From Candidatus Gallimonas merdigallinarum (GTDB taxonomy: Bacteria; Bacillota; Clostridia; Christensenellales; Borkfalkiaceae), in assembly GCA_904373325.1 (NCBI GenBank), contig CAJFFP010000001.1, positions 50,654 to 114,653 on the forward strand: a stretch of 64,000 bases of DNA, given 5' to 3'. The notes under the pieces were generated by a model. That model was not told the DNA's origin. It saw only the letters and a program-made list of their open reading frames with translations, and made no database searches. This document shows positions 1-64,000 of this stretch, piece by piece. The position numbers and the translations under genes were made by a program. How positions within the stretch are numbered: position 1 is the stretch's first letter; the number at the start of each line of letters is the position of its first letter.

Positions 1-46
1 TTTTCGCGTCCAGCTGGTGGGCGACTTTCCCGCTCAAAAGTTTCAT
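1..46 (-). CDS. N-terminal fragment, probably MraZ
   Basis: Only the first 15 codons lie in the window; the gene runs off the left edge. They read MKLLSGKVAHQLDAK. The spacing of Gly, His, Leu-Asp and Lys resembles the start of MraZ, a small DNA-binding repressor that usually heads the division and cell-wall cluster. The start has an AAGGA ribosome site 7-8 bases upstream and its own strong promoter. With so few residues the family call is tentative; another protein beginning with this pattern is possible. A neighbouring murI, a peptidoglycan gene, is compatible with a cell-wall cluster continuing off the edge. Confidence 0.45.
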   Translation of the reverse strand, partial: MKLLSGKVAHQLDAK

Positions 47-111
47 GGCGTTCCTTCTTGCGATTTGCTTGAAATACCCTTCCGTCCGATACTTCGGGTA
101 TTACGTGTTCT

Positions 112-140
112 ATTATAGCACCACTCATGACCACTGTCAA
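112..140 (-). promoter_or_regulatory. sigma-A promoter for the mraZ-like gene
   Basis: On the minus strand TTGACA (135-140) and TATAAT (112-117) are separated by exactly 17 bases. This predicts a leader of about 60 bases before the start codon at 46. Confidence 0.75.
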
Positions 141-180
141 CCACCTTTGCCCAAATTTTTCCCTTTTTTTGAAATTATTT

Positions 181-1011
181 TTAAATCGAATTAAAACAAA
201 TGTTCGTAAAATAGACGCTTTCATTCACTTTACCCCCGTTTCCGAGGAAAATAACCCCTCTGTTTTCCTTTTCTTTGCATTTTTTTGTAAAACAAATGTT
301 CGGATTTTGTTCGGGTTGCGGGTGGTCAGCTATCCCATTTTTTCGCCGTACGAGCTGCTCCGCAAGCACGCTTTTCAGGCGGTTTGCCGTTCCCTCCCCG
401 CCGTCGAACACCCTGCACCCGTAAAAACGGGCGATTTCCTGCCGAAAAAAGACGTAATGGGTGCACCCGAGCACGACGCCGTCGTACCGTCCTGCGGGCA
501 GGTGGTCGGAAATGGTCAGCTTATCCCCGCGGGTCAGCGCGCGCTCGATCGCCCCCGCCAGATACGGCAGCGCGCACACCGTGAAGTCGCACCGCGGATA
601 GCGCGCAAGCAGGCGGCGCAGGCGGTCGCTCTCCGCCGTGCGCGGCGTGGCAAGCACGAGAACGCGCGAACACTGCAACGCGGCGGGACGGACGGCAGGC
701 TCCACCCCCACCACGGGAAACGGGAATGCGGCGCGCATCTGCTCGGCACAGACGGCGGTGGCGGTATTGCAGGCAAGCACCGCGGCGTCCACCCCGATTC
801 GCTCAAAACGGCGGAGTGCTTCGGAGACGAACCGCACGATCTCCCCGCGCGGGCGGCTCCCGTAGGGAGCGCGGGCGTTGTCGCCATAATAATAAAAACG
901 GCAGTCGGGAAGTTTTCCGACGCACGCTTTCAGAACCGTCAGCCCGCCGATCCCGCTGTCAAACACGCCTACGCGGACGACGCCGCCTATCTCCTTTTCC
1001 CGTTCCCCCAT
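181..1011 (-). CDS. murI: Glutamate racemase
   Basis: Converts L-glutamate to D-glutamate for peptidoglycan in the cytoplasm. The N-terminal glycine-rich motif VGVFDSGIGGLT, the catalytic cysteine motifs ACNTATA and GCTHY, and the pair of acid/base cysteines they contain are all present. I chose the ATG at 1011 (276 residues), because the family begins a few residues before VGVFDSGIGG; an in-frame ATG at 1056 would add 15 residues unlike the family. The extreme C-terminus, after the GGEGTANRL segment, is low in similarity and Phe-rich, possibly an extended tail. It is divergent from rpsT, and the two share an overlapping promoter region. Confidence 0.93.
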   Translation of the reverse strand: MGEREKEIGGVVRVGVFDSGIGGLTVLKACVGKLPDCRFYYYGDNARAPYGSRPRGEIVRFVSEALRRFERIGVDAAVLACNTATAVCAEQMRAAFPFPVVGVEPAVRPAALQCSRVLVLATPRTAESDRLRRLLARYPRCDFTVCALPYLAGAIERALTRGDKLTISDHLPAGRYDGVVLGCTHYVFFRQEIARFYGCRVFDGGEGTANRLKSVLAEQLVRRKNGIADHPQPEQNPNICFTKKCKEKENRGVIFLGNGGKVNESVYFTNICFNSI

Positions 1012-1063
1012 GGCATGATCCCCAAGATTTTGAAATTTTTTTGTGATAAGCGACAAAAAACAG

Positions 1064-1092
1064 TTTACAAGCAGTGTATTTTATGCTAAAAT
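1064..1092 (+). promoter_or_regulatory. rpsT promoter
   Basis: TTTACA (1064-1069), 17-base spacer, TAAAAT (1087-1092). The predicted leader is about 40 bases and carries GGAAGGAG upstream of the GTG start at 1139. Confidence 0.7.
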
Positions 1093-1107
1093 AGCAAAGG
1101 TTATCAA
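1078..1107 (-). promoter_or_regulatory. Probable murI promoter
   Basis: Minus-strand TTGATA (1102-1107) and TAAAAT (1078-1083) with an 18-base spacer. It overlaps the oppositely directed rpsT promoter, so the two transcription units may compete for polymerase. Confidence 0.5.
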
Positions 1108-1138
1108 GAATAAAGCCATTTGGAAGGAGTAAATAATC

Positions 1139-1405
1139 GTGCCCAACATCAAATCTGCGAAAAAGCGCGTGCTGGTTACCGAAAAGAAGACGAAAGAGAA
1201 CAAGATGATCAAGTCCGCGCTGAAAACGACCATCAAGAAGTTCCTTGCGGCTGTCGAGGCTGGCGACAAAGAGACTGCTAACGCGCTCTATCCCGAGACG
1301 GTTTCGGCAATCGATTCCGCGGCAAGCAAGGGAATCCTGCACAAGAATAACGCCGCGAACAAGAAAGCGAAGCTCGCAAAGAAGCTCGCTTCTATCTCCG
1401 CGTAA
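1139..1405 (+). CDS. rpsT: 30S ribosomal protein S20
   Basis: Eighty-eight residue, very basic helical protein that binds 16S rRNA in the body of the small subunit. The N-terminal [11 protein letters not shown] and the C-terminal [13 protein letters not shown] segments are the usual S20 signatures, and the length is normal. Translation starts at GTG, with a strong GGAAGGAG site about ten bases upstream. It is a single-gene transcript between its own promoter and a terminator. Only the promoter zone is shared with divergent murI. Confidence 0.95.
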
Positions 1406-1423
1406 CCAAATTTAAGCATAAAA

Positions 1424-1451
1424 AAGCGTCCGCAGATCGGGCGCTTTTTTT
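1424..1451 (+). terminator. rpsT terminator
   Basis: AAGCGTCC pairs with GGGCGCTT (one G-T pair) around a 7-base loop, followed by a run of T. Confidence 0.85.
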
Positions 1452-1463
1452 CGTGCCCGGAAA

Positions 1464-1516
1464 TCCCCCTCTCCGCCGCACACTCTTTTCACACTCAGTC
1501 CCCCTCTCCGCCGCAC
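1464..1516. repeat. 18-bp direct repeat, two copies
   Basis: TCCCCCTCTCCGCCGCAC occurs identically at 1464-1481 and 1499-1516. The second copy abuts the first stem of the candidate structured RNA. Confidence 0.8.
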
Positions 1517-1633
1517 GCGGATAAAACTCCGTCCCGCCGATTTACGGCAGTTCCCTTTCAAACCCGCTTGCGGGTACCTGAAACACGGTAAAATATCCGC
1601 AATATTATCCCCTGCAAACGCAGGGCTTTTTTT
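1517..1633 (+). ncRNA. Candidate structured small RNA ending in a terminator
   Basis: In this intergenic stretch the plus strand folds into a closed multi-branched shape. GCGGATA (1517-1523) pairs perfectly with TATCCGC (1594-1600); inside, CCGT (1529-1532) pairs with ACGG (1585-1588); two hairpins follow, GCCG-AUUUA-CGGC (1536-1548) and ACCCG-CUUG-CGGGU (1562-1575). A rho-independent terminator sits directly after (1610-1633). No coding frame or known riboswitch consensus was recognised. It lies upstream of, but transcriptionally insulated from, the polyamine operon. No clear promoter of its own is visible, so it may come from read-through of rpsT. Confidence 0.35.
1610..1633 (+). terminator. 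Terminator ahead of the pot operon
   Basis: CCCTGC-AAAC-GCAGGG followed by CTTTTTTT, a textbook intrinsic terminator. It ends whatever transcript comes through 1460-1610. Confidence 0.88.
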
Positions 1634-1678
1634 GTGAAAAATTTTTTACAAAATTTTTAAATTTATGCCCGCAAACAG

Positions 1679-1707
1679 TTGACATATCTTTTCCTATATA
1701 TTATGAT
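1679..1707 (+). promoter_or_regulatory. Promoter of the regulator-potABCD operon
   Basis: TTGACA (1679-1684), 17 bases, TATGAT (1702-1707). It starts a leader of about 100 bases before the regulator gene. The leader is AT-rich and could hold the operator of the regulator. Confidence 0.82.
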
Positions 1708-1814
1708 AGCACGCGTTGAGTTTATTCTTATTAAACTTTTCGTTTATTTTTACGAGAGTTCCGTGAAAAGCGACCAAAAGTTTACGGATATTAAACTCCG
1801 CACAAGGAGAACTT

Positions 1815-2348
1815 ATGCAGTTAGGCGGAAAAATTCGGGAACTCAGGCAGCAGTACAACCTGACGCAGGGCGAGCTTGCCGACCGATGCGAACTGACGAA
1901 GGGGTATATCTCCCAGCTTGAAAACGACCTTACAAGCCCCTCCATCGCTACGCTCGTCGATATTCTCAACGCCCTCGGGACGACGCTTGCGGACTTCTTC
2001 CGTGAGGACGCGGAAGAAAAGATCGTCTTTACGCAGGAAGAGTACATTGAAAAGCGTTCGGACGGAATGGTCTGGAATTGGGTCATTCCAAACGCGCAGA
2101 AAAACATGATGGAGCCCGTGCTCGTGGAGCTGGAAGCGGAAGCCTCCACACAGGTGGACTTCCCCCACGACGGCGAGGAATTCGGGTACGTGCTCGAAGG
2201 ACGCATCGCCATCGTGTGCGGCGGAAAGTCGCACGTGGCAAAAAAAGGCGAAAGTTTTTATTTCACCGCAAACCGCGAACACCGCATCTTTAACAAAAGC
2301 AAGGGCAGGGCGAAGTTCCTCTGGATCTCCACGCCCCCGAACTTTTAG
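1815..2348 (+). CDS. HTH (XRE) transcriptional regulator with C-terminal cupin, PuuR-like
   Basis: A 177-residue protein with an N-terminal XRE-type helix-turn-helix (about 5-60, LTQGELADRCELTKGYISQLE) and a C-terminal cupin barrel (about 105-175, with FPHDGEEFGYVLEGRIAIVCGG). This architecture is that of PuuR-type regulators, which sense a small ligand in the cupin. It is the first gene of the operon, 33 bases before potA, so a role in repressing polyamine uptake in response to polyamine is inferred. The start is preceded by AAGGAG. It could sense another small molecule. Confidence 0.85.
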   Translation: MQLGGKIRELRQQYNLTQGELADRCELTKGYISQLENDLTSPSIATLVDILNALGTTLADFFREDAEEKIVFTQEEYIEKRSDGMVWNWVIPNAQKNMMEPVLVELEAEASTQVDFPHDGEEFGYVLEGRIAIVCGGKSHVAKKGESFYFTANREHRIFNKSKGRAKFLWISTPPNF

Positions 2349-2381
2349 TCGATATACCATATTATATACAGGAGAACAGGA

Positions 2382-3887
2382 ATGGCAGAGCACATTATCG
2401 AGCTGCAAGACGTCACCAAGTACTACGACGACAACCTCGTCATCGATCACGTGAGCTTCTACGTCAATAAAGGCGAGTTCATCACCTTCCTCGGCCCCTC
2501 GGGCTGCGGCAAAACGACGACGCTCCGCATGATCGCAGGCTTCGATCTTCCGACCAGCGGCAAGATCCTTTTGAACGGGAAGGATATTTCCTCCCTCCCG
2601 CCCAACCGACGGCCCGTCAATACCGTCTTTCAGCGATACGCGCTCTTCCCCCACCTGAACGTGTTCGAGAACGTCGCATTCGGTCTCAAATGCAAGCGCG
2701 TCATGAACACCTACCGCAACGACGAGGGAAAGGAATACACCAAAAAGGAGCGGCTCTCCAAAAAGGAGATCGCCGAGAAGGTGCAGCATGCACTCGAACT
2801 CGTCGATCTGGAAGGATTTGAAAAGCGTTCCATCTCCACCCTTTCCGGCGGGCAGCAGCAGCGCGTGGCGATCGCGCGCGCGATCGTGAACGAACCCGAG
2901 ATTCTGCTCCTCGACGAGCCGCTCGGCGCGCTCGATCTGAAAATGCGCAAGGAAATGCAGATCGAGCTGAAAGAGATGCACAAGCGCCTCGGGATCACCT
3001 TCATCTACGTCACGCACGATCAGGAAGAGGCGCTCACAATGTCCGATACGATCGTCGTCATGGCGGACGGCATCGTGCAGCAGATCGGCACCCCCACCGA
3101 CATTTACAACGAACCCGCAAACACCTTCGTTGCGGACTTCATCGGCGAAAGCAATATCTTCAACGGAACCGTCGTCGGGGAGCGCAAAGTGCGTTTCTGC
3201 GGCAAGGTCTTTGACTGCGTGGACGATTTCGAGCGCAACGAGCCTGTGGACGTCGTCGTACGCCCCGAAGACGTGGTCATGTGCGCACCCGAACAGGGCG
3301 CGCTCAAAGGCAAGGTCATTTCCGTCGTGTTCAAGGGCATTCACTACGAAATCACCGTGCAGGTAGGAAAATACGAGGTCGTCGTCCAGAGCACCGAGCT
3401 TCGCCGCGAGGGCGACGTCATCGGGCTGAATATCGGTCCGGACGAGATCCACCTGATGAAGCCCAAGTACACTTCCAACGTATTCGACGGCGTGATCACC
3501 AAGCGCAACACCGTGCAGTTCGCGGACGGCGAGTTCGAGTGCGACGTGACGCAGCTCTACCCGGGCAGCCATGTCGACGAAGAGGAATACCTCGTGACCG
3601 CCTCCGGCGAAAAACTCGACCTGACGGGTACGGAAGTGCGCGTCGAAGTCGGGCTTACCGATATTGAGATCAGCGACGATCAGGAAGCGGGCGGCACCGT
3701 CGGCAACATTATTTCCATCATCTACAAGGGCGACCACTACCGCCTGATCGTCCGCACCAACGGCGAGGACGAAGAGGATTTCGTCTTTGCGACGGACGAT
3801 CTGTGGAACGAAAACGACCTCGTCTCCGTCATTATCCCCAAAGACAAGATCAAACTTTCCCTCAAAGCGGAGGATAAGAAGAAATGA
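2382..3887 (+). CDS. potA: Spermidine/putrescine ABC transporter, ATP-binding protein (extended)
   Basis: Energises polyamine import at the inner face of the membrane. Seen: Walker A GPSGCGKTT (38-46), signature LSGGQ (154-158), Walker B ILLLDEP (174-180), then a TOBE-like domain. Two features are odd. An insertion of about 20 polar residues lies at 105-127, between the Q-loop and the signature. The protein is also 501 residues against about 370 for a typical PotA, with a second, acidic, TOBE-like module after about 360. The last four bases overlap potB (ATGA). The ending is EDKKK. Confidence 0.93.
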   Translation: MAEHIIELQDVTKYYDDNLVIDHVSFYVNKGEFITFLGPSGCGKTTTLRMIAGFDLPTSGKILLNGKDISSLPPNRRPVNTVFQRYALFPHLNVFENVAFGLKCKRVMNTYRNDEGKEYTKKERLSKKEIAEKVQHALELVDLEGFEKRSISTLSGGQQQRVAIARAIVNEPEILLLDEPLGALDLKMRKEMQIELKEMHKRLGITFIYVTHDQEEALTMSDTIVVMADGIVQQIGTPTDIYNEPANTFVADFIGESNIFNGTVVGERKVRFCGKVFDCVDDFERNEPVDVVVRPEDVVMCAPEQGALKGKVISVVFKGIHYEITVQVGKYEVVVQSTELRREGDVIGLNIGPDEIHLMKPKYTSNVFDGVITKRNTVQFADGEFECDVTQLYPGSHVDEEEYLVTASGEKLDLTGTEVRVEVGLTDIEISDDQEAGGTVGNIISIIYKGDHYRLIVRTNGEDEEDFVFATDDLWNENDLVSVIIPKDKIKLSLKAEDKKK

Positions 3888-4675
3888 GACTGCGCTTTTC
3901 CCGCAAGACGCTCGGCATTCCGTACGCCGTCTTCCTTCTCTTCTTCGTCATCATTCCCATGCTCGTCATCATCTTCTACGCGTTTACGGACAAGGAGATG
4001 CACATCTCGTTCGAGAATTTCATCCGATTTTTCTCCGACCCGACGAAGCTGAGCACCATCGTTTATTCCCTCGTCATCGCGCTCATCACGACCGCGGTGT
4101 GCCTTCTCATCGCCTATCCCGTGGCGTATATCCTCGCGCGGAGTAAGATGAAGAAGAAGTTCGTCATTCTTCTCCTCTTCGTCACGCCCATGTGGATCAA
4201 CTTCGTCCTGCGCGTGAACGCCATCCGCGAACTTCTGAACTGGATCGGGCTTCTGGGCGAGGCGAATTACTTCAACACCATTTTCGGTATGGTCTACGAC
4301 TTTCTGCCCTTCATGATCCTGCCCCTCTACACGACGCTCCTCAAAATCGACGAGAGCCTTTACGAGGCGAGCGCGGATCTCGGCGGAAACACCTTCACGA
4401 CGTTTACGCGCATCACCCTTCCCCTCTCCATGCCCGGCATTGCGAGCGGGATCACGATGGTATTCCTGCCTTCCATGACGAACTACGTCGTTTCGGATAT
4501 GCTCGGAAACTCCAAAGTGACCATTATCGGTAAATTCATTTACGAATATTTCGGCACGAATTGGCACATGGGTTCGATGGTCGCGCTCATTCTGCTCATC
4601 GTCGTATTCCTCTCCACATGGCTGACGGGCGGCTTTAAAGAAGAATCTACCGCAAGGGGGACGAACAATCTATGA
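3884..4675 (+). CDS. potB: Spermidine/putrescine ABC transporter permease
   Basis: Inner-membrane permease of 263 residues with about six hydrophobic helices. The cytoplasmic coupling loop YEASADLGGNTFTTFTRITLP matches the EAA motif that docks on PotA. It pairs with PotC to form the channel. The start codon overlaps the end of potA by four bases and its end overlaps potC by four, indicating translational coupling. Length is normal for the family. Confidence 0.93.
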   Translation: MRLRFSRKTLGIPYAVFLLFFVIIPMLVIIFYAFTDKEMHISFENFIRFFSDPTKLSTIVYSLVIALITTAVCLLIAYPVAYILARSKMKKKFVILLLFVTPMWINFVLRVNAIRELLNWIGLLGEANYFNTIFGMVYDFLPFMILPLYTTLLKIDESLYEASADLGGNTFTTFTRITLPLSMPGIASGITMVFLPSMTNYVVSDMLGNSKVTIIGKFIYEYFGTNWHMGSMVALILLIVVFLSTWLTGGFKEESTARGTNNL

Positions 4676-5484
4676 ATAGAAAAGCGATTGCAATCAAATG
4701 CCTGAAAGCAACGTTCATCGGTCTCGTACTGCTTCTGATGTACGCCCCCATTCTTCTGCTTACCGTTTACAGCTTTATCGATACGGACATCATCGGAACG
4801 TCGGGTAAAATTTCCCTCGTCCACTACCGCGCGCTGTTCACAGACCCCAAGGTCCTCACGATGATCGGGAACACTTTCGGGCTTGCGCTCGCCGCGGCGG
4901 CGCTCTCCACCGTGCTCGGCACGCTGGGCGCGCTCGGCATCTTTTACAGCAAGCGGCGCGTGAAAACGACGATGAACGCCGTCTCCCGCATTCCCATCAT
5001 CAACGCCGAGATCGTGACCGCGCTCGCGCTTGCGATCACCTTCGTTGCGTTCGGACTTCCCAAATCCTATTTCACCCTCCTCATCGGGCATATGGTCATC
5101 TGCACACCCTTCGTCGTGCTCTCCGTCATGCCCAAGCTCAAACAAATGGATAACTCCCTCTACGAGGCGGCGCTCGATCTGGGCGCGTCTCCCGCGAAAG
5201 CGCTCTTCACGGTCGTGCTGCCGCAGATCATTCCCGGCGTCATTTCCGGATTCATGCTTGCGATCACCCTTTCGCTGGACGACTATATCGTAACGTTCTA
5301 CACCCGCCCGAGCGGTTTTGAGACGATCTCCACCTACGTGTTCAACGCGACGACGCGCGGCAACGCGCATACGGCGGCGACGCTCTCCTCCTTCTGGGCG
5401 CTGACGACCATCATCTTCGTCGTTATTCTCATCGTCGTGATCTCTGCAAATCTTGTCGGACGCAAAAAGGAGGTACGGAAGTGA
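4672..5484 (+). CDS. potC: Spermidine/putrescine ABC transporter permease
   Basis: Second permease subunit, 270 residues, about six membrane helices. The EAA loop is YEAALDLGASPAKALFTVVLP. Segment SLDDYIVTFYTRPSG, near residue 200, is characteristic of PotC. It overlaps both neighbours by four bases (potB before, potD after), so all four transporter genes are probably translated together. Confidence 0.93.
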   Translation: MNRKAIAIKCLKATFIGLVLLLMYAPILLLTVYSFIDTDIIGTSGKISLVHYRALFTDPKVLTMIGNTFGLALAAAALSTVLGTLGALGIFYSKRRVKTTMNAVSRIPIINAEIVTALALAITFVAFGLPKSYFTLLIGHMVICTPFVVLSVMPKLKQMDNSLYEAALDLGASPAKALFTVVLPQIIPGVISGFMLAITLSLDDYIVTFYTRPSGFETISTYVFNATTRGNAHTAATLSSFWALTTIIFVVILIVVISANLVGRKKEVRK

Positions 5485-7019
5485 AAAAGAGAAGAATTTC
5501 CGCACTTTTGCTTGCGGCAGTCGCAACGCTCCCCACGATCTCCATTCTGGCGGGCTGCAACTCCGATTCCGAGATTGTGCTCCGCGTCTATAATTGGGAG
5601 GAGTACATCGACGAAGGCGGCGAGGACTCGTGGGACGGCGATCCCGACGCGCCCGACATGACCACTCGCTTTGAAGAGTGGTACGAAGAGCAGTACGGCA
5701 CCCCCATCCGCGTGGAATACTCCACATTCGGAACAAACGAAGATATGTACAACCAGCTCAAACTCGGGAACGAGTACGATCTTCTCTGCCCCTCCGAGTA
5801 CATGATCATGAAACTTGCGGCGGAGGATTACCTCGAACCGTACGACGAAAGTTTCTTCGACGCAAGCAAGGAAGAGAACTACTATATCCGCAACGTCTCC
5901 CCTTATATCCGGCAGATGTTCGAGAGCAACCGCATCAACAAAGAAGATCCTGAGGACGATTCCACGTGGAGCGACTATGCCGCGGGATATATGTGGGGCG
6001 TGACGGGCTTTATTTACAACACCGAATATGTTGACGCGGCAGACCTGCCCGAACTCGGCTGGAATATCATGACGGAACAGGCTTACCGCAACCGCGTGAC
6101 GACAAAAGACAACGTACGCGATTCCTACTTTGTGGCGCTCGCCATTCTCTACAAAGACGAGATCGCCGCGCTTGACAAGACCGCCGACGACTATACGCAG
6201 AAACTTGCCGAGATCATGAACCGCACCGACGACGAAACCATCGCAAAGGTAGAAGAAGTCATGCGGGAGATGGACGAAAACATTTACGGCTACGAAACGG
6301 ATACCGGCAAGGCGGACATTGTCAGCGGGCGCATCTGGCTCAACTTCGCATGGAGCGGCGACGCCGTCTATGCGATGGATCTTGCCGAAGAAGAGGACGG
6401 CGTCGGCCTCAACTTCTTCATTCCCGAAGAATGCGCAAATCTGTGGTTCGACGGCTGGGTCATGCCGAAAGGCGCGAACAAGCAGGCGGCGCAGGCGTTC
6501 GTCAATTTCCTCTCGATGCCCGAAAACGCAATCAGAAATATGTATTATATCGGCTATTCGGGCGTCATTGCAGGCGAAGAAGTGTTCGATTACGTCTGCG
6601 AAACGTACGCCGTCGATCCCGAAGAATACGAGAGCGAGGAAGAATTTCTTGCAAATACAACAACATATGACCTGAGTTACTTCTTCGGCGACGCCGTGGA
6701 GGACGCGACCTTCATTGCCGACCGCGAACAGGCGGAGAGCCGACAGCTCTATGCGCACTACCCTCCCAAAGCCGTCACGCACCGCTGCGCCGTGATGGAT
6801 TATTACGGCGAAGAGGCAAACGAGAACATCAACGAGCTGTGGTCGCGCATCAAGGGCGAAACGCTTGAAACATGGGCGATCGCCGTCATCTGCGCAGGCG
6901 TCGCGCTCGTCATTGCAGGCGTGCTGCTCGTGAAGTTCGGCGGCAAGATCGACTTCTTCCGTCTCCCGCCCAAAAAGGGATATAAGCGCGTCAAACAGGA
7001 AGAGGTCAAAAAATATTGA
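5481..7019 (+). CDS. potD: Spermidine/putrescine-binding lipoprotein with an added C-terminal membrane anchor
   Basis: Captures polyamine outside the cell and delivers it to PotBC. An N-terminal signal with lipobox ILAGC places the acylated cysteine at residue 26. The binding domain begins with LRVYNWEEYID, usual in PotD. Unusually, the protein is 512 residues (about 350 in E. coli). It contains acidic insertions and ends with a hydrophobic helix (about 470-495), then a basic tail, so it may be held at both ends. It is the last gene of the operon and is followed by a strong terminator. Confidence 0.9.
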   Translation: MKKRRISALLLAAVATLPTISILAGCNSDSEIVLRVYNWEEYIDEGGEDSWDGDPDAPDMTTRFEEWYEEQYGTPIRVEYSTFGTNEDMYNQLKLGNEYDLLCPSEYMIMKLAAEDYLEPYDESFFDASKEENYYIRNVSPYIRQMFESNRINKEDPEDDSTWSDYAAGYMWGVTGFIYNTEYVDAADLPELGWNIMTEQAYRNRVTTKDNVRDSYFVALAILYKDEIAALDKTADDYTQKLAEIMNRTDDETIAKVEEVMREMDENIYGYETDTGKADIVSGRIWLNFAWSGDAVYAMDLAEEEDGVGLNFFIPEECANLWFDGWVMPKGANKQAAQAFVNFLSMPENAIRNMYYIGYSGVIAGEEVFDYVCETYAVDPEEYESEEEFLANTTTYDLSYFFGDAVEDATFIADREQAESRQLYAHYPPKAVTHRCAVMDYYGEEANENINELWSRIKGETLETWAIAVICAGVALVIAGVLLVKFGGKIDFFRLPPKKGYKRVKQEEVKKY

Positions 7020-7025
7020 AATAAA

Positions 7026-7050
7026 ACCCCGCGTAAAACGCGGGGTTTTT
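7026..7050 (+). terminator. pot operon terminator
   Basis: ACCCCGCG-TAAAA-CGCGGGGT followed by TTTT. Confidence 0.93.
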
Positions 7051-7060
7051 CATCAGACGC

Positions 7061-7084
7061 AAAAAGACGGGTTGAAACCCGTCT
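7061..7084 (-). terminator. Terminator of the 237-residue membrane protein gene
   Basis: On the minus strand AGACGGGTT and AACCCGTCT form a 9-bp stem followed by TTTTT. It faces the pot operon terminator, so the convergent units are well separated. Confidence 0.85.
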
Positions 7085-7086
7085 GA

Positions 7087-7800
7087 TTATTCTGTCAGAA
7101 GTCCCTTTCTGCGCGCATATTTCACGATTCGGCGATAACTTGCGCGGAAACTTCTCCCCGAAAGAGTCCACTTTCCGCCCGCATATAAAACAAATTTGCC
7201 GTTATTTCTCCTGCGCGTCGCAAGCCCGTTTTCCATCACGCGGTAAGAAATCTCCGTCACGGAGATACCCGTCTTTTCCAGCCAGGAAAACAGCCCGAAG
7301 AGCGCAAGCGCATAGCCGTCCATCAGATCCACTCCCTCCCCGAACTGCGCAAGGGAGATTTCCTCTCTCGCCTCGCGGACGAGGAAAAAAGAAGACAGCG
7401 CCTTTCCCTTTTCCACCTTCGGAAAATCCATATCGAATGAAACGCTGCCGTTTTGCGCCTGCCATCCGTCCGAAAGGTATTCCCGCGCATACAGCAGAAG
7501 CGCCGCGGAAAATGCGGGGCGGCGCGACACTCCGTCATCCTTTCGATCAGAGGCAAAAACGCTGAGAAAAACTTCCGCGCCAAACGCCGCCAGCCCGAGC
7601 ACGGTACAGACGATCAGAAGCGCAAGACGCCACGGAGGATAAGTTACGCCTTCGTCTGCAATGAGAAAGCCCGCCGCGACCAGACACGCCGTCCCGACAA
7701 GACAAAGGGCAAGCCCGATATAGCCCGTTCGCTTTGAGCGCGCAAGCCGCCGCTGTTCCCTGCGGAAAATTTCCGTTTTTGAATATTCCTCAAACGTCAT
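7087..7800 (-). CDS. Two-helix membrane protein of unknown function
   Basis: Not recognised. The 237-residue product has a basic N-terminus (REQRRLARSKRTGY), two hydrophobic helices at about 26-48 and 60-82, and a soluble C-terminal part of about 150 residues with a basic end. It lies alone between two terminator-bounded regions. A copy of the dispersed palindrome (7831-7851) sits about 30 bases before its start, in the place of a promoter or operator. AAGGG precedes the ATG. Confidence 0.7.
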   Translation of the reverse strand: MTFEEYSKTEIFRREQRRLARSKRTGYIGLALCLVGTACLVAAGFLIADEGVTYPPWRLALLIVCTVLGLAAFGAEVFLSVFASDRKDDGVSRRPAFSAALLLYAREYLSDGWQAQNGSVSFDMDFPKVEKGKALSSFFLVREAREEISLAQFGEGVDLMDGYALALFGLFSWLEKTGISVTEISYRVMENGLATRRRNNGKFVLYAGGKWTLSGRSFRASYRRIVKYARRKGLLTE

Positions 7801-7830
7801 ATATCCCTTCTGTTTTTTGGTGTTTTAATT

Positions 7831-7856
7831 GTATTATGTCAGACATAATACTACGA
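7831..7856 (+). repeat. Dispersed palindromic repeat, copy A
   Basis: GTATTATGTC and GACATAATAC form a perfect 10-bp inverted repeat around a single A, followed by TACGA. The same core recurs at 10833, 20464 and 60112. This copy lies between two minus-strand genes. Confidence 0.75.
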
Positions 7857-7867
7857 ATAATGCAAAA

Positions 7868-8047
7868 TCAGTCCTTTTTCCCCTTCCGATGCCTTACACA
7901 CTCGGTGAGAAGATACTCGATCTGCCCGTTGAGCGAGCGGAAATCATCTTCCGCCCACTCCATGAGTTCTGCATACAGCGCGGGAGAGACGCGAAGCGGA
8001 ATTTGTTTTTTGGCTTTATTTTTCTTTTCCAACTCCTCTTCTTTCAT
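7868..8047 (-). CDS. Small Arc-type ribbon-helix-helix protein
   Basis: Fifty-nine residues. After a charged N-terminus ([13 protein letters not shown]) the segment [21 protein letters not shown] gives the beta strand and first helix of an Arc/MetJ-like fold, and [19 protein letters not shown] gives the second helix. Such proteins bind DNA as dimers. I chose the ATG at 8047, which has GGAGG five bases upstream, over an upstream ATG at 8083. Targets are unknown; it follows the zinc-ribbon gene. Confidence 0.75.
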
Positions 8048-8128
8048 GACATCCTCCACCTTCAAAACGTTCCCGTATGTCATTTCCCCTCAGCTCCGCT
8101 TATTCAAAGACTTTTGTTCCAGACAGCG

Positions 8129-8144
8129 GCGTCTTTCTGAGACA
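8129..8144 (+). repeat. Short repeated motif, copy 1
   Basis: GCGTCTTTCTGAGACA is repeated with one change at 49578-49593. Both copies lie in the gap just upstream of a minus-strand start codon. On the minus strand it contributes to a stem in which GCGGC and GCCGC enclose GTCT/AGAC. Confidence 0.4.
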
Positions 8145-8168
8145 GGCGCCGCATAAATCGAACAGCAC

Positions 8169-8199
8169 GAGGGGCGGAATAATTGCGCCCCTCTTTATT
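8169..8199 (+). terminator. Terminator-like hairpin
   Basis: GAGGGGCG and CGCCCCTC pair around a 9-base loop and are followed by TTTATT on the plus strand. No plus-strand gene feeds it; on the minus strand it has no T-run, so it may instead shape the mRNA between the zinc-ribbon and the RHH gene. Confidence 0.45.
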
Positions 8200-8228
8200 C
8201 GATTTCCAAAAAGCAAACATAAGAAAAT

Positions 8229-8447
8229 TCACTTGCCCGAATAATCAACAAACGGCTTGAACTTTTCAGGCTTCTCCAACCGAATGCGGAACACCGCACC
8301 GCAATCGGTACAGGCATACGCGCTCAGTTTTGAATATTTACAAAATATCTTCTTGCGCTGAACCTTCGGCACGGCAACCAAGCCGCCGTCTGCCGCAAAC
8401 ACAATTTCGGTCGTTGCCGGGCTTCCACAGGACCCGCAGCGTATCAG
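8229..8447 (-). CDS. Small zinc-ribbon protein, apparent CTG start
   Basis: A 72-residue frame with no ATG, GTG or TTG start. It contains two zinc knuckles, IRCGSCGSP near the N-terminus and YACTDCGAVF near residue 50, and ends KPFVDYSGK. The best start is a CTG at 8447, six bases after GGGAG, overlapping the stop of the SPFH gene by four bases (CTGA). The conserved paired CxxC motifs and tight coupling argue that it is real. It may act with the SPFH protein. Function is unknown. Confidence 0.6.
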   Translation of the reverse strand: MIRCGSCGSPATTEIVFAADGGLVAVPKVQRKKIFCKYSKLSAYACTDCGAVFRIRLEKPEKFKPFVDYSGK

Positions 8448-9370
8448 TAGATACTCCCGCTGTTCACGATGGGCTGCGCGTCCTTGTTGCCGCAGAGCAC
8501 CACGAGAAGATTGCTCACCATCTGCGCCTTGCGCTCGTCGTCAAGCTCAACGATCTGCTCGTCCGAAAGTTTGTCGAGCGCCATTTTTACCATGGAGACC
8601 GCACCCTCAACGATCTTCTGCCTTGCCGCAATGATCGCGGAAGCCTGCTGGCGTTGCAGCATTGCCGCGGCGATCTCGGGCGCATAGGCAAGGTGCGAAA
8701 TACGCGCTTCGAGAATTTCAATTCCCGCCATCTCCGCGCGGGTCTGGATTTCTCCTTTTAAAATATCAGCGACTTCCTGCGCGGAGCCGCGGAGCGATTT
8801 TTCATCGCCGTTGCTGGAAACGTCGTACGGATACTGCCGCGCCACCTGACGGATCGCCGCGTCGCACTGCGTGGAAAGATACGCCATATAATTATCGACG
8901 TTGAACACCGCGCGCGACGTATTGGTGATGCGCCAGATCACGACGACGGAAATTTCGATCGGGTTGCCCTCTTCGTCGTTGACTTTCTGCTTTTCATTGT
9001 TGAGCGTCATCGCCTTCAAAGAGAGTTTCTTGTTCACACCCATCGTTGCGCGCGCAGGATTGACTGCCGAACAGAACGGATTTACCCAAAAGAAACCGTC
9101 GCGTTTCAGCGAACCGTAATACTTGCCGAACAGCGTAAACACATACGATTCATTGGGCTGTAACGTCTTGAACCCGCACGTCATCACGATCGCGACGATA
9201 AAGACAAAAATCCCCGCCACCATCAGCGCCGCAAACGCGGGAATATCGTTCACATTGATCGCACCGAATGCAAACATGACGATTCCGCCGACGATCATCA
9301 GCAGAACCACAGCCAGCATCACCCAGCCGTTTTTCTCATGCGCCGCACGCTCGTTGATCTCTCTTTCCAT
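8444..9370 (-). CDS. SPFH/band-7 (stomatin-like) membrane protein
   Basis: The 308-residue product has two N-terminal membrane helices (about 15-37 and 45-67). The SPFH domain follows (about 70-250), with [23 protein letters not shown] and a typical [21 protein letters not shown] helix. Such proteins oligomerise on membrane microdomains. I chose ATG 9370 because GGAGG lies five bases before it. Its stop overlaps the zinc-ribbon start. Confidence 0.88.
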
Positions 9371-9385
9371 ACCGACCTCCAAAAG

Positions 9386-9404
9386 TGATATTATTTTGAT
9401 ATCA
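9386..9404. promoter_or_regulatory. Inverted repeat near the SPFH gene start
   Basis: TGATAT and ATATCA are separated by seven bases, placed immediately downstream of the -10 box. The position would suit a repressor operator. Confidence 0.35.
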
Positions 9405-9406
9405 TC

Positions 9407-9435
9407 ATAATAGCATATATTTCCGCTTCTGTCAA
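9407..9435 (-). promoter_or_regulatory. Promoter of the SPFH/zinc-ribbon unit
   Basis: Minus-strand TTGACA (9430-9435), 17 bases, TATTAT (9407-9412). Confidence 0.82.
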
Positions 9436-9445
9436 TACCTTGCAA

Positions 9446-9471
9446 CAAAAAAAGAGATATCTGCGCCTCTT
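9446..9471 (-). terminator. Weak terminator after ynbB
   Basis: AAGAG and CTCTT pair around a 10-base loop, followed by seven T on the minus strand. The stem is short. Confidence 0.5.
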
Positions 9472-9500
9472 TTCGTTCTTTCCATATTATAGATATTTCG

Positions 9501-10721
9501 TCAGACGAGTTTTTTTAAGATCTCCCGAACGGCAAGTTTGCAGTGTTCGTACGTCAGACCGCCCTGAAAGTATGCGACATACGGCGCGCGGATGGGCGCG
9601 TCCGCACTCAACTCGATGCTTGCACCCGAATTGAACGTGCCTGCCGCCATAATGACCTTGCAGTCATACCCGGGCATATCCCACGCTTCGAGACGAACGA
9701 AGGAATCGACGGGAGAAACGTCCTGCACAGACTGAATGAAATCCGTCAGCTGTTTTTCGGTATCGAACCGGACGGCGCGGGTGATATCGGGCGGCAGACG
9801 ATCGACGGACGGATAGTTGCGATAGCCAAGCTCCGCCATACACTGCCCGATGAGCAGCGCGCCCTTCAAACTCTGCGCAACGACGTGCGGCGCAAGGAAA
9901 AACCCTTGATAATAGAGCTGATAGCCGTACGCATACGAGCCGACTTCTCCGCCTACCGAAGGCGCGGTAAGGCGGTTTTCGCACTGCAAAACGTACGTTT
10001 CTTTCCCCGCTATATACCCGCCCGTCGGCGCAAGCCCGCCCCCGGGATTTTTGATGAGCGAACCGACGATAAGGTCCGCGCCCACTTCGGAAGGCTCGCG
10101 CTCCTCGACAAACTCGCCGTAACAGTTGTCCACAAAGATGCAGCCCGTAAAGCCGCTCTCGCGAACAGCCGCGCACGCCGCGCCGATCTCCTGCACCGTA
10201 AATGAATCGCGGAGTTCATACCCGCGGGAGCGTTGCAGATATACCATTTTATAGGATTTGCGCGCAAGCATTTCGCGCACGGCGGGAAGGTCGATTTTCC
10301 CGTTTTCGTCGAGCGGAACAACGTCGAAAGAGATCCCGAAATCTTTCAGCGAGCCGTTTCCCTCGCCCCAGATCACGCCCCGCAGCGTATCGTAAGGCAT
10401 TCCGCTGATACAGAGCACATCGTCATTCGGGCGCAAAACCCCGAACAATGCGACCGTAAGCGCGTGCGTTCCGCTTAAAAGCGCGGGAGATACGACCGCC
10501 CGCTCCGCACCGAATGCGCGCGCATACACCTTTCCCAAAACCTCGCGCCCCTCGTCGCCGTAGCCGTAACCCGTGCTCGGCGCAAAGTGGCGGAGCGCAA
10601 TGCGTTCTTCCTTGAACGCATTGAGTACTTTTTCCTGATTTCGGAGCGCAATCGCGTCGATCGAAACAAATTTTTCGCGCAGCGTCTCTTCCGCGCGCGC
10701 GATCCGTTCTTCAACGGTCAT
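9501..10721 (-). CDS. ynbB: PLP-dependent methionine gamma-lyase family protein (YnbB)
   Basis: A 406-residue fold-type I PLP enzyme of the family once called aluminum resistance protein. GTHALTVALFG binds the PLP phosphate. FVDNCYGEF carries the aspartate that contacts the pyridine, and GSLIKNPGGG holds the Schiff-base lysine. The physiological substrate is not settled for this family. It overlaps the end of miaA by 11 bases, a neighbourhood common in Firmicutes. Confidence 0.88.
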   Translation of the reverse strand: MTVEERIARAEETLREKFVSIDAIALRNQEKVLNAFKEERIALRHFAPSTGYGYGDEGREVLGKVYARAFGAERAVVSPALLSGTHALTVALFGVLRPNDDVLCISGMPYDTLRGVIWGEGNGSLKDFGISFDVVPLDENGKIDLPAVREMLARKSYKMVYLQRSRGYELRDSFTVQEIGAACAAVRESGFTGCIFVDNCYGEFVEEREPSEVGADLIVGSLIKNPGGGLAPTGGYIAGKETYVLQCENRLTAPSVGGEVGSYAYGYQLYYQGFFLAPHVVAQSLKGALLIGQCMAELGYRNYPSVDRLPPDITRAVRFDTEKQLTDFIQSVQDVSPVDSFVRLEAWDMPGYDCKVIMAAGTFNSGASIELSADAPIRAPYVAYFQGGLTYEHCKLAVREILKKLV

Positions 10722-11610
10722 AAATTTTAATAACCTCCTCGACTGCCGCGTCCGACGGCGTCAGCCAATGTAAATTAGGCAATTTTTTAAAAAATGTGAG
10801 CTGCCGTTTTGCATAATTACGGGTGTTTTTCTGTACTATGTCACGCATAGTACTTTGATTATCGCCATTTTTCAGCCCTTCGACGACCTCTTTGTACCCG
10901 ATCGCCTGCATACACTGCGCATTTTCAGGCACGGAAGCCAACAAGCCCCTGACTTCTTCCACAAGCCCCTCTTCAAACATCTGCGCGGCGCGGCGGTCGA
11001 TCCGCTCGTATAATACCTCCCGCGGATAGTCGAACGCAAACGCTTCGTAGGGAAAGCGCGGAACTCTGCCGTCCTGCTGATCGGACTTCTTTTTTCCCGT
11101 CAGTTCGTAAATTTCCAGCGCACGGACAACGCGCTTTACGTCGTTCGGGTGAAGAACCGCCGCGCTCTCCGCATCCACTTCCTGCAAAAGCCCGTGCAGA
11201 TATTCCTTCCCCTTTTCCGCCGCAATGGCGTTATATTTTGCGCGGACGCCCTCGTCAGCCGCGGCGTTCCCGAATCCGCTCTGAAACAGCACCGCGTTCA
11301 GATAGAATCCCGTTCCGCCGCAGAGCACAGGCACTTTGCCGCGCGCGGAAATATCCGCAACGGCGTCGAGCGCAAGCCGCTCGAAATCATGCACGGTAAA
11401 GCCGTCGGTCGGATCCGCCACGTCGATGAGATGGTGCGGGATCCCGCCCATTTCCTCCCGCGTCGGTTTCGCCGTTCCGATATTCAGACCGCGATACACC
11501 AACAGCGCGTCGCAGGAAATCACTTCGCCGTTCAACCGCTTCGCGCACTTCACCGCGAGCGACGTTTTCCCCGACGCGGTCGCGCCGCAAATGACGAGCA
11601 GTTTTTTCAT
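10711..11610 (-). CDS. miaA: tRNA dimethylallyltransferase
   Basis: Adds the isopentenyl group to A37 of tRNAs reading UNN codons; MiaB then thiomethylates it. P-loop GATASGKTSLAV is at 9-20, and the tRNA-binding GTGFYLNAV and C-terminal NTRNYAKRQLTFF are present; 299 residues is normal. The start overlaps mutL by four bases. One stretch, near residues 256-266, is encoded by the dispersed palindrome (10833-10853), with codons AGT, ACT, ATA and GTA that are rare in neighbouring genes. The family-conserved residues on both sides are intact. Confidence 0.95.
   Translation of the reverse strand: MKKLLVICGATASGKTSLAVKCAKRLNGEVISCDALLVYRGLNIGTAKPTREEMGGIPHHLIDVADPTDGFTVHDFERLALDAVADISARGKVPVLCGGTGFYLNAVLFQSGFGNAAADEGVRAKYNAIAAEKGKEYLHGLLQEVDAESAAVLHPNDVKRVVRALEIYELTGKKKSDQQDGRVPRFPYEAFAFDYPREVLYERIDRRAAQMFEEGLVEEVRGLLASVPENAQCMQAIGYKEVVEGLKNGDNQSTMRDIVQKNTRNYAKRQLTFFKKLPNLHWLTPSDAAVEEVIKIYDR
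10833..10858 (+). repeat. Dispersed palindromic repeat, copy B (inside miaA)
   Basis: GTACTATGTC then A then CGCATAGTAC, followed by TTTGA. The left arm and the CATAGTAC half match the other copies. The repeat is read through in frame by miaA on the opposite strand. Confidence 0.65.
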
Positions 11611-13508
11611 ACGATCCGTTTAAAGAGCTTTTCAAGCTCGCTCTTTCTGACTTTAACAACGGCGGGACGGCCGTGCGGGCATTTCAGCCCAAGATCGCCG
11701 CCCGTCTCGCGAATGAGCGCGCGCGCCTCCTGCTCGCTCAAAAGTTCGCCGCCCTTGACCGCCGCTTTGCAGGCGGCAGTCGCAAGTTTATCTTTCAGAA
11801 TATCGGCAAGTTTAATGGCGCGGAGCGTCTCCATGGACGCCAGCACCTCGCCGAAAAATTTGTTCAGGTCGATCCCCATCAGCTCGACGGGAACAGCCGA
11901 GACTTTCACGGCGTCGTCGCCGAAGGCGTCGATCTCAAATCCGATTTCCCGCAGGACGGGAAAGTTCCGTTCCAAGAACGCAAATTCCTGCCCGTTGACG
12001 GTAAGGAGGAACGGCGCGAGCATCGACTGAGAGACGACGGAACGGTTTTCCCATTTTTCCCGCAGGCGGTCGTACAGAATGCGCTCGTGCGCGGCGTGCT
12101 GATCGATGAGATAGGCGCAGTCCCCCGCCTCGTAAATGAGGTAGGTGCGGAACAGTTCCCCTTTGTACGTCAGCGTATCCGGCTCGACGCGCTCCTGTTT
12201 TGCCTTTACCGCCTGTTCGCGAAGAAACCGCTGATTTTCCGCAAACGCGTCCTCCGCCGCATTTCCAAGCGGCGCTTCCGAGGCAGGCGACCGGACTTCC
12301 ATCCGCACGGGCGGCTCGTCAAAGAAACGCGGCTCGTTTCCCTTCGGAATGGAGACATCGAACTTCACCTCTTTTTTCGCCGCCTCGTAGCTCATAGTCT
12401 GCTGTTGCTGCTGCGGCGGTGCGCTCGGCTTTGGAGTTGCCGTAAATACAGGCGCGGGTGCGGGTTTTACCTCTTCCTGTACTTCCGCAGCGGCGGGCTT
12501 CGGCTGATTGACGAGATATTCAAGCGCGCGGGAGTTGCCGTCCAGCACCGCCGAAACAACGGAGTAAACGCACCCGTAAATGATCTGATTATCCGCAAAG
12601 CGAACGTCCGCCTTGTTCGGATGAACGTTCACGTCCACGATTTCGGGCGGAACGTCAAGAAACAGAACGTAAAACGGATACTGCCGCTTCATGAGATAGC
12701 TTGCGTACGCGTTGGTGACCGCCGCGCCCACCGTCTGATTGACGACGTAACGCCCGTTGACGAACAGGCTCTGCCATGTGCGGTTCGGTTTGAAAAAGTT
12801 GCGGTTTCCCAGAAATCCGTGAATGCGGATCCCGTGTTTTTCCGCGTCGATCTCGATGCAGTCGTTTAAAATCCCCGCGCCGTAAACCGCAGCGAGCGCG
12901 GCAGGCAGTCCGTCTCCGAACGAACGGTATTTGATCTTCCTGTTTGCGAGGTAGGTAAAGGAAATTTCGGGGTGCGAGAGCAGAAAACGCGCCATAACGC
13001 CCGCAATGTCACCCTCTTCCTGCGCGTCCGATTTGAGAAATTTGAGCCGCGCGGGAACGTTGAAAAACAGGTCGTCAACGGTGACCACCGTACCTTTTGC
13101 GCCTGCGGCGGGCAGAACTTCGCCGAGCACGCCGCCTTCGGAGCGGAGCGAATACGCCTCCCCCTCCGCCGTGCGGGAGACGATCTCCATTTTCGAGACC
13201 GCGGCAACGGAAGCGATCGCCTCGCCGCGGAATCCGAGCGTACGGATCGCAAAGAGGTCGTCCGCAACTTTGAGTTTGCTCGTCGCGTGCGAAGCGTAGG
13301 CGAGCGGAAGATCGGATTTTTCCATTCCGCTCCCGTTGTCCGTCACGCGGATCCGTTTCTTCCCGCCCTCTTCGATTTCGACGGAGATCTCCGTCGCGCC
13401 CGCGTCGACGGCGTTTTCCACAAGCTCTTTGACGACGGAATAAGGACGGTCAACGACCTCCCCCGCCGCAATTTTATTATAGACGTCTGCCGTGAGAAGA
13501 TTGATCAT
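11607..13508 (-). CDS. mutL: DNA mismatch repair protein MutL
   Basis: GHKL ATPase and nicking endonuclease of mismatch repair. ATPase motifs: ELVENAVDAGA, DNGSGM, TLGFRGEA. The proline- and glutamine-rich linker spans about 350-440 (PPQQQQQ). In the C-terminal domain the metal-binding motif reads DQHAAHERILYD, so the last acidic residue of the usual DQHAxxExxxxE is Asp instead of Glu. The zinc/metal motif KCPHGRP is kept. The start overlaps mutS by four bases. Length 633 is normal. Confidence 0.95.
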   Translation of the reverse strand: MINLLTADVYNKIAAGEVVDRPYSVVKELVENAVDAGATEISVEIEEGGKKRIRVTDNGSGMEKSDLPLAYASHATSKLKVADDLFAIRTLGFRGEAIASVAAVSKMEIVSRTAEGEAYSLRSEGGVLGEVLPAAGAKGTVVTVDDLFFNVPARLKFLKSDAQEEGDIAGVMARFLLSHPEISFTYLANRKIKYRSFGDGLPAALAAVYGAGILNDCIEIDAEKHGIRIHGFLGNRNFFKPNRTWQSLFVNGRYVVNQTVGAAVTNAYASYLMKRQYPFYVLFLDVPPEIVDVNVHPNKADVRFADNQIIYGCVYSVVSAVLDGNSRALEYLVNQPKPAAAEVQEEVKPAPAPVFTATPKPSAPPQQQQQTMSYEAAKKEVKFDVSIPKGNEPRFFDEPPVRMEVRSPASEAPLGNAAEDAFAENQRFLREQAVKAKQERVEPDTLTYKGELFRTYLIYEAGDCAYLIDQHAAHERILYDRLREKWENRSVVSQSMLAPFLLTVNGQEFAFLERNFPVLREIGFEIDAFGDDAVKVSAVPVELMGIDLNKFFGEVLASMETLRAIKLADILKDKLATAACKAAVKGGELLSEQEARALIRETGGDLGLKCPHGRPAVVKVRKSELEKLFKRIV

Positions 13509-16066
13509 TGCACTTTCTCCTTTAACTCGGCGAGCAAGGCAAGCGCCTGCATCGGCGTGAGCGTGTTCACGTCAATGCCGCGCAATTCCTCGCGAAGGCT
13601 GAATTCTTCGCTCTCCTGCGGCTCTTCCGTCGGCTCGGGCAGCTTTTCGCGCCGTTTTTCGCCGCGTTCAAGCTCTTTTAAAATGACTTTCGCGCGCGAA
13701 GTGACCTCTTCCGGAACGCCCGCAAGCGAAGCGACTTCCACGCCGAACGAGCGCGACGCGCCCCCGCGCACGATTTTGCGGAGAAAGACGATGCTCCCGC
13801 CGATCTCGCGCACGTTGATTTTATAATTCTTGACCCCTTCCAGCTTCCCTTCCAGCTCCGTAAGTTCGTGGTAATGAGTCGCAAAAAGCGTCTTTGCGCG
13901 CACGTTGTTGGTGAGATATTCGATGACCGACCACGCGATGGAAAGCCCGTCGAATGTGCTCGTTCCGCGCCCGACTTCGTCGAGAATGAGCAGACTGCGC
14001 TCGGTGGCGTTGCGGAGAATATTGGCGACTTCCGTCATCTCCACCATAAAGGTACTTCTGTCGAGAATGAGATTGTCGCTCGCGCCGATGCGCGTAAAAA
14101 TGCGGTCGCACAGCGGAACGCGGGCGCGCTTTGCGGGAACGAAACACCCCACGTGCGCCATAAAGGTAATGAGCGCGACCTGCCGCAGATAGGTACTCTT
14201 GCCCGCCATATTCGGTCCCGTGATGATCATCGTGCGGTCGTCGCCGTTGTCGAGACGGCAGTCGTTCGGAACGAAACGGTCTTTCGAGATCGCCTCAACG
14301 ACGGGGTGCCGCCCCTCTTCGATCTCCAACGCGCCGCCCTCCGCGATTTCGGGGCGGCAGTACTTGTTTTCTTTGGCGACCGAGGCGAAGGAAACGAGGC
14401 AGTCGAGCAGCGCGATCGCCCCCGCGATCCTCTGAAAAACGGGAATATTGCGCGAAAGCACTTCCATAAGCTCTCCGAACAGATGCTCTTCGAGCCGGGA
14501 AGCCGCGTCCGTGCTGCCGAGGATCTTCCCTTCCAGATCTTTAAGTTCCTCCGTCGTATAGCGCACGCAGTTCGCGAGCGTCTGTCGGGGAACGTAGGAA
14601 TAGGGAACTTTATCCTTAAAGGAGTTGGTCACTTCAATGTAATAGCCGAACACGCGGTTAAACCCGACTTTCAGGTTGCGGATCCCCGTGCGCTCCCGCT
14701 CGCGCGTTTCAAGCTCTAACACGAGAGACTTGCCGTTGTCCTTCACGGCGCGCAGTTCGTCGAGCTGTTCGCTGTATCCGCGGCGGATATAGTTCCCCTC
14801 TTTCAGCGTCGTCGCGTCGGGAGAGATCGCCCTGTCAAGCAGATCGCAGATCTCTTTGGTATCGACGAGATCGCCCGCGATCTCGCAAAGGAGCGACGAA
14901 GAAAATCCGATCAACTGAAATTTGAGATTGGGCACAGCCGCAAGCGAGGAAGAGAGCGCAAGACAGTCGCGCGGCTGTAAATTTCCGTTGGAGACGCGCC
15001 CCGTCAGCCGCTCGATGTCCCGCACGCCGCCCAGCATATCCGCAATGCCCATGCGCACGACCGTGCCTTTGAAAAGCTCGTCCACGGCGTCCAGACGGCG
15101 CTCGATCTCCGCCTTATCCGCAAGCGGCGCGGAGAGCATTGCAACGAGTTTTCTCGCACCCATCCCCGTTTTTGTATGATCGAGCAGCCAAAGGAGAGAG
15201 CCGTACCGCTTCCCTTCGGCGTTGTTTTTCAAGATTTCGAGATTGCGGACGGCGTTCGCGTCCAACGTCATATTTCTGCCCGCGTCCACAACGCGGATCG
15301 CGTTCATGTTCTTTAAGGCGTGCTTCTGCGTTTCGCGGAGATACTCCAACAGCGCGCCCGCCGCGCGGACCGCGCCGTCCTTTCCGTCCAGTCCGAGCGC
15401 CTCCAAGGAAGCAGCGCCGAGCTGTTCGCACACGCTCCGCTCCGCAGCCGCCTTTTCAAACGCCCACGGCAGATAGCACGAGAACGCGGGAAGCGCGCCG
15501 CGGCTAGCCTCTACGTCCTCCTTTGCGTCGAAGAGCATTTCCTCGTTGCAGATCACCTCCGCAACCGCAAGATTGACGAGCGCGGAGATAACGTTTTCGC
15601 GCCCCGAAAGCTCCTCCGCGCAAAGCTCGCCCGTCGTAATATCCGCCCATGCAAGCGCATACGCCGCGCCGCTCTTATAGGCGCACGCGATATAATTATT
15701 CTTCTTCTCGTCGAGCTGGTTCTCCTCGATGACCGTACCCGCAGACACAACGCGGATAACGTCGCGTTCGACCATTCCCCTTCCCGCAGTCGGCTCGGTA
15801 AGCTGTTCGCAGATGGCGACGCGCTCCCCCATCGAAACGAGTTTTGCAATATACGCGTCCGCCGCATGGAAGGGAATCCCGCACATGGGAGCGCGCTCTT
15901 TCAGCCCGCAGTCCCGCCCCGTGAGCGTAAGATCGAGCAGTTTCGAGACGCGCACCGCATCGTCAAAGAACATCTCGTAAAAATCTCCGAGACGGTAAAA
16001 CAGAACGCAGTCTTTATATTTCTCCTTCATGGAGAGATAATGTTCCATCATCGGCGAGAGCGCCAT
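13505..16066 (-). CDS. mutS: DNA mismatch repair ATPase MutS
   Basis: Recognises mismatched bases and recruits MutL. The mismatch-binding Phe lies in CVLFYRLGDFYEMFFDDA near residue 20-37, where FYRLGDFYE replaces the more usual FFRMGDFYE. Walker A is TGPNMAGKSTYLRQ (about residue 620), and TEVANILRNATERSLLILDEVGRGTSTFDG, near 675-704, holds Walker B. Length 853 is typical. The gene follows miaB with 27 bases between and overlaps mutL. Confidence 0.96.
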   Translation of the reverse strand: MALSPMMEHYLSMKEKYKDCVLFYRLGDFYEMFFDDAVRVSKLLDLTLTGRDCGLKERAPMCGIPFHAADAYIAKLVSMGERVAICEQLTEPTAGRGMVERDVIRVVSAGTVIEENQLDEKKNNYIACAYKSGAAYALAWADITTGELCAEELSGRENVISALVNLAVAEVICNEEMLFDAKEDVEASRGALPAFSCYLPWAFEKAAAERSVCEQLGAASLEALGLDGKDGAVRAAGALLEYLRETQKHALKNMNAIRVVDAGRNMTLDANAVRNLEILKNNAEGKRYGSLLWLLDHTKTGMGARKLVAMLSAPLADKAEIERRLDAVDELFKGTVVRMGIADMLGGVRDIERLTGRVSNGNLQPRDCLALSSSLAAVPNLKFQLIGFSSSLLCEIAGDLVDTKEICDLLDRAISPDATTLKEGNYIRRGYSEQLDELRAVKDNGKSLVLELETRERERTGIRNLKVGFNRVFGYYIEVTNSFKDKVPYSYVPRQTLANCVRYTTEELKDLEGKILGSTDAASRLEEHLFGELMEVLSRNIPVFQRIAGAIALLDCLVSFASVAKENKYCRPEIAEGGALEIEEGRHPVVEAISKDRFVPNDCRLDNGDDRTMIITGPNMAGKSTYLRQVALITFMAHVGCFVPAKRARVPLCDRIFTRIGASDNLILDRSTFMVEMTEVANILRNATERSLLILDEVGRGTSTFDGLSIAWSVIEYLTNNVRAKTLFATHYHELTELEGKLEGVKNYKINVREIGGSIVFLRKIVRGGASRSFGVEVASLAGVPEEVTSRAKVILKELERGEKRREKLPEPTEEPQESEEFSLREELRGIDVNTLTPMQALALLAELKEKVQ

Positions 16067-16093
16067 ATCGTCCTCCGTAAAATTCTTTCCCGC

Positions 16094-17401
16094 TCAACGC
16101 GTTTCTATCTTATCCCCGTAGAGAGATACGCCGTTTGCCCGCGTGACCTTCATGCGGACAAACTCCCCGATACAGTTTGTATCGCTCGAAAAATACCCCA
16201 TTCTGCCGAGCGGCTCGCGCCCGAGATACAACCCGCGCTTTTCGTCGAAATCCTCGCACAGGACTTCGATTTCTCTGCCGACGTACTTCTCGCTCTTGCG
16301 GCGCGTGTTTTCGTTGACGCAGGCGACAAGCCGCGTAATGCGGTCTTTGGCGACCTCGTCGGAGATGCGCCCCTCCATCTTCGCCGCCTCCGTTCCCGTG
16401 CGCGGCGAATAGATAAAGGTGAACGCCGAGGCAAAGTCCGCCTCTTTGACGAGGGAAAGCGTCTCCTCGAATTCCTCTTCCGTCTCCGTCGGGAACGCGA
16501 CGATCAGGTCGGTCGTAATTTCCGCTTCGGGGATCTCCCGCTTCAAGAGCGCGACCTTTTCCAGATACTCTTCGCGCGTGTAACGCCTGTTCATCAGCCG
16601 CAAAATGCGCGTAGAACCCGACTGCGCGGGAAGATGCAGAAGATTGAGGATTTTATCGTGCTTCTTCATGACGGCAACGAGCCGCGCGGAAAAATCTTTG
16701 GGGTGAGAGGTCATGAACCGAAGGCGGAAATTGCCTTCCACCGACGCGACCATTTCGAGCAGCGCGGGGAAATCCACATCGCCGTCGCGGTAGGAGTTGA
16801 CGTTCTGCCCGAGCAGCGTGATTTCTTTATACCCTTCCTTCACAAGCCCGCGCACCTCGTCGAGAATGACCGCCGCGCTCCTGCTCTTTTCTCTGCCGCG
16901 CACATACGGCACGATGCAGTACGTGCAGAAATTGTTGCACCCATAGGTGATATTCACCCATGCGTTCGGATAGCTCGTGCGACAGGGCTGCGCGCCGTCC
17001 TCCGTCTCCCGCCTGTCCTCATAGAGGGAAACAACGCGTTTTTCGCTCTTCTTCCGTTCGATGAGCGAGGCAAGTTCCGCAAGATTGTGCGTTCCGAAGA
17101 TAATATCGATGAACGGAAACTTTTCTTGCAGGACTTTGACCTTCCCGGGTTCCTGCGCCATGCAGCCGCCCACCGCAATGATCAGCCCCTTTTTCTGCCG
17201 TTTGAGTTTTTTCAGCGCGCCGATATTGCCGAACGCGTGGTTTTCGGCGTTTTCGCGGATACAGCAGGTGTTGAATACGATGATATCCGCCTCTTCGAGC
17301 GGAACTTCCTTTTCATAGCCGACAGAACGGAGAATCCCCGCGATCTTCTCCGATTCGTGAAGATTCATCTGACAGCCGTATGTGACAATGTGATAATTCA
17401 T
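16094..17401 (-). CDS. miaB: tRNA-2-methylthio-N6-dimethylallyladenosine synthase
   Basis: Radical-SAM methylthiotransferase acting on the base made by MiaA. Auxiliary cluster cysteines are in TYGCQMN, NTCCIREN and GGCMAQ. The radical-SAM motif is CTYCIVPYVRG. A C-terminal TRAM domain begins near 375. Length 435 is normal. The start overlaps the sirtuin gene by four bases. Co-transcription with miaA is consistent with the shared pathway. Confidence 0.95.
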   Translation of the reverse strand: MNYHIVTYGCQMNLHESEKIAGILRSVGYEKEVPLEEADIIVFNTCCIRENAENHAFGNIGALKKLKRQKKGLIIAVGGCMAQEPGKVKVLQEKFPFIDIIFGTHNLAELASLIERKKSEKRVVSLYEDRRETEDGAQPCRTSYPNAWVNITYGCNNFCTYCIVPYVRGREKSRSAAVILDEVRGLVKEGYKEITLLGQNVNSYRDGDVDFPALLEMVASVEGNFRLRFMTSHPKDFSARLVAVMKKHDKILNLLHLPAQSGSTRILRLMNRRYTREEYLEKVALLKREIPEAEITTDLIVAFPTETEEEFEETLSLVKEADFASAFTFIYSPRTGTEAAKMEGRISDEVAKDRITRLVACVNENTRRKSEKYVGREIEVLCEDFDEKRGLYLGREPLGRMGYFSSDTNCIGEFVRMKVTRANGVSLYGDKIETR

Positions 17402-18123
17402 AGCGTTTCTTCCGTATATGACGGCAATGCGCCGAGTATCTCGCCCACCTTCCCGTGTACGACGAGCGTACAGGAAGCGTCGAGCGGCGTTTCGTCGCGG
17501 TTGATGAGAATTAAATTCTCGCCGCGGAAATAATCGATAAAGCCCGCGGCAGGATAGACGGTCAGCGACGTTCCCGCGACGATAAGCGTATCCGCCGAGG
17601 CGATGGCGGCAAGCGCGCCGTTCACCGTTTCAGAATCGAGCTGTTCTCCGTACAATACGACGTCCGGTTTTATCACGCCGCCGCACGTACAGCGCGGAAC
17701 GCCTTGGCTTTCTGCAATAAACTGCGCGGGATAGAATTTCCCGCACTTCAAGCAATAATTGCGATGCACGCTCCCGTGCAGTTCAAAGACGCGTTTACTG
17801 CCTGCCGCCTGATGCAGTCCGTCAATGTTCTGCGTGACGACGGCAAGGAGCTTGCCCGCCCGCTCCCAATCGGCAAGTTTCCGATGCGCCGCGTTGGGCT
17901 TCGCCCGGAGCGGGAGCATCTTCTCGCGGTAAAAGCGGAAAAAGTCCTCCGTATGCGAATGAAAATACTGCGCGCTCAGCATCGTTTCAGGCGGAACGGA
18001 ATACTTCTGCCGATACAGCCCGTCCTCACTGCGGAAATCGGGGATCCCGCTCTCCGTCGAAACGCCAGCGCCGCCGAAAAAGACGATGCGCCTGCTCTTT
18101 GCTACGATCTCTTGCAGCGTCAT
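17398..18123 (-). CDS. cobB: NAD-dependent protein deacetylase (sirtuin)
   Basis: Removes acetyl groups from lysine using NAD. Seen: GAGVSTESGIPDFRS (NAD binding), TQNIDGLHQAAG (catalytic region), catalytic His in FELHGSVH, four zinc cysteines (CLKCG and CTCGG), and GTSLTVYPAAGF. The length of 241 fits the bacterial class. It is the first gene of the operon; the start has a GGGGTGA site. The MITE-like element begins about 35 bases upstream, so the promoter may lie within or beyond it. Confidence 0.93.
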   Translation of the reverse strand: MTLQEIVAKSRRIVFFGGAGVSTESGIPDFRSEDGLYRQKYSVPPETMLSAQYFHSHTEDFFRFYREKMLPLRAKPNAAHRKLADWERAGKLLAVVTQNIDGLHQAAGSKRVFELHGSVHRNYCLKCGKFYPAQFIAESQGVPRCTCGGVIKPDVVLYGEQLDSETVNGALAAIASADTLIVAGTSLTVYPAAGFIDYFRGENLILINRDETPLDASCTLVVHGKVGEILGALPSYTEETL

Positions 18124-18158
18124 ATCTCACCCCGCAATCCGATTTACGATATTACATT

Positions 18159-18441
18159 TATACTGTAAGGGAGTAATACGAACCCGATCAAAAGCGGAAA
18201 CTGTGCGCTCATACTTTGTTGAACCCCTTGCCCGTGCCACACGGCACGCGCTGCGGACTTCGCCGCGTCTGACCGCCCATCTTGCCGCTTTTGATTACTT
18301 CGCACCTTTGGCGGGAAGATTTTCGCGCCAGATTTTTGTGAAGATGACGCCGCTATACAAGCGTATTGCAAGGAAGATGAGCAAAAAGATGCCGAAAAGA
18401 TTCCGCCAAAGGCGTGGTTCGTATTGTTCCCTTACAGTATA
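18159..18441. mobile_element. MITE-like element with 25-bp terminal inverted repeats
   Basis: The ends are inverted copies: TACTGTAAGGG... at 18161 and the complement ...CCCTTACAGTA ending at 18439, matching at 23 of 25 positions including the adjacent AATACGAACC. Each end is flanked by TA, the target duplication of the IS630/mariner group. The 280-bp interior has no convincing coding frame. It sits between the divergent sirtuin operon and penicillin-binding protein gene and may replace or disturb their promoters. Confidence 0.8.
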
Positions 18442-18519
18442 CCACAGCGCGGCATTTTTTTCAAGTTATGCGCGTGCGCATGAGAAAATTTTTCCGCAAA
18501 GCGCACATACTCTGACTTG

Positions 18520-20703
18520 ATGAAACGCGCACTCACCATAACTTCCATCGTTCTCGGAATTTTCGCCGTACTCCTGCTCGCGTGCATTCTCTATTATTGG
18601 AGCGTGACGGCAGGCGTTCGGCTGGATAAAGACAAACTCACGCTTGAAAACGCCTTCCTGACGCTTTACGACGGATCGGGGCAAGAGATCGAGGCAAACG
18701 CGATCCATGCGAGCGCAACGTTTTCCGAGATCCCCGAACACGTCAAAAACGCCTTTGTCGCCGTGGAGGACAAACGGTTTTATCAGCACAAGGGCGTTGA
18801 CGTCAGACGCATGGCGGCAGCCTGCTGGAAAAATCTGACGAGCTTTTCTTTCCGCGAAGGCGCGTCCACCATCACGCAGCAGCTCATCAAAAACACGCAC
18901 CTGACAAGCGAAAAGACAATCAACCGCAAATTAAAGGAAATTCACCTTGCGCGCCTGCTCGAAAAGAAGTACACAAAAGACGAAATTCTGACGCTCTACC
19001 TGAATTCGATTTATTTCGGGCACAGCGCGTTCGGCATTGAGAGCGCGGCGCACTTCTACTTCGGTAAATCCGCGTCCGAACTGCTGCCCGCAGAGGGCGC
19101 GACGCTTGCCGCGCTCATCAAATCCCCCAACCGTTATTCCCCGTTCCGCGACGCGGAAAACTGCAAAGCGCGGCGCGATCTGGTACTCGGACTCATGCGG
19201 GAACAGAACTACCTCGACGAAACAACGTACATGAAAGCGCTTGCCGCCCCCCTTCCGACACAGCCCGCCGAGAGCGTCGAGCAGAACGCATATCTTGCGC
19301 GCGTGTACGACGAGCTGACGGAACTATTTCCCGACGCAAAATCGGGCGATTGGGGATCGCTGAAAATTTACACCTATTACGACCCCGCCCTGCAAGCGGA
19401 ACTTGAAAAGACAAACTGCGATTCGGACGTCTGCGTTCTGGTGCGCGACAACCGCACGCAGGCGATCCGCGCGCTCTATTCCACCGTCGGAACGCCGTCG
19501 CGGCTGCCCGCCTCGACGATAAAGCCCCTCCTCGTCTACGCGCCCGCGCTGGAAGAGAACCTCATCTGCCCCGCCACGCCCATTTTAGACGAAAAAATCG
19601 ACTTCAACGGCTATTCGCCCGACGACTACGCGGGCGCAACGGGGCAATATATGAGCGCGCGATATGCCTTGGCGCACAGCGTGAATATTCCCGCCGTAAA
19701 AATCCTGAACGAGCTTGGCGTTGCGCGCGCGACCGATTATCTCGCGCGCATGGATCTTCCCGTAGAGGACGACGACAAAACGCTCGCCCTCGCGCTCGGC
19801 GGCATGAAGAAAGGGTATACCCTCCCCGCGCTCGCGGACGCGTACGCGACCTTTGCAAACTGCGGCGAATTTTCGCCCGCCGTCACGATCGCGCGCGTCG
19901 AGGACGATACGGGGCGGACGCTGTACGAACACACGCCCGTCAGGCGCGACGTGTTCTCGAAGGACGTCTGCGCGCTGCTCAACGATATGTTGCAGACCGC
20001 AGCCGAGGAAGGCACGGCAAAAAAACTCCGTTCGCTCCCCTTTCCGATCTGCGCCAAAACGGGTACTGCGGAAGGTCCGAACGGCAACACGGACGCCTAT
20101 TGCATCTCCTATACGCGCGACCACGTCGTGGCGGTCTGGATGGGCAACGAGGACAACTCTCCCGTGACCGCCACGGGAGGCGGACTGCCCGCCAACGCCG
20201 CACTCCGCATCAATCGGTTTTTATATGCCGACAGTCAGCCGCGCGCCTTTGAAGAGAGCGACGAGGTCATAAAACTCCGATACGACAAGACGGCGTATGA
20301 CACCAATCACGTTCTTCTCCTGTCCGACCCGTCCGCGCCGCCCGGGACCGATCGCGAAGAGCTGTTCCGCAAAAGCGCACAGCCCTCAGAGCGGAGTACC
20401 TTTTATTCCTGCCCGACCATTCAGACGCCGTCCATTTATTACGAAAACGGCAGCGTCCGAATAGTACTATGCCAGACAGAGTACTACGATTACGAGATAA
20501 AAAGAATAAATCGTGGCAAAACAACCACGATTTACGACGGAAAATACCGTAAAACGATCTGCGACAACTCGGTCAAAGCGGGCGAAACGTACATCTATAC
20601 CGTCTGCCCGAAGTATCGGGAACACGTCGGAACCGCCGTAACGCTGCCGCAAATCAGCATTCCGGACGGCGCAACTCTCCCCGACGATTGGTGGATCGAT
20701 TAA
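18520..20703 (+). CDS. Class A penicillin-binding protein (transglycosylase/transpeptidase)
   Basis: Builds peptidoglycan outside the membrane. Domains: signal-anchor helix (about 8-30), GT51 glycosyltransferase (about 55-225, with EDKRFYQHKGVD and EGASTITQQLIKN), then transpeptidase with STIK (S of the SxxK), SVN and KTGT motifs. A C-terminal extension after about 570 is less conserved, and contains a stretch of ATA, CTA, AGA codons where the dispersed palindrome (20464) is inserted in frame. I use ATG 18520; a TTG lies one codon upstream. CATACTCT, six bases before the ATG, could be a -10 box. Confidence 0.9.
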   Translation: MKRALTITSIVLGIFAVLLLACILYYWSVTAGVRLDKDKLTLENAFLTLYDGSGQEIEANAIHASATFSEIPEHVKNAFVAVEDKRFYQHKGVDVRRMAAACWKNLTSFSFREGASTITQQLIKNTHLTSEKTINRKLKEIHLARLLEKKYTKDEILTLYLNSIYFGHSAFGIESAAHFYFGKSASELLPAEGATLAALIKSPNRYSPFRDAENCKARRDLVLGLMREQNYLDETTYMKALAAPLPTQPAESVEQNAYLARVYDELTELFPDAKSGDWGSLKIYTYYDPALQAELEKTNCDSDVCVLVRDNRTQAIRALYSTVGTPSRLPASTIKPLLVYAPALEENLICPATPILDEKIDFNGYSPDDYAGATGQYMSARYALAHSVNIPAVKILNELGVARATDYLARMDLPVEDDDKTLALALGGMKKGYTLPALADAYATFANCGEFSPAVTIARVEDDTGRTLYEHTPVRRDVFSKDVCALLNDMLQTAAEEGTAKKLRSLPFPICAKTGTAEGPNGNTDAYCISYTRDHVVAVWMGNEDNSPVTATGGGLPANAALRINRFLYADSQPRAFEESDEVIKLRYDKTAYDTNHVLLLSDPSAPPGTDREELFRKSAQPSERSTFYSCPTIQTPSIYYENGSVRIVLCQTEYYDYEIKRINRGKTTTIYDGKYRKTICDNSVKAGETYIYTVCPKYREHVGTAVTLPQISIPDGATLPDDWWID
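20464..20489 (+). repeat. Dispersed palindromic repeat, copy C (inside the PBP gene)
   Basis: GTACTATGCC then A then GACAGAGTAC, followed by TACGA. It is translated as part of the C-terminal region of the penicillin-binding protein (VLCQTEYYD). Codon use here and just after (ATA, CTA, AGA) departs from the flanking GC-rich codons. Confidence 0.68.
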
Positions 20704-21851
20704 AATCCGATGCGCTCCATCGTGCCAATCGCTTCCGCAACGAGCGACTCCACGTCGAGCTTTTGTTCCTCTTCCTCGATAAAGGAGAGTTTGGGCTTGA
20801 TTGCGGGAAACTCGGGAAGGAATACCGTGCAGCAGTCCTCATACGGGAGAACGGAAGTATCGAACGTGCCGATCTTCTTCGCCCGCACGATGATCTCCTC
20901 TTTGTCGAATCCGACGAGCGGACGAAGCACGGGAAGCGTTACGACTGCGCCCGAGGAAGTCATACCTTCAATGGTCTGCGAGGCGACCTGACCGAGGCTC
21001 TCCCCCGTGATAAGGCACTGCGCGCCCGTGCGCTTTGCAAGCCGTTCCGCAATGCGGAACATAAAGCGGCGGAGAAGGGTCACGTTGAGTTCGGCGGCGC
21101 ACTTTTTGTGGATCTCTTCCTGAATGTGCGTCACGCTCACCGTCATGAGAGAATTGCTGCCCGTATAGCGCGAAAGAATGCGCGCAAGCGAAACGACTTT
21201 GTCCTTTGCCTGTTCGTTGGTATAGGGATAGCTGTGAAAATGCAGATATTCCACGTTCATGCCGCGCTTTGCCATCATGTAGCCCGCCACGGGCGAATCG
21301 ATGCCGCCCGAGATCAGCAGCAGCCCTCTTCCGGACGTTCCGACGGGCATGCCGTTCGCGCCTTCCTCGAACGTGCCGAACACGAGCGCCTTGCCGCCGT
21401 CGCGGATATCGAGGTAGACGTAGCCCTGCGGCGCGTGAACGTCCACCGTGAGCGCGGGAAACGCCTCGATGAGCTTTGCGCCGACTTCCGCATTCAGCTG
21501 CATGGAAGTCAGCGGATATTTCTTGTCGCCGCGGTGCGTATCCACCTTGAACGTTCCGCTCTGCGGGCAGACGAGTTTTGCCGCCGCGAGCAGACTTTCC
21601 ATGTCGTTATCAACGAGATACCCGAGCGAGTAGGAATGCACACCGAATACGCGCGCGACGCGGCTCAAAATTTCGTCCGCGTCCTCCTCCGCAAACGCCG
21701 CAACAAGGTAGCGCCCGCTCATGCGGCGCAGTTCGTGGCGGATCCCTTTGAGCGCTTTTTCAAGATTGACGGAAAAAACGCGCTCGAAATACCCGCGGTT
21801 TTTCCCCTTCAAATGTATCTCCGCATAGCGGATAATTACAACTTTTTCCAT
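20700..21851 (-). CDS. thiI: tRNA 4-thiouridine synthase ThiI
   Basis: Adenylates U8 of tRNA and inserts sulfur, and can supply sulfur for thiamine. N-terminal ferredoxin-like and THUMP domains (to about 165) precede the PP-loop SGGIDSPVAG. The 383-residue length shows that the C-terminal rhodanese domain of the E. coli enzyme is absent, as in many Firmicutes. It directly abuts the cysteine desulfurase gene, the expected sulfur donor. Convergent with the penicillin-binding protein gene, overlapping by four bases. Confidence 0.93.
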   Translation of the reverse strand: MEKVVIIRYAEIHLKGKNRGYFERVFSVNLEKALKGIRHELRRMSGRYLVAAFAEEDADEILSRVARVFGVHSYSLGYLVDNDMESLLAAAKLVCPQSGTFKVDTHRGDKKYPLTSMQLNAEVGAKLIEAFPALTVDVHAPQGYVYLDIRDGGKALVFGTFEEGANGMPVGTSGRGLLLISGGIDSPVAGYMMAKRGMNVEYLHFHSYPYTNEQAKDKVVSLARILSRYTGSNSLMTVSVTHIQEEIHKKCAAELNVTLLRRFMFRIAERLAKRTGAQCLITGESLGQVASQTIEGMTSSGAVVTLPVLRPLVGFDKEEIIVRAKKIGTFDTSVLPYEDCCTVFLPEFPAIKPKLSFIEEEEQKLDVESLVAEAIGTMERIGF

Positions 21852-22973
21852 TTAAACATTTTCCTTTCTCTCACGCGCGCAGGCATTGATCGTCTGCGCC
21901 GCATTGCGTATTTCCTGCTCCGTCGTCGCGGGCGAAAAACTCATTCTGATGACGCCGTACAGCGTATCCTCGCCGTATCCGCACGCCTCGATGACGCGGC
22001 TGAACGGCTTTTTAGAACTGCACGCGCTCCCCGTTCCGACCGCCACGCCGCGATCCCACAGTTCGCGCTGCAAGATTTCGCCGCGCAGTCCCTTTGCCGA
22101 GACCGTGAGAATGTACGGAGACCCGTTTTCGGGGGAAATGCGCGTAAAAATCGAATGATCGAGCATTTCCCAGAGCTGTTCGCGGTACCCTTTCAGGCGT
22201 TCGCCGTCCACACGGAGCGACGAGAATTTTTCTTCCGCCGCATGGAAAAACGCGGCGATCCCGAACGTGTTCTCCGTTCCGCTCCGCATTCCGCTCTCCT
22301 GCCCTCCGCCGATCACATACGGCGCGAGAACGGTACAGCCCTTGCGGCGGATGAGCGCGCCCGTCCCCTTGATCCCGCCGATCTTATGCGCGCTGACGGC
22401 GTAAAAATCGATCTCTTTCGTAAGGCGGAACGGAAGTTTTCCGAATGCCTGCACGCCGTCGCTTAAAAATACGGCGCGCGGGTTTTTCGCTTTTACCCTT
22501 TTCGCGATCGCGGCAATATCGTTCACCGCGCCCGTCTCGTTGTTCACGTGTACCACGGAAACGAGCGTCGTTTTCTCATCCACGAGCGATACAAGCGCGT
22601 CCGCATCAACGCTTCCGTCCGCGCGAATGGGTGCAAAACGCGGTTCTACGCCGCGATTTTTCAGCGTTTTGTAGCTTTCAAACACAGCCGCGTGCTCGCC
22701 CGCCGTCGTGACGGCGTTTCCGCGGCGCGCCGCGGAAAAAATCGCCTGATTGTCCGCTTCCGTTCCGCAGGAGGTAAATATCAACTCAAAATCAGCGGGA
22801 TCGGCAACGGCGCGCAGCAGAAAATCGCGCGCGCGGGAGAGCATACGCGAAACTTCCGCGCCGCCATGATAGCGCGCGGAAGGATTGAAGTATTCTTCGG
22901 TGAGATAGCGTTCCGCCTCGGCGACCGCGCCCGATAACGGGCGCGTCGTGGCGGCGTTGTCAAGATAGATCAT
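21852..22973 (-). CDS. Cysteine desulfurase (NifS/IscS family)
   Basis: PLP enzyme that takes sulfur from cysteine and passes it on. YLDNAATTRPL starts the protein. The PLP lysine is in SAHKIGGIKGTGAL, and the persulfide cysteine is in VGTGSACSS, near residue 325. It is 373 residues. Pairing with thiI (no gap between the genes) suggests a NifZ-like role dedicated to tRNA thiolation. It overlaps the upstream unknown gene by four bases. Confidence 0.92.
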   Translation of the reverse strand: MIYLDNAATTRPLSGAVAEAERYLTEEYFNPSARYHGGAEVSRMLSRARDFLLRAVADPADFELIFTSCGTEADNQAIFSAARRGNAVTTAGEHAAVFESYKTLKNRGVEPRFAPIRADGSVDADALVSLVDEKTTLVSVVHVNNETGAVNDIAAIAKRVKAKNPRAVFLSDGVQAFGKLPFRLTKEIDFYAVSAHKIGGIKGTGALIRRKGCTVLAPYVIGGGQESGMRSGTENTFGIAAFFHAAEEKFSSLRVDGERLKGYREQLWEMLDHSIFTRISPENGSPYILTVSAKGLRGEILQRELWDRGVAVGTGSACSSKKPFSRVIEACGYGEDTLYGVIRMSFSPATTEQEIRNAAQTINACARERKENV

Positions 22974-23572
22974 TTCGGATCGAATTTGTTTCTGCCTGCC
23001 GCAAATACGACGTATTCAAGAAGTTCCTTCCGGCATTCAAGCACATAAAGTTTCTTTTCGATGGAGGAAGAATAGTGAATGTAAATGAAGATCTTCCCCT
23101 CAACCGGTTCGCGGTTCGGCGTGAGGATCACGGGCTTTTTTCCGCGCAGTCCCTGCTCCATTCTCGTGAAGGAATCGCTCTCTACATAGCCGATTTTCAG
23201 CATCTGCTCGGCTTTGAGCGTGGTGAGATATTTGCGCGATTTCCCGTTGAAAACCTTGGTGATACGGAGTTCATCCTGCACGAACGTGTAGTCGAAGCTC
23301 ACGTTGAAGCGGCGTTTGATCGCTCGGAACAGGAAAAAGAACCCGATAAAGCACAGGAGCGGAATACACCAGATCACGACGTTGAAGATCTTGACCGCCG
23401 TGGAGGCGTCCTGCACGATCATGGACGGAATAAACCAGACCGAGAAAAAGATCATGATCGCAGCGAGCACAAGAAATATCATGCTTGCAATATGAAAGAC
23501 CTGATATTTCCTGCGTTCTCCCTGCTCGTCCGCCGCGATCGCACTCTCTTCGTACAGCGCAGAACGCGCCAT
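22970..23572 (-). CDS. Two-helix membrane protein of unknown function
   Basis: Not recognised. A 200-residue protein with a charged N-terminus, two membrane helices (about 28-52 and 64-86), and a C-terminal soluble part rich in beta strands. Its plan (two helices, then a basic strand-rich domain) resembles the shorter protein at 35286-35747, though I cannot show homology. It overlaps carB-dapF by one base and the desulfurase by four, so it belongs to the long operon. Confidence 0.72.
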   Translation of the reverse strand: MARSALYEESAIAADEQGERRKYQVFHIASMIFLVLAAIMIFFSVWFIPSMIVQDASTAVKIFNVVIWCIPLLCFIGFFFLFRAIKRRFNVSFDYTFVQDELRITKVFNGKSRKYLTTLKAEQMLKIGYVESDSFTRMEQGLRGKKPVILTPNREPVEGKIFIYIHYSSSIEKKLYVLECRKELLEYVVFAAGRNKFDPK

Positions 23573-26500
23573 CAGAATTCCACCGTCCCTTCGTAGATTT
23601 TTTCAACGTTGCCCGTGAGCGTCACGGAGCCGTCGGAAGAGTAGCGCACGATGAGGTCGCCGCCTTTGAGCTTGACGGTGATATCCGTATCCGCCTTGCA
23701 CAGTCCGTTGAGCACGCAGGCAACCGCCGCAGCCGCCGCGCCCGTTCCGCACGCCCACGTCTCGCCGTTGCCGCGCTCCCAGACGCGCATCTTCACCGTG
23801 CTTTCATTGACGACGCGGATAAACTCCACATTCGTCTTTGCAGGGAAGTATTCGCTGTTTTCGATGCGCGGACCGAGCGTCGAAACGGGAACGTCGTCCA
23901 CCTTGTCGCAGAAAATGACGCAGTGCGGGTTACCGAGATTGACGAGGGTCACGTGATAGGTCTTGCCGTCCAGCTCCATCGGCTGATTGACGACCGTATC
24001 GCCCTTCCAGACGGAGGGAATGTTCTCTCCGCGCAGCTCCGCTTTGCCGAGATCGGCGCTCGCGGACGTCACCACGCCGCCGAAGGAATAGACCTTGACT
24101 TCCTTTACGCCGCTTAAAGATTCGATGGTCATCGTCTCCTTTCTGACGATCCCCTTCTCATAGAGGTACTTCGCCACGCAGCGGATCGCATTTCCTGCGA
24201 TCTGCCCTTCGCTGCCGTCTTTGTTGAAAATGCGCATCTTCGCATCGGCAACGTCGGACTTTTCGATGAGCACGATCCCGTCGCCGCCGATGCCGTAGTG
24301 GCGGTCAACGAAATTGATCGCAAGCGATTCGGGGCAGGTGATCTTCCCTTCCAGATCTTCAAAATAGATATAATCGTTTCCGCAGGACTGCATCTTGGTG
24401 AAGTGCAGTTCCGTTTTCTTGGTGCGGAGGTTGTTGATGTCGACAAGCTCGGTGTTGTACTCGGTGAACTTGCTTGCGATGCTGTCGCACAGCGCGTTTG
24501 CGGTATCCAGCGAGGTGAGCACGGTGATGCCGAGCAGGATCGCATGGTGATGCAGCTCGATATAGTCCGCAATCGAATCGACGTCCGTCTTGCCCGTGTA
24601 GATGATATACCCGATCTTGCCCTCGTCCATCAGCTTGGAAACCTGCTTGGTCGCTTTCAGACGGTCGACGACGGTAACGTCGATCCCGAGTTCGGAAATG
24701 ACCTTTGCCGTGCCTGCCGTCGCGTAGAGATTGCAGCCGAGGTCGGCAAATTTCTTCGCAATGGAGACGATCTCGAATTTATCCTGATCGTTGACGGTGA
24801 AGTACACGCCGACGGGGTTTTCCTTGGTCGGGTGGCACATTTTGAAGCCCGCGGAGACAAGTCCTTTGAAGAGCGCCTCCTCGATGGTCTTGCCGATGCC
24901 GAGCACTTCGCCCGTGGACTTCATCTCGGGACCGAGCTGCGAGTTGACGTCGTTCAGCTTCTCGAAGCTGAATACGGGAACTTTGACCGCAACGTACGGC
25001 GAGTTCGGGTACAGTCCCGTGCCGTAGCCGAGCTTTTTGAGCTTTGCGCCGACCATGATCTTCGTCGCAAGTTCCACCATCGGCACGCCCGTCACCTTGG
25101 AAATATAGGGAATGGTACGCGACGCGCGCGGGTTGACCTCGATGACGTAAAGCTGGTTCTGATAGATGAGGTACTGGATATTGATCAGACCCTTTGTTTT
25201 GAGCGAGAGCGCGAGCTTTGTGGAGATGTCCACGATCTTTTCGAGCATGGCGTCGCTCAGATGATAAGGCGGGTAGACCGCGATGGAGTCGCCCGAATGC
25301 ACGCCCGCGCGCTCGATATGCTGCATGATCCCGGGGATGAGCACGTCCACGCCGTCGGAAATCGCGTCGACTTCCAGCTCGCTGCCCATCAGGTATTTGT
25401 CGCAGAGCACGGGATTTTCAATGTGCTGCGCCAGAATGACGTCCATGTAGCGCGAAATATCGTTCTCTGTGAAGGCGATCGTCATGTTCTGACCGCCGAT
25501 GACGTAGGACGGACGAAGAAGCACGGGATAGCCGAGCGTCTCGGCGGCGTGAATCGCCTCTTCCTTGGTCATAACGGTAAGTCCCTTCGGGCGCGCGATA
25601 TGGAACTCTTCCAGAAGCTCGTCGAAGCGCTCTCTGTCCTCCGCCATATCGACGGAATCCGCGCTCGTTCCGAGAATGCGCACGCCCTTCTTATCGAGGT
25701 AGCCGCACAGCTTGATCGCCGTCTGACCGCCGAAGGTGATGACGACGCCGTAAGGCTTCTCCACGTCGATGACGTTCTGCACGTCCTCGGGCGTGAGCGG
25801 CTCGAAATACAGTCTGTCCGCCGTATCGAAGTCGGTGGAAACCGTCTCGGGGTTGTTGTTGATGATGATGACTTCGTAGCCGAGTTCTTTGAGCGTCCAG
25901 ACGCAGTGGACGGAAGAATAGTCGAACTCGATACCCTGACCGATGCGGATAGGACCCGAACCGATAACGATCACGCGCTTTTTCGTGCTGTTCTTGACGA
26001 ACGGAAGCGCCTCGTCGTGGTCGAGCTCGTCGTAGGTCGAGTAGAAATAGGGCGTCTGCGCGGCGAACTCGGCGGCGCAGGTATCCACCATTTTGAATAC
26101 GGCGCGGCGGTGCGCGGGCAGTTTCTCGCCCGAGAAACGTGCGAGCGCCTTATCGGGATAGCCGATCCGCTTGCCTTCCAGATAGAGCGATTTGGAGATC
26201 TTCTTCCCCTCGATCGCCTGTTCGTATTTCACGAGATTGAGAAGTTTGTTCAGGAACCATCTGTCGATCATCGTGATCGCATAGATCTCGTCCACGGAGA
26301 TACCGTGCTTCAATGCCGCGAACACGGCAAAGAGACGTTCGTCCGTCGTCTTGTGCAATTCCCCTCTCAGCTCGTCCGCGCTCATGTTCTCGAACTTGGG
26401 GTGGTTGAGCGTGTCGAGCGAGATCTCCGCGCCGCGCACAGCCTTCATGATCGCCTGCTCGAAGGAAGTGCCGATCGCCATGACTTCGCCCGTCGCCTTC

Positions 26501-27627
26501 ATGCGCGAGCCGAGCGTGCGCCCTGCGTACAGGAATTTATCGAAGGGCCACTTGGGCAGTTTGACGACCACATAGTCGATCGCAGGCTCGAAGCAGGCGT
26601 ACGTCTTGCCCGTGACGTCGTTTCTGATTTCATCCAGCGTGTAGCCGAGCGCGATCTTGGTAGCAACTTTCGCAATGGGATACCCCGTCGCCTTACTTGC
26701 GAGCGCCGAGGAACGCGACACACGGGGATTGACCTCGATGACCGCGTATTCAAAGCTCTCGGGGTGCAGCGCGAACTGGCAGTTGCAGCCGCCCTCGATG
26801 CCGAGTTCGGTAATGATATTCAGCGACGCGGTACGGAGCATCTGATATTCCTTATCGGAGAGCGTGACGGCGGGCGCGATGACGATAGAGTCGCCCGTAT
26901 GCACGCCGACGGGGTCGAAGTTCTCCATCGAGCAGACCGTGATCACGTTGCCCGCGCTGTCGCGCAGAACCTCAAATTCGATCTCCTTCCAGCCGCCGAT
27001 GTACTTTTCGATGAGCACCTGCGTAATGGGCGAGAGCATGAGTCCGTTGTAGGAGATGAGGCGCAGCTCCTCTTCGTCGTAAGCGACGCCGCCGCCCGCG
27101 CCGCCGAGCGTGAACGCAGGACGGACGATGACGGGATACCCGAGTTTTTCGGCGATCGCCACGCACTCGTCCACCGTATAGGCAATATCGGAGGGAACGA
27201 CGGGCTGACCGATCTTTTCCATCGTCTCTTTGAAAAGCTCACGATCCTCCGCGCGGTCGATCGCGTCGAGCTTGGTGCCGATGAGCTTGACGCCCCACTG
27301 ATCGAGGAAACCCTCTTTCGCAAGCTTGCAGCCCATGGTAAGACCCGTCTGCCCGCCGAGCGAGGCAAGCAGCGAGTCGGGACGCTCCTTGATGATGATA
27401 CGCTTTAAGCTGTCGAGCGTAAGCGGTTCGAGATAGATCTCGTCCGCGAGCATTTTATCCGTCATGATCGTCGCGGGGTTGGAGTTGCACAGAACGACGT
27501 TGACGCCCGCGTCTTTGAGCACGCGGCAAGCCTGCGCGCCCGCATAGTCGAATTCGGCAGCCTGCCCGATCACGATGGGACCGGATCCGATCACCAGAAC
27601 TTTCTTAATGTCACTTCTCTTCGGCAT
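23572..27627 (-). CDS. carB: Carbamoyl-phosphate synthase large subunit fused to a diaminopimelate epimerase-like domain
   Basis: Residues 1-1072 are a complete CarB: two ATP-grasp halves (first around VIGSGPIVIGQAAEFDYAG, second around VIGSGPIRIGQGIEFDYSS) and the MGS-like allosteric domain. Residues 1073-1351 (DNA 23572-24411) are a full DapF fold: MQSCGNDYIYF, HYGIGGDG, NPHC, ETWACGTGA. One of the two catalytic cysteines is missing: the usual MCGNxxRC reads IAGNAIRC, with Ala at about residue 1144, whereas the second Cys (about 1293) is kept. No stop or frameshift separates the parts. A complete second dapF is at 48692. CarB supplies carbamoyl phosphate for arginine and pyrimidines. Confidence 0.93.
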   Translation of the reverse strand: MPKRSDIKKVLVIGSGPIVIGQAAEFDYAGAQACRVLKDAGVNVVLCNSNPATIMTDKMLADEIYLEPLTLDSLKRIIIKERPDSLLASLGGQTGLTMGCKLAKEGFLDQWGVKLIGTKLDAIDRAEDRELFKETMEKIGQPVVPSDIAYTVDECVAIAEKLGYPVIVRPAFTLGGAGGGVAYDEEELRLISYNGLMLSPITQVLIEKYIGGWKEIEFEVLRDSAGNVITVCSMENFDPVGVHTGDSIVIAPAVTLSDKEYQMLRTASLNIITELGIEGGCNCQFALHPESFEYAVIEVNPRVSRSSALASKATGYPIAKVATKIALGYTLDEIRNDVTGKTYACFEPAIDYVVVKLPKWPFDKFLYAGRTLGSRMKATGEVMAIGTSFEQAIMKAVRGAEISLDTLNHPKFENMSADELRGELHKTTDERLFAVFAALKHGISVDEIYAITMIDRWFLNKLLNLVKYEQAIEGKKISKSLYLEGKRIGYPDKALARFSGEKLPAHRRAVFKMVDTCAAEFAAQTPYFYSTYDELDHDEALPFVKNSTKKRVIVIGSGPIRIGQGIEFDYSSVHCVWTLKELGYEVIIINNNPETVSTDFDTADRLYFEPLTPEDVQNVIDVEKPYGVVITFGGQTAIKLCGYLDKKGVRILGTSADSVDMAEDRERFDELLEEFHIARPKGLTVMTKEEAIHAAETLGYPVLLRPSYVIGGQNMTIAFTENDISRYMDVILAQHIENPVLCDKYLMGSELEVDAISDGVDVLIPGIMQHIERAGVHSGDSIAVYPPYHLSDAMLEKIVDISTKLALSLKTKGLINIQYLIYQNQLYVIEVNPRASRTIPYISKVTGVPMVELATKIMVGAKLKKLGYGTGLYPNSPYVAVKVPVFSFEKLNDVNSQLGPEMKSTGEVLGIGKTIEEALFKGLVSAGFKMCHPTKENPVGVYFTVNDQDKFEIVSIAKKFADLGCNLYATAGTAKVISELGIDVTVVDRLKATKQVSKLMDEGKIGYIIYTGKTDVDSIADYIELHHHAILLGITVLTSLDTANALCDSIASKFTEYNTELVDINNLRTKKTELHFTKMQSCGNDYIYFEDLEGKITCPESLAINFVDRHYGIGGDGIVLIEKSDVADAKMRIFNKDGSEGQIAGNAIRCVAKYLYEKGIVRKETMTIESLSGVKEVKVYSFGGVVTSASADLGKAELRGENIPSVWKGDTVVNQPMELDGKTYHVTLVNLGNPHCVIFCDKVDDVPVSTLGPRIENSEYFPAKTNVEFIRVVNESTVKMRVWERGNGETWACGTGAAAAAVACVLNGLCKADTDITVKLKGGDLIVRYSSDGSVTLTGNVEKIYEGTVEF

Positions 27628-27630
27628 ATC

Positions 27631-28707
27631 TCAGTTCTCCTTTTTCATGTTCTCGATAAAGCGGTCGAACAGGAAGTTCGCGTCGTGCGGTCCGCCGCAC
27701 GCTTCGGGGTGGAATTGCACCGTAAACGCGTTGACCGAGGGATATTCCACGCCCTCGCAGGTGCCGTCGTTGGCATTGACGAAGGTCAGGTTGCCGACGT
27801 CTTTGACCGACTCGCTCACGACCTCGTACCCGTGGTTCTGCGACGAGATGAACACTTTTCCCGTTTTCAGATCCTTGACGGGCTGATTTGCGCCGCGGTG
27901 ACCGTACTTCATCTTGCGCGTCTGTCCGCCCATGGCGAGCGCGAAGAGCTGATGCCCGAGGCAGATCCCGAGAATGGGTTTCTTCCCGATGAGTTTGCGG
28001 ATATTTTCGACGACTTCCACGTTCTCCGCGGGGTCGCCGGGGCCGTTCGTCAGCATAATGCCGTCCGGATTGTATGCCAGCGCCTCTTCCGCCGTGCAGG
28101 TTGAGGGAACTTCGATCACGCGGCAGCCGCGTTTGACAAGTTCGCGCACGATATTCTGTTTCGCGCCGAAATCGTAGAGCACGACGCGGGGTCCGCCCTC
28201 TTCGCCCGTCTCGCGCACTCTGCCCGAGGAGACCGCCTTGACGGCGTCCTTCACGCGGTAGGCTTTGAGTGCCGAAAGATCGGTGAGCGGCTTGAAGGTG
28301 ATCGCGGCGTTCATGACGCCCGCTTCGCGCACGATGCGGGTCAGCTCGCGCGTATCAACGCCGTAAACGGCGGGAATGTTCTGTTCTTTGAGGAACGCCT
28401 CCAACGTCATTTCGCAGCGGAAGTTGGAGGGCGCGTCGCACTTCTCGCGCACGACGTACGCCGTCAGCCAACACTTCTTGCTCTCCTTATCCGAAAGAAT
28501 AATGCCGTAATTTCCGATGAGCGGGAACGTCTGCGTGACGATCTGCCCGTAGTAGCTCGGGTCGGTGAGCGTCTCGATATAGCCCGTCATGCCTGTGGTA
28601 AACACGAGTTCGCCGATGACCTCGCGGTCCGCGCCGAACGAGTAGCCCTCGAACACCTTTCCGTTTTCCAGCGTAAGATATACTTTTTTATTCATAGCGT
28701 TTTTCAC
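27631..28707 (-). CDS. carA: Carbamoyl-phosphate synthase small subunit
   Basis: Class I glutamine amidotransferase that supplies ammonia to CarB. N-terminal CPSase domain, then GATase with nucleophile in GICLGHQLFAL and the His/Glu pair in FHPEACGG. Length 358. The start is a GTG at 28707, close behind AAGGAG, with an in-frame ATG at 28695 as the alternative. It is three bases ahead of carB. Confidence 0.95.
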   Translation of the reverse strand: MKNAMNKKVYLTLENGKVFEGYSFGADREVIGELVFTTGMTGYIETLTDPSYYGQIVTQTFPLIGNYGIILSDKESKKCWLTAYVVREKCDAPSNFRCEMTLEAFLKEQNIPAVYGVDTRELTRIVREAGVMNAAITFKPLTDLSALKAYRVKDAVKAVSSGRVRETGEEGGPRVVLYDFGAKQNIVRELVKRGCRVIEVPSTCTAEEALAYNPDGIMLTNGPGDPAENVEVVENIRKLIGKKPILGICLGHQLFALAMGGQTRKMKYGHRGANQPVKDLKTGKVFISSQNHGYEVVSESVKDVGNLTFVNANDGTCEGVEYPSVNAFTVQFHPEACGGPHDANFLFDRFIENMKKEN

Positions 28708-28720
28708 GTTCTCCTTCCGC

Positions 28721-29623
28721 TTATTTCATGAGCTTGCACAGCACCGCTTTCTGTGCGTGCAGGCGGTTTTCCGCCTCTTCAAAGATCTCGTCCGCGTGCG
28801 CCTCGAATACGTCCGCGGTGATCTCCTCGCCGCGGTGCGCAGGCAGGCAGTGAAGTACCATCGCGTCGGAATGCGCCGCTTCCATGAGCGCCGCGTTCAC
28901 CTGATACCCCTTGAACGCCGCTTCGCGCTTCGCCTTCTCGTCCTCCTGTCCCATCGACGCCCATACGTCCGTATAGACGACGTCCGCGTCCTTTGCGGCG
29001 GCGAATACGTCGTCCGTCACCGTGACCGTGCCGTTCTCCTTCGCCCATGCGGTGAGCGCCGCGTCAGGCTCGTAGCCCTTGGGGCAGGCGATCGCAAATT
29101 CCATGCCCGTTTTCACCGCGCCGACCATGAGCGAGTTCGCCATATTGTTGCCGTCGCCGATGAAGCACATTTTCAGCCCCTTGAAGTTTCCCTTCTTTTC
29201 GCGGATCGTCATGAGATCGGCGAGCACCTGACAGGGATGGCAGTAATCGGTCAGACCGTTGATGATGGGAATCGAGCCGTATTTTGCGAGGTCCTCCACC
29301 TCTTTCTGCTCGAAGGTGCGGATCATGATCGCGTCGAGATAGCGCGAGAGCACGCGCGCCGTATCCTCGACAGGCTCTCCGCGCCCGATCTGCAAATCGC
29401 GGTTGGAGAGGAAGAGCGCGTAACCGCCAAGCTCGTACATTCCCACTTCAAAGGAAACGCGCGTGCGCGTAGACGACTTCTGGAAGATCATACCCAGCTT
29501 TTTGCCTTTGAGATATTCCTGCGGCACGCCGTGTTTGCGCTCGTATTTGAGCTGATCGGCGAGATTGAGAATGGATAAGATCTCCTCGCGCGAGAGATCG
29601 GCAAGTTTGAGAAGATGTTTCAT
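28721..29623 (-). CDS. argF: Ornithine carbamoyltransferase
   Basis: Makes citrulline from ornithine and carbamoyl phosphate. Carbamoyl-phosphate binding SSTRTRVSFEVGM (about 47-59), and the ornithine-binding VYTDVWASMGQ and HCLPAHRGEE motifs are intact. I chose ATG 29623 (300 residues): GGAGG precedes it and it overlaps the argD stop (ATGA). A longer frame upstream encodes Arg/His-rich sequence foreign to the family. Confidence 0.95.
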   Translation of the reverse strand: MKHLLKLADLSREEILSILNLADQLKYERKHGVPQEYLKGKKLGMIFQKSSTRTRVSFEVGMYELGGYALFLSNRDLQIGRGEPVEDTARVLSRYLDAIMIRTFEQKEVEDLAKYGSIPIINGLTDYCHPCQVLADLMTIREKKGNFKGLKMCFIGDGNNMANSLMVGAVKTGMEFAIACPKGYEPDAALTAWAKENGTVTVTDDVFAAAKDADVVYTDVWASMGQEDEKAKREAAFKGYQVNAALMEAAHSDAMVLHCLPAHRGEEITADVFEAHADEIFEEAENRLHAQKAVLCKLMK

Positions 29624-30786
29624 TTGAGTACCTCCTTGATGACGGACAGCCCTTCGTCCATTTCGGTTTTTGTGATGGTGAGCGGCGGCACGAGGCGCAC
29701 GCGGTCGTGCGCGGTGAGGACGAGCAATCCCCGTTTCAGACACTCCGCCGCAACTTCTTTGGCGTTTTTCCCGATTTCAAGCCCGATCATAAGCCCCAGA
29801 CCCGTGACCTGCTTCACGCCGTCGAACCCTTTGAGTTTGGCGCGCATATAGTCGGATTTCCCCTGCACTTCGAGCAGGAACTCTTCCGTGAGACGGGAGA
29901 CGACGTTGACCGCGCCCGCGCAGCAGACGGGATTCCCGCCGAACGTCGAGCCGTGGTCGCCGACCTGCAACGTGTGTTCCGTCTTGCCGAAGAAGAGGCA
30001 CGCGCCGATGGGCAACCCGCCGCCCAGCCCCTTCGCCGTGGTGACGATATCAGGCTGAATGCCGTAATGCTGATAGGCGTACAGCTTTCCCGTTCTGCCG
30101 TTTCCGCACTGCACTTCGTCGCAGATCAGAAGAATGTCGCGCTCCTTGCAGAAGGCTTCCAGAGCGGTCACGAACGCCTTGGGGAGCGCCGTTACGCCGC
30201 TCTCCCCCTGCACGCACTCGATGACGACCGCGCACGTCCTGTTATCGGCGACCCGACGAATATCGTCCATGTTCGCTTCCGCATAGTCCACTTCGGGAAC
30301 GAACGGACCGAACCAGCGGTGAAACGCGTCCTGCCCCGTCGCGGTCAGCGTGAAGAGCGTTCTGCCGTGGAAGCTGTTTTTCAGCGTGACGATCTTGGCG
30401 CGCCCCTCGCCGTATTTCTCGGCGGAATACTTCCGCGCCGCCTTGAACGCGCACTCGTTCGCCTCCGCGCCCGAGTTTGCGAAGAACGCCCGCTTTGCGC
30501 CCGTCTTGGTGCATAAGAGTTCCGCAAGCCTGCTCTGCGGTTCGGCGTAGTAGTAGTTGCAGACGTGCTGCACGCGGTTGAGCTGTTCCACGACCGCCGC
30601 CTTCCAGCTCTCGTCGTTCACGCCGAAAATGTTCGTGGCGATGCCCGCGCCGAAATCGATATATTCCTTCCCGTCCGTTCCGATGAGCGTGGCGTTTTTC
30701 CCGCCCGTGAACGCGATGGGAAAATAGGAATACGTTTCGGCGTGGTACTGTTTATCAAGCGCCTGTATCTGAGAAAAATCCATCAT
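29620..30786 (-). CDS. argD: Acetylornithine aminotransferase
   Basis: PLP enzyme of subgroup III that converts N-acetylglutamate semialdehyde to acetylornithine. Motifs: FANSGAEANECAFKAAR, LICDEVQCGNGRTG, and the PLP lysine in TTAKGLGGGLPIG. Length 388. Between argB and argF in pathway order. Two tandem ATGs (30786 and 30783) are possible starts. Confidence 0.94.
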   Translation of the reverse strand: MMDFSQIQALDKQYHAETYSYFPIAFTGGKNATLIGTDGKEYIDFGAGIATNIFGVNDESWKAAVVEQLNRVQHVCNYYYAEPQSRLAELLCTKTGAKRAFFANSGAEANECAFKAARKYSAEKYGEGRAKIVTLKNSFHGRTLFTLTATGQDAFHRWFGPFVPEVDYAEANMDDIRRVADNRTCAVVIECVQGESGVTALPKAFVTALEAFCKERDILLICDEVQCGNGRTGKLYAYQHYGIQPDIVTTAKGLGGGLPIGACLFFGKTEHTLQVGDHGSTFGGNPVCCAGAVNVVSRLTEEFLLEVQGKSDYMRAKLKGFDGVKQVTGLGLMIGLEIGKNAKEVAAECLKRGLLVLTAHDRVRLVPPLTITKTEMDEGLSVIKEVLK

Positions 30787-30826
30787 AGCAAAACCCCGAT
30801 ATCGTAAAAGAAGGACTGATAAAAAA

Positions 30827-31684
30827 TCAGTCTCCCTTCACAAACATTGTCCCCAGACCTTCGTCCGAGAGCAATTCCAATAGAATAGAATGTTTGACCC
30901 TGCCGTCTGTAATAAACACACGGTTCACGCCGTTGCGGATGGCGTCGCGGCAGCACTGCACTTTGGGGATCATTCCGCCCGAAATAATGCCCTCTTTGAT
31001 GAGCGACGGAACGTCGGAAACATACACTTTCTTGATGAGCGAATCGGCGTCCCCCGCCTTTTGCAGAAGTCCGCGCACGTCCGTCATAAGAATGAGGCTC
31101 TCCGCTTTGAGCGCGCCCGCCAGCGCGGAAGCCGCCGTATCGGCGTTTACGTTGTAAATGTTCCCTTCGTCGTCGTATCCGACGGTGGAAACGACGGGCA
31201 GATACCCCGCGTTCAGACAGCTTAAAATGAGATCGGTATTGACGTTCTCGATCTTGCCGACGAATCCGAGCTCTTCGCTCTCCTTGGAACACTGTAAGAG
31301 TTTCCCGTCAATGCCCGAAAGCCCGACCGCCTTTGCGCCGAGCGAGCCGAGCATATGCACGAGTTCTTTATTGACCTTTCCCGCAAGCACCATGCGGACG
31401 ACTTCCGCCGTCTCGGCGTCGGTGTAGCGAAGCCCGCCGACAAAGCGGGATTCGATCCCCATGCGCTTTAACGTCTGGGAAATTTCCGGTCCGCCGCCGT
31501 GGACGAGAACGACCTTGATCCCGACGAACTGCAACAGCGTCATATCCCGCATGACGAGCTTTTTCAGCGTGTCGTCCGTCATGGCGTTCCCGCCGTACTT
31601 GACGACGAGAATCTTATTCTGGTATTTTTCGATGTACGGCATCGCTTCCAGAAGGAATTCCGCCTGCGCCTCTTTTCCTATCAC
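30827..31684 (-). CDS. argB: Acetylglutamate kinase
   Basis: Phosphorylates N-acetylglutamate, commonly the arginine feedback step. ILVVKYGGNAMTD, LVHGGGPEIS and the glycine-rich GGMIPKVQ segment are present. I chose a GTG at 31684, which overlaps the argJ stop (GTGA) and has a GGAG site; 285 residues. An ATG at 31738 would add 18 non-family residues. No N-terminal extension linked with arginine sensitivity is obvious beyond EAQAEFLLEAMPYIEKYQ. Confidence 0.94.
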   Translation of the reverse strand: MIGKEAQAEFLLEAMPYIEKYQNKILVVKYGGNAMTDDTLKKLVMRDMTLLQFVGIKVVLVHGGGPEISQTLKRMGIESRFVGGLRYTDAETAEVVRMVLAGKVNKELVHMLGSLGAKAVGLSGIDGKLLQCSKESEELGFVGKIENVNTDLILSCLNAGYLPVVSTVGYDDEGNIYNVNADTAASALAGALKAESLILMTDVRGLLQKAGDADSLIKKVYVSDVPSLIKEGIISGGMIPKVQCCRDAIRNGVNRVFITDGRVKHSILLELLSDEGLGTMFVKGD

Positions 31685-32898
31685 GTTCTGTAATCTCCGT
31701 TGATTTTTACGTAATCGTACGTGAGGTCGCACCCCCACGCGGTTGCAGAATATGCGCCGTCTTTGAGATCGACGTCGATGACGACCTCTTTCTGCGACAG
31801 CACGCGCTTTGCCTCCTCTTCGGAGAAGGGAACGCCGCTCCCGTTTTCGCAGACGAACACTTCGCCCGCCGCCGACGTGAACCGCACGTCGATCTTATTG
31901 ACGTCGAGATCGGCTCCCGCATAGCCGAGCGCGCACAGAACGCGCCCCCAATTTGCGTCCGATCCGAACATCGCCGCCTTGACGAGGTTGGAATTGATGA
32001 CCGATTTCGCAGCGATGCGCGCGCACTTCTTGCTCTTTGCGCCGCGTACGCGGCACTCGACGAGTTTGGTTGCCCCCTCGCCGTCCGCCGCAAGCTCTCT
32101 GCACATTGCGGAAGTGACCATGTGCAGCGCCTTGCAGAACCTTTTATAGTCCGCGCCCGCCGAAACGATCTCCTTATTTCCCGCAAGCCCGCTCGCCATA
32201 ATGCAGAGCGTATCGTTGGTCGAGGTATCTCTGTCCACGCTGAGCATATTCAGCGAGTCCTTCACGTCCGCGGAGAGCGCTTTTTGCAGCATCGCGGGAG
32301 AGACGGCTGCGTCCGTCGAGATGAACATGAGCATCGTCGCCATATTCGGGCAGATCATTCCCACGCCCTTGCAGATCGCACCGATCTTGCAGGGAACGCC
32401 GCCGATCTCGAAGGAATAGGCGATCTCTTTTTTGACGGTGTCCGTCGTCATGATGGCTTCCGCCGCGGCGGAGCTGTTGTTTCCGAGCCCCGCGACGAGT
32501 TCCTGCATTCCGTTTGCGATCGGCTCGATGGAGAGCTGCTGCCCGATCACGCCCGTGGACGCCACAACGACGTCCCCCGCCGCAACGCCCGTGTGCCGCT
32601 CGACGAGCGCGCACATTTCCTCCGCGATCTCAACGCCGTTCGCGTTGCAGGTGTTCGCGTTGCCGCTGTTGACGATGACCGCCTGCGCATAGCCGTCCGC
32701 CACGTTCTTTTTCGTCACGAGAATGGGCGCGCCCTTTACGAGGTTGGTCGTATAGACGCACGCCGTCGCGCAGCGCACGTCCGAGACGATGAGCGCAAGG
32801 TCTTTTTTGATTTTATTTTTGCGGATCCCGCAATGTACGCCGTTGGCGCGGAATCCCTTGGGCGCACATACGCCGCCCTCAATTTTTGTTATCATCAT
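31681..32898 (-). CDS. argJ: Bifunctional ornithine acetyltransferase/N-acetylglutamate synthase
   Basis: Recycles the acetyl group from acetylornithine to glutamate. The precursor cleaves itself at the ATML motif (PNMATMLMFISTDA), where the Thr becomes the nucleophile; this is present near residue 190. Length 405 fits. The start MMITKIEGGVCAPKGF is typical. It overlaps argB. Confidence 0.94.
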   Translation of the reverse strand: MMITKIEGGVCAPKGFRANGVHCGIRKNKIKKDLALIVSDVRCATACVYTTNLVKGAPILVTKKNVADGYAQAVIVNSGNANTCNANGVEIAEEMCALVERHTGVAAGDVVVASTGVIGQQLSIEPIANGMQELVAGLGNNSSAAAEAIMTTDTVKKEIAYSFEIGGVPCKIGAICKGVGMICPNMATMLMFISTDAAVSPAMLQKALSADVKDSLNMLSVDRDTSTNDTLCIMASGLAGNKEIVSAGADYKRFCKALHMVTSAMCRELAADGEGATKLVECRVRGAKSKKCARIAAKSVINSNLVKAAMFGSDANWGRVLCALGYAGADLDVNKIDVRFTSAAGEVFVCENGSGVPFSEEEAKRVLSQKEVVIDVDLKDGAYSATAWGCDLTYDYVKINGDYRT

Positions 32899-32916
32899 GT
32901 TATCCTTACAATTATA

Positions 32917-33840
32917 TCACAAAGAAATGCGTTCGTCAAGTCCGAGCGCAACATTCATGTTCTGAATTGCCGCACCGGAAGCGCCTTTTCCGAGATTATC
33001 GAACCGCGCGGTGAGCAGGATCCGCTCTTCGTTGCCGTTCACGAGCAGCTGCATCCGGTTGGTGTGGTTGAGCGTATTCGCCGAAATATAGCCGCTCTCC
33101 TCCTCGCCCACGGAGAGGAACGCGCTGCCCGCATAGTGCTCCGCAAGCAGCTTTTTCACGTCCGCCGCCCCCATCCGCTTATTCAGAAGATCGGAAAAGA
33201 GCGGAACGTTCACCGTCATGCCGCATTCGTAGTCGCAGATATACGGATTGAACACGGGCGTGCGCGTAAGTCCGCAGACGGCGCGCATTTCGGGCAGATG
33301 CTTGTGCGAGAGCGTGAGCGCGTACAGGCGGGGCGTATCCAGAAGCGGAGAACGGTTTTCCGCCTCATATTCCGCGATCCCCTTTTTGCCCGCGCCCGAG
33401 TAGCCGCTGACGGCGTGGCACACGAAGGGATAATCGGGCGCAACGACGCCCGCTTTGACGAGCGGATAGACGAGCGCGATAAATCCCGAGGCGTAGCACC
33501 CGGGGTTTGCGATGCGCTTGCCGTGCGCGATCGCCGCGCGATGCTCCGCGGAAAGTTCGGGGAAACCGTAAGCCCACCCTTCCGCCGTGCGGTGCGCGGT
33601 GGACGCGTCGATGACGACCGTATGCGGGTTTTCCACGAGCGTGACCGCCTCGCGCGCCGCGTCGTCCGGCAGACAGAGGAAGGTCACGTCGGAAGCGTTG
33701 ATCGCCTCCTTTCTGGCGTCCGCGTCCTTGCGGAGCGATTCGGGAAGCGCGATCAGCGAAACGTCCGTACGCCTTTCCAGCATTTCACGAATGCGGAGAC
33801 CTGTGGTCCCCGCACTCCCGTCGATAAATACTTTAAACAT
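32917..33840 (-). CDS. argC: N-acetyl-gamma-glutamyl-phosphate reductase, type 2
   Basis: NADPH-dependent reductase making the semialdehyde used by ArgD. The nucleotide-binding start is FIDGSAGTTGLRI and the active cysteine is in NPGCYASGF. At 307 residues it belongs to the short, type 2 class. Eighteen bases lie between it and argJ and six between it and argG. Confidence 0.93.
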   Translation of the reverse strand: MFKVFIDGSAGTTGLRIREMLERRTDVSLIALPESLRKDADARKEAINASDVTFLCLPDDAAREAVTLVENPHTVVIDASTAHRTAEGWAYGFPELSAEHRAAIAHGKRIANPGCYASGFIALVYPLVKAGVVAPDYPFVCHAVSGYSGAGKKGIAEYEAENRSPLLDTPRLYALTLSHKHLPEMRAVCGLTRTPVFNPYICDYECGMTVNVPLFSDLLNKRMGAADVKKLLAEHYAGSAFLSVGEEESGYISANTLNHTNRMQLLVNGNEERILLTARFDNLGKGASGAAIQNMNVALGLDERISL

Positions 33841-33845
33841 ATCGC

Positions 33846-35075
33846 TTATTTGAGTTTTTTCTGATCGAGCAGAGCTTTCACCTTGATGGGAAGCCCGAAC
33901 AGGTTGATGAATCCCTCGGAATCCTTCTGCGAATATGCGCCGCCGTCGTCGGAGAAGGTGGCGATGTCCTCGCTGTACAGCGAATAAGGAGAGGTGATGC
34001 CCGCGTTCGTCACGTTGCCCTTATAAATGCGGAGTTTCACGTCGCCCGTGACCGTTTCCTGCGTTTTGGAAACAAACGCGGAGAGCGCCTCGCGGAGCGG
34101 GGTGAACCACTGTCCGTCGTACACCATTTCGCCGAACTTGACGGCAACGAGCTGCTTATAGTGCATCGTCGCCTTGTCAAGGCAGACGGTCTCCAAAAGG
34201 CGGTGCGCCTCGTAGAGAATGGTGCCGCCGGGCGTCTCGTACACGCCGCGCGACTTCATACCGACGAGACGGTTTTCCACGAGGTCGGCAAGTCCCACGC
34301 CGTTTTCGCCGCCGATTTTATTCAGCGTTTCGACGATCTCGACCGCGCCCATCTCCTTGCCGTCGATCGCGGTGGGAATACCCTTTTCAAAGTGAATGGT
34401 CACATAGGTGGGCTTATCGGGCGCCTGCATGGGAGATACGCCCATTTCGAGGAAGCCCTCTTTCTCGTACTGCGGCTCGTTTGCGGGATCTTCGAGATCA
34501 AGCCCCTCGTGCGAAAGGTGCCACAGGTTTTTATCCTTGGAATAGTTGGTCTCGCGGTTGATTTTCAGAGGAATGTCGTGCGCCTCCGCGTACTCGATCT
34601 CCTCTTCGCGGCTCTTGATGTTCCAGATACGCCACGGGGCGATGATGGTCATTTCGGGCGCAAACGCCTTGATGGTCAGCTCGAAACGCACCTGATCGTT
34701 GCCCTTGCCCGTGCAGCCGTGGCAGATCGCGTCCGCGCCCTCTTTCTTGGCAATATCGACGATCGCCTTTGCGATCACGGGGCGCGCAAACGACGTGCCG
34801 AGCAGATATTTATCCTCATACACCGCGCCCGCCTGCATGGTCGGGAAGATGTAATCCTCGACAAACTCCTTTTTCAGATCGAGCACGTACAGCTTGGAAG
34901 CGCCCGTCTTTTTCGCCTTCTCTTCCAGCCCGTCAAGCTCCGTTCCCTGCCCGACGTCGCCCGAAACGGCAATGACTTCGCAGTTATCGTAATTCTCTTT
35001 CAGCCACGGGATAATAATGGAAGTATCCAACCCGCCCGAATATGCCAGAACCACTTTTTTGATCTTTTTTTCCAT
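33846..35075 (-). CDS. argG: Argininosuccinate synthase
   Basis: Condenses citrulline and aspartate with ATP. PP-loop [13 protein letters not shown], then [15 protein letters not shown] use ATG 35075 (409 residues), since GAGGAA precedes it; the ATG at 35102 is only five bases past the -10 box and could not be in the mRNA. It is the first gene of the arginine operon. The next enzyme, ArgH, is not in the window. Confidence 0.95.
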
Positions 35076-35107
35076 AACGATTTCCTCGCTCAAATTTTTC
35101 ATTTGCT

Positions 35108-35136
35108 ATTATATAAAGAGCGGGCGCATTCGTCAA
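35108..35136 (-). promoter_or_regulatory. Arginine operon promoter
   Basis: Minus-strand TTGACG (35131-35136), 17 bases, TATAAT (35108-35113). The only strong promoter seen ahead of the run argG to thiI. Confidence 0.85.
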
Positions 35137-35149
35137 GCGTTTGCACCCG

Positions 35150-35250
35150 TTTTTATAAAAATTTTTTTATAATTTTTGCATATTTATACGTTATAATGTA
35201 TATTATTCTTATTTTATGCAATATTTTCTGTATAGACAGAGCGATTATGC
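35150..35250. promoter_or_regulatory. AT-rich region upstream of argG, possible ArgR sites
   Basis: About 100 bases of very AT-rich sequence directly upstream of the -35 box, with half-sites such as TGCATATTTATAC and TTATTTTATGCA that loosely resemble ARG boxes. No exact 18-bp ARG box was found. Confidence 0.3.
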
Positions 35251-35285
35251 ACGTTGCGCGCGATCTGAGCGAAAACTGCGGCGGG

Positions 35286-35747
35286 TCAATCCTCCCCTTC
35301 TTCCTCAAACGCGGGGAAGATGCGGCGCATATCGTCCTCGGTGAACGCAACTTCGTAGCGCTTCGTAAAGGGAACGCGGCGGAGGAAAACGAACTTATCT
35401 TCCGAATCCTGCGTGCGGAACGTTCCGACGAACTTTCCCTTTTTCACCTTTATCGCCACGCAGCCCATTCTCGCGTCATAGGTAAACGTTTTGCGCTTCG
35501 TCTTGATATGCACGACGAGGTCGGTCACTTCATATCCGACGACCAATCCCATGGAGACGTAGAGCGCATAAACCCCGTATAAAATCAGATAGGCGACGAT
35601 GAGGACGGGCGCGATGATGCAGAACGCGACCGACCCGCCGAACGCGAAGATAAGGCAGACCATGATCGCGGGGATCATGACGCAACTGAATATGACGAAT
35701 AGTTTTTTAATGCGCCGCACATAGTTCGCGACGATTTCTTTTTCCAT
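35286..35747 (-). CDS. Two-helix membrane protein of unknown function
   Basis: Not recognised. 153 residues: a short basic N-terminus, two hydrophobic helices (about 17-37 and 40-65), then a strand-rich domain with basic motifs and an acidic tail (EEEGED). It follows the thioesterase gene by about 40 bases and is probably co-transcribed. The design is like that of the 22970-23572 product. Confidence 0.7.
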   Translation of the reverse strand: MEKEIVANYVRRIKKLFVIFSCVMIPAIMVCLIFAFGGSVAFCIIAPVLIVAYLILYGVYALYVSMGLVVGYEVTDLVVHIKTKRKTFTYDARMGCVAIKVKKGKFVGTFRTQDSEDKFVFLRRVPFTKRYEVAFTEDDMRRIFPAFEEEGED

Positions 35748-35789
35748 GAGTATCCCCCGAATTGCAAACCCTGAAAAGCCTGCGCGCGT

Positions 35790-36524
35790 TCAGGCTTCAA
35801 ACCAGACGCGGAACTGCGACAAAACGTCCTCTCCGCAGCGGATCTCGCAGAGCGCGCCGTCCTCGGCGTCCTCGCGCCGGAGCGCAAGCTCGCTCCCCTC
35901 CTTCGCCTGCTTTTCGTACGTGATCTGAAACGCCTTCACCTTTTTGCGGGAAAGCTCGTCCATCGTAAAGCAGTCGAAATAAAAATCGCCGTAGCGGGCG
36001 TTATTGGCATGGAAATAGTGGTCGCAGTGGCTGTTTGCGACCGTCATGCGGTACATTTCCCGCCCGTTTTTGATATGCGGAACTTTCCAGCTCTGCGGCA
36101 CGGCGGCTTTCTCGTCGCGGTACGGGCATTTTTCATGTGCTTCCCCCATATGTTCGGGGCGGAGCAGCGCAAACGTATTCAGATCGACAAGACACCAACG
36201 CGAAGCCGCCGCCGCGACCTCCTCGTCCCCGACGCGCACGCGGTAATCGCGTTCGAAAAAGACGTGACGGGGCGTAAGCGGCCACGTTTCCACCGTCAAC
36301 GACTCCCCGAGCAGCACGGGGCGGCGCAGTTCGCAATAAGTATTGACGACGATAAACCCAAAGTTCTTGGGTTTCAGATCTTCGTACCCGAATCCGAGTT
36401 CGTCCGCGCTCAGGCAAGCGGATTCCTGCACCACGCCGAGAAGCGAGGAAGCGCGGAGTTCGTCCTTGTAATCGAAGTCCGAATAACGCAGATCGTACGT
36501 CTTGAAATGTGCATAGCGACTCAT
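35790..36524 (-). CDS. Acyl-ACP thioesterase
   Basis: Hydrolyses acyl-acyl carrier protein to free fatty acid. The 244 residues form two hotdog folds as in the bacterial FatA-like family: LRYSDFDYKDELRASSLLGVVQE at the N-terminus, and in the second half NSHCDHYFHANNARYGDF with the Asn/His of the active site. The start codon is six bases after the TATACT -10 box with no ribosome site, so the mRNA is probably leaderless. Confidence 0.88.
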   Translation of the reverse strand: MSRYAHFKTYDLRYSDFDYKDELRASSLLGVVQESACLSADELGFGYEDLKPKNFGFIVVNTYCELRRPVLLGESLTVETWPLTPRHVFFERDYRVRVGDEEVAAAASRWCLVDLNTFALLRPEHMGEAHEKCPYRDEKAAVPQSWKVPHIKNGREMYRMTVANSHCDHYFHANNARYGDFYFDCFTMDELSRKKVKAFQITYEKQAKEGSELALRREDAEDGALCEIRCGEDVLSQFRVWFEA

Positions 36525-36530
36525 GATCCG

Positions 36531-36559
36531 AGTATATCATTTACATTGTGAAATGTCAA
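36531..36559 (-). promoter_or_regulatory. Promoter of the thioesterase gene
   Basis: Minus-strand TTGACA (36554-36559), 17 bases, TATACT (36531-36536); only six bases to the ATG. Confidence 0.8.
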
Positions 36560-36560
36560 A

Positions 36561-36591
36561 TAAAAACGCGCGGCACACTACTGCCGCGCGT
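36561..36591 (-). terminator. cwlD terminator
   Basis: ACGCGCGGCA and TGCCGCGCGT form a 10-bp stem followed by TTTT on the minus strand. Confidence 0.88.
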
Positions 36592-36603
36592 CATTTTCTC
36601 GCG

Positions 36604-37314
36604 TTATTCCGTTGTCGTTCCCGCCGCAAGAAAGGCGATCGTTCCTTGGCAGACGACCTCCGCAAGGCGTTTCTGATAGGCGTCCGTCACGAGCAGCGCT
36701 TCGTCCGCCGCATTGGACAGAAATCCGCACTCCACGATGACGGACGGATAGTCGTTGCAGTTGAGCACATAGTAATCCCCTTTGAGCGGTTCGCTCTTCA
36801 CGACGCATTCGGGCATTTCGTTGAGCGCCGTCTGAATGGAACACGCAAGGGTGTGCGAAAGCTCGTTGGATTCGCGGAAAAATACCTGCGCGCCGCGGCG
36901 GGAGGCGACGGGGAAAAAATTCTGATGCACGGAAATGACCGCGGCGGGCGCGTTCTCCGCAATGATCTCGGCGCGCCTCTGCATATCGCGCTTTTTATAC
37001 CCCTTTGTCGCCGTGCCGTACAGCCCCGCCTCCGTGGGGCGCGTCTGCACCACCAGAAACCCCGCCTCTTCAAATTCCGCCTGCAACAGACGGGAAACGG
37101 AAAGGTTGATGTCGCTCTCCTTCGTCCCCGTCCTGCGCCCCACCACGCCGCCGTCGATCCCGCCGTGACCCGCGTCGATGACGATCGTCATTTTCTGCAT
37201 TCCCGCCGCCGTCTGCGCCAACGCATACGCGCACATTCCGACCGTAACGGCAAGCGCCGCCGCGACCGCGCAGAACGCAAGCACGACGCGCCGTTTTCCC
37301 GATAGCCTCTTCAT
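36604..37314 (-). CDS. cwlD: N-acetylmuramoyl-L-alanine amidase, CwlD-like
   Basis: Zinc amidase of the Amidase_3 family that cuts the peptide from muramic acid; CwlD prepares muramic lactam in spore cortex. A signal-anchor helix (about 9-33) is followed by zinc motif VIDAGHGGIDGG, the second histidine in SVHQNFF and the catalytic glutamate in VIVECGFLSN. 236 residues, matching CwlD. CATACAAT, the -10 type used by sigma-E, lies six bases before the ATG. A vegetative amidase is the alternative. Confidence 0.85.
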   Translation of the reverse strand: MKRLSGKRRVVLAFCAVAAALAVTVGMCAYALAQTAAGMQKMTIVIDAGHGGIDGGVVGRRTGTKESDINLSVSRLLQAEFEEAGFLVVQTRPTEAGLYGTATKGYKKRDMQRRAEIIAENAPAAVISVHQNFFPVASRRGAQVFFRESNELSHTLACSIQTALNEMPECVVKSEPLKGDYYVLNCNDYPSVIVECGFLSNAADEALLVTDAYQKRLAEVVCQGTIAFLAAGTTTE

Positions 37315-37320
37315 GCAGAT

Positions 37321-37328
37321 ATTGTATG
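37321..37328 (-). promoter_or_regulatory. Possible sporulation-type -10 box of cwlD
   Basis: CATACAAT on the minus strand, six bases before the start. The expected ATA at -35 is not evident. Confidence 0.4.
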
Positions 37329-37350
37329 CGGCAAAGCGGACAGACTTTCC

Positions 37351-37380
37351 GAAAAAGCCCGCTGAAATTCAGCGGGCTTT
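37351..37380 (-). terminator. Terminator after the cysteine desulfidase-like gene
   Basis: AAAGCCCGCTG and CAGCGGGCTTT with a 5-base loop, then TTC on the minus strand. Confidence 0.85.
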
Positions 37381-37399
37381 CAAGGCAGTCGATATGAAT

Positions 37400-38671
37400 T
37401 TATGCAAGCTGGCGGATCATCAGACGGATGATCTCCTCGTCCGTTTCGCGCATTCCGTTGCGGGCGAGATCGCCCACGGCGCGGATGGTGTTTTCCACGC
37501 CCTTTTCCACGATGCCGTCTCCGCCGATGAACTCGCTCCCGCGGCGGTACATCTCCATGCCGACCAGCCCCGCCTCCACTGCGGAAGCGACCTTTGCCGC
37601 GCAGCTCGATTTCGCGCCGTCGCAGATGATGCCCGACTCAATCGCAAGCGCGTTGACGATGGTGTGCGCGATCTCTTTATAGCTGCCGCCGCGCAGGTAG
37701 CATACCCCCGCGCCCGCGCCGCAGCCCGCGCTGACCGCGCCGCAATAGGCGGAAAGACAGCCGATCCCCCGCTTCAAATGCACGGTGACGAGATTGGACA
37801 CGACGAGCGCGCGCAGCAGTTTTTTGTGCGGAACGCCCAACTCTTTTGCATAGACGATGACGGGAACGGAGGCGGTGATGCCCTGATTGCCGCTCCCCGA
37901 GACGATGACGACGGGCAGCTCGCAGCCGTTCATGCGGGCGTCCGATCCCGCCGCGGCGGTCGCCTTCGCGCGGTTATGTATGTCGTTGCCGAACGCCGAG
38001 AGCAGGATTTTCCCCACGCGCGCGCCGTAATCGGTTTTCAGCCCCTCTTCGCAGATCGCGCTGTTGAAGGCGATCTGCCGTTCGAGCGTCTCCTCTACGT
38101 CGGCAAGCGCGACGGTATCGGCAAACTCCACAATATCCTTGACGGAAAAATCCGCTTTCGGCGTCTCCGCGCCCGCCTCCCCGCTCTCGCCGCTGCGCAG
38201 GACTTCGCCGTTTTTCTCGACGCGAACCACGTTGGTATGCCGCTCCGCAATGCGGACGAACGCCTCGTCCGCGCCGCAAAAGACGCGCACCCCGATATCG
38301 AACACGCACCCCGAATCCGACTCCTTCACCGCGATGGGCGCGCTCTGCATATAGGGCGCAATGCGGCCGATCTCCTCCGCGGTGATTGCGGAGAGCACTT
38401 CCAGCTCCTTCGACGCGTCGCCCGCGACGATCCCCGCCGCCACGGCGACAGCCACGCCGCGCAGTCCGCCCGTATTGGGGACGACGACGCTCTTCACGTT
38501 CTTCAAAATATTGCCGCTGACTGCAACTTCCGCGCGCGCGGGCATTGCGCCGAGCGTATCGCGCGCGAGCGCGGCGGCATATGCGACCGCAACAGGCTCC
38601 GTACAGCCCATGGCGGGAATAAGTTCCTCTTTCAGCACGTTGAGACAGGTCTCGTATTTCTTCCGTTCCAT
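37400..38671 (-). CDS. L-cysteine desulfidase/UPF0597 family protein (CyuA-like)
   Basis: A 423-residue serine-dehydratase-related iron-sulfur protein; the family includes cysteine desulfidases, which release H2S, ammonia and pyruvate. Cluster cysteines are visible in AMGCTEP (about 22), GAGAGVCYL and IICDGAKSSCAAKV. VSGSGNQGI is the glycine-rich loop. It has its own promoter 8 bases from the ATG and a terminator. Whether cysteine is the true substrate is inference. Confidence 0.85.
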   Translation of the reverse strand: MERKKYETCLNVLKEELIPAMGCTEPVAVAYAAALARDTLGAMPARAEVAVSGNILKNVKSVVVPNTGGLRGVAVAVAAGIVAGDASKELEVLSAITAEEIGRIAPYMQSAPIAVKESDSGCVFDIGVRVFCGADEAFVRIAERHTNVVRVEKNGEVLRSGESGEAGAETPKADFSVKDIVEFADTVALADVEETLERQIAFNSAICEEGLKTDYGARVGKILLSAFGNDIHNRAKATAAAGSDARMNGCELPVVIVSGSGNQGITASVPVIVYAKELGVPHKKLLRALVVSNLVTVHLKRGIGCLSAYCGAVSAGCGAGAGVCYLRGGSYKEIAHTIVNALAIESGIICDGAKSSCAAKVASAVEAGLVGMEMYRRGSEFIGGDGIVEKGVENTIRAVGDLARNGMRETDEEIIRLMIRQLA

Positions 38672-38679
38672 ACCGCAAA

Positions 38680-38708
38680 ATAATAGTGAAAAACAACGGA
38701 AAAGTCAA
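38680..38708 (-). promoter_or_regulatory. Promoter of the cysteine desulfidase-like gene
   Basis: Minus-strand TTGACT (38703-38708), 17 bases, TATTAT (38680-38685); eight bases to ATG. Confidence 0.78.
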
Positions 38709-38715
38709 GCGAAAA

Positions 38716-38739
38716 GCGGCGCGCAAGTCTGCGCGCCGC
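38716..38739 (-). terminator. nfn operon terminator
   Basis: GCGGCGCGCA and TGCGCGCCGC pair around a 4-base loop and are followed by TTTT on either strand. It touches the -35 box of the next gene. Confidence 0.82.
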
Positions 38740-38746
38740 CCCTTTT

Positions 38747-40141
38747 TTATTTACTGCGGATATATTCGTCGATGGCTTTTGCCGCCGTTTTTCCCGCACC
38801 CATCGCGAGAATGACGGTCGCCGCGCCCGTGACGGCGTCGCCGCCCGCGTAGACGCCTTCGAGAGAGGTCTTGCCGTTCTCGTCGGCGACGATCTCGCCG
38901 CGGCGCTGCGTTTCCAGCCCGACCGTCGTCTGTTTGAGCAGAGGATTTGGCGAGGTGCCGAGCGCCATGATCACGCAGTCCACGTCCATGACGAACTCGC
39001 TCCCTTCCACCTCGACGGGGCGGCGGCGTCCGGAGGCGTCCGGTTCGCCCAGCGTCATCTGAATGCACTTCAACCCCACAACGTTGTCGTCCGCGTCCGT
39101 CAGGATCTCCACGGGATTGGTGAGCAGTTTAAAGACGATCTCCTCTTCCTTGGCGTGCTCGACTTCCTCGCGGCGGGCGGGAAGTTCCGCCTCCGAACGG
39201 CGATAGACGATATACACGGTGTCCGCGCCGAGCCGCTTTGCACAGCGCGCCGCGTCCATTGCGACGTTGCCGCCGCCCACGACTGCAATCTTTCTGGCGT
39301 GCATGATGGGCGTTTCGCTGTCCGATTCGTACGCCTTCATCAGATTGGTGCGGGTCAGGTACTCGTTTGCGGAGAACACGCCGCGCGCGCCCTCCCCCTT
39401 GATCCCCATGAACTTGGGAAGCCCCGCGCCCGTTCCGAGGAACACCGCCTCGAAACCGTATTCGTTTTTCAGCTCGTCAATGGTCAGAACGCGCCCGATG
39501 ACGGAGTTCGTCTCGATCTTGACGCCGATGTGTTTGAGCCCCTCGACCTCCCTGCGCACGATCTCCTTCGGGAGACGGAATTCGGGAATGCCGTAGACGA
39601 GCACGCCGCCCGCCATGTGGAGCGCCTCGAACACGGTGACGTCGTACCCCATCTTGGCGAGGTCGCCCGCGCAGGTCAGCCCTGCGGGACCCGACCCGAC
39701 CACGGCGACTTTGTGTCCGTTGCGCATCGGGCAGGTGGGCGCGGCTTCCGAATGCGCCATGTGCCAATCGGCGACAAAGCGCTCCAACCGACCGATCCCA
39801 ACGGGTTCGCCCTTGATGCCGCGCGTGCATTTCCCCTCGCACTGCGTCTCCTGCGGGCAGACGCGCCCGCAGACCGCGGGCAGCGAGGACGTGCGCTGAA
39901 TGACTTCGTACGCCTCTTCAAACTTCCCCTCCGCAACGAGCGCGATGAACGCGGGAATATCGACCGCGACGGGACAGCCCGAAACGCAGGGCTTGTGCTT
40001 GCAGCCGATGCAGCGTTTCGCCTCTTCGATTGCGGTCGCTTCGTCGTAACCGAGCGCGACTTCCTTGAAATTTTTATTTCTGACAAGCGGATCCTGAGAA
40101 GGCATCGGGTGCTTTTTGGGATCCATATTGAATTTCGGCAT
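38747..40141 (-). CDS. NADPH-side subunit of a bifurcating transhydrogenase / glutamate synthase small-subunit-like (NfnB-type)
   Basis: A 464-residue FAD protein. Its N-terminal [4Fe-4S] region has CIGCKHKPCVSGCP and CGRVCPQETQCEGKC, then two Rossmann folds (VVGSGPAGLTCAGDLA for FAD, VVGGGNVAMDAARCA for NADP). The sequence is annotated elsewhere as GltA, NADPH-dependent glutamate synthase, but no GltB-like large subunit is present and it follows an NfnA-type partner. NADH-dependent reduced ferredoxin:NADP oxidoreductase is therefore favoured. Confidence 0.85.
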   Translation of the reverse strand: MPKFNMDPKKHPMPSQDPLVRNKNFKEVALGYDEATAIEEAKRCIGCKHKPCVSGCPVAVDIPAFIALVAEGKFEEAYEVIQRTSSLPAVCGRVCPQETQCEGKCTRGIKGEPVGIGRLERFVADWHMAHSEAAPTCPMRNGHKVAVVGSGPAGLTCAGDLAKMGYDVTVFEALHMAGGVLVYGIPEFRLPKEIVRREVEGLKHIGVKIETNSVIGRVLTIDELKNEYGFEAVFLGTGAGLPKFMGIKGEGARGVFSANEYLTRTNLMKAYESDSETPIMHARKIAVVGGGNVAMDAARCAKRLGADTVYIVYRRSEAELPARREEVEHAKEEEIVFKLLTNPVEILTDADDNVVGLKCIQMTLGEPDASGRRRPVEVEGSEFVMDVDCVIMALGTSPNPLLKQTTVGLETQRRGEIVADENGKTSLEGVYAGGDAVTGAATVILAMGAGKTAAKAIDEYIRSK

Positions 40142-40213
40142 GATATTACTCCTTTTTCATTGGATGAAACCGTTCACGGACGGCAAACAGTATGCAACCG
40201 CCGTCCGCCGCAT

Positions 40214-41056
40214 TCAGACGACCGTCTTTTTAAAGAGATTGCAGTGTTTTTCTCTCGCCTTCGCCTCAAACTCCGAATAGGTGCGCGAACGCTTCATCGC
40301 TTCGTCGAAGTCGATGAGGTGCGCGTCGAAGTCGGGTCCGTCCACGCAGGCAAACTTCATCTCGCCGCCCACCGTCACACGGCAGCAGCCGCACATCCCC
40401 GTACCGTCGATCATGATGGGATTCATGCTCGCAACCGTCTTAATGCCGTAGGGCTTGGTCGCCGCAGCGACGAACTTCATCATGATGAGCGGTCCGATCG
40501 TGATCACTTCGTCGAACGTCTCGCCGCTCTCCAAAAGGTGGTTCAAAGGCACGCACACGTTGCCCTTTTCACCGTAAGATCCGTCGTCCGTCATCATAAA
40601 GAAGCGGTCACTGATCGCCTTGAATTCATCTTCGAGAATCACGAGATCCTGATTGCGGAACCCGACGATGGAAGTGACCTCGCAGCCGCGCTCGTGCAGG
40701 GCGCGCGCAACGGGCAGCGCGATGGCGCACCCGACGCCGCCGCCCACGACGGCGACCTTTTTCAGTCCGTCCAGATGGGTGGGCGTTCCGAGCGGACCGA
40801 CAAAATCCGCCACATACCCGCCCTCGGGAAGAGAGGCGAGCGTCATCGTCGCTCCGCCGACGATCTGGAAGATGATCGTGACCGCGCCCGTCTGCGCGTC
40901 GCACCCCGCGACCGTGAGCGGGATCCGCTCGCCGCGTTCATCGGCGCGCACGATGACGAACTGACCCGCAAGCGCCTTCTTTGCAATGAGCGGCGCTTTG
41001 ATATCCATCCGCATGACGGTAGGATTGAGCGCAACTTTTTTGAGAATCTCGTACAT
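40214..41056 (-). CDS. Ferredoxin-NADP reductase-type subunit (NfnA-like)
   Basis: A 280-residue FAD/NAD-binding protein related to dihydroorotate dehydrogenase electron-transfer subunit. It has an N-terminal FAD barrel, the NAD motif VVGGGVGCAIALPVARAL, and a C-terminal [2Fe-2S] set in GTGMCGCCRV and FACVDGP. With the downstream gene it would exchange electrons among NADH, ferredoxin and NADPH. The operon has a strong promoter. The gene is first of two, with 72 bases between them. Confidence 0.87.
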   Translation of the reverse strand: MYEILKKVALNPTVMRMDIKAPLIAKKALAGQFVIVRADERGERIPLTVAGCDAQTGAVTIIFQIVGGATMTLASLPEGGYVADFVGPLGTPTHLDGLKKVAVVGGGVGCAIALPVARALHERGCEVTSIVGFRNQDLVILEDEFKAISDRFFMMTDDGSYGEKGNVCVPLNHLLESGETFDEVITIGPLIMMKFVAAATKPYGIKTVASMNPIMIDGTGMCGCCRVTVGGEMKFACVDGPDFDAHLIDFDEAMKRSRTYSEFEAKAREKHCNLFKKTVV

Positions 41057-41089
41057 TGCATTCGTTCTCCTTGGAAAATCTCAATGAAT

Positions 41090-41118
41090 ATTATACTATC
41101 ACTCTTTTTTCTTGTCAA
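41090..41118 (-). promoter_or_regulatory. nfn operon promoter
   Basis: Minus-strand TTGACA (41113-41118), 17 bases, TATAAT (41090-41095). Confidence 0.88.
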
Positions 41119-41161
41119 TGTGCGCCGCGTGTTTTTTCAGGGAAAATCTTTCGTTTTTCCC

Positions 41162-41190
41162 TTGACTTTTATCTCCGCGCAGGCTATAAT
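41162..41190 (+). promoter_or_regulatory. degV promoter
   Basis: TTGACT (41162-41167), 17 bases, TATAAT (41185-41190). Confidence 0.87.
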
Positions 41191-41232
41191 GAGAATAGTT
41201 CAAAAAATGAAATAAAATATTTGGAGAGGACA

Positions 41233-42102
41233 ATGGCGAACATCAAAATCGTCACCGACTCGAACAGCGGCATCACGCAGGCAGAGGCGAAAGAACTGGG
41301 AATCTTCGTCGTGCCGATGCCCTTTCTGATCAACGGTGAAGAGTACTATGAGGACATCAACCTCACGCAGGAACAGTTCTACGAACACTTGCAGGGCGAC
41401 GCGACGGTCTCCACCTCCCAGCCCTCGGCGGCAAGCGTTGCCGAGCTTTGGGACGAGCTGCTGGCGGACGGGAGCGACATTGTGCATATCCCCATGTCGA
41501 GCGGGCTTTCGGAGACGTGCCACACCGCGCAGAATCTTGCAAAAGATTACAACGGGCGCGTGCAGGTCGTGGACAACCAGCGCATCTCCGTAACGCAGAA
41601 ACAGAGCGTTTTAGACGCGCTCAAACTTGCACAGCAGGGAAAGAGCGCGGCGGAGATCAAGGAGTATCTCGAAGCGACCAAATTTGACAGCAGCATCTAT
41701 ATCTCCCTCGATACGCTCAAATACCTGAAAAAGGGCGGCAGGCTCACCCCTGCGGCGGCTCTGATCGGCAGCATTCTGAAAATCAAGCCCGTTTTGCAGA
41801 TTCAGGGCGAAAAGCTGGACGCCTTCAAAAAGGTGCATTCTCTGAGACAGGCGAAAACGGAAATGATCAACGCCATCCGTCACGATCTGGCAACGCGGTT
41901 CAGATCATACGTCGACGCAGGCGAAATGACCATCTCCGTCGCGCACACCAACAACGACGAAGAGGCGCAGATCTTCAAAAAAGAGCTGGAAGCGACGTTT
42001 CCGGACATCCCGCTTACGTACGTCGATCCCCTTTCGCTCTCCGTCTCCTGCCATATCGGCCCCGGGGCATTGGCTGTAACGGCAACACGGATTTTGAAGT
42101 AA
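41233..42102 (+). CDS. DegV family fatty-acid-binding protein
   Basis: A 289-residue two-domain protein; members (FakB) carry a fatty acid to the kinase FakA. IVTDSNSGI at the N-terminus, PTS-like motif VSTSQPSAA around residue 60, MSSGLSET and the C-terminal HIGPGALAV motif contact the lipid carboxylate. GGAGAGG precedes the ATG. It is a single gene with promoter and terminator; no FakA kinase is in the window. Confidence 0.9.
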   Translation: MANIKIVTDSNSGITQAEAKELGIFVVPMPFLINGEEYYEDINLTQEQFYEHLQGDATVSTSQPSAASVAELWDELLADGSDIVHIPMSSGLSETCHTAQNLAKDYNGRVQVVDNQRISVTQKQSVLDALKLAQQGKSAAEIKEYLEATKFDSSIYISLDTLKYLKKGGRLTPAAALIGSILKIKPVLQIQGEKLDAFKKVHSLRQAKTEMINAIRHDLATRFRSYVDAGEMTISVAHTNNDEEAQIFKKELEATFPDIPLTYVDPLSLSVSCHIGPGALAVTATRILK

Positions 42103-42116
42103 CAACCGAAAAGAAA

Positions 42117-42146
42117 AGCCCGCCGGCAGTTCCGACGGGCTTTTTC
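42117..42146. terminator. Bidirectional terminator between degV and the HEPN/CBS gene
   Basis: AAGCCCGCCGG and CCGACGGGCTT pair with one mismatch around a 5-base loop; T-rich on both strands. Confidence 0.85.
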
Positions 42147-42851
42147 CTATTCTTCCAGCATTCTGATGAGCTGCGGAAGATCCGCGCTCGTAAGAAGGTT
42201 GACGATCTTATCTCCCACATATCCCGTTTCGGTCACGAGCACGGCGAGCAGCTTTCGGTTTTCCTCGAATGCGTCAATCGCCGCTTGAACGGAATTCTGG
42301 CGCCCCAGCACTTTATAAAAGCGGTACAGATCCTCTTCGCGAATGATTTCGGCGCAGGGCGTCTGCAAACAGTCGTCGAGCGGCTCGCCGCGTTCCAACG
42401 CGCTGCCGACCACGCGCACCGCGCGGCGGTTGTTTAAAATTCCGAGCATTCTTCCGTTCCGGTAGACGGGCAAGTTGGAATAGTTCGTCTGCGCAATGCG
42501 GATGAGCGCGTCGGCGAGCGTAGCGTCTGCATCGATGCCCGTCACGTTTTTCTCTTTGAGTTCCGAGAGCTTGGGCGGAGAGCTTAAAAGCTCCGCTACG
42601 TGGCAGATGAGCTGCGTGAGATCGTCGCAGGGTTCGGCGATGATGCGGTTCTTCTTGCTCTCGTGTACGATGACGTTGCGCAGACGCGCGCAGAGAAGCA
42701 GGTCGTCCTCGTAGCGGCGCACCGTTTTATTGAACTCGGCGCAGCGGCGGACGAGGTCGGAAAACTGCAAGTTCCCCTTTCCGCGGTAGATCGCGCGGAG
42801 ACGGGAATCGATGGTGTTGTAAGCGGAAATAAAATCGACTGCATTGCTCAT
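42147..42851 (-). CDS. HEPN-like domain fused to two CBS domains
   Basis: The 234-residue product has an all-helical N-terminal domain (about 1-90) containing RNVIVH (58-63). This exactly matches the RNxxxH motif of HEPN ribonucleases, followed by an acidic E64. Two CBS domains follow (about 100-150 and 170-230, with SNLPVYRNGRMLGIL and RKLLAVLVTE), which bind adenyl nucleotides in other proteins. I chose the ATG at 42851 because the -10 TATAAT lies six bases upstream; the longer frame would overlap the promoter. RNA cleavage is inference only. Confidence 0.72.
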   Translation of the reverse strand: MSNAVDFISAYNTIDSRLRAIYRGKGNLQFSDLVRRCAEFNKTVRRYEDDLLLCARLRNVIVHESKKNRIIAEPCDDLTQLICHVAELLSSPPKLSELKEKNVTGIDADATLADALIRIAQTNYSNLPVYRNGRMLGILNNRRAVRVVGSALERGEPLDDCLQTPCAEIIREEDLYRFYKVLGRQNSVQAAIDAFEENRKLLAVLVTETGYVGDKIVNLLTSADLPQLIRMLEE

Positions 42852-42857
42852 GCGAGC

Positions 42858-42886
42858 ATTATACCACATCTTTCTGCCCAATGCAA
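42858..42886 (-). promoter_or_regulatory. Promoter of the HEPN/CBS gene
   Basis: Minus-strand TTGCAT (42881-42886), 17 bases, TATAAT (42858-42863); six bases to the ATG, so the transcript is probably leaderless. Confidence 0.75.
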
Positions 42887-42948
42887 TACCGTAAAGAAAT
42901 AATATGACCCCGATCGGAAGCGGGAACGGCGGCGTTCATGCGGCGATT

Positions 42949-43620
42949 TTAAAATTCCTTTCGTCTCGTCTTGAAAAATCCGCGCTGGCGCGTTTCGACG
43001 AGGTGGTACTCCTGTTCGCGTTCCGGCTCGAAGATACACGGACTGACGGGCGAGGCAAAGCGGAGCTTCCCGCCGACGTCCGCCGCGAACGCGTACCCGT
43101 AGCCGCACAGCAGAACGGGAATGCCGCAGAAAAACGCGTGCGCACGGGCGAGCGTCGTTTCGAGCGTATCGCCGAACTGCTCGAAGATACAGACGGCGAG
43201 TTCCGCCCCGCAGACGGAGAGCGTTTCGACGACGCGCGGAAAATAAATATCTTCCGCCACGACGACGCCGAGTTTTCCCGCAGCGGTTTCGTAGATCTTT
43301 ACGCCTGCACCCGCGCGGTATTCGCTCCCGTCGATGCGGTTTACCATATCCGAGACGCCCAGAATCCTCCCGCGCTCCGCAACGACCACCGATTTTCGGC
43401 GGATCCCGCGCGCATCGGTAAAACAGCCCGCCATCACGACGCATTTTTTCTCGCGCGAGGCAATGGCGACGTCCTCGAAATATCCCGTTTCGCCTTTGAG
43501 CTCGCGCTCGTAACTCACCTCGCCCAGCGACTGAAACCCGCATACGACGACATCCGCTGCGGGCGCGGCGGACTCCGCAAATTCCGAAAAGCTACCTCCC
43601 GTCACAAAACAAACGCGCAT
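42949..43620 (-). CDS. Nitrilase-superfamily protein lacking the catalytic cysteine
   Basis: A 223-residue carbon-nitrogen hydrolase fold. The strand and helix at GVVVAEDIYFPRVVE correspond to the family ICYDxRFPE motif, but Cys is replaced by Ala, and the usual catalytic Lys region reads VNRIDGSEY. The catalytic triad is thus not conserved, suggesting a non-enzymatic or altered role. I chose ATG 43620; GGGGTGG precedes it. Last gene before the HEPN/CBS unit, with no obvious promoter of its own. Confidence 0.72.
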   Translation of the reverse strand: MRVCFVTGGSFSEFAESAAPAADVVVCGFQSLGEVSYERELKGETGYFEDVAIASREKKCVVMAGCFTDARGIRRKSVVVAERGRILGVSDMVNRIDGSEYRAGAGVKIYETAAGKLGVVVAEDIYFPRVVETLSVCGAELAVCIFEQFGDTLETTLARAHAFFCGIPVLLCGYGYAFAADVGGKLRFASPVSPCIFEPEREQEYHLVETRQRGFFKTRRKEF

Positions 43621-43665
43621 ATGCCACCCCACGCAGTATATGCGCCGCTTCTTTTTTTTGGCACG

Positions 43666-43691
43666 AAAAAGCCTGCGCTTCCGCAGGCTTT
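43666..43691 (-). terminator. mscL terminator
   Basis: AAGCCTGCG and CGCAGGCTT, 4-base loop, then TTTTT on the minus strand. Confidence 0.88.
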
Positions 43692-43696
43692 CAGCG

Positions 43697-44266
43697 TTAT
43701 TCCTTTTTCGGTTCGTCCGGCGCGGCGTCCGCTTGCGCGGGAGCAGCCTCCGCGGAACCCTCCGCAGCCTTTTCCGCCGCGGCGGCAGCCGGTTCCGGTT
43801 TTTCCGCCGCAGCCTTTTCTGCGGCTTCGTCCGCTTTGCGCTTTTCTTCCGCTTCCGCGATCGCCGCTTTCGCCTGATCGCGCATATTCTGCACTTTCAT
43901 GAGCGCTTTGATGATGAGGAACAGCACGAGCGCGATGAGAATAAAATTGATGATCGCGTTGATGAACGTACCCCAATCGATATAAATCGAGGAGGCAAGA
44001 TCGATGATCTCCGTTCCGTCCTCCGCCGTCGTGGTTACCGTTTTCAGGAAGGTGTAGACCCCCGTCAGTGAATCCGTTCCGACGATCGCCGCAAGGATCC
44101 AGTTGATGATGGGCTTTAAGATATTGTTGCAGAGCGAATTCACAATCGCAGTGAACGCGCCGCCGACGATAATGCCGACCGCCATATCCAAAATGTTTCC
44201 GCGCGTGATGAATTCTTTGAACTCTTTCCAGAAGCCCTTTTTCTCTTTTTTCTCTTCTTTTGCCAT
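43697..44266 (-). CDS. mscL: Large-conductance mechanosensitive channel with long C-terminal tail
   Basis: Emergency release valve in osmotic downshift, five subunits in the membrane. TM1 is GNILDMAVGIIVGGAFTAIV (about 23-45) and TM2 is about 100-120 (FILIALVLFLIIKAL). The periplasmic loop is intact. The protein is 189 residues against about 140 for E. coli; the extra length is a tail rich in Ala, Glu, Lys and Pro after about 135. It begins five bases before malQ in the operon order, with a GGAG site. Confidence 0.93.
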   Translation of the reverse strand: MAKEEKKEKKGFWKEFKEFITRGNILDMAVGIIVGGAFTAIVNSLCNNILKPIINWILAAIVGTDSLTGVYTFLKTVTTTAEDGTEIIDLASSIYIDWGTFINAIINFILIALVLFLIIKALMKVQNMRDQAKAAIAEAEEKRKADEAAEKAAAEKPEPAAAAAEKAAEGSAEAAPAQADAAPDEPKKE

Positions 44267-44270
44267 CGCC

Positions 44271-45758
44271 CTATCTCCTCTTGTATTTTTTCAGCATTCT
44301 CCCGAATTTCCGCATAACGCTGCCGCGCGGCAGTCTGCTGAGACGGAACCGCCAGTTTCCGCTGTCCGTCCCGGGGCAATTCATGCGGGCTTCGTTGTCC
44401 AGCCCCAGAATATCCTGCACAGGAATGACGGCAAGACGGGAGCGGGAGGCGAGCGCGAGCCGCGTCAGAGCCTCGGGGAAGCCCTTGCTCGTCTCGCCGA
44501 GCGGAACCCAGATGCCCTCTTCGGCAAGCGCCGTCGCCACACGGGAACGGAAGAGCAGGAACTCCTCCGCGGAAAGCGACTTCACATAGCCCGCAACCGT
44601 GTCGTTATCGTGCGTACCCGTATAGCAGACGCTGTTTTCTTCGATATTGACGGGCAGAAACTCGTTTTCTTCGTTGCCGTCGAAGGCGAACAGAAGCACC
44701 TTCATGCCGGGAAATCCAAGTTTTAAACGCAGAGCGCGCACGCCCTCGTCCATTTCGCCGAGGTCCTCTGCGATCACCCTATCCTTGCAGTCGACCGCCG
44801 CAAAGAGCTTCTCTTTCGGACCGTCCTGCCACACGCCGCCGATCGCGTTCTCCGCAAAAGCGGGGATCTCGTAATAGCGGTCTATGCCGCGGAAATGATC
44901 GATGCGGACGACGTCGTAGAGCAGGAATGCGCTTTCCATGCGCCCCGCCCACCAACGGAAGCCCTCTTTCTCGTGCGCCTTCCAATCGTAAATGGGATTC
45001 CCCCACAGCTGCCCCGTTTCGGAGAAGTAGTCGGGCGGAACGCCCGCCACTTTAACGGGGCGGAGATCCTTGTCCAGCTTGAAGAGTTCGGGATGCGCCC
45101 AGACGTCCGCACTGTCCGCCGCAACGTACAGCGGAATATCGCCGATGATTTTCAGCCCCAGCCCGTTGCAGTAGCTTTTGAGCGCAAACCATTGCCGACG
45201 GAACTCATACTGCAAAAAGTTCCAGAAGAGATATTCTTCGTGGAAGTCGGTGCGCAGTTTTTCGAGCGCGTCCGCCTCGCGGAATTTGAGCGGGTCATCC
45301 CACGAGAGAAAGTTCTCGCCGTAGACCTGCTTCGCCGTCATGAAGAGCGCATAATCTTCCGCAACGCCGCTCTTGACGAAGGCGCGGAATTCCGTGCCGT
45401 CGAAGTTGAAGCGCGAAAACGCCTTGCGCAGGGTCATGTAGCGTTCGTTGTAGAGCGCGCCGTAGTCCACGGGTCCGCCGTGCCGCGCCGCGCGCAGATC
45501 CTCCGCCGTGAGAAGTCCCTCCGCGGCAAGTTTTTCCAGATCGATAAAATAGGGATTGCCCGAATTGCAGGCGACCGAGCTGTACGGCGAATCGCCGTAT
45601 CCCGTCTGCACCGGTGGCAGAATCTGCCAATACTTCACGCCGCTCTTTGCAAGGAGCTTCGCGAAGCCGTACGCCTCTCTCCCGAGCGAGCCGATGCCGT
45701 ACTTCCCCGGAAGGGAAGAAATATGACACAGGACTCCCGCCGCCCTCGTCTTGATCAT
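44271..45758 (-). CDS. malQ: 4-alpha-glucanotransferase
   Basis: Amylomaltase of family GH77 that transfers alpha-1,4-glucan segments. The 495 residues contain YWQILPPVQTGYGDSPYSS, VRIDHFRG (nucleophile Asp), AEDLGEMDEGV (acid/base Glu) and TGTHDNDT. Positioned between dapL and mscL, with start site GGGAG. A role in glycogen or maltodextrin use is inferred. Confidence 0.94.
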   Translation of the reverse strand: MIKTRAAGVLCHISSLPGKYGIGSLGREAYGFAKLLAKSGVKYWQILPPVQTGYGDSPYSSVACNSGNPYFIDLEKLAAEGLLTAEDLRAARHGGPVDYGALYNERYMTLRKAFSRFNFDGTEFRAFVKSGVAEDYALFMTAKQVYGENFLSWDDPLKFREADALEKLRTDFHEEYLFWNFLQYEFRRQWFALKSYCNGLGLKIIGDIPLYVAADSADVWAHPELFKLDKDLRPVKVAGVPPDYFSETGQLWGNPIYDWKAHEKEGFRWWAGRMESAFLLYDVVRIDHFRGIDRYYEIPAFAENAIGGVWQDGPKEKLFAAVDCKDRVIAEDLGEMDEGVRALRLKLGFPGMKVLLFAFDGNEENEFLPVNIEENSVCYTGTHDNDTVAGYVKSLSAEEFLLFRSRVATALAEEGIWVPLGETSKGFPEALTRLALASRSRLAVIPVQDILGLDNEARMNCPGTDSGNWRFRLSRLPRGSVMRKFGRMLKKYKRR

Positions 45759-45779
45759 GTTACTCTCCCGCCTGCACCG

Positions 45780-46973
45780 TTATTTTTTGAGGAGCGCGCC
45801 GATGCGCTCGCACGCTTTTTTCGTATTCTCTTCCGTTCCGAACGCCGTCAGGCGGAAGAACCCTTCGCCGTTCTTCCCGAACCCGCTGCCGGGCGTTCCC
45901 ACAACGTTGGCATTTTCGAGCAGATAATCGAAAAACGCCCAGCTCTCCATGCCGTTCGGGCATTTGAGCCAGATATAGGGCGAATTTTTCCCGCCCGTAT
46001 ACCAGATCCCCAGCTCGTCCAGACAGTCGGAGATGATTTTCGCATTGCGGCGGTAATAGCCGAGGTTTTCCTCGATCTGCTTTTCGCCCTCTTCGGTAAA
46101 GACAGCCGCCGCCCCCATCTGCGTAATGTAGGATACGCCGTTGAACTTGGTGGACTGACGGCGCGCCCAGAGTTTATTCAGGCTCACGCCCTGACGTTCG
46201 AGCGCCTTCGACACGATGGTGTAACCGCAGCGGACGCCCGTGAACCCCGCCGTCTTGGAATAGGAACAGAGTTCGATGGCGCACTCCTTCGCGCCCTCCA
46301 CTTCGTAAATGCTGCGCGCGAGGTGTTTATCGACCACGAAATGCTCGTAAGCCGCGTCGTACAGAATCACGGCATTCTGCTTCTTCGCGTAGTCCACCCA
46401 CACTTTGAGCTGCTCGCGGCTGTACGCCGCGCCCGTCGGGTTATTGGGCGAACAGATATAGATGATATCCGCCTTCACGTTTTCGTCGGGCATGGGCAAA
46501 AAGCCGTTTGCCTCCGTCGCGTCCGCAAAGATCACCTTGCGCCCCGCCATAATGTTGGTATCCAGATAGACGGGATACACGGGGTCGGGTACAAGCACGA
46601 CGTTATCCGTCGAGAAAATATCGAGAATGTTGCCGCAGTCCGACTTCGCGCCGTCCGAAATGAACACCTCGGAGGAATCGAGCGAGACGCCCTTGCGCGC
46701 ATAGCTCCCCTTGATGGAGTCGATGAGCACGTCGTACCCGTAGCAATACTGATCGGGACCGTACCCCTTGAACGTCTCTTTGCGCGCCATGTCGTCGACG
46801 GCTTTGTGCATCGCCTCGATCACGACGGGCGCGAGCGGCAGCGTGACGTCGCCGATCGAAAGGCGGATGACGTCCTTTTCGGGATGCGCGGCTTTGTAAG
46901 CGGCAGTCTTTCTTCCGACCGTCGCAAAGAGATAGCTGTCCTTCAAATCAAGAAAATGTTCGTTGATCTTCAT
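45780..46973 (-). CDS. dapL: LL-diaminopimelate aminotransferase
   Basis: Converts tetrahydrodipicolinate directly to LL-diaminopimelate, replacing three steps of the succinylase route. [18 protein letters not shown] is typical of DapL; the PLP lysine is in [16 protein letters not shown] and GDVTLPL occurs near residue 45. 397 residues. With dapF in the same operon-like cluster it supplies lysine and peptidoglycan. The start is preceded by AGGA. Confidence 0.94.
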
Positions 46974-47011
46974 AATTTGGTTTTCCTGAAAATATATCCT
47001 GTCTGACGGGC

Positions 47012-48637
47012 TTATTTTTTGCCCTGTTTCTTTTCCGATTTCTTTTCCGAATATTGCACCGCGTGGCGGATAAATTCACGGAACAGCGGATGCGCGTTGT
47101 TGGGACGGGACTTGAATTCGGGGTGGAACTGCACGCCCACGAAGAAGTCGTTCGCAGGGACTTCCACCGCCTCGCAGAGCGTGCCGTCGGGAGACGTGCC
47201 CGCGATCTTCATGCCGCCCTCCTCGAACTGTTTGCGGTAATCGTTGTTGAACTCGAAACGGTGGCGGTGGCGCTCCTGAATGAGATCCGCGCCGTACGCT
47301 TCCTTCATTCTCTCGCCCAGAACGACGCAGGGATACGCCCCGAGCCGCATCGTGCCGCCCATCTTCACGCCGTACTGATCGGGCATGAGGTCGATGACGG
47401 AATGCTTGCCTTCGGGGTAGAACTCCGAAGAGTTCGCGTCCTCGATCCCGAGAACGTCGCGGGCATATTCGATGACCGCGACCTGCATCCCGAGGCAGAT
47501 GCCGAGGTAAGGAATATTGTTCTCGCGGGCATAACGGCAGGCAAGCACCTTGCCTTCGATCCCTCTTCCGCCGAATCCGCCGGGGATGATTACGCCGTCC
47601 GCGCCGTTCAGCCGCGCCGCAACATTCTTTTCGGTGAGCGTTTCGGTGTCCACCCAATCGATTTCGACTTCCGCGCCCGTCTCGTAGCCGCCGTGCGCGA
47701 GCGCCTCGGCAATGGAAAGGTATGCGTCGTGGAGCTGCACGTATTTGCCGCAGAGCGCGATTTTCACGTGCTTCTGCCGCGCATGAATGCGCGCAAGCAT
47801 CGCCTGCCACTCCGTCATGTCGATCTCTTTGGGATCGAGATGGAGGATCTTGCAGACGATGGTGGAAAGATTGCTCTTTTCAAGCATCATGGGCGCTTCG
47901 TACAGCACGGGAACGGTGAGATTCTCGATGCAGCACTCGGGCGCAACGTTGCAGAACATGGCGATCTTTTCGCGGATGCTCTGCGGCATGGGCGCGTCGA
48001 CGCGCGCCACGATGATGTCGGGGAAAATGCCCATTCCCTGCAATTCCTTGACGGAGTGCTGGGTGGGTTTGCTCTTGAACTCGCACGAACCCGAAATATA
48101 CGGAACGAGCGTGACGTGGATAAAGCAGCAGTTTTCGCGCCCCACTTCGCGCGCGACCTGACGGATGGCTTCGAGGAAGGGCTGGCTCTCGATGTCGCCC
48201 GTCGTTCCGCCGATCTCCGTGATGACAATGTCGGCGTTCGTCGTCTTGCCGACCTGATAAATAAAGGACTTGATCTCGTTGGTGACGTGCGGAATGACCT
48301 GCACGGTCTGCCCGAGATACTCGCCCGCGCGCTCCTTGGTGAGCACGTTCCAATAGACTTTACCCGTCGTAAGGTTGGAGAACTTGTTCAGATTTTCATC
48401 GATAAAGCGCTCGTAGTGACCGAGATCGAGGTCGGTCTCCGCGCCGTCTTCCGTGACGAACACCTCGCCGTGCTGATAAGGGCTCATCGTGCCGGGGTCG
48501 ATATTGATATAGGGATCGAGTTTCTGCGACGCGACTTTATAGCCGCGCATTTTCAAAAGTCTGCCCAACGATGCCGCCGTAATGCCCTTGCCGAGTCCCG
48601 ATACAACGCCGCCCGTGACAAAGATGTATTTTGCCAT
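47012..48637 (-). CDS. pyrG: CTP synthase
   Basis: Aminates UTP with glutamine nitrogen. Synthase domain with [14 protein letters not shown] and [12 protein letters not shown], then class I glutaminase with [15 protein letters not shown] and HPEFKSRP. 541 residues, typical. A basic tail [12 protein letters not shown] ends it. GGAG precedes the ATG. Confidence 0.96.
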
Positions 48638-48691
48638 AAATAAAGTTCTCCGTTCTCCTTTGGTATTTTTGTAGAACCGCCGAAATAGCGG

Positions 48692-49531
48692 TCAGATTTC
48701 CACTTCTCCCGTAAATGCAAACGCCGCGGGGCCCGTCATAAAGACGGCGTCGGGCGTATAGTTGATGACAAGATCGCCGCCGCGCAGATGCACGGTAATA
48801 TCCGCGCCCGCGTCGCAGAAGCCGCCGAGCACGCCCGCAACCGCAACGGCGCACGCGCCCGTTCCGCACGCCCACGTCTCGCCGCTGCCGCGCTCCCAGA
48901 CGCGCATCGTCAGTTCGTTTCGCCCGTCGACGCGCACAAACTCCGTGTTGACGCGCTCGGGGAAGGCTGAATGCCGCTCGAACGCAGGGCCGATCTTTTC
49001 CAGATCGAGCGCGTACGGGTCCTCCACGAAGGTGATGCAATGCGGATTGCCCATCGAAACGCAAGTCACGCGGTATTCCGCGCCGTTCACGCTGAGCGGC
49101 GCGTTCACGACGCGCTCCCCTTCAAACTTTGCGGGAATGCGCGCGGGCGAAAGCTCCGCCTTGCCCATATCCACGCGCACGGCGCGCACAACGCCGTCGG
49201 AAACGTCGAGCGAAAGCGTCTTGATGCCGCTGAGCGTCTCCACCGTGAGCACGGGCTTGCGCATTTCTTTGATCTCGTATAAAAATTTTCCGATGCAGCG
49301 GATCGCGTTCCCGCACATTTTTCCTTCGCTGCCGTCGGCGTTGAACATGCGCATCCGCGCGTCCGCAACGCTGCTCGGCAGAATGAGCACAACGCCGTCT
49401 CCCCCCACCGAAAAGTGGCGGTCGGACAGCGTTATTGCAAGCGATGCGGGGTCGTTCGGCTGCCATTCAAAGCAGTCGAAATAGATATAATCGTTTCCGA
49501 TGCCGTGCATCTTCCAGAATTTTTTTTGCAT
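48692..49531 (-). CDS. dapF: Diaminopimelate epimerase
   Basis: Makes meso-diaminopimelate from the LL form. The 279-residue sequence keeps both catalytic cysteines: C73 in MCGNAIRC and C222 in ACGTGA. GIGNDYIYF, GGDG and GNPHC are also present. It is the canonical partner of DapL; the homologous domain at the end of CarB (same length) lacks the first cysteine. Upstream gap to purA is 107 bases, with a hairpin and a repeated motif. Confidence 0.95.
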   Translation of the reverse strand: MQKKFWKMHGIGNDYIYFDCFEWQPNDPASLAITLSDRHFSVGGDGVVLILPSSVADARMRMFNADGSEGKMCGNAIRCIGKFLYEIKEMRKPVLTVETLSGIKTLSLDVSDGVVRAVRVDMGKAELSPARIPAKFEGERVVNAPLSVNGAEYRVTCVSMGNPHCITFVEDPYALDLEKIGPAFERHSAFPERVNTEFVRVDGRNELTMRVWERGSGETWACGTGACAVAVAGVLGGFCDAGADITVHLRGGDLVINYTPDAVFMTGPAAFAFTGEVEI

Positions 49532-49577
49532 AGATCCTTCTCAGACAAAGGCAAAAATTCGGTCTTGTAAAAAAGCT

Positions 49578-49593
49578 GCGTCTTTCTCAGACA
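49578..49593 (+). repeat. Short repeated motif, copy 2
   Basis: GCGTCTTTCTCAGACA, one base different from 8129-8144; located just upstream of dapF. Confidence 0.4.
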
Positions 49594-49599
49594 TACGAA

Positions 49600-49627
49600 G
49601 ATTTTTCCCATCAACTTGGGAAAAATC
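49600..49627 (-). terminator. Hairpin after purA
   Basis: GATTTTTCCCA and TGGGAAAAATC form a perfect 11-bp stem with a six-base loop, 12 bases beyond the purA stop. No T-run follows the stem, so it may terminate weakly or only stabilise the mRNA end. Confidence 0.5.
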
Positions 49628-49639
49628 CCGCGAATCACG

Positions 49640-50911
49640 TTACCGCTCGATGATCTGATCGCGCTCCGCGCCGACCGATACGAACGTGATCTTGCATTCG
49701 CAGAGCTTTTCGATCAGGCGGACGTAATCCTGCGCTTCCTTGGGCAGTCCCTCGAAGGTGCGGCAGCCCGTAATATCGCAGTTCCAGCCCTTGACCTTTT
49801 CAAAGACGGGTTTGCATCTGTCGAGCGCGTCGGAGAACGGGAACTCGTGAATGATCTTCCCGTCCAGCTCGTACGCGGTGCAGATCTCCAATTCTTCAAA
49901 CTCGGAGAGAACGTCCAGCTTGGTCAGCGCGATCTCGTCCGCTCCCTGACAGCGGATCCCGTAGCGGGAAGCGACCACGTCGAACGGTCCGACCCTTCTC
50001 GGCCTGCCCGTCGCCGCGCCGTATTCGCCGCCCGCCGCGCGGAGCGCCTCCGCCTTCTCGCCGAAATACTCGGCGGTAAACGGACCCTCGCCCACGCAGG
50101 TGGAATACGCCTTCATGATCCCCACCGATTTATCCAATTTCAGATTGGGCACGCCCGCGCCGATGGGCGCGTACGCCGCGATCGTGGAGGACGACGACGT
50201 GTAGGGATAAATACCGAAATCGATATCGCGGAGCGCGCCGAGCTGCGCCTCGAACATAATGTTCTTGCCCGCCTTGTGCGCCTCGTTGAGCCAAAGCCCC
50301 ACGTCGCAGATGTATTCTTTGAGCGGTTCGCCGTATTTTTTGAAATATTCGATGACTTCGTCGACAGTGATGGGCGCGTGATGATACCCGCCTTCCACGG
50401 TGAGGTTCTTCCATTCGACGATGTCTTTCACGCGTTCATAGAGGTGTTCGGGGTGCAGAAGCTCGCCCATACGGAACGCCTTTTTCATGTACTTATCCGC
50501 ATAGACGGGCGCAATGCCGCGGCGGGTGGAGCCGAACTTCTTATCGGCAAGGCGCTCCTCTTCCAGGCAGTCCATCAGCACATGATAGGGCATCGTGATC
50601 ACAGCTTTGTCGCTGATTTTCAGATTCTCGGGCGTGATGCGGATCCCCTGCGCGCGCAGACGGTCCGCCTCCTCCGTAAGGTGCCTGATGTCGATGACCA
50701 TACCGTTGCCGAGTACGTTGACGACGCCGTCGCGCAAAATTCCGGAAGGCAGAAGGTTTAAAATAAACTTCCCCCTCTCGTTGATGACGGTATGACCCGC
50801 GTTATTGCCGCCCTGATAGCGGCAAACCACGTCGTAACGGCGGGACAGCAGGTCGACCATGCGTCCTTTCCCTTCATCGCCCCAGTTGATGCCGCAAATG
50901 GATGTGAGCAT
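49640..50911 (-). CDS. purA: Adenylosuccinate synthase
   Basis: GTP-dependent first step from IMP to AMP. P-loop GINWGDEGKGR is at the N-terminus, followed by GGNNAGHTV and GSTRRGIAPVYADK. I chose ATG 50911 (423 residues) with GAGGAGGG upstream. An ATG at 50965 would add 18 residues. It heads a transcript that may continue into dapF, pyrG, dapL, malQ and mscL. Confidence 0.95.
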   Translation of the reverse strand: MLTSICGINWGDEGKGRMVDLLSRRYDVVCRYQGGNNAGHTVINERGKFILNLLPSGILRDGVVNVLGNGMVIDIRHLTEEADRLRAQGIRITPENLKISDKAVITMPYHVLMDCLEEERLADKKFGSTRRGIAPVYADKYMKKAFRMGELLHPEHLYERVKDIVEWKNLTVEGGYHHAPITVDEVIEYFKKYGEPLKEYICDVGLWLNEAHKAGKNIMFEAQLGALRDIDFGIYPYTSSSSTIAAYAPIGAGVPNLKLDKSVGIMKAYSTCVGEGPFTAEYFGEKAEALRAAGGEYGAATGRPRRVGPFDVVASRYGIRCQGADEIALTKLDVLSEFEELEICTAYELDGKIIHEFPFSDALDRCKPVFEKVKGWNCDITGCRTFEGLPKEAQDYVRLIEKLCECKITFVSVGAERDQIIER

Positions 50912-50973
50912 TCTTTCCCTCCTCGTAAGCCGGCGTCGTAAAATCGGAAAAACGCCGCAAAACAATCGCTGTT

Positions 50974-51003
50974 ATTATACTATGGAAAGCGCTCTTTTGT
51001 CAA
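50974..51003 (-). promoter_or_regulatory. purA promoter
   Basis: Minus-strand TTGACA (50998-51003), 18 bases, TATAAT (50974-50979). Confidence 0.82.
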
Positions 51004-51123
51004 GCGTCCTCGTGAAAAAAGCAAGTGCAATGTTTGCGCGTACGCCTCTCGTTTTTACTGTGACGGGACGCCATTTTTTTGCAAGAATTTTACAAATTTC
51101 TGCAAGATTTTTACATGAAACGG

Positions 51124-51152
51124 TTGACAAGCGGGCATGCGCGGCGTAAAAT
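51124..51152 (+). promoter_or_regulatory. Promoter of the NUDIX gene
   Basis: TTGACA (51124-51129), 17 bases, TAAAAT (51147-51152). Confidence 0.82.
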
Positions 51153-51201
51153 AAAAGGCGAATGATTTGAAGCCAAATGACAGGAGGTCATAAGTTACAC
51201 G

Positions 51202-51693
51202 ATGTTTTGCAGAGACTGCGGCACCCGACTCTCCCTCCGTTTCCTCGAAAACGAAGGACTCATTCCCTACTGCGAAAAATGCGGGGCGTTCAAGTTCCCC
51301 TACTTCCCCGTCGCCGTTTCGATGACGGTCGTCAACCGCGCGGAAAACAAGATTCTTTTGGCGAAACACACGGGCGAAGATACTTACAAGTTGTTTGCGG
51401 GATATATCAAACAGGGCGAGAGCGCGGAAAAGGCGATCCCCCGCGAACTCAAAGAAGAGACCAAGCTCAACGCCGTCAAGTGGCGGTATTTCGGTTCGCG
51501 CTATCACGAGGCGAAAAACGTGCTCATGCTCAACTTCATCGTGACGGCGGACGAGGGCGAAATCGTCCTGAACGACGAGATCGAGGAAGCGAAGTGGTTC
51601 ACGCCCGAAGAGGCGAAAGCCGCCATCAGGAAGAACTCCACGGCGGAGTATTTTCTCCTCGGCGCGCTCAACGAACTCGGCAGAAAAAAATAA
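51202..51693 (+). CDS. NUDIX hydrolase with N-terminal zinc ribbon
   Basis: 163 residues. A zinc ribbon (FCRDCGTRL and YCEKCGAFK) precedes the NUDIX domain, whose box reads GYIKQGESAEKAIPRELKEE, close to GxxxxxExxxxxxREUxEE(xG) but with T/K replacing the last Gly. The zinc-ribbon plus NUDIX arrangement is that of NudC-type pyrophosphatases, though this protein is shorter. GGAGGT is 14 bases before the ATG, more distant than usual. No upstream start codon is in frame. Confidence 0.87.
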   Translation: MFCRDCGTRLSLRFLENEGLIPYCEKCGAFKFPYFPVAVSMTVVNRAENKILLAKHTGEDTYKLFAGYIKQGESAEKAIPRELKEETKLNAVKWRYFGSRYHEAKNVLMLNFIVTADEGEIVLNDEIEEAKWFTPEEAKAAIRKNSTAEYFLLGALNELGRKK

Positions 51694-51695
51694 AC

Positions 51696-51722
51696 AAAAA
51701 GCGGCTCCGAGCCGCTTTTTTC
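51696..51722. terminator. Terminator after the NUDIX gene, possibly bidirectional
   Basis: AAGCGGCT and AGCCGCTT with a three-base loop, T-rich on both sides. Confidence 0.85.
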
Positions 51723-51733
51723 GTTTTATAACG

Positions 51734-51755
51734 GCGGGCAAATGCCCGCTTTTTT
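51734..51755 (+). terminator. Second terminator after the NUDIX gene
   Basis: GCGGGCA-AA-TGCCCGC followed by TTTTTT; the T-run overlaps the end of proA. Confidence 0.75.
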
Positions 51756-52989
51756 ATTTGCGCACCTGACCGTTCCCGCGCACGATAAATTTGTAGGAAG
51801 TCAGTTCCCGCAGCCCCATCGGACCGCGCGCGTGCAGTTTCTGCGTGGAGATGCCCATCTCCGCCCCGAACCCGAATTCAAATCCGTCGGTAAAGCGCGT
51901 GGACGCGTTGTGATAGACGCAGGCGGAATCGATTTCTTTGAGGAATTTTTCCGCCGCCGCCCTATTCTCCGTCACGATGCTCTCGCTGTGGTGCGTGGAA
52001 TGTTCGTTGATGAAGGCGATCGCCTCCTCCACGCCGCGCACGATTTTAACGGAGATCTTCATCGCGAGATACTCGGTATAAAAATCCTCCTCCGCCGCGG
52101 GTTTAACTGCGGAGACGAGCGCGCACGCCGCTTCGTCACCGACAATTTCAACGCCCTTTTCCATGAGCGGCGCCAGAAGCTCCGCCAGATGCGCTTTTGC
52201 GAACTCCTCGTCCACGACGAGGCTCTCGCAGGCGTTGCACACGGAAATGCGCTGCGTTTTGGCGTTGAGCAGAATGCGCTTTGCCATTTCAAGGTCGGCG
52301 TTCTTCTCCACATAGACGTGGCAATTGCCCGTTCCCGTCTCAATCACGGGGACGGACGCGTTTTCCAGCGTGCTCTGAATGAGCGACGCGCTCCCGCGGG
52401 GAATGAGCACGTCCAACAGTCCCTTCTGCCGCATAAATTCGCGCGCGCCCTCGCGCGTGCAGTCCTCCAAAAGCTGAATGAACTCCGGATCGAAACCGCC
52501 CGCTTTGATCGCATCCTTCATAACGCGCACGATGGCGGCGTTGGAAGCGTAGGCATCCTTGCTCCCGCGCAGGACCACGGCGTTGCCGCTTTTCAGGCAC
52601 AGTCCGACCGCGTCCGCCGTGACGTTGGGGCGCGCCTCGTAAATGATGCCGACCACGCCGAACGGCACGCGCACGCGGGCAATATCCAAACCGCCCGCCG
52701 TCGTGTGCTCCTCGATCACCTCCCCGACGGGACAGGGCAGCGCCATCAGCTGACGAAGCCCCTCGGCGATCCCCGCAATGCGGCTCTCGGTGAGCACAAG
52801 GCGGTCGCGGAGACTATCCTGACGGGTAAAGCGGTTGAGATCCTCCGCGTTCGCCGCCAGAATTTCGCTCTGGCGCGCTTGGAGCGCGTCCGCGGCGAGC
52901 GCAAGCATTTTGTTTTTATCTGCCTCGGAAGAAAATGCCGCGGCATTCGCGTGTTCTTTCGCAAGCCGACACGTCTCGGAAATGGTCAT
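51754..52989 (-). CDS. proA: Gamma-glutamyl phosphate reductase
   Basis: NADPH reductase of proline synthesis. VPFGVVGIIYEARPNVT and RGSKDAYASN bind the cofactor; the catalytic cysteine is in SVCNACESLVVD. I chose ATG 52989 (411 residues), since AGG sits seven bases before; the ATG at 53004 has no site. A single gene; proB is not in the window. Confidence 0.94.
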   Translation of the reverse strand: MTISETCRLAKEHANAAAFSSEADKNKMLALAADALQARQSEILAANAEDLNRFTRQDSLRDRLVLTESRIAGIAEGLRQLMALPCPVGEVIEEHTTAGGLDIARVRVPFGVVGIIYEARPNVTADAVGLCLKSGNAVVLRGSKDAYASNAAIVRVMKDAIKAGGFDPEFIQLLEDCTREGAREFMRQKGLLDVLIPRGSASLIQSTLENASVPVIETGTGNCHVYVEKNADLEMAKRILLNAKTQRISVCNACESLVVDEEFAKAHLAELLAPLMEKGVEIVGDEAACALVSAVKPAAEEDFYTEYLAMKISVKIVRGVEEAIAFINEHSTHHSESIVTENRAAAEKFLKEIDSACVYHNASTRFTDGFEFGFGAEMGISTQKLHARGPMGLRELTSYKFIVRGNGQVRK

Positions 52990-53015
52990 AAAGCAGCCTC
53001 GCATTGTTTTTTCTC

Positions 53016-53044
53016 ATTATACAACAATGCTGTCCGATTGTCAA
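53016..53044 (-). promoter_or_regulatory. proA promoter
   Basis: Minus-strand TTGACA (53039-53044), 17 bases, TATAAT (53016-53021). Confidence 0.85.
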
Positions 53045-53061
53045 ATTGCTGTTTTTCTTTT

Positions 53062-53778
53062 TTAAAGATTTAAAACAGTGTATTGTAATTTAAATTTGTA
53101 TTCTTTCCTTTTTTTCTTATCTTCTCCATAATCCAACTCGTAAGTATAATCTTTTACTTGATAAAAACCCTGATCGTAGTAAATCACTTCCTTTGTCATG
53201 CGATACTCTTTATAATCAAAAATCAACAGTCGTACGGGTTTTTGTTCATATCCTGCATTGAGCAATGCCCGATTGTTTGCGGTTTCTTTTTGATCGCCGG
53301 ATTTACCTTCTCCCGAAAAAAGATATACTCCGCTTTGAAGCCAGCGATCATGATAGACATAGTAATCCGGATCGGTATTAACAACCGAAATAGCAATAAT
53401 TTCCGTAGCTGTTACATAGATCCCTCTTATTTTAAAATATTCGTTGCGAGGTATATAAACCCTCTTTTGCAGCCATTCAAAAGATCTAGGAAGGGCACGA
53501 CTATAATTTGTTCGTTGCGCGCCATTGGGCTCGTCGAGCGGCGAAAGCGGCGAAGCCCCATCAAGGTTTTGCAAAATATATTCTTGCGCATTCGGATTTT
53601 CAAAATGTGACGGTCGTGTGGTTTCTTTTTCAGAAAATTGACGATATCCTAAAATCCTTTTCCCGTCTTTGATAAACTCTATTGTTAATTTCTTTGTTGT
53701 CTCATTTACGCCTGTAACGCTTCCCTCACCATAAATTGGTGAAACTACTTTTTCGCCGATTAAATCCCGATCAGTCAT
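53062..53778 (-). CDS. SRA (YDG)-like domain protein with N-terminal Tudor-like module
   Basis: The 238-residue, AT-rich gene has two parts. Residues 5-48 (GEKVVSPIYGEGSVTGV...GKRILGY) look like the SH3/Tudor-like tail of UvrD-type proteins. Residues 115-235 have the order of conserved motifs of an SRA domain, which flips out modified cytosine in other proteins: SGEGKSGDQKETANNRALL, KPVRLLIF, YYDQGFYQV. No nuclease motif is visible. It overlaps the VWA gene by eight bases. The SRA assignment rests on motif spacing seen by eye. Confidence 0.55.
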   Translation of the reverse strand: MTDRDLIGEKVVSPIYGEGSVTGVNETTKKLTIEFIKDGKRILGYRQFSEKETTRPSHFENPNAQEYILQNLDGASPLSPLDEPNGAQRTNYSRALPRSFEWLQKRVYIPRNEYFKIRGIYVTATEIIAISVVNTDPDYYVYHDRWLQSGVYLFSGEGKSGDQKETANNRALLNAGYEQKPVRLLIFDYKEYRMTKEVIYYDQGFYQVKDYTYELDYGEDKKKRKEYKFKLQYTVLNL

Positions 53779-54388
53779 CGTTTTCCTCCTTCCGGCGCAA
53801 AAACGCGCTGCGCATCTCCGAGATGCTGCAACTCATATGTTCGAAACACGCTTCAACGCCCGCGGCATCGTGACTGAATTGCATCGTCTGACGTGCGGGA
53901 ATCCCCATACTGCGCGCCGCGCCGAAGGCGTCGATATTTGCGCCGAAAAAGAGAAACTCCCATCCGTACTTTTCCTTCTTCTGCTCAATCAGGTTTTTTA
54001 CACGTTCCAAAGTATATTCGCGGCTGGCATTTTCCATCCCGTCGGTGGTGATTGCAAAGATCACTTTGGACGGACGATCGGATTCGAACATTCGGGAATA
54101 ACGCAGTCCGGCAGCGTCGATGGTTTTCCCGACCGCATCGAGGAGCGCAGTTGACCCGCGCGCAAAATATGTATCCTCGGTAAGCGGCGGGATCTCGTTG
54201 ATGTCCACGGTGTCGTAGAGAAGATCATATTCGTCATCGAATAATACGGTCGTGACGCGCATTTCCCCTTCCGGCTTGCGCTGTTGTTCAATCAGCGTGT
54301 TATATCCGCCGATCGTGTCCTCCGTCAGCGGTGCCATAGAGCCGCTTCTGTCCAGAATGATAAAAAGTTCTGTGAGATTTTCTTTCAT
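53771..54388 (-). CDS. von Willebrand factor A domain protein
   Basis: A 205-residue soluble VWA domain with a complete metal-ion-dependent adhesion site: DRSGSMAPL (13-21), the threonine in ARGSTALLDAVG and the aspartate in TTDGMENAS. Such cytoplasmic proteins often work as scaffolds or with AAA+ ATPases; none is encoded here. It overlaps the HTH gene by four bases and the SRA-like gene by eight, so it is the middle member of a three-gene operon. Confidence 0.82.
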   Translation of the reverse strand: MKENLTELFIILDRSGSMAPLTEDTIGGYNTLIEQQRKPEGEMRVTTVLFDDEYDLLYDTVDINEIPPLTEDTYFARGSTALLDAVGKTIDAAGLRYSRMFESDRPSKVIFAITTDGMENASREYTLERVKNLIEQKKEKYGWEFLFFGANIDAFGAARSMGIPARQTMQFSHDAAGVEACFEHMSCSISEMRSAFLRRKEENDD

Positions 54389-54747
54389 AATTCCTCCTTA
54401 TATTCCCGCAAATAAATGCGATAAAGTATCTTTTGTAAACGCTCCGCAAGCTCCGATTTTTCTTCGCCCGATTTTCCGTTCGCCGCCAGAATTGCTTTCT
54501 GAATAAACTCCGCTTCCTCCAAAGAGAATTTCTTCATCGATAAATAAAACCCTTTCGGCGTCTTTACGATCGGATACCCCAGATCCTGCAAGAAACGTAT
54601 ATTGCGCCCGACCGTTTTCCGATCGCAACACCCCTTTGCGTCTGCAATCCAATCCGCAATTTTCGTCTGCGTCATCGGATGCTGTTCGTCCGTATTCGAT
54701 TCCAGAATTTTCAGAACTGCAATAATGGAATTTTTCTTACACGCCAT
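54385..54747 (-). CDS. Small helix-turn-helix regulator (WYL-type N-terminal domain only)
   Basis: 120 residues. The start (KKNSIIAVLKILESNTD, TQTKIADWIADA, DRKTVGRNIRFLQDLGYPI) is the winged helix found at the N-terminus of WYL-domain regulators; the WYL sensor domain is absent. A helical C-terminus (FSLEEAEFIQKAILAANG) may dimerise. First gene of the operon, with GGAGGAGG upstream. It may control the shared element at 54786 and 55143. Confidence 0.7.
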   Translation of the reverse strand: MACKKNSIIAVLKILESNTDEQHPMTQTKIADWIADAKGCCDRKTVGRNIRFLQDLGYPIVKTPKGFYLSMKKFSLEEAEFIQKAILAANGKSGEEKSELAERLQKILYRIYLREYKEEL

Positions 54748-54785
54748 GTCCTCCTCCTTTGCGTATCCTTACACATCTCATAAAT

Positions 54786-54812
54786 ATTATAACAAACCAT
54801 TTGTACCAAAAA
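54786..54812 (-). promoter_or_regulatory. Shared promoter element, copy 1 (HTH-VWA-SRA operon)
   Basis: ATTATAACAAAC, four bases, TGTACCAAAAA on the plus strand; on the minus strand it contains TATAAT as -10. Twenty-three of 27 bases match copy 2. The -35 region is poor, so activation by a regulator is likely. Confidence 0.6.
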
Positions 54813-54879
54813 TAGCCCTTATCAAAAATAATAGTAATTTAAAAATAATCTTTTCCGTTTATATATACGATGGAAATCA

Positions 54880-55113
54880 TCATTTCTCCTTCTTTTTTTC
54901 CTCTTTTTCTTTTGCGTCGCGGTTTCCATTATCGCCGTCTTTCTTCTTTTCCAGCTCCTTGTAATAGAGACGCAAGTTAAAGAATGTTACAATCACGCAT
55001 ATAATCAGTGAGAACACGACAAAGCCGATCCAATTTTCCGTCAGATTGATCGTCATGACGATCCCGAATGCGGCGAGTGCATAAAAAATCATCGTAGAAT
55101 AGACATACTTCAT
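54880..55113 (-). CDS. Small two-helix membrane protein with charged tail
   Basis: Not recognised. 77 residues: two hydrophobic helices (about 5-24 and 28-50) and a tail rich in Lys, Glu and Asp (ELEKKKDGDNGNRDAKEKEE). It has its own copy of the promoter element. GGGGG lies before the ATG. Shares AT-rich composition with the SRA operon. Confidence 0.6.
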   Translation of the reverse strand: MKYVYSTMIFYALAAFGIVMTINLTENWIGFVVFSLIICVIVTFFNLRLYYKELEKKKDGDNGNRDAKEKEEKKKEK

Positions 55114-55142
55114 AAATTGATATTAAACCCCCTTTTATTTTA

Positions 55143-55169
55143 ATTATAACAAACACGCTGTACCAAAAA
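55143..55169 (-). promoter_or_regulatory. Shared promoter element, copy 2 (small membrane protein)
   Basis: Same as copy 1 except for the four central bases (ACGC instead of CATT). It includes TATAAT on the minus strand. Confidence 0.6.
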
Positions 55170-55218
55170 GTGTCCGCTCGGAAATAAATTTTGAAGTATA
55201 TGAAATTTTGCACAAAAA

Positions 55219-55248
55219 AAGAAGCTCGGCATAACCGCCAAGCTCCTT
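55219..55248. terminator. yebC terminator
   Basis: Twelve-pair stem (AAGGAGCTTGGC with GCCGAGCTTCTT on the minus strand, three G-T pairs) and a T-run; T-rich on the plus strand too. Confidence 0.82.
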
Positions 55249-55267
55249 TTTTAATAATATATAGAAT

Positions 55268-56008
55268 TTACTCTTCGTCGTCCTCTTCGGGAAGTTCGAC
55301 GTTGTGCCAGACCGTCTGGACGTCGTCGTTTTCGTCGAGTTTGTCGAGCATCTTTTTGAACGTTTCCAGCTTGTCCTCGGGAAGCGTGATCTTATTCTGC
55401 GGGATCATGGAGAGCTCCGCTTCGAGGAACGCCAGCCCCTTCTCCTCAAAGAACTTGCGCGCCTCGGAGAACGCGGGAACGGACGTGTAAATTTCAAACG
55501 CGTCCTCCTGCGTGACAACGTCGTCCGCGCCTGCCTCGATGGCGTAATCGGTGACCTGCTCCTCGGTCAGATCGGGCGTGCGTTCGAGTACGATGACGCC
55601 CTTCTCGTCGAACATATAGGAGACGCTCCCCGTCGTTCCGAGCGAACCGCCGTGCTTGCTCATGATGGCGCGCACGTCGCCCGCGGTACGGTTGTTGTTG
55701 TCGGTCAGCGTCTTGATGATGACCGCCGCGCCGCCCACGCCGTATCCTTCATAGGTAAGCTCCTTATAATCTCTGTCTCCGAGTTCGCCCGCCGCGCGCT
55801 TGATGGAGCGCTCGATATTGTCGTTGGGCATATTCGCCGCCTTCGCCTTCGCGATGACGTCCGCGAGCTTGGAGTTGGTGGAAGGGTTGGGGTTATTGCG
55901 CGCCGCAACGGCGATCTCTCTGCCGAGTTTCGTGAAGATCTTGCCGCGGGCGGCGTCCGCCTTGCCCTTCTTCGCCTGAATATTGTGCCATTTGCTATGA
56001 CCTGACAT
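55268..56008 (-). CDS. YebC/TACO1 family protein
   Basis: A 246-residue conserved protein; members are described as DNA-binding regulators or as translation factors easing polyproline stalls. MSGHSKWHNIQAKKGK and the conserved AAGELGDRDYKELTYEGYGVGG are present. It starts alone, about 20 bases past the methyltransferase gene, and ends in the strong terminator. Confidence 0.93.
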   Translation of the reverse strand: MSGHSKWHNIQAKKGKADAARGKIFTKLGREIAVAARNNPNPSTNSKLADVIAKAKAANMPNDNIERSIKRAAGELGDRDYKELTYEGYGVGGAAVIIKTLTDNNNRTAGDVRAIMSKHGGSLGTTGSVSYMFDEKGVIVLERTPDLTEEQVTDYAIEAGADDVVTQEDAFEIYTSVPAFSEARKFFEEKGLAFLEAELSMIPQNKITLPEDKLETFKKMLDKLDENDDVQTVWHNVELPEEDDEE

Positions 56009-56029
56009 ATGATTGTTACCTCTGATTGC

Positions 56030-56764
56030 TCAATTTTCTTCTCTGCGCAGCGCGTACATTAAGATCCCCGCCGAAACTGCGGCATTGAGACTTTCGCAGC
56101 GCGCGTCCATGGGAATCCGCACAGTGAAATCGGCGCGGGTGCGCGTTTCCTGCGAAAGCCCGTTCCCCTCGCTGCCGATCGCAAGACAAAACTTTTCGGG
56201 CGGCTGAAAGGAAAACGCGTTCTGTCCGCCCATATCCGCCGCCAGCACGGGAACGCCTTCGAGCGCGGAAAAAATCTCTTCGCGCGTTCCCTGCATGATG
56301 CGGGCGAAGAACACGCCGCTCATGCTTGCGCGTACGCCCTTGGGCGAGAACGGATCGGCGCAGCCGGCAAGATACAGTTCCCCATACCCCGCCGCGACTG
56401 CCGTTCGGACGATCGCGCCCACGTTGGACGGATCCTGCAAGCCGTCCAAAAACAAACACCTGCCCTTTGGCGGCTGCACGGCGTGCGCGGGAATGACGAC
56501 CTCTGCGGCGATTCCCTGCGGCGTCTTTTCATCGGAGACAGCCGCGAACACGTCCGCGCCGAGCATGACGGCAGGCAGAGAATACGTCTCGCCCGCATAG
56601 TCCTCGCGCACGATCAGGCGCACGACTTCAAGCCCCGCCCCGACCGCCTCGCGCACCATCTTCACGCCCTCGACGAGGAACGTGCCGCGCTCGCGCCTTC
56701 CCTTTTTTTCTTTCAGGGAGACAAGCTCTTTTACGAGCGGATTGCGTCTGGAAAGGATTACCAT
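56030..56764 (-). CDS. TrmH/SpoU family RNA 2'-O-methyltransferase
   Basis: A 244-residue SPOUT methyltransferase. N-terminal substrate-binding domain, then motif 1 LDGLQDPSNVGAIVRTA, motif 2 AIGSEGNGLS and motif 3 SLNAAVSAGILMY forming the S-adenosylmethionine knot. Target RNA is not known. No clear ribosome site; the rplT terminator lies just upstream, so its expression may depend on read-through. Confidence 0.88.
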   Translation of the reverse strand: MVILSRRNPLVKELVSLKEKKGRRERGTFLVEGVKMVREAVGAGLEVVRLIVREDYAGETYSLPAVMLGADVFAAVSDEKTPQGIAAEVVIPAHAVQPPKGRCLFLDGLQDPSNVGAIVRTAVAAGYGELYLAGCADPFSPKGVRASMSGVFFARIMQGTREEIFSALEGVPVLAADMGGQNAFSFQPPEKFCLAIGSEGNGLSQETRTRADFTVRIPMDARCESLNAAVSAGILMYALRREEN

Positions 56765-56775
56765 ACAAAAACGCG

Positions 56776-56800
56776 AAAAAAGCCTTTATAGAAAGGCTTT
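56776..56800 (-). terminator. infC-rpmI-rplT terminator
   Basis: AAAGCCTTT and AAAGGCTTT with a four-base loop, then TTT on the minus strand. Confidence 0.8.
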
Positions 56801-56819
56801 TCGGCAAGGGCTGCTGCCC

Positions 56820-57170
56820 TCAGATAGCGGCTTTCGCCTTGTTGCAGATGTCCGCAAACGCGGCGGCATCCGTCACGGCGAGGTCGGCGAGCACCTTGCG
56901 GTTCAGCTCGATCCCGGCGACCTTCAACCCGTGCATGAGCTTGGAATAGCTCAGCCCGTTCTCACGCGCGCCTGCATTGATACGCGCGATCCACAGGCTG
57001 CGCATATCGCGCTTTCTGTGCTTTCTGCCGATATACGCATAGTTGAGCGACTTCATGACCGCTTCGCGGGCGATGCGGTAGTTCTTGCTCTTGCAGCCAA
57101 AGTAACCCTTGGCAAGTTTTAAAATCTTTCTGCGCTTCTTAACGCCGTTGACGCCTCTCTTAATACGCAT
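56820..57170 (-). CDS. rplT: 50S ribosomal protein L20
   Basis: Binds 23S rRNA early in assembly and, in other Firmicutes, represses its own operon. [23 protein letters not shown] and the C-terminal ADIAVTD-type helix ([11 protein letters not shown]) are typical; 116 residues. Third in the operon, ten bases after rpmI. Confidence 0.96.
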
Positions 57171-57183
57171 AATTCACCTCCGC

Positions 57184-57384
57184 TCAATCCTTGTAGGGGA
57201 TCATCTTCTTGACGTTGTTCTCCTGCGCCGAGGAGACGAGCGTCGTCTGACGCAAATTTCTCTTTCTCTTTCTGTTCTTGGTTTCAGCCTTGTGGTTCTT
57301 GCCGCCGTGCGGTCTGTTGACCTTGCCGGTGCCGGTGAGCCAGAAGCGCTTCTTGGAACCGCTGTGCGATTTCTGCTTAGGCAT
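57184..57384 (-). CDS. rpmI: 50S ribosomal protein L35
   Basis: Sixty-six residue basic protein with MPKQKSHSGSKKRFWLTGTGK. Normal length. Located between infC and rplT in the usual order. Confidence 0.96.
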   Translation of the reverse strand: MPKQKSHSGSKKRFWLTGTGKVNRPHGGKNHKAETKNRKRKRNLRQTTLVSSAQENNVKKMIPYKD

Positions 57385-57448
57385 ACCTGTATCCTCCGAA
57401 TGAATTTTTTCGCATTTATCGTGCAGCCCGCAGCGCGGGCGTGCTGCC

Positions 57449-57961
57449 TTATTTTTTGGCGGGAGCCAAAATCATGATGAGGTTGCGCCCCTCCTGATTG
57501 ACGGGCTTTTCGATGACGGCGATCTCTTTGAGCATTTCAAAGAAATTCATCATCACGTCCCGTCCGAGATGCGCGTGCGCCATCTGCCTGCCGCGGAGAC
57601 GGATGGTGACTTTGACCTTATTCCCCGCTTCGAGGAATTTGGTCGCCTGCTTCGCCTTCACGTTGACGTCGCCGACGTCGATGGTGACGGAGAGCTGCAC
57701 CTCTTTGAGTTCCACGATCTTCTGATTGCGCCTGTTCTCCTTCTCTTTTTTCGCCTGTTCAAATTTGAACTTGCCCCAATCCATGATCTTGCACACGGGC
57801 GGGACGGCGTTGGGAGAGATCTTCACGAGATCCAGCCCCGCGTCCTCCGCAAGGCGCATCGCGTCGCGCGGCGACATGACGCCGAGCATTTCCCCCGTCT
57901 CCGAGATCACGCGGATCTCGCGGTCGCGGATTTCCCCATTCATCTGATTTTGCGTTTTAAT
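57449..57961 (-). CDS. infC: Translation initiation factor IF-3, apparent AUU start
   Basis: Keeps ribosomal subunits apart and proofreads the start codon. NGEIRDREIRVI, PPVCKIMDWGKFKFEQ and RLRGRQMAHAHLG cover both domains. I chose an ATT at 57961 (170 residues), with GAGGTGG four bases upstream. The first in-frame ATG (57943) lies 22 bases from that site, too far. AUU starts are the hallmark of autoregulated infC in E. coli. An upstream ATG at 58078 would add 39 non-family residues and overlap the leader hairpin. Confidence 0.9.
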   Translation of the reverse strand: MKTQNQMNGEIRDREIRVISETGEMLGVMSPRDAMRLAEDAGLDLVKISPNAVPPVCKIMDWGKFKFEQAKKEKENRRNQKIVELKEVQLSVTIDVGDVNVKAKQATKFLEAGNKVKVTIRLRGRQMAHAHLGRDVMMNFFEMLKEIAVIEKPVNQEGRNLIMILAPAKK

Positions 57962-58105
57962 ACTTCCACCTCGATGAAAAAAGAATAGGGTCGCACAAAG
58001 GCGACCCGTGAAAATTTCAGTGCGCGATTCCGCGCAGCTTTTCCGAATTTTCATTGACCCGTTCCGCGGAGCAGACACGGGGAGAAGGGTTTACCTCTGC
58101 TTGAC
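57962..58105 (-). promoter_or_regulatory. infC leader with attenuator (L20-leader-like)
   Basis: About 145 bases of leader. At 57975-58007, GGGTCGC and GCGACCC form a hairpin followed by TATTCTTTTTT on the minus strand: a terminator before the AUU start. This layout matches the L20 leader of Firmicutes, in which L20 favours termination. Confidence 0.6.
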
Positions 58106-58111
58106 TGAGAT

Positions 58112-58141
58112 ATTTTAGCAGATGCCCCGCCCCTTTGTCAA
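58112..58141 (-). promoter_or_regulatory. infC-rpmI-rplT promoter
   Basis: Minus-strand TTGACA (58136-58141), 18 bases, TAAAAT (58112-58117). Confidence 0.8.
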
Positions 58142-58182
58142 GAAAAATTCCGATGATTTTTCAAGTTTTTTTCCGAAAACGC

Positions 58183-60090
58183 TCAGAAAATCGTCTTTTC
58201 CCTGTCCTCTTTTGAAACGAGGTCGTAGAAGTCCTGTTTCGCCATCGCGCCGACGTCCCCTTCGCCGCGGCGGCGCACGGAAACGGTGCCGTCCTCCACT
58301 TCCTTATCGCCCACGATGAGCTTGTAGGGAACTTTTTCCAGCTCGGCGTCGAGGATTTTTCTGCCGATCTTCTCTTTGCGGAGATCCGCCGACGCGCGCA
58401 GTCCGAGCGCAGTCATCTCCTTGACGAGCTGCGTCGCGTAGTCTGCGGCGCGGTCGGTGACGGGAAGCACCTTGACCTGTTCGGGCGCGAGCCAGACGGG
58501 GAATTTGCCCGCAAAGTGCTCGATGAGAATGCCGATGAAGCGCTCGATCGAGCCGAACACGACGCGGTGAATCATGATCGGGCGGTGTTTCTGCCCGTCC
58601 TCACCCACGTAGTCGATCTCGAAACGCTGCGGGAGCTGGAAGTCAAGCTGAATCGTTCCGCACTGCCACGTGCGCTTGATGGAGTCTTCGAGGTGGAAAT
58701 CGATCTTCGGTCCGTAGAACGCGCCGTCGCCCTCGTTGACGACGTACGGGAGTTTCAGCTCGTCGAGCGCCGCGCGGAGCGCGTTCGTCGCTGCCTCCCA
58801 ATCCTCGTCCGAACCGATGGAGTTTTCGGGGCGGGTGGAAAGCTCGACGTGGTATTTGAACCCGAACAGCGTGTAAACTTCGTCGATGATGCGCACGACG
58901 CCCTTGATCTCTTCGGTGATCTGCTCGGGCAGCATGAAGATGTGCGCGTCGTCCTGCGAGAAGCACCTCACGCGCATCAGCCCGTGGAGCTGACCGCTCT
59001 TCTCGTGGCGGTGTACAAGGCCAAGCTCGCCCATGCGGATGGGAAGATCTTTATAGCTGTGCGGGTGCAGTTTGTACACCAGAAGTCCGCCCGGGCAGTT
59101 CATGGGCTTGATGGCGCAGTCCTCCCCGTCGATCTTGGTGGTGTACATATTTTCCTTATAATGATCCCAATGCCCCGAGGTCTCCCAGAGCGAGCGGTTG
59201 AGGATGATGGGCGTCTGCACTTCCACATACCCCTCGCGGCGGTGGATCTGACGCCAATAATCGATGAGAATGTTTTTCAGGACCATGCCGTTGGGCAGGA
59301 AGAACGGGAAGCCCTTGCCCTCGGGCAGCAGCGCGAACAGCTTCATCTCCTTGCCGAGTTTGATGTGATCGCGCTTTTTCGCCTCTTCGAGCATCTGGAA
59401 GTACTCGTCCATCTCCTCTTTTTTGGCAAACGCCGTGCCGTAGATACGGGTGAGCATCTTGCGCTTTTCGTCGCCGCGCCAATACGCGCCCGCAATGGAG
59501 ACGAGGCGGAACGCCTTGATCTTGCCCGTGGAAGGCAGGTGCGGTCCGCGGCAGAGGTCGATGAACGCGCCCTGACGGTAGAAGGAAATTTCCTCGCCCT
59601 TGGGAAGGTCCTGAATCAGCTCTACCTTATAGGTCTCGTGATATTTGCTCATGAGCGCGATCGCCTCCTCTCTGGGAAGCGTAAAGCGTTCGATGGGAAG
59701 ATTGCTCTTGACGATCTTCTTCATCTCCGCTTCGACCTTGGCAAAGTCGTCCATCGAAATGGGCGTCTTGAAATCGACGTCGTAATAATAACCGTTGTCA
59801 ATGACGGGACCGATGGCAAGTTTGCAGGTGGGATATATGGTTTTGAGCGCCTGCGCAAGCACGTGCGCGCAGGTGTGGCGGTAGACTTCCAGCCCCTCTT
59901 TATCTTTGAGCGTGACGATTTCGAGCGCGTCGCCCTCGCTGAGCGCGTGCGAAAGGTCGACGAGCTTTCCGTTCACCTTTGCCGCGACCGCCGCTCTGAA
60001 CAGTCCTTCGGAGATCGCGTGCGCCGCGTCCGCCGCGGTTGCGCCGTTCTCCACGTTCAGCTTATCGCCGTTTTTCAGAATGATTTCCAT
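58183..60090 (-). CDS. thrS: Threonyl-tRNA synthetase
   Basis: Class II synthetase of 635 residues. Domains: TGS (1-60), editing domain (about 65-225), catalytic core with motif 2 in MRVRCFSQDDAHIF, and C-terminal anticodon-binding domain (about 535-630). The zinc-ligand cysteine lies in KPMNCPGG. Preceded by a T-box leader; GGAGGA precedes the ATG. Followed by the infC promoter. Confidence 0.96.
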   Translation of the reverse strand: MEIILKNGDKLNVENGATAADAAHAISEGLFRAAVAAKVNGKLVDLSHALSEGDALEIVTLKDKEGLEVYRHTCAHVLAQALKTIYPTCKLAIGPVIDNGYYYDVDFKTPISMDDFAKVEAEMKKIVKSNLPIERFTLPREEAIALMSKYHETYKVELIQDLPKGEEISFYRQGAFIDLCRGPHLPSTGKIKAFRLVSIAGAYWRGDEKRKMLTRIYGTAFAKKEEMDEYFQMLEEAKKRDHIKLGKEMKLFALLPEGKGFPFFLPNGMVLKNILIDYWRQIHRREGYVEVQTPIILNRSLWETSGHWDHYKENMYTTKIDGEDCAIKPMNCPGGLLVYKLHPHSYKDLPIRMGELGLVHRHEKSGQLHGLMRVRCFSQDDAHIFMLPEQITEEIKGVVRIIDEVYTLFGFKYHVELSTRPENSIGSDEDWEAATNALRAALDELKLPYVVNEGDGAFYGPKIDFHLEDSIKRTWQCGTIQLDFQLPQRFEIDYVGEDGQKHRPIMIHRVVFGSIERFIGILIEHFAGKFPVWLAPEQVKVLPVTDRAADYATQLVKEMTALGLRASADLRKEKIGRKILDAELEKVPYKLIVGDKEVEDGTVSVRRRGEGDVGAMAKQDFYDLVSKEDREKTIF

Positions 60091-60111
60091 GAAATTCCTC
60101 CTTGTTTGACA

Positions 60112-60137
60112 GTATTATGTCTGACATAGTACTTCGT
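60112..60137 (+). repeat. Dispersed palindromic repeat, copy D
   Basis: GTATTATGTC, T, GACATAGTAC, followed by TTCGT. It lies between the T-box terminator and thrS, 22 bases from the ATG. Confidence 0.75.
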
Positions 60138-60149
60138 ATTTGGTGCAAA

Positions 60150-60385
60150 AATAACAAAAACGCCCCTAAAATTCCCCTTTTCGGAGAAATTTTAAGGACG
60201 CATTCTTCTTTCAAAATGCGCGGTTCCACCTTAATTGCCGTGCGGCCGCTCTTCTTAATTGTGCCTGCGAAATGCAGGAGAGCGCAGAGCGGTTTCGCGT
60301 TCCGCCGCTTATACGGACCTTTCAGCCAAAGGGTCCGCTCTCTGCGATAAGGCGCGCGGGGTTACTTGTCTCTGCGGGTTTTGTT
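60150..60385 (-). promoter_or_regulatory. Threonine T-box riboswitch
   Basis: On the minus strand the T-box sequence GGTGGAACCGCG (60219-60230) is followed by the antiterminator partner and by a terminator (about 60155-60195: AAAATT...AATTTT stem then GCGTTTTTGTT). In stem I, CGCAGAG pairs with CTCTGCG. Next to its 3' arm GAAACCG contains ACC, a threonine codon, as specifier. Uncharged tRNA-Thr would stop termination. Confidence 0.9.
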
Positions 60386-60391
60386 ACCGCT

Positions 60392-60420
60392 ATTCTACAC
60401 CGCGCCGCCCGTTTTGTCAA
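60392..60420 (-). promoter_or_regulatory. thrS leader promoter
   Basis: Minus-strand TTGACA (60415-60420), 17 bases, TAGAAT (60392-60397). Confidence 0.82.
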
Positions 60421-61106
60421 GAGAATATCGCACGCTCCGCATAATATTTTTGCAGAAAGTCCCCCACCGAATCGTCTATCTCGCCGAGGCAGTAGATAAA
60501 GCCCGCGTCGGAGAGTATGATCTCCGTTTCCACGTCCTCCCGCCCCGTCAGACGGCTGCGGCGGAGCGGCGCGAAATCCGAACCGTACACAACATTCCCT
60601 TTGAGGTAAATTTTGTTCGCACTCTCCCCCGCGAGAAAGGAGCAGAATTTTTTCAGATCGGGCGCGGCGAACGTGGCGGGAACGTAGCGCACGATGCGGT
60701 CCCACTTTTCTTTGAGCGCGCCGAGACGGAAATTCCAGAATCCGTCCACCGCCCACGCGTCGGTCACCCGAACCTTCCGCCTGACGTACGCCGCGTCCCC
60801 CTCGTAGTCCGCCGCAATCAGCGCGGCGATCAGCAGCCGCCGCTCCCTGCGCGGCAGACACACCGAGAGCCTCGCGTCGAAAAATCGGTATTTATAGCCG
60901 ATACAGACGACGTCCGCCACGGCGTCCGCCGCACGGACGCGCAGGCAGCGCGCGGACGGCGCGCGCAGACGGATGGACGCGCGGTCTCCGTCGTACGCAA
61001 GCTCCCCCGCGCCGCCCTCCGCCATCGCCTCGGGCAGCAGGGCGTTATACAGATAGGCGACGAAGCCGCCGTTTTCTCTCTCTTCCGAAAGCGTGATCTC
61101 TTCCAC
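60417..61106 (-). CDS. YtxC-like putative sporulation protein
   Basis: 229 residues, starting at a GTG. Charged and without membrane helices. It ends SVGDFLQKYY. In Bacillus ytxC precedes thrS in the same direction, and the general composition fits; direct sequence similarity is weak by eye. A sigma-E-type box CATACAAT lies six bases before the GTG. The frame continues upstream without stop, but that part overlaps the leuS promoter region. Confidence 0.55.
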   Translation of the reverse strand: MEEITLSEERENGGFVAYLYNALLPEAMAEGGAGELAYDGDRASIRLRAPSARCLRVRAADAVADVVCIGYKYRFFDARLSVCLPRRERRLLIAALIAADYEGDAAYVRRKVRVTDAWAVDGFWNFRLGALKEKWDRIVRYVPATFAAPDLKKFCSFLAGESANKIYLKGNVVYGSDFAPLRRSRLTGREDVETEIILSDAGFIYCLGEIDDSVGDFLQKYYAERAIFS

Positions 61107-61112
61107 ACCCCT

Positions 61113-61138
61113 ATTGTATGAATTGTACGGGATTTTAT
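61113..61138 (-). promoter_or_regulatory. Possible sigma-E-type promoter of the ytxC-like gene
   Basis: CATACAAT (61113-61120) with ATA at 61136-61138, 15 bases upstream, on the minus strand. Confidence 0.45.
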
Positions 61139-61197
61139 TTCCCTTTCCGCCAATCCGATGAAAAACGTATGAATTTGCCCGAAACGCCGCGCTCCGC

Positions 61198-61226
61198 TTG
61201 ACTTTCCGCGCCATCCATAGTAAAAT
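61198..61226 (+). promoter_or_regulatory. leuS promoter
   Basis: TTGACT (61198-61203), 17 bases, TAAAAT (61221-61226). No T-box was found in the short leader. Confidence 0.82.
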
Positions 61227-61262
61227 ATGGAATGGTATTATAAAGAGAGGTTTTTGTAACGT

Positions 61263-63695
61263 ATGGACGTAAAATCGGTCGAGCACAAGTGGCAGACGCG
61301 CTGGGAAAAGGCGAAGTTCAACAACTTCGACAAGAAGGACGAGGAAAAGCAGAAGTTGTACGTCCTTGAAATGTTCTCCTATCCCTCGGGCGCGAAGCTG
61401 CACATCGGGCATTGGTATAACTACGGCCCTACCGACTCGTACGCCCGCTTCAAGCGGATGCAGGGCTACAACGTTTTTCAGCCCATGGGATTCGACGCGT
61501 TCGGGCTGCCCGCAGAAAACTATGCGATCAAGACGGGCATTCACCCCAAGGATTCCACCGAGAAGAACATTGCCACCATGGAGGGACAGCTCCGCGCGAT
61601 GGGCGCGATGTTCGATTGGTCGGCGGAAGTCAAGACCTGCGAAGAGAGCTATTACAAGTGGACGCAGTGGATGTTCTTGCAGCTCTATAAAAAAGGACTT
61701 GCGTACCGCAAGGAGGCGCCCGTCAACTGGTGCCCCTCCTGCCAGACCGTGCTTGCGAACGAGCAGGTCGAGGGCGGCAAGTGCGAGCGCTGCGGCACGG
61801 ACGTCGTCCGCCGCAATCTGACGCAGTGGTTCTTCAAGATCACCGACTACGCGGAAGAGCTTCTGACCGGTCTTGACGGGCTCGACTGGCCCGAAAAGAC
61901 CAAGAATATGCAGCGCAACTGGATCGGCAAATCCACGGGCTGCGAAATCGAATTTGACTGCGAAAACGGCGAAAAGATCCGCGTCTACACGACGCGCTGC
62001 GATACCGTTTTCGGCGTGACCTACGTCGTGCTCGCGCCCGAGCATCCCCTCGCGCGCGTTCTCACCACGCCCGAACAGCAGGAGGCTGTGGAGGCGTACA
62101 TTGCGCAGGCGGCAAAGGCGAGCGAGATCGACCGTCTTTCCTCCACGCGCGAAAAAACGGGCGTATTCACGGGTTCTTACTGCGTCAACCCCGTCAACGG
62201 AAAGCGCATCCCTATCTATCTTGCGGACTACGTTCTCGCAACGTACGGCACGGGCGCGGTGATGGCGGTTCCCGCGCACGACGAACGCGACTTCGCGTTT
62301 GCGACGAAATACGGGCTTCCCATCGTCAAAGTCATCGAGAAAAAGGGCGGCGAGACCGAGCTCCCCTTCACGGAGGACGGTATCATGGTCGGCTCTCAGA
62401 ACTTTGACGGGCTGTTCGGCGAAGAGGCGCGCGCGGAAGTGGCGGCGTACATCTCCAAACTCGGCAAGGGCGGCAAAAAGGTCAACTATCGCCTGCGCGA
62501 TTGGCTCGTTTCCCGTCAGCGCTATTGGGGCGCGCCCATTCCCGTCATTCACTGCCCCGTCTGCGGCGACGTTCCCGTTCCCGAAAAGGATCTGCCCGTG
62601 CGCCTTCCCTATGACGTGGAATTCCGCCCCGACGGGAAATCCCCCCTCGCAAAACACGAGAAGTTCATGCACACCGTCTGCCCGAAGTGCGGCGGCGAGG
62701 CAATGCGCGATCCCGATACGCTGGATACCTTCGTCTGTTCGAGCTGGTACTATCTGCGCTACGCGGACGCGCACAACGAAAAAGAGCCATTCTCGCGCGA
62801 GGCGGTGGACAAGATGCTCCCCGTGGACGTCTACGTCGGCGGCGCGGAACACGCCTGCATGCACCTTCTGTACGCGCGTTTCTTCACGAAAGCGCTGCGC
62901 GATATGGGTTACCTCGACTTCGACGAGCCGTTCAGGCGGCTCGTGCATCAGGGCGTCATTCTCGGTCCCGACGGCAACCGCATGAGCAAGTCGCACGGGA
63001 ATATCGTCTCCCCCGACGAGTACGTCGAAACGTACGGCGCGGACGCGTTCCGTCTCTACCTCATGTTCGGGTTCTCCTACACGGAGGGCGGACCTTGGAA
63101 CGACGACGGCATCAAGGCGATCGCGAAGTTCATGGACCGCGTTGAAAAGCTCGTCCTGAAAGTCCACGCCTGCAAAACGAACAAAAACGAGACCTTCGGC
63201 GCGGAGGAAAAGGCGCTCGAATACGCCAAAAACTACGCGATCGACCGCGTGACCAAGGATACCGAAGCGTTCTCCTTCAATACCGCGATCGCGCGCATCA
63301 TGGAATATGTGAACGCGCTGTATAAATACGACGGTTTGGCGGAGAAAAACGTTACCGTCCTCAAAGCGGGCGTTCGCGATCTCGTGCTCATGCTCGCCCC
63401 CTTCGCGCCCCACTTCTGCGAAGAACTTTGGGAGGAGATCGGCGGCAAGGGCTTTGTGTTTGAACAGAAGTACCCCGTTGCCGATCCCAAGGCGCTCGTG
63501 CTTGACGAGAAGGAATACGCCGTTCAGGTGAACAGCAAGATCGTATGCAAGGCGATGATCGCAAACGGTCTTGAAAACGGCGAAATCGAAAAACTCGTGC
63601 TTGCGCTGCCCGAAGTGCAGGAAAAGACGGCGGGCAAGACGGTGAAAAAGTGCATCGTCGTTCCCGGGCGGCTCGTCAATCTGATTGTAGGTTAA
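61263..63695 (+). CDS. leuS: Leucyl-tRNA synthetase
   Basis: Class I synthetase, 810 residues. The HIGH motif is in [11 protein letters not shown], near residue 46, and KMSKS is represented by RMSKSHGN near 578. An editing (CP1) domain spans about 220-410, and zinc cysteines occur in [12 protein letters not shown] and CERCG. The ending is complete (VNLIVG). AGAGAGG lies 12 bases before the ATG. Confidence 0.96.
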
Positions 63696-63705
63696 TGAAA
63701 ATCAA

Positions 63706-63740
63706 AACGGTTTCGCATTTCCGCAAAACCGTTCTTTTTA
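63706..63740 (+). terminator. leuS terminator
   Basis: AACGGTTT and AAACCGTT pair around a short loop with GC/GC inside, followed by CTTTTT. Confidence 0.83.
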
Positions 63741-63756
63741 TTATGATAGTAAATAT

Positions 63757-64000
63757 CCCCCACTAAAGTGGGGGCTTTAGGAAGCCCTAAAGGGCGAGAT
63801 TACCGGCACGGTGCTAAAGCACCGACTTTAACTCGCCTACCGCACACAAGCAAGCCGTCCTTTTATTTCTTTCCTGTCCTCAGATTTGATTTCAGCCATT
63901 ATTCAAACGGGTCATAATATTCCACCATACTGATTTGGCTTGAAATCAAATCCTCTTTCTCTTGGTTTTGGATATATTTTTGTACGGCTTGCTTGTTTCC
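63757..64000 (-). mobile_element. End of an IS200/IS605-type element
   Basis: Beyond the transposase stop lie compact hairpins: CCCCCACT/AGTGGGGG (63757-63774), GCCCT/AGGGC (63784-63795) and CGGTGC/GCACCG (63809-63824), the last enclosed by GCGAG/CTCGC. Such imperfect hairpins mark the ends used by Y1 transposases. The rest of the element is outside the window. Confidence 0.6.
63899..64000 (-). CDS. tnpA: C-terminal fragment of an IS200-like TnpA transposase
   Basis: The last 33 codons before a TAA. VQKYIQNQEKED contains the Tyr followed by Ile and an Asn-Gln, as around the catalytic tyrosine of HUH Y1 transposases; the end is EYYDPFE. Cut by the window edge. Confidence 0.65.
   Translation of the reverse strand, partial: GNKQAVQKYIQNQEKEDLISSQISMVEYYDPFE

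Follow-up and report, generated by a model that had tools for sequence, protein, structure and literature searches.

A cassette between yebC and proA

The window analyzed here is a stretch of 64,000 nt from a Clostridia bacterium and contains, between yebC and proA, a cassette of four minus-strand genes (Table 1). An earlier note on this DNA had described three overlapping genes and an additional 77-residue protein, and all four ORFs were found in place, with overlaps of 4 bases between the HTH and VWA genes and of 8 bases between the VWA and SRA genes. The GC content of the whole block is 41.7%; for comparison, 51 ORFs of 120 aa or more, selected greedily, average 55.7% (sd 4.9). The AT-richness reported previously holds for the block as a whole but not for the VWA gene (52.3% GC). 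No tRNAs occur in the window, and nothing between positions 52500 and 56500 reached an Rfam gathering score.

Table 1. Coordinates of the cassette genes, promoter elements and border within the window
Feature	Position	Strand	Basis or form
77-aa two-helix membrane protein with charged tail	54880..55113	-	ORF
120-aa winged-HTH regulator without WYL sensor domain	54385..54747	-	ORF, PADLOC/Pfam
205-aa VWA protein, metal site intact	53771..54388	-	ORF, alignment, fold
238-aa Tudor-like + SRA protein	53062..53778	-	ORF, Pfam, fold
SRA domain, residues 118-232 of the 238-aa protein	53083..53427	-	Pfam
Promoter element 1, of the membrane-protein gene	55143..55169	-	TTTTTGGTAC-N8-TG-N-TATAAT
Promoter element 2, of the HTH-VWA-SRA operon	54786..54812	-	TTTTTGGTAC-N8-TG-N-TATAAT
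Right border of the island on the minus strand, formed by the promoter of proA (TTGACA-17-TATAAT)	53016..53044	-	

Pfam, NCBIfam, PADLOC and PHROG scans named no nuclease among the four cassette proteins, as had been claimed. PADLOC returned only its WYL model and a weak 2TM match (E 0.018); a CBASS with a 2TM effector was rejected on this weak match and on the absence of a cyclase from the four proteins. MoxR-vWA and TerY-P systems were also rejected, as no MoxR ATPase, phosphatase or kinase partner lies between yebC and proA.

The PADLOC WYL model matched the HTH protein at 3.8e-6, with residues 12-87 aligned to model positions 7-76 of 229. Only this N-terminal part was matched and the WYL domain is missing, in agreement with the earlier description of a WYL-type HTH without sensor; classification as a full WYL regulator was rejected on the same ground. 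The Pfam HTH_11 match (E 0.00086) fell under its cut-off. The fold of the VWA protein was confirmed, and an alignment of its sequence with 12 relatives (13 in all) shows no variation at the metal-site residues D13, S15, S17, T80 and D116; the site is intact as proposed. This protein also matches phrog_7371 (1e-63), a phage family of unknown function. The 77-aa protein has hydrophobic stretches at residues 4-22 and 29-47, with a credible match in one other of 101 genomes, three weak matches (E 5e-4 to 6e-3) being left out. A VWA match at a contig edge (L020) and a 51-residue SRA match (L153) were set aside.

The 238-aa protein gave a Pfam SAD_SRA match (E 5.8e-7, residues 118-232) of 29.8 bits, against a cut-off of 30.7; in a six-frame search with neighbours in frame the score was 31, above the cut-off, and the copy from the related genome G086 matched at E 3.3e-10. 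The predicted model is of modest quality, at a pLDDT of 67.5, with residues 47-91 below 50 and block means of 70-90 from residue 121 onwards. All 22 Foldseek matches at E<=0.001 were chains of SRA-containing proteins; with the profile match, they make the SRA assignment firm. The earlier note had held that its reading would fall if no structural match to SRA were found; the fold is real, and this first refutation test was therefore passed. Residues Y142, D144, S155, G156, E157 and G158 are invariant in five aligned SRA sequences and may correspond to positions of the UHRF1 base-flipping pocket. The protein is likely, by prediction, to read chemically modified DNA, probably a cytosine derivative. 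It occurs in two of 151 genomes searched, its own counted, and matches phrog_15103 (1.6e-8), another phage family of unknown function; phmmer against the PDB yielded only E 1.2 and 1.7, and a search of phage and plasmid records gave zero matches. The SRA part of the earlier description stood; its Tudor-like start needs a correction, in that Pfam calls Tudor in relatives (which include PcrA/UvrD-type Tudor parts) and not in the 238-aa protein itself.

A promoter element that tracks the regulator

The two 27-bp elements are identical at 23 positions. As reported before, they contain TATAAT and no good -35; the extended -10 (TGn) had been missed, and the form is TTTTTGGTAC-N8-TG-N-TATAAT. With up to three mismatches the general form has two matches in the window, whereas 100 shuffles gave a mean of 0.01 and none contained two. 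The exact element is present in four of 103 genus genomes, with two copies in each (backward control, 0), and it is these four that score highest with the HTH profile (159-170 bits; the next genome scores 138). Element and regulator are linked across the genus genomes, and the co-regulation claimed earlier is supported because the element tracks the HTH. Since the two co-occur, the HTH is also predicted to bind the element.

The second regulated gene encodes a membrane protein in two of the four element-bearing genomes. In the other two, G028 and G015, it contains a stretch that appears Tudor-like by eye, although Pfam does not call Tudor; G015 has the HTH and the element, with no VWA or SRA match. 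A 210-aa protein of locus L227 was likewise labelled Tudor-like by eye. For this protein and the G028 and G015 genes just named, Pfam gave Trm112p (0.037), TerY_C (0.036) and DUF3553 (0.019).

The element proved usable as a search key and led to sister cassettes, some of them on viral contigs. In three of three viral-contig loci, two of which are near-duplicates, an HTH relative (52-53% identity) has the element at its own promoter, and some contigs carry the same HTH and element with HNH nuclease cargo (L228). On four of seven viral contigs, the exact element has no adjoining HTH of the cassette's family. The alignment of 16 promoters leaves out L229, a near-duplicate of L228, and a second pattern match in L155 on the minus strand.

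BrxR, CapW, PafBC and DriD are WYL-type regulators of defence and damage genes. The cassette HTH shares with them the winged-HTH part, and differs in having no WYL sensor domain. The available parts of the sources describe promoters without a -35 in which the -26 motif of PafBC, or the site of DriD, keeps a fixed distance from the -10 (PMC11804915; preprint PMC12340889), and the -35-less promoters of the cassette likewise have their site at a set distance from the -10. By this resemblance the control may be activation; autorepression of an extended -10 promoter is a possible alternative.

Insertion site and sister islands

The insertion site is vacant in 14 of 17 readable relatives, and the cassette was for this reason considered acquired, as the earlier note had claimed. 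It is probably mobile; regulator and element are also carried on viral contigs. Larger islands occur at the same site in G086 and G028, both containing HTH and VWA genes. The G086 island also has an SRA gene, a two-helix protein and extra genes, with the Tudor-like and SRA parts split between two genes; its EVE part matches residues 4-152 of VcaM4I at 2e-10, and not the HNH part (the matched PDB code is identified as VcaM4I in the available part of PMC7897488). The G028 island lacks an SRA gene, and a PF18491 SRA match lies on another contig of that genome. The window's own genome also gave a weak PF18491 match (E 0.0355), on its contig 18.

No nuclease was named in the scanned proteins of the G086 and G028 islands, a set that does not include the 293-aa, HTH and VWA proteins of G028. 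Six proteins of relatives had no PHROGs match at E<=0.01, and the best PADLOC match among seven was E 0.0062. In G073 the same site holds a different insert, a PDDEXK_4 nuclease gene. The exact four-gene set was found only in the window's genome, with G086 as the nearest version; the conserved neighbourhood that the earlier note had proposed as a check is present in two other genomes as HTH and VWA at the same site, but not as the full set. Its overall reading stood for acquisition, co-regulation and SRA fold, and in part for the neighbourhood.

A candidate nuclease-free conflict system

In bacteria, SRA and EVE domains are mostly known from nucleases against modified phage DNA, which they direct to their targets, as in the modification-dependent (type IV) restriction enzymes MspJI, ScoMcrA, TagI and VcaM4I. 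The cassette resembles these enzymes in its SRA fold, and G086 in its EVE part, but there is no nuclease in the protein or the operon, and the partners of the reader are an HTH protein, a VWA protein and a membrane protein; membership in type IV restriction was rejected on the absence of the nuclease, despite the fold. SRA/EVE readers stand here without a nuclease, among a regulator, a promoter element and a small membrane partner. Defence is favoured by gene context, because relatives adjoin nuclease, restriction and recombinase genes, and the preferred reading, given a probability of roughly 0.5, is that of a mobile conflict cassette directed against invaders, which in this version has no nuclease.

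In such a cassette the sensorless winged-HTH would control two -35-less promoters, its own operon promoter and that of the membrane protein, via TTTTTGGTAC boxes whose spacing to the -10 is fixed. The SRA and Tudor-like protein would read incoming DNA for a modified base, probably one derived from cytosine, and the VWA is predicted to be a metal-dependent adaptor passing the bound state to the regulator or other partners. The 77-aa two-helix membrane protein would be the output, and the response would be transcriptional and perhaps membrane-linked, with a type IV reader operating without its nuclease. A more specific version is put forward only tentatively: modification-triggered signalling immunity without a nuclease, in which SRA/EVE readers act through the VWA on a PafBC-like HTH switch and then on a membrane response, within a modular, partly virus-borne family that exchanges modified-base readers, ADP-ribosylglycohydrolases and nucleases under one regulator type. 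If true, modified phage DNA would serve immunity as a signal and not only as a target for cutting.

Sister loci tie modified-base readers to ADP-ribose hydrolases, and the cassette might instead derive from ADP-ribose conflict systems, its regulator and VWA coming from macrodomain/ADP-ribosylglycohydrolase loci and still handling ADP-ribosylated macromolecules, perhaps DNA bases carrying ADP-ribose that the SRA pocket would read. Among the loci of VWA relatives, 12 of 13 cellular ones outside the islands and 12 of 16 viral ones have a macrodomain gene, a glycohydrolase gene or both on the same stretch. Within 1.5 kb of short-HTH genes, an ADP-ribosylglycohydrolase was found at 8 of 13 places and an SRA at 6 of 13, some queries being themselves derived from the tested loci, against 0 of 17 for each at control places with frames of 298-623 aa. 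(The 13 places leave out the second HTH of G086, G004:C19:15683 and G076:C9; one long-frame control, L162 in G004, has a glycohydrolase match about 3 kb off, beyond the limit.) The available part of one study describes systems built around a glycohydrolase that also have vWA and WYL/Nudix regulators (PMC9503650), to which the VWA and HTH relatives in sister loci are comparable; the cassette, in contrast, combines a VWA and a sensorless HTH part with an SRA reader. Neither enzyme is encoded in the cassette or in the G086 and G028 islands, and PF03747 had zero matches in the window's genome (G000, 92.6% complete), G086 and G015. A glycohydrolase-centred system was rejected on the missing gene, and the derivation appears doubtful. 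In the openly licensed literature, nothing was found joining an SRA domain with ADP-ribosylglycohydrolase, or SRA domain, von Willebrand, restriction and operon.

It is quite unlikely that the cassette is a type IV restriction system acting in trans, where Tudor-SRA would mark modified DNA and recruit a nuclease or helicase that belongs to the host or is encoded at an unlinked place. Restriction enzymes use SRA and EVE as readers, some relatives have PcrA/UvrD-type Tudor parts, and others adjoin a GIY-YIG gene (L152), the HNH cargo of L228, or, as a Tudor-SRA in L166, a Schlafen-group-3 helicase and an ADP-ribosylglycohydrolase-HsdM fusion; however, the cassette itself has no nuclease, and its regulated membrane protein and VWA would be left unexplained. 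A role outside defence, whether in regulation of methylated DNA of the cell itself or as a prophage-derived lysogeny/superinfection module, is very improbable. It would accommodate the serine recombinases next to HTH operons that carry this element on viral contigs, the occurrence of the exact element close to another phage family's repressor, and the two phage-family matches of SRA and VWA, but no phage genes were named around the island, which yebC and proA flank, and the same site takes a nuclease gene in G073. Least probable is a decaying fragment without function: the other two HTH-VWA islands at the site are larger, yet in the cassette none of the four overlapping frames is broken, both promoters match the element exactly and the residues of the metal site are preserved.

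Two further systems were compared through the available parts of their descriptions. System 4 joins EACC1 and a caspase with variable domains including SAD and vWA (PMC7159879); a membrane component and the SAD and vWA repertoire are shared, whereas the cassette has no recognised caspase or EACC1 and encodes SRA and VWA as separate genes. RptR, like the cassette HTH, is a small regulator of a defence island, and differs, by description, as a repressor whose binding sites are TAGCTA repeats and whose target is a type I restriction island (PMC12255303).

The cassette and its site between yebC and proA

The cassette comprises overlapping HTH, VWA and SRA genes behind one promoter and a further gene, for a 77-residue membrane protein, behind a promoter of the same type; the positions of all four ORFs, the overlaps between genes and the close similarity of the two elements agree with the earlier note. 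No nuclease is encoded. That note's picture of an AT-rich block holds for the proA-yebC stretch as a whole (41.7% GC; a greedy choice of 51 window ORFs of at least 120 aa averages 55.7%, sd 4.9) but not for the VWA gene, which has 52.3% GC and is therefore not AT-rich. The island, in a 1.56 Mb assembly of 38 contigs, is bounded by a hairpin with a T run 3' of yebC (recognized by eye) and by the proA promoter (12/12 matches). Two other AT-richer stretches of the window are included in the table.

A reader fold and an adaptor fold with its metal site are present in the cassette. The proposed SRA identity of the 238-residue protein was borne out by a Pfam profile (SAD_SRA, 5.8e-7, residues 118-232) and by Foldseek, where all 22 matches at E<=0.001 were chains of SRA-containing proteins (SUVH5, SUVH6, SUVH9, KRYPTONITE, UHRF1, MspJI, ScoMcrA, and TagI), the query model having been built from five sequences (pLDDT 67.5, pTM 0.58, residues 47-91 below 50). 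Sequence-only comparison agrees weakly (SUVH5 0.016, ScoMcrA 0.1). The first 50 residues are probably Tudor-like, as judged from relatives matching PcrA_UvrD_tudor (L149, 3.9e-5; viral L166, 3.4e-4); Tudor-domain Foldseek matches of the model itself were weak (E 0.36 and above). The 205-residue protein has a confidently predicted VWA fold, and an alignment of it with 12 relatives (13 sequences) shows the metal site (D13, S15, S17, T80, D116) conserved throughout. The 120-residue HTH protein stops before the expected start of a WYL domain, and a PDB search with a profile of 10 short HTHs gave weak matches only. In the 77-residue protein, two stretches are hydrophobic and the tail is charged.

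yebC was found in 91 of 101 genus genomes, and 20 of these regions, mostly those with the closest yebC, were fetched. proA was also seen in 17, which were taken as readable; L124 (contig edge), L126 and L132 (proA not found) were not counted. Fourteen of the 17 lacked an island, their aligned yebC and proA ends lying 18-244 bases apart; the cassette is an insertion at a position that these relatives leave vacant. The remaining three carried other inserts, a PDDEXK_4 nuclease gene in L123 and ABC-F-like genes (named by eye; 56-57% GC) in L128 and L134, and the gap therefore behaves as a hotspot. At one empty site (L118, genome G066) a terminator-like stem 3' of yebC overlaps the proA -35 box.

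HTH-VWA islands occupy the same site in two further genomes, G086 and G028. The larger G086 island reads yebC, two-helix protein, HTH, a 292-aa protein of no recognized family, acidic membrane protein, second HTH, VWA, a 333-aa protein, SRA, proA; that of G028 reads yebC, HTH, a 293-aa protein, acidic two-helix protein, VWA, proA. The 333-aa protein has a Tudor-like start, a List_Bact repeat and an EVE part; Pfam called only the repeat, and EVE was called from a match (2e-10) to residues 4-152 of VcaM4I, which are EVE and not the HNH part (PDB 6yex; PMC7897488).

Features located in this analysis
Locus	Positions	Feature	GC
Cassette		SRA gene	37.7%
Cassette		VWA gene	52.3%
Cassette		HTH gene	44.1%
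Cassette		membrane protein gene	40.2%
Window	1001-2000	AT-richer stretch	0.47
Window	34501-36000	AT-richer stretch	0.50
L067	7447-12751	G086 island	
L123	5496-6506	insert at yebC-proA site	39%
L156	3052-5737	ADP-ribosylglycohydrolase-short HTH-SRA operon	
L157	2625-5483	ADP-ribosylglycohydrolase-short HTH-SRA operon	
L158	341-3260	ADP-ribosylglycohydrolase-short HTH-SRA operon	
L230		ADP-ribosylglycohydrolase-short HTH-SRA operon	
L166	2988-8299	viral Tudor+SRA locus	
L227	145-1712	viral HTH operon	
L228	4918-6715	viral HTH operon	

The promoter element and its putative regulator

Four of 103 genus genomes contain TTTTTGGTAC-N8-TG-N-TATAAT as an exact match, twice each, and the backward control gave none; a fifth genome (G041) has a match with one mismatch. 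These four genomes are also those with the best HTH matches (window's genome G000, 165.5 bits; G086, 169.6; G028, 170.3; G015, 159.3; the next genome, 138.1). One copy precedes the HTH gene in each. The second precedes the two-helix protein in G000 and G086 and, on another contig, a 318-aa (G028) or 187-aa (G015) frame, both of which contain, by eye, a Tudor-like stretch. For G015 this placement presupposes an inner start, since the frame as called starts 5' of the element. It is thus very probable that the cassette's HTH protein acts at the element.

Among 16 aligned promoters, selected for TTTTG-N15-TATAAT, 14 have TGn, -35 matches reach at most 2/6, and two classes are seen, TTTTGGTAC (n=10) and TTTTGTCC or TTTTGACC (n=6). 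The selecting pattern was absent from 303 kb of other loci; four short-HTH loci (L159, L160, L161, L164), whose element differs, were left out. Repression of an extended -10 promoter by the HTH protein is possible, but fixed spacing without a -35 box also describes PafBC and DriD promoters (PMC11804915, PMC12340889), and by this analogy activation of the element promoters by the HTH protein would be favored.

Relatives in ADP-ribose-linked loci

The HTH profile finds matches in 43 of 103 genus genomes. Frames are short (<=160 aa) at 16 places, one of them truncated at the edge of its contig, 184-252 aa long at five and at least 298 aa long at all others; the WYL domain in long frames was assigned from their length. 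For 13 of the 16 short places, which are related loci, the neighbors within 1.5 kb include ADP-ribosylglycohydrolase (8), SRA (6) and the matching Tudor part (4), counts that arise partly by construction because some queries came from the same loci; at 17 places with 298-623-aa frames all three counts were zero. In the control genome G004 a glycohydrolase match lies about 3 kb away (L162), beyond this range. Pfam agreed independently on ADP_ribosyl_GH (L156, 3.5e-62; L157, 1.3e-64; L160, 3.4e-39) and matched the SRA family PF18491 in L156 (3e-4), L157 (1.2e-3), L158 (5e-4), L155 (2.4e-3) and L163 (2.5e-12), the last alone passing the curated cut-off. L156-L158 share the order glycohydrolase, HTH, SRA with C-terminal Tudor, and with L230 they form a recurring hydrolase/modified-base-reader pairing; L155 has HTH, a membrane protein with charged tail, and zinc finger+SRA. 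PF18491 was found at 26 places in 24 of 103 genomes (seven above cut-off), with a short HTH within 1.5 kb of five. Only two of 30 yebC control loci had a short HTH, both being the islands themselves.

PF02182 is confined to the window's genome and G086 among the 103. Relatives of the SRA protein are few, with six loci in the genome collection (from two peptide patterns; one is G086) and one viral locus; their neighbors include a NUDIX gene (L149), serine recombinases (L150, L151) and a GIY-YIG gene (L152). The viral locus (L166) encodes, in order, Tudor+SRA, a Schlafen-group-3 helicase and a single-protein ADP-ribosylglycohydrolase-HsdM methylase fusion; the helicase has a nuclease-like start by eye.

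Of the 151 genomes searched, 17 gave VWA matches. Twelve of 13 fetched non-island cellular loci (exception L076) and 12 of 16 viral loci, near-duplicates included (exceptions L056, L062, L065, L066), have a macrodomain and/or glycohydrolase gene on the same stretch. Regulator and adaptor therefore both have relatives in ADP-ribose-linked loci. Neither gene occurs in the window's cassette or the G086 and G028 islands; PF03747 was not found in G000, G086 or G015, and its two matches in G028 lie outside the island. The cassette has its putative modified-base reader in the place of such genes. A DinB-like polymerase gene (named by eye) adjoins VWA relatives in L061, L063 and L076; the three are mutually similar, and in L061 and L063 there is a macrodomain gene close by as well.

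Proposed function and mobility

The cassette may be a conflict system (probability roughly 0.6), in keeping with the defense role raised in the earlier note. The SRA domain probably reads a modified base in DNA; the VWA protein might then pass on this state, a tentative step, and a role of the 77-residue protein as effector is somewhat more doubtful. Each single domain is already known, and SAD and vWA appear together among the variable domains listed for another system (PMC7159879). A search of open-licence papers found none that describes an SRA-VWA-HTH cassette or pairs SRA with ADP-ribosylglycohydrolase. The cassette would recombine modification sensing with WYL-like control while lacking both nuclease and WYL sensor.

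Scanning viral contigs with the HTH profile gave three loci (L227-L229), two of them near-duplicates. In all three the HTH promoter has the element, and two serine recombinases lie downstream. L227 has as cargo a membrane protein whose end is Tudor-like (by eye), L228 and L229 an HNH nuclease (3.8e-16). Seven viral contigs carry the exact element, these three and four without an HTH of this family, three of which (L231, L233, L234) belong to one phage family. In those three the element lies near an XRE-type repressor gene (by eye).
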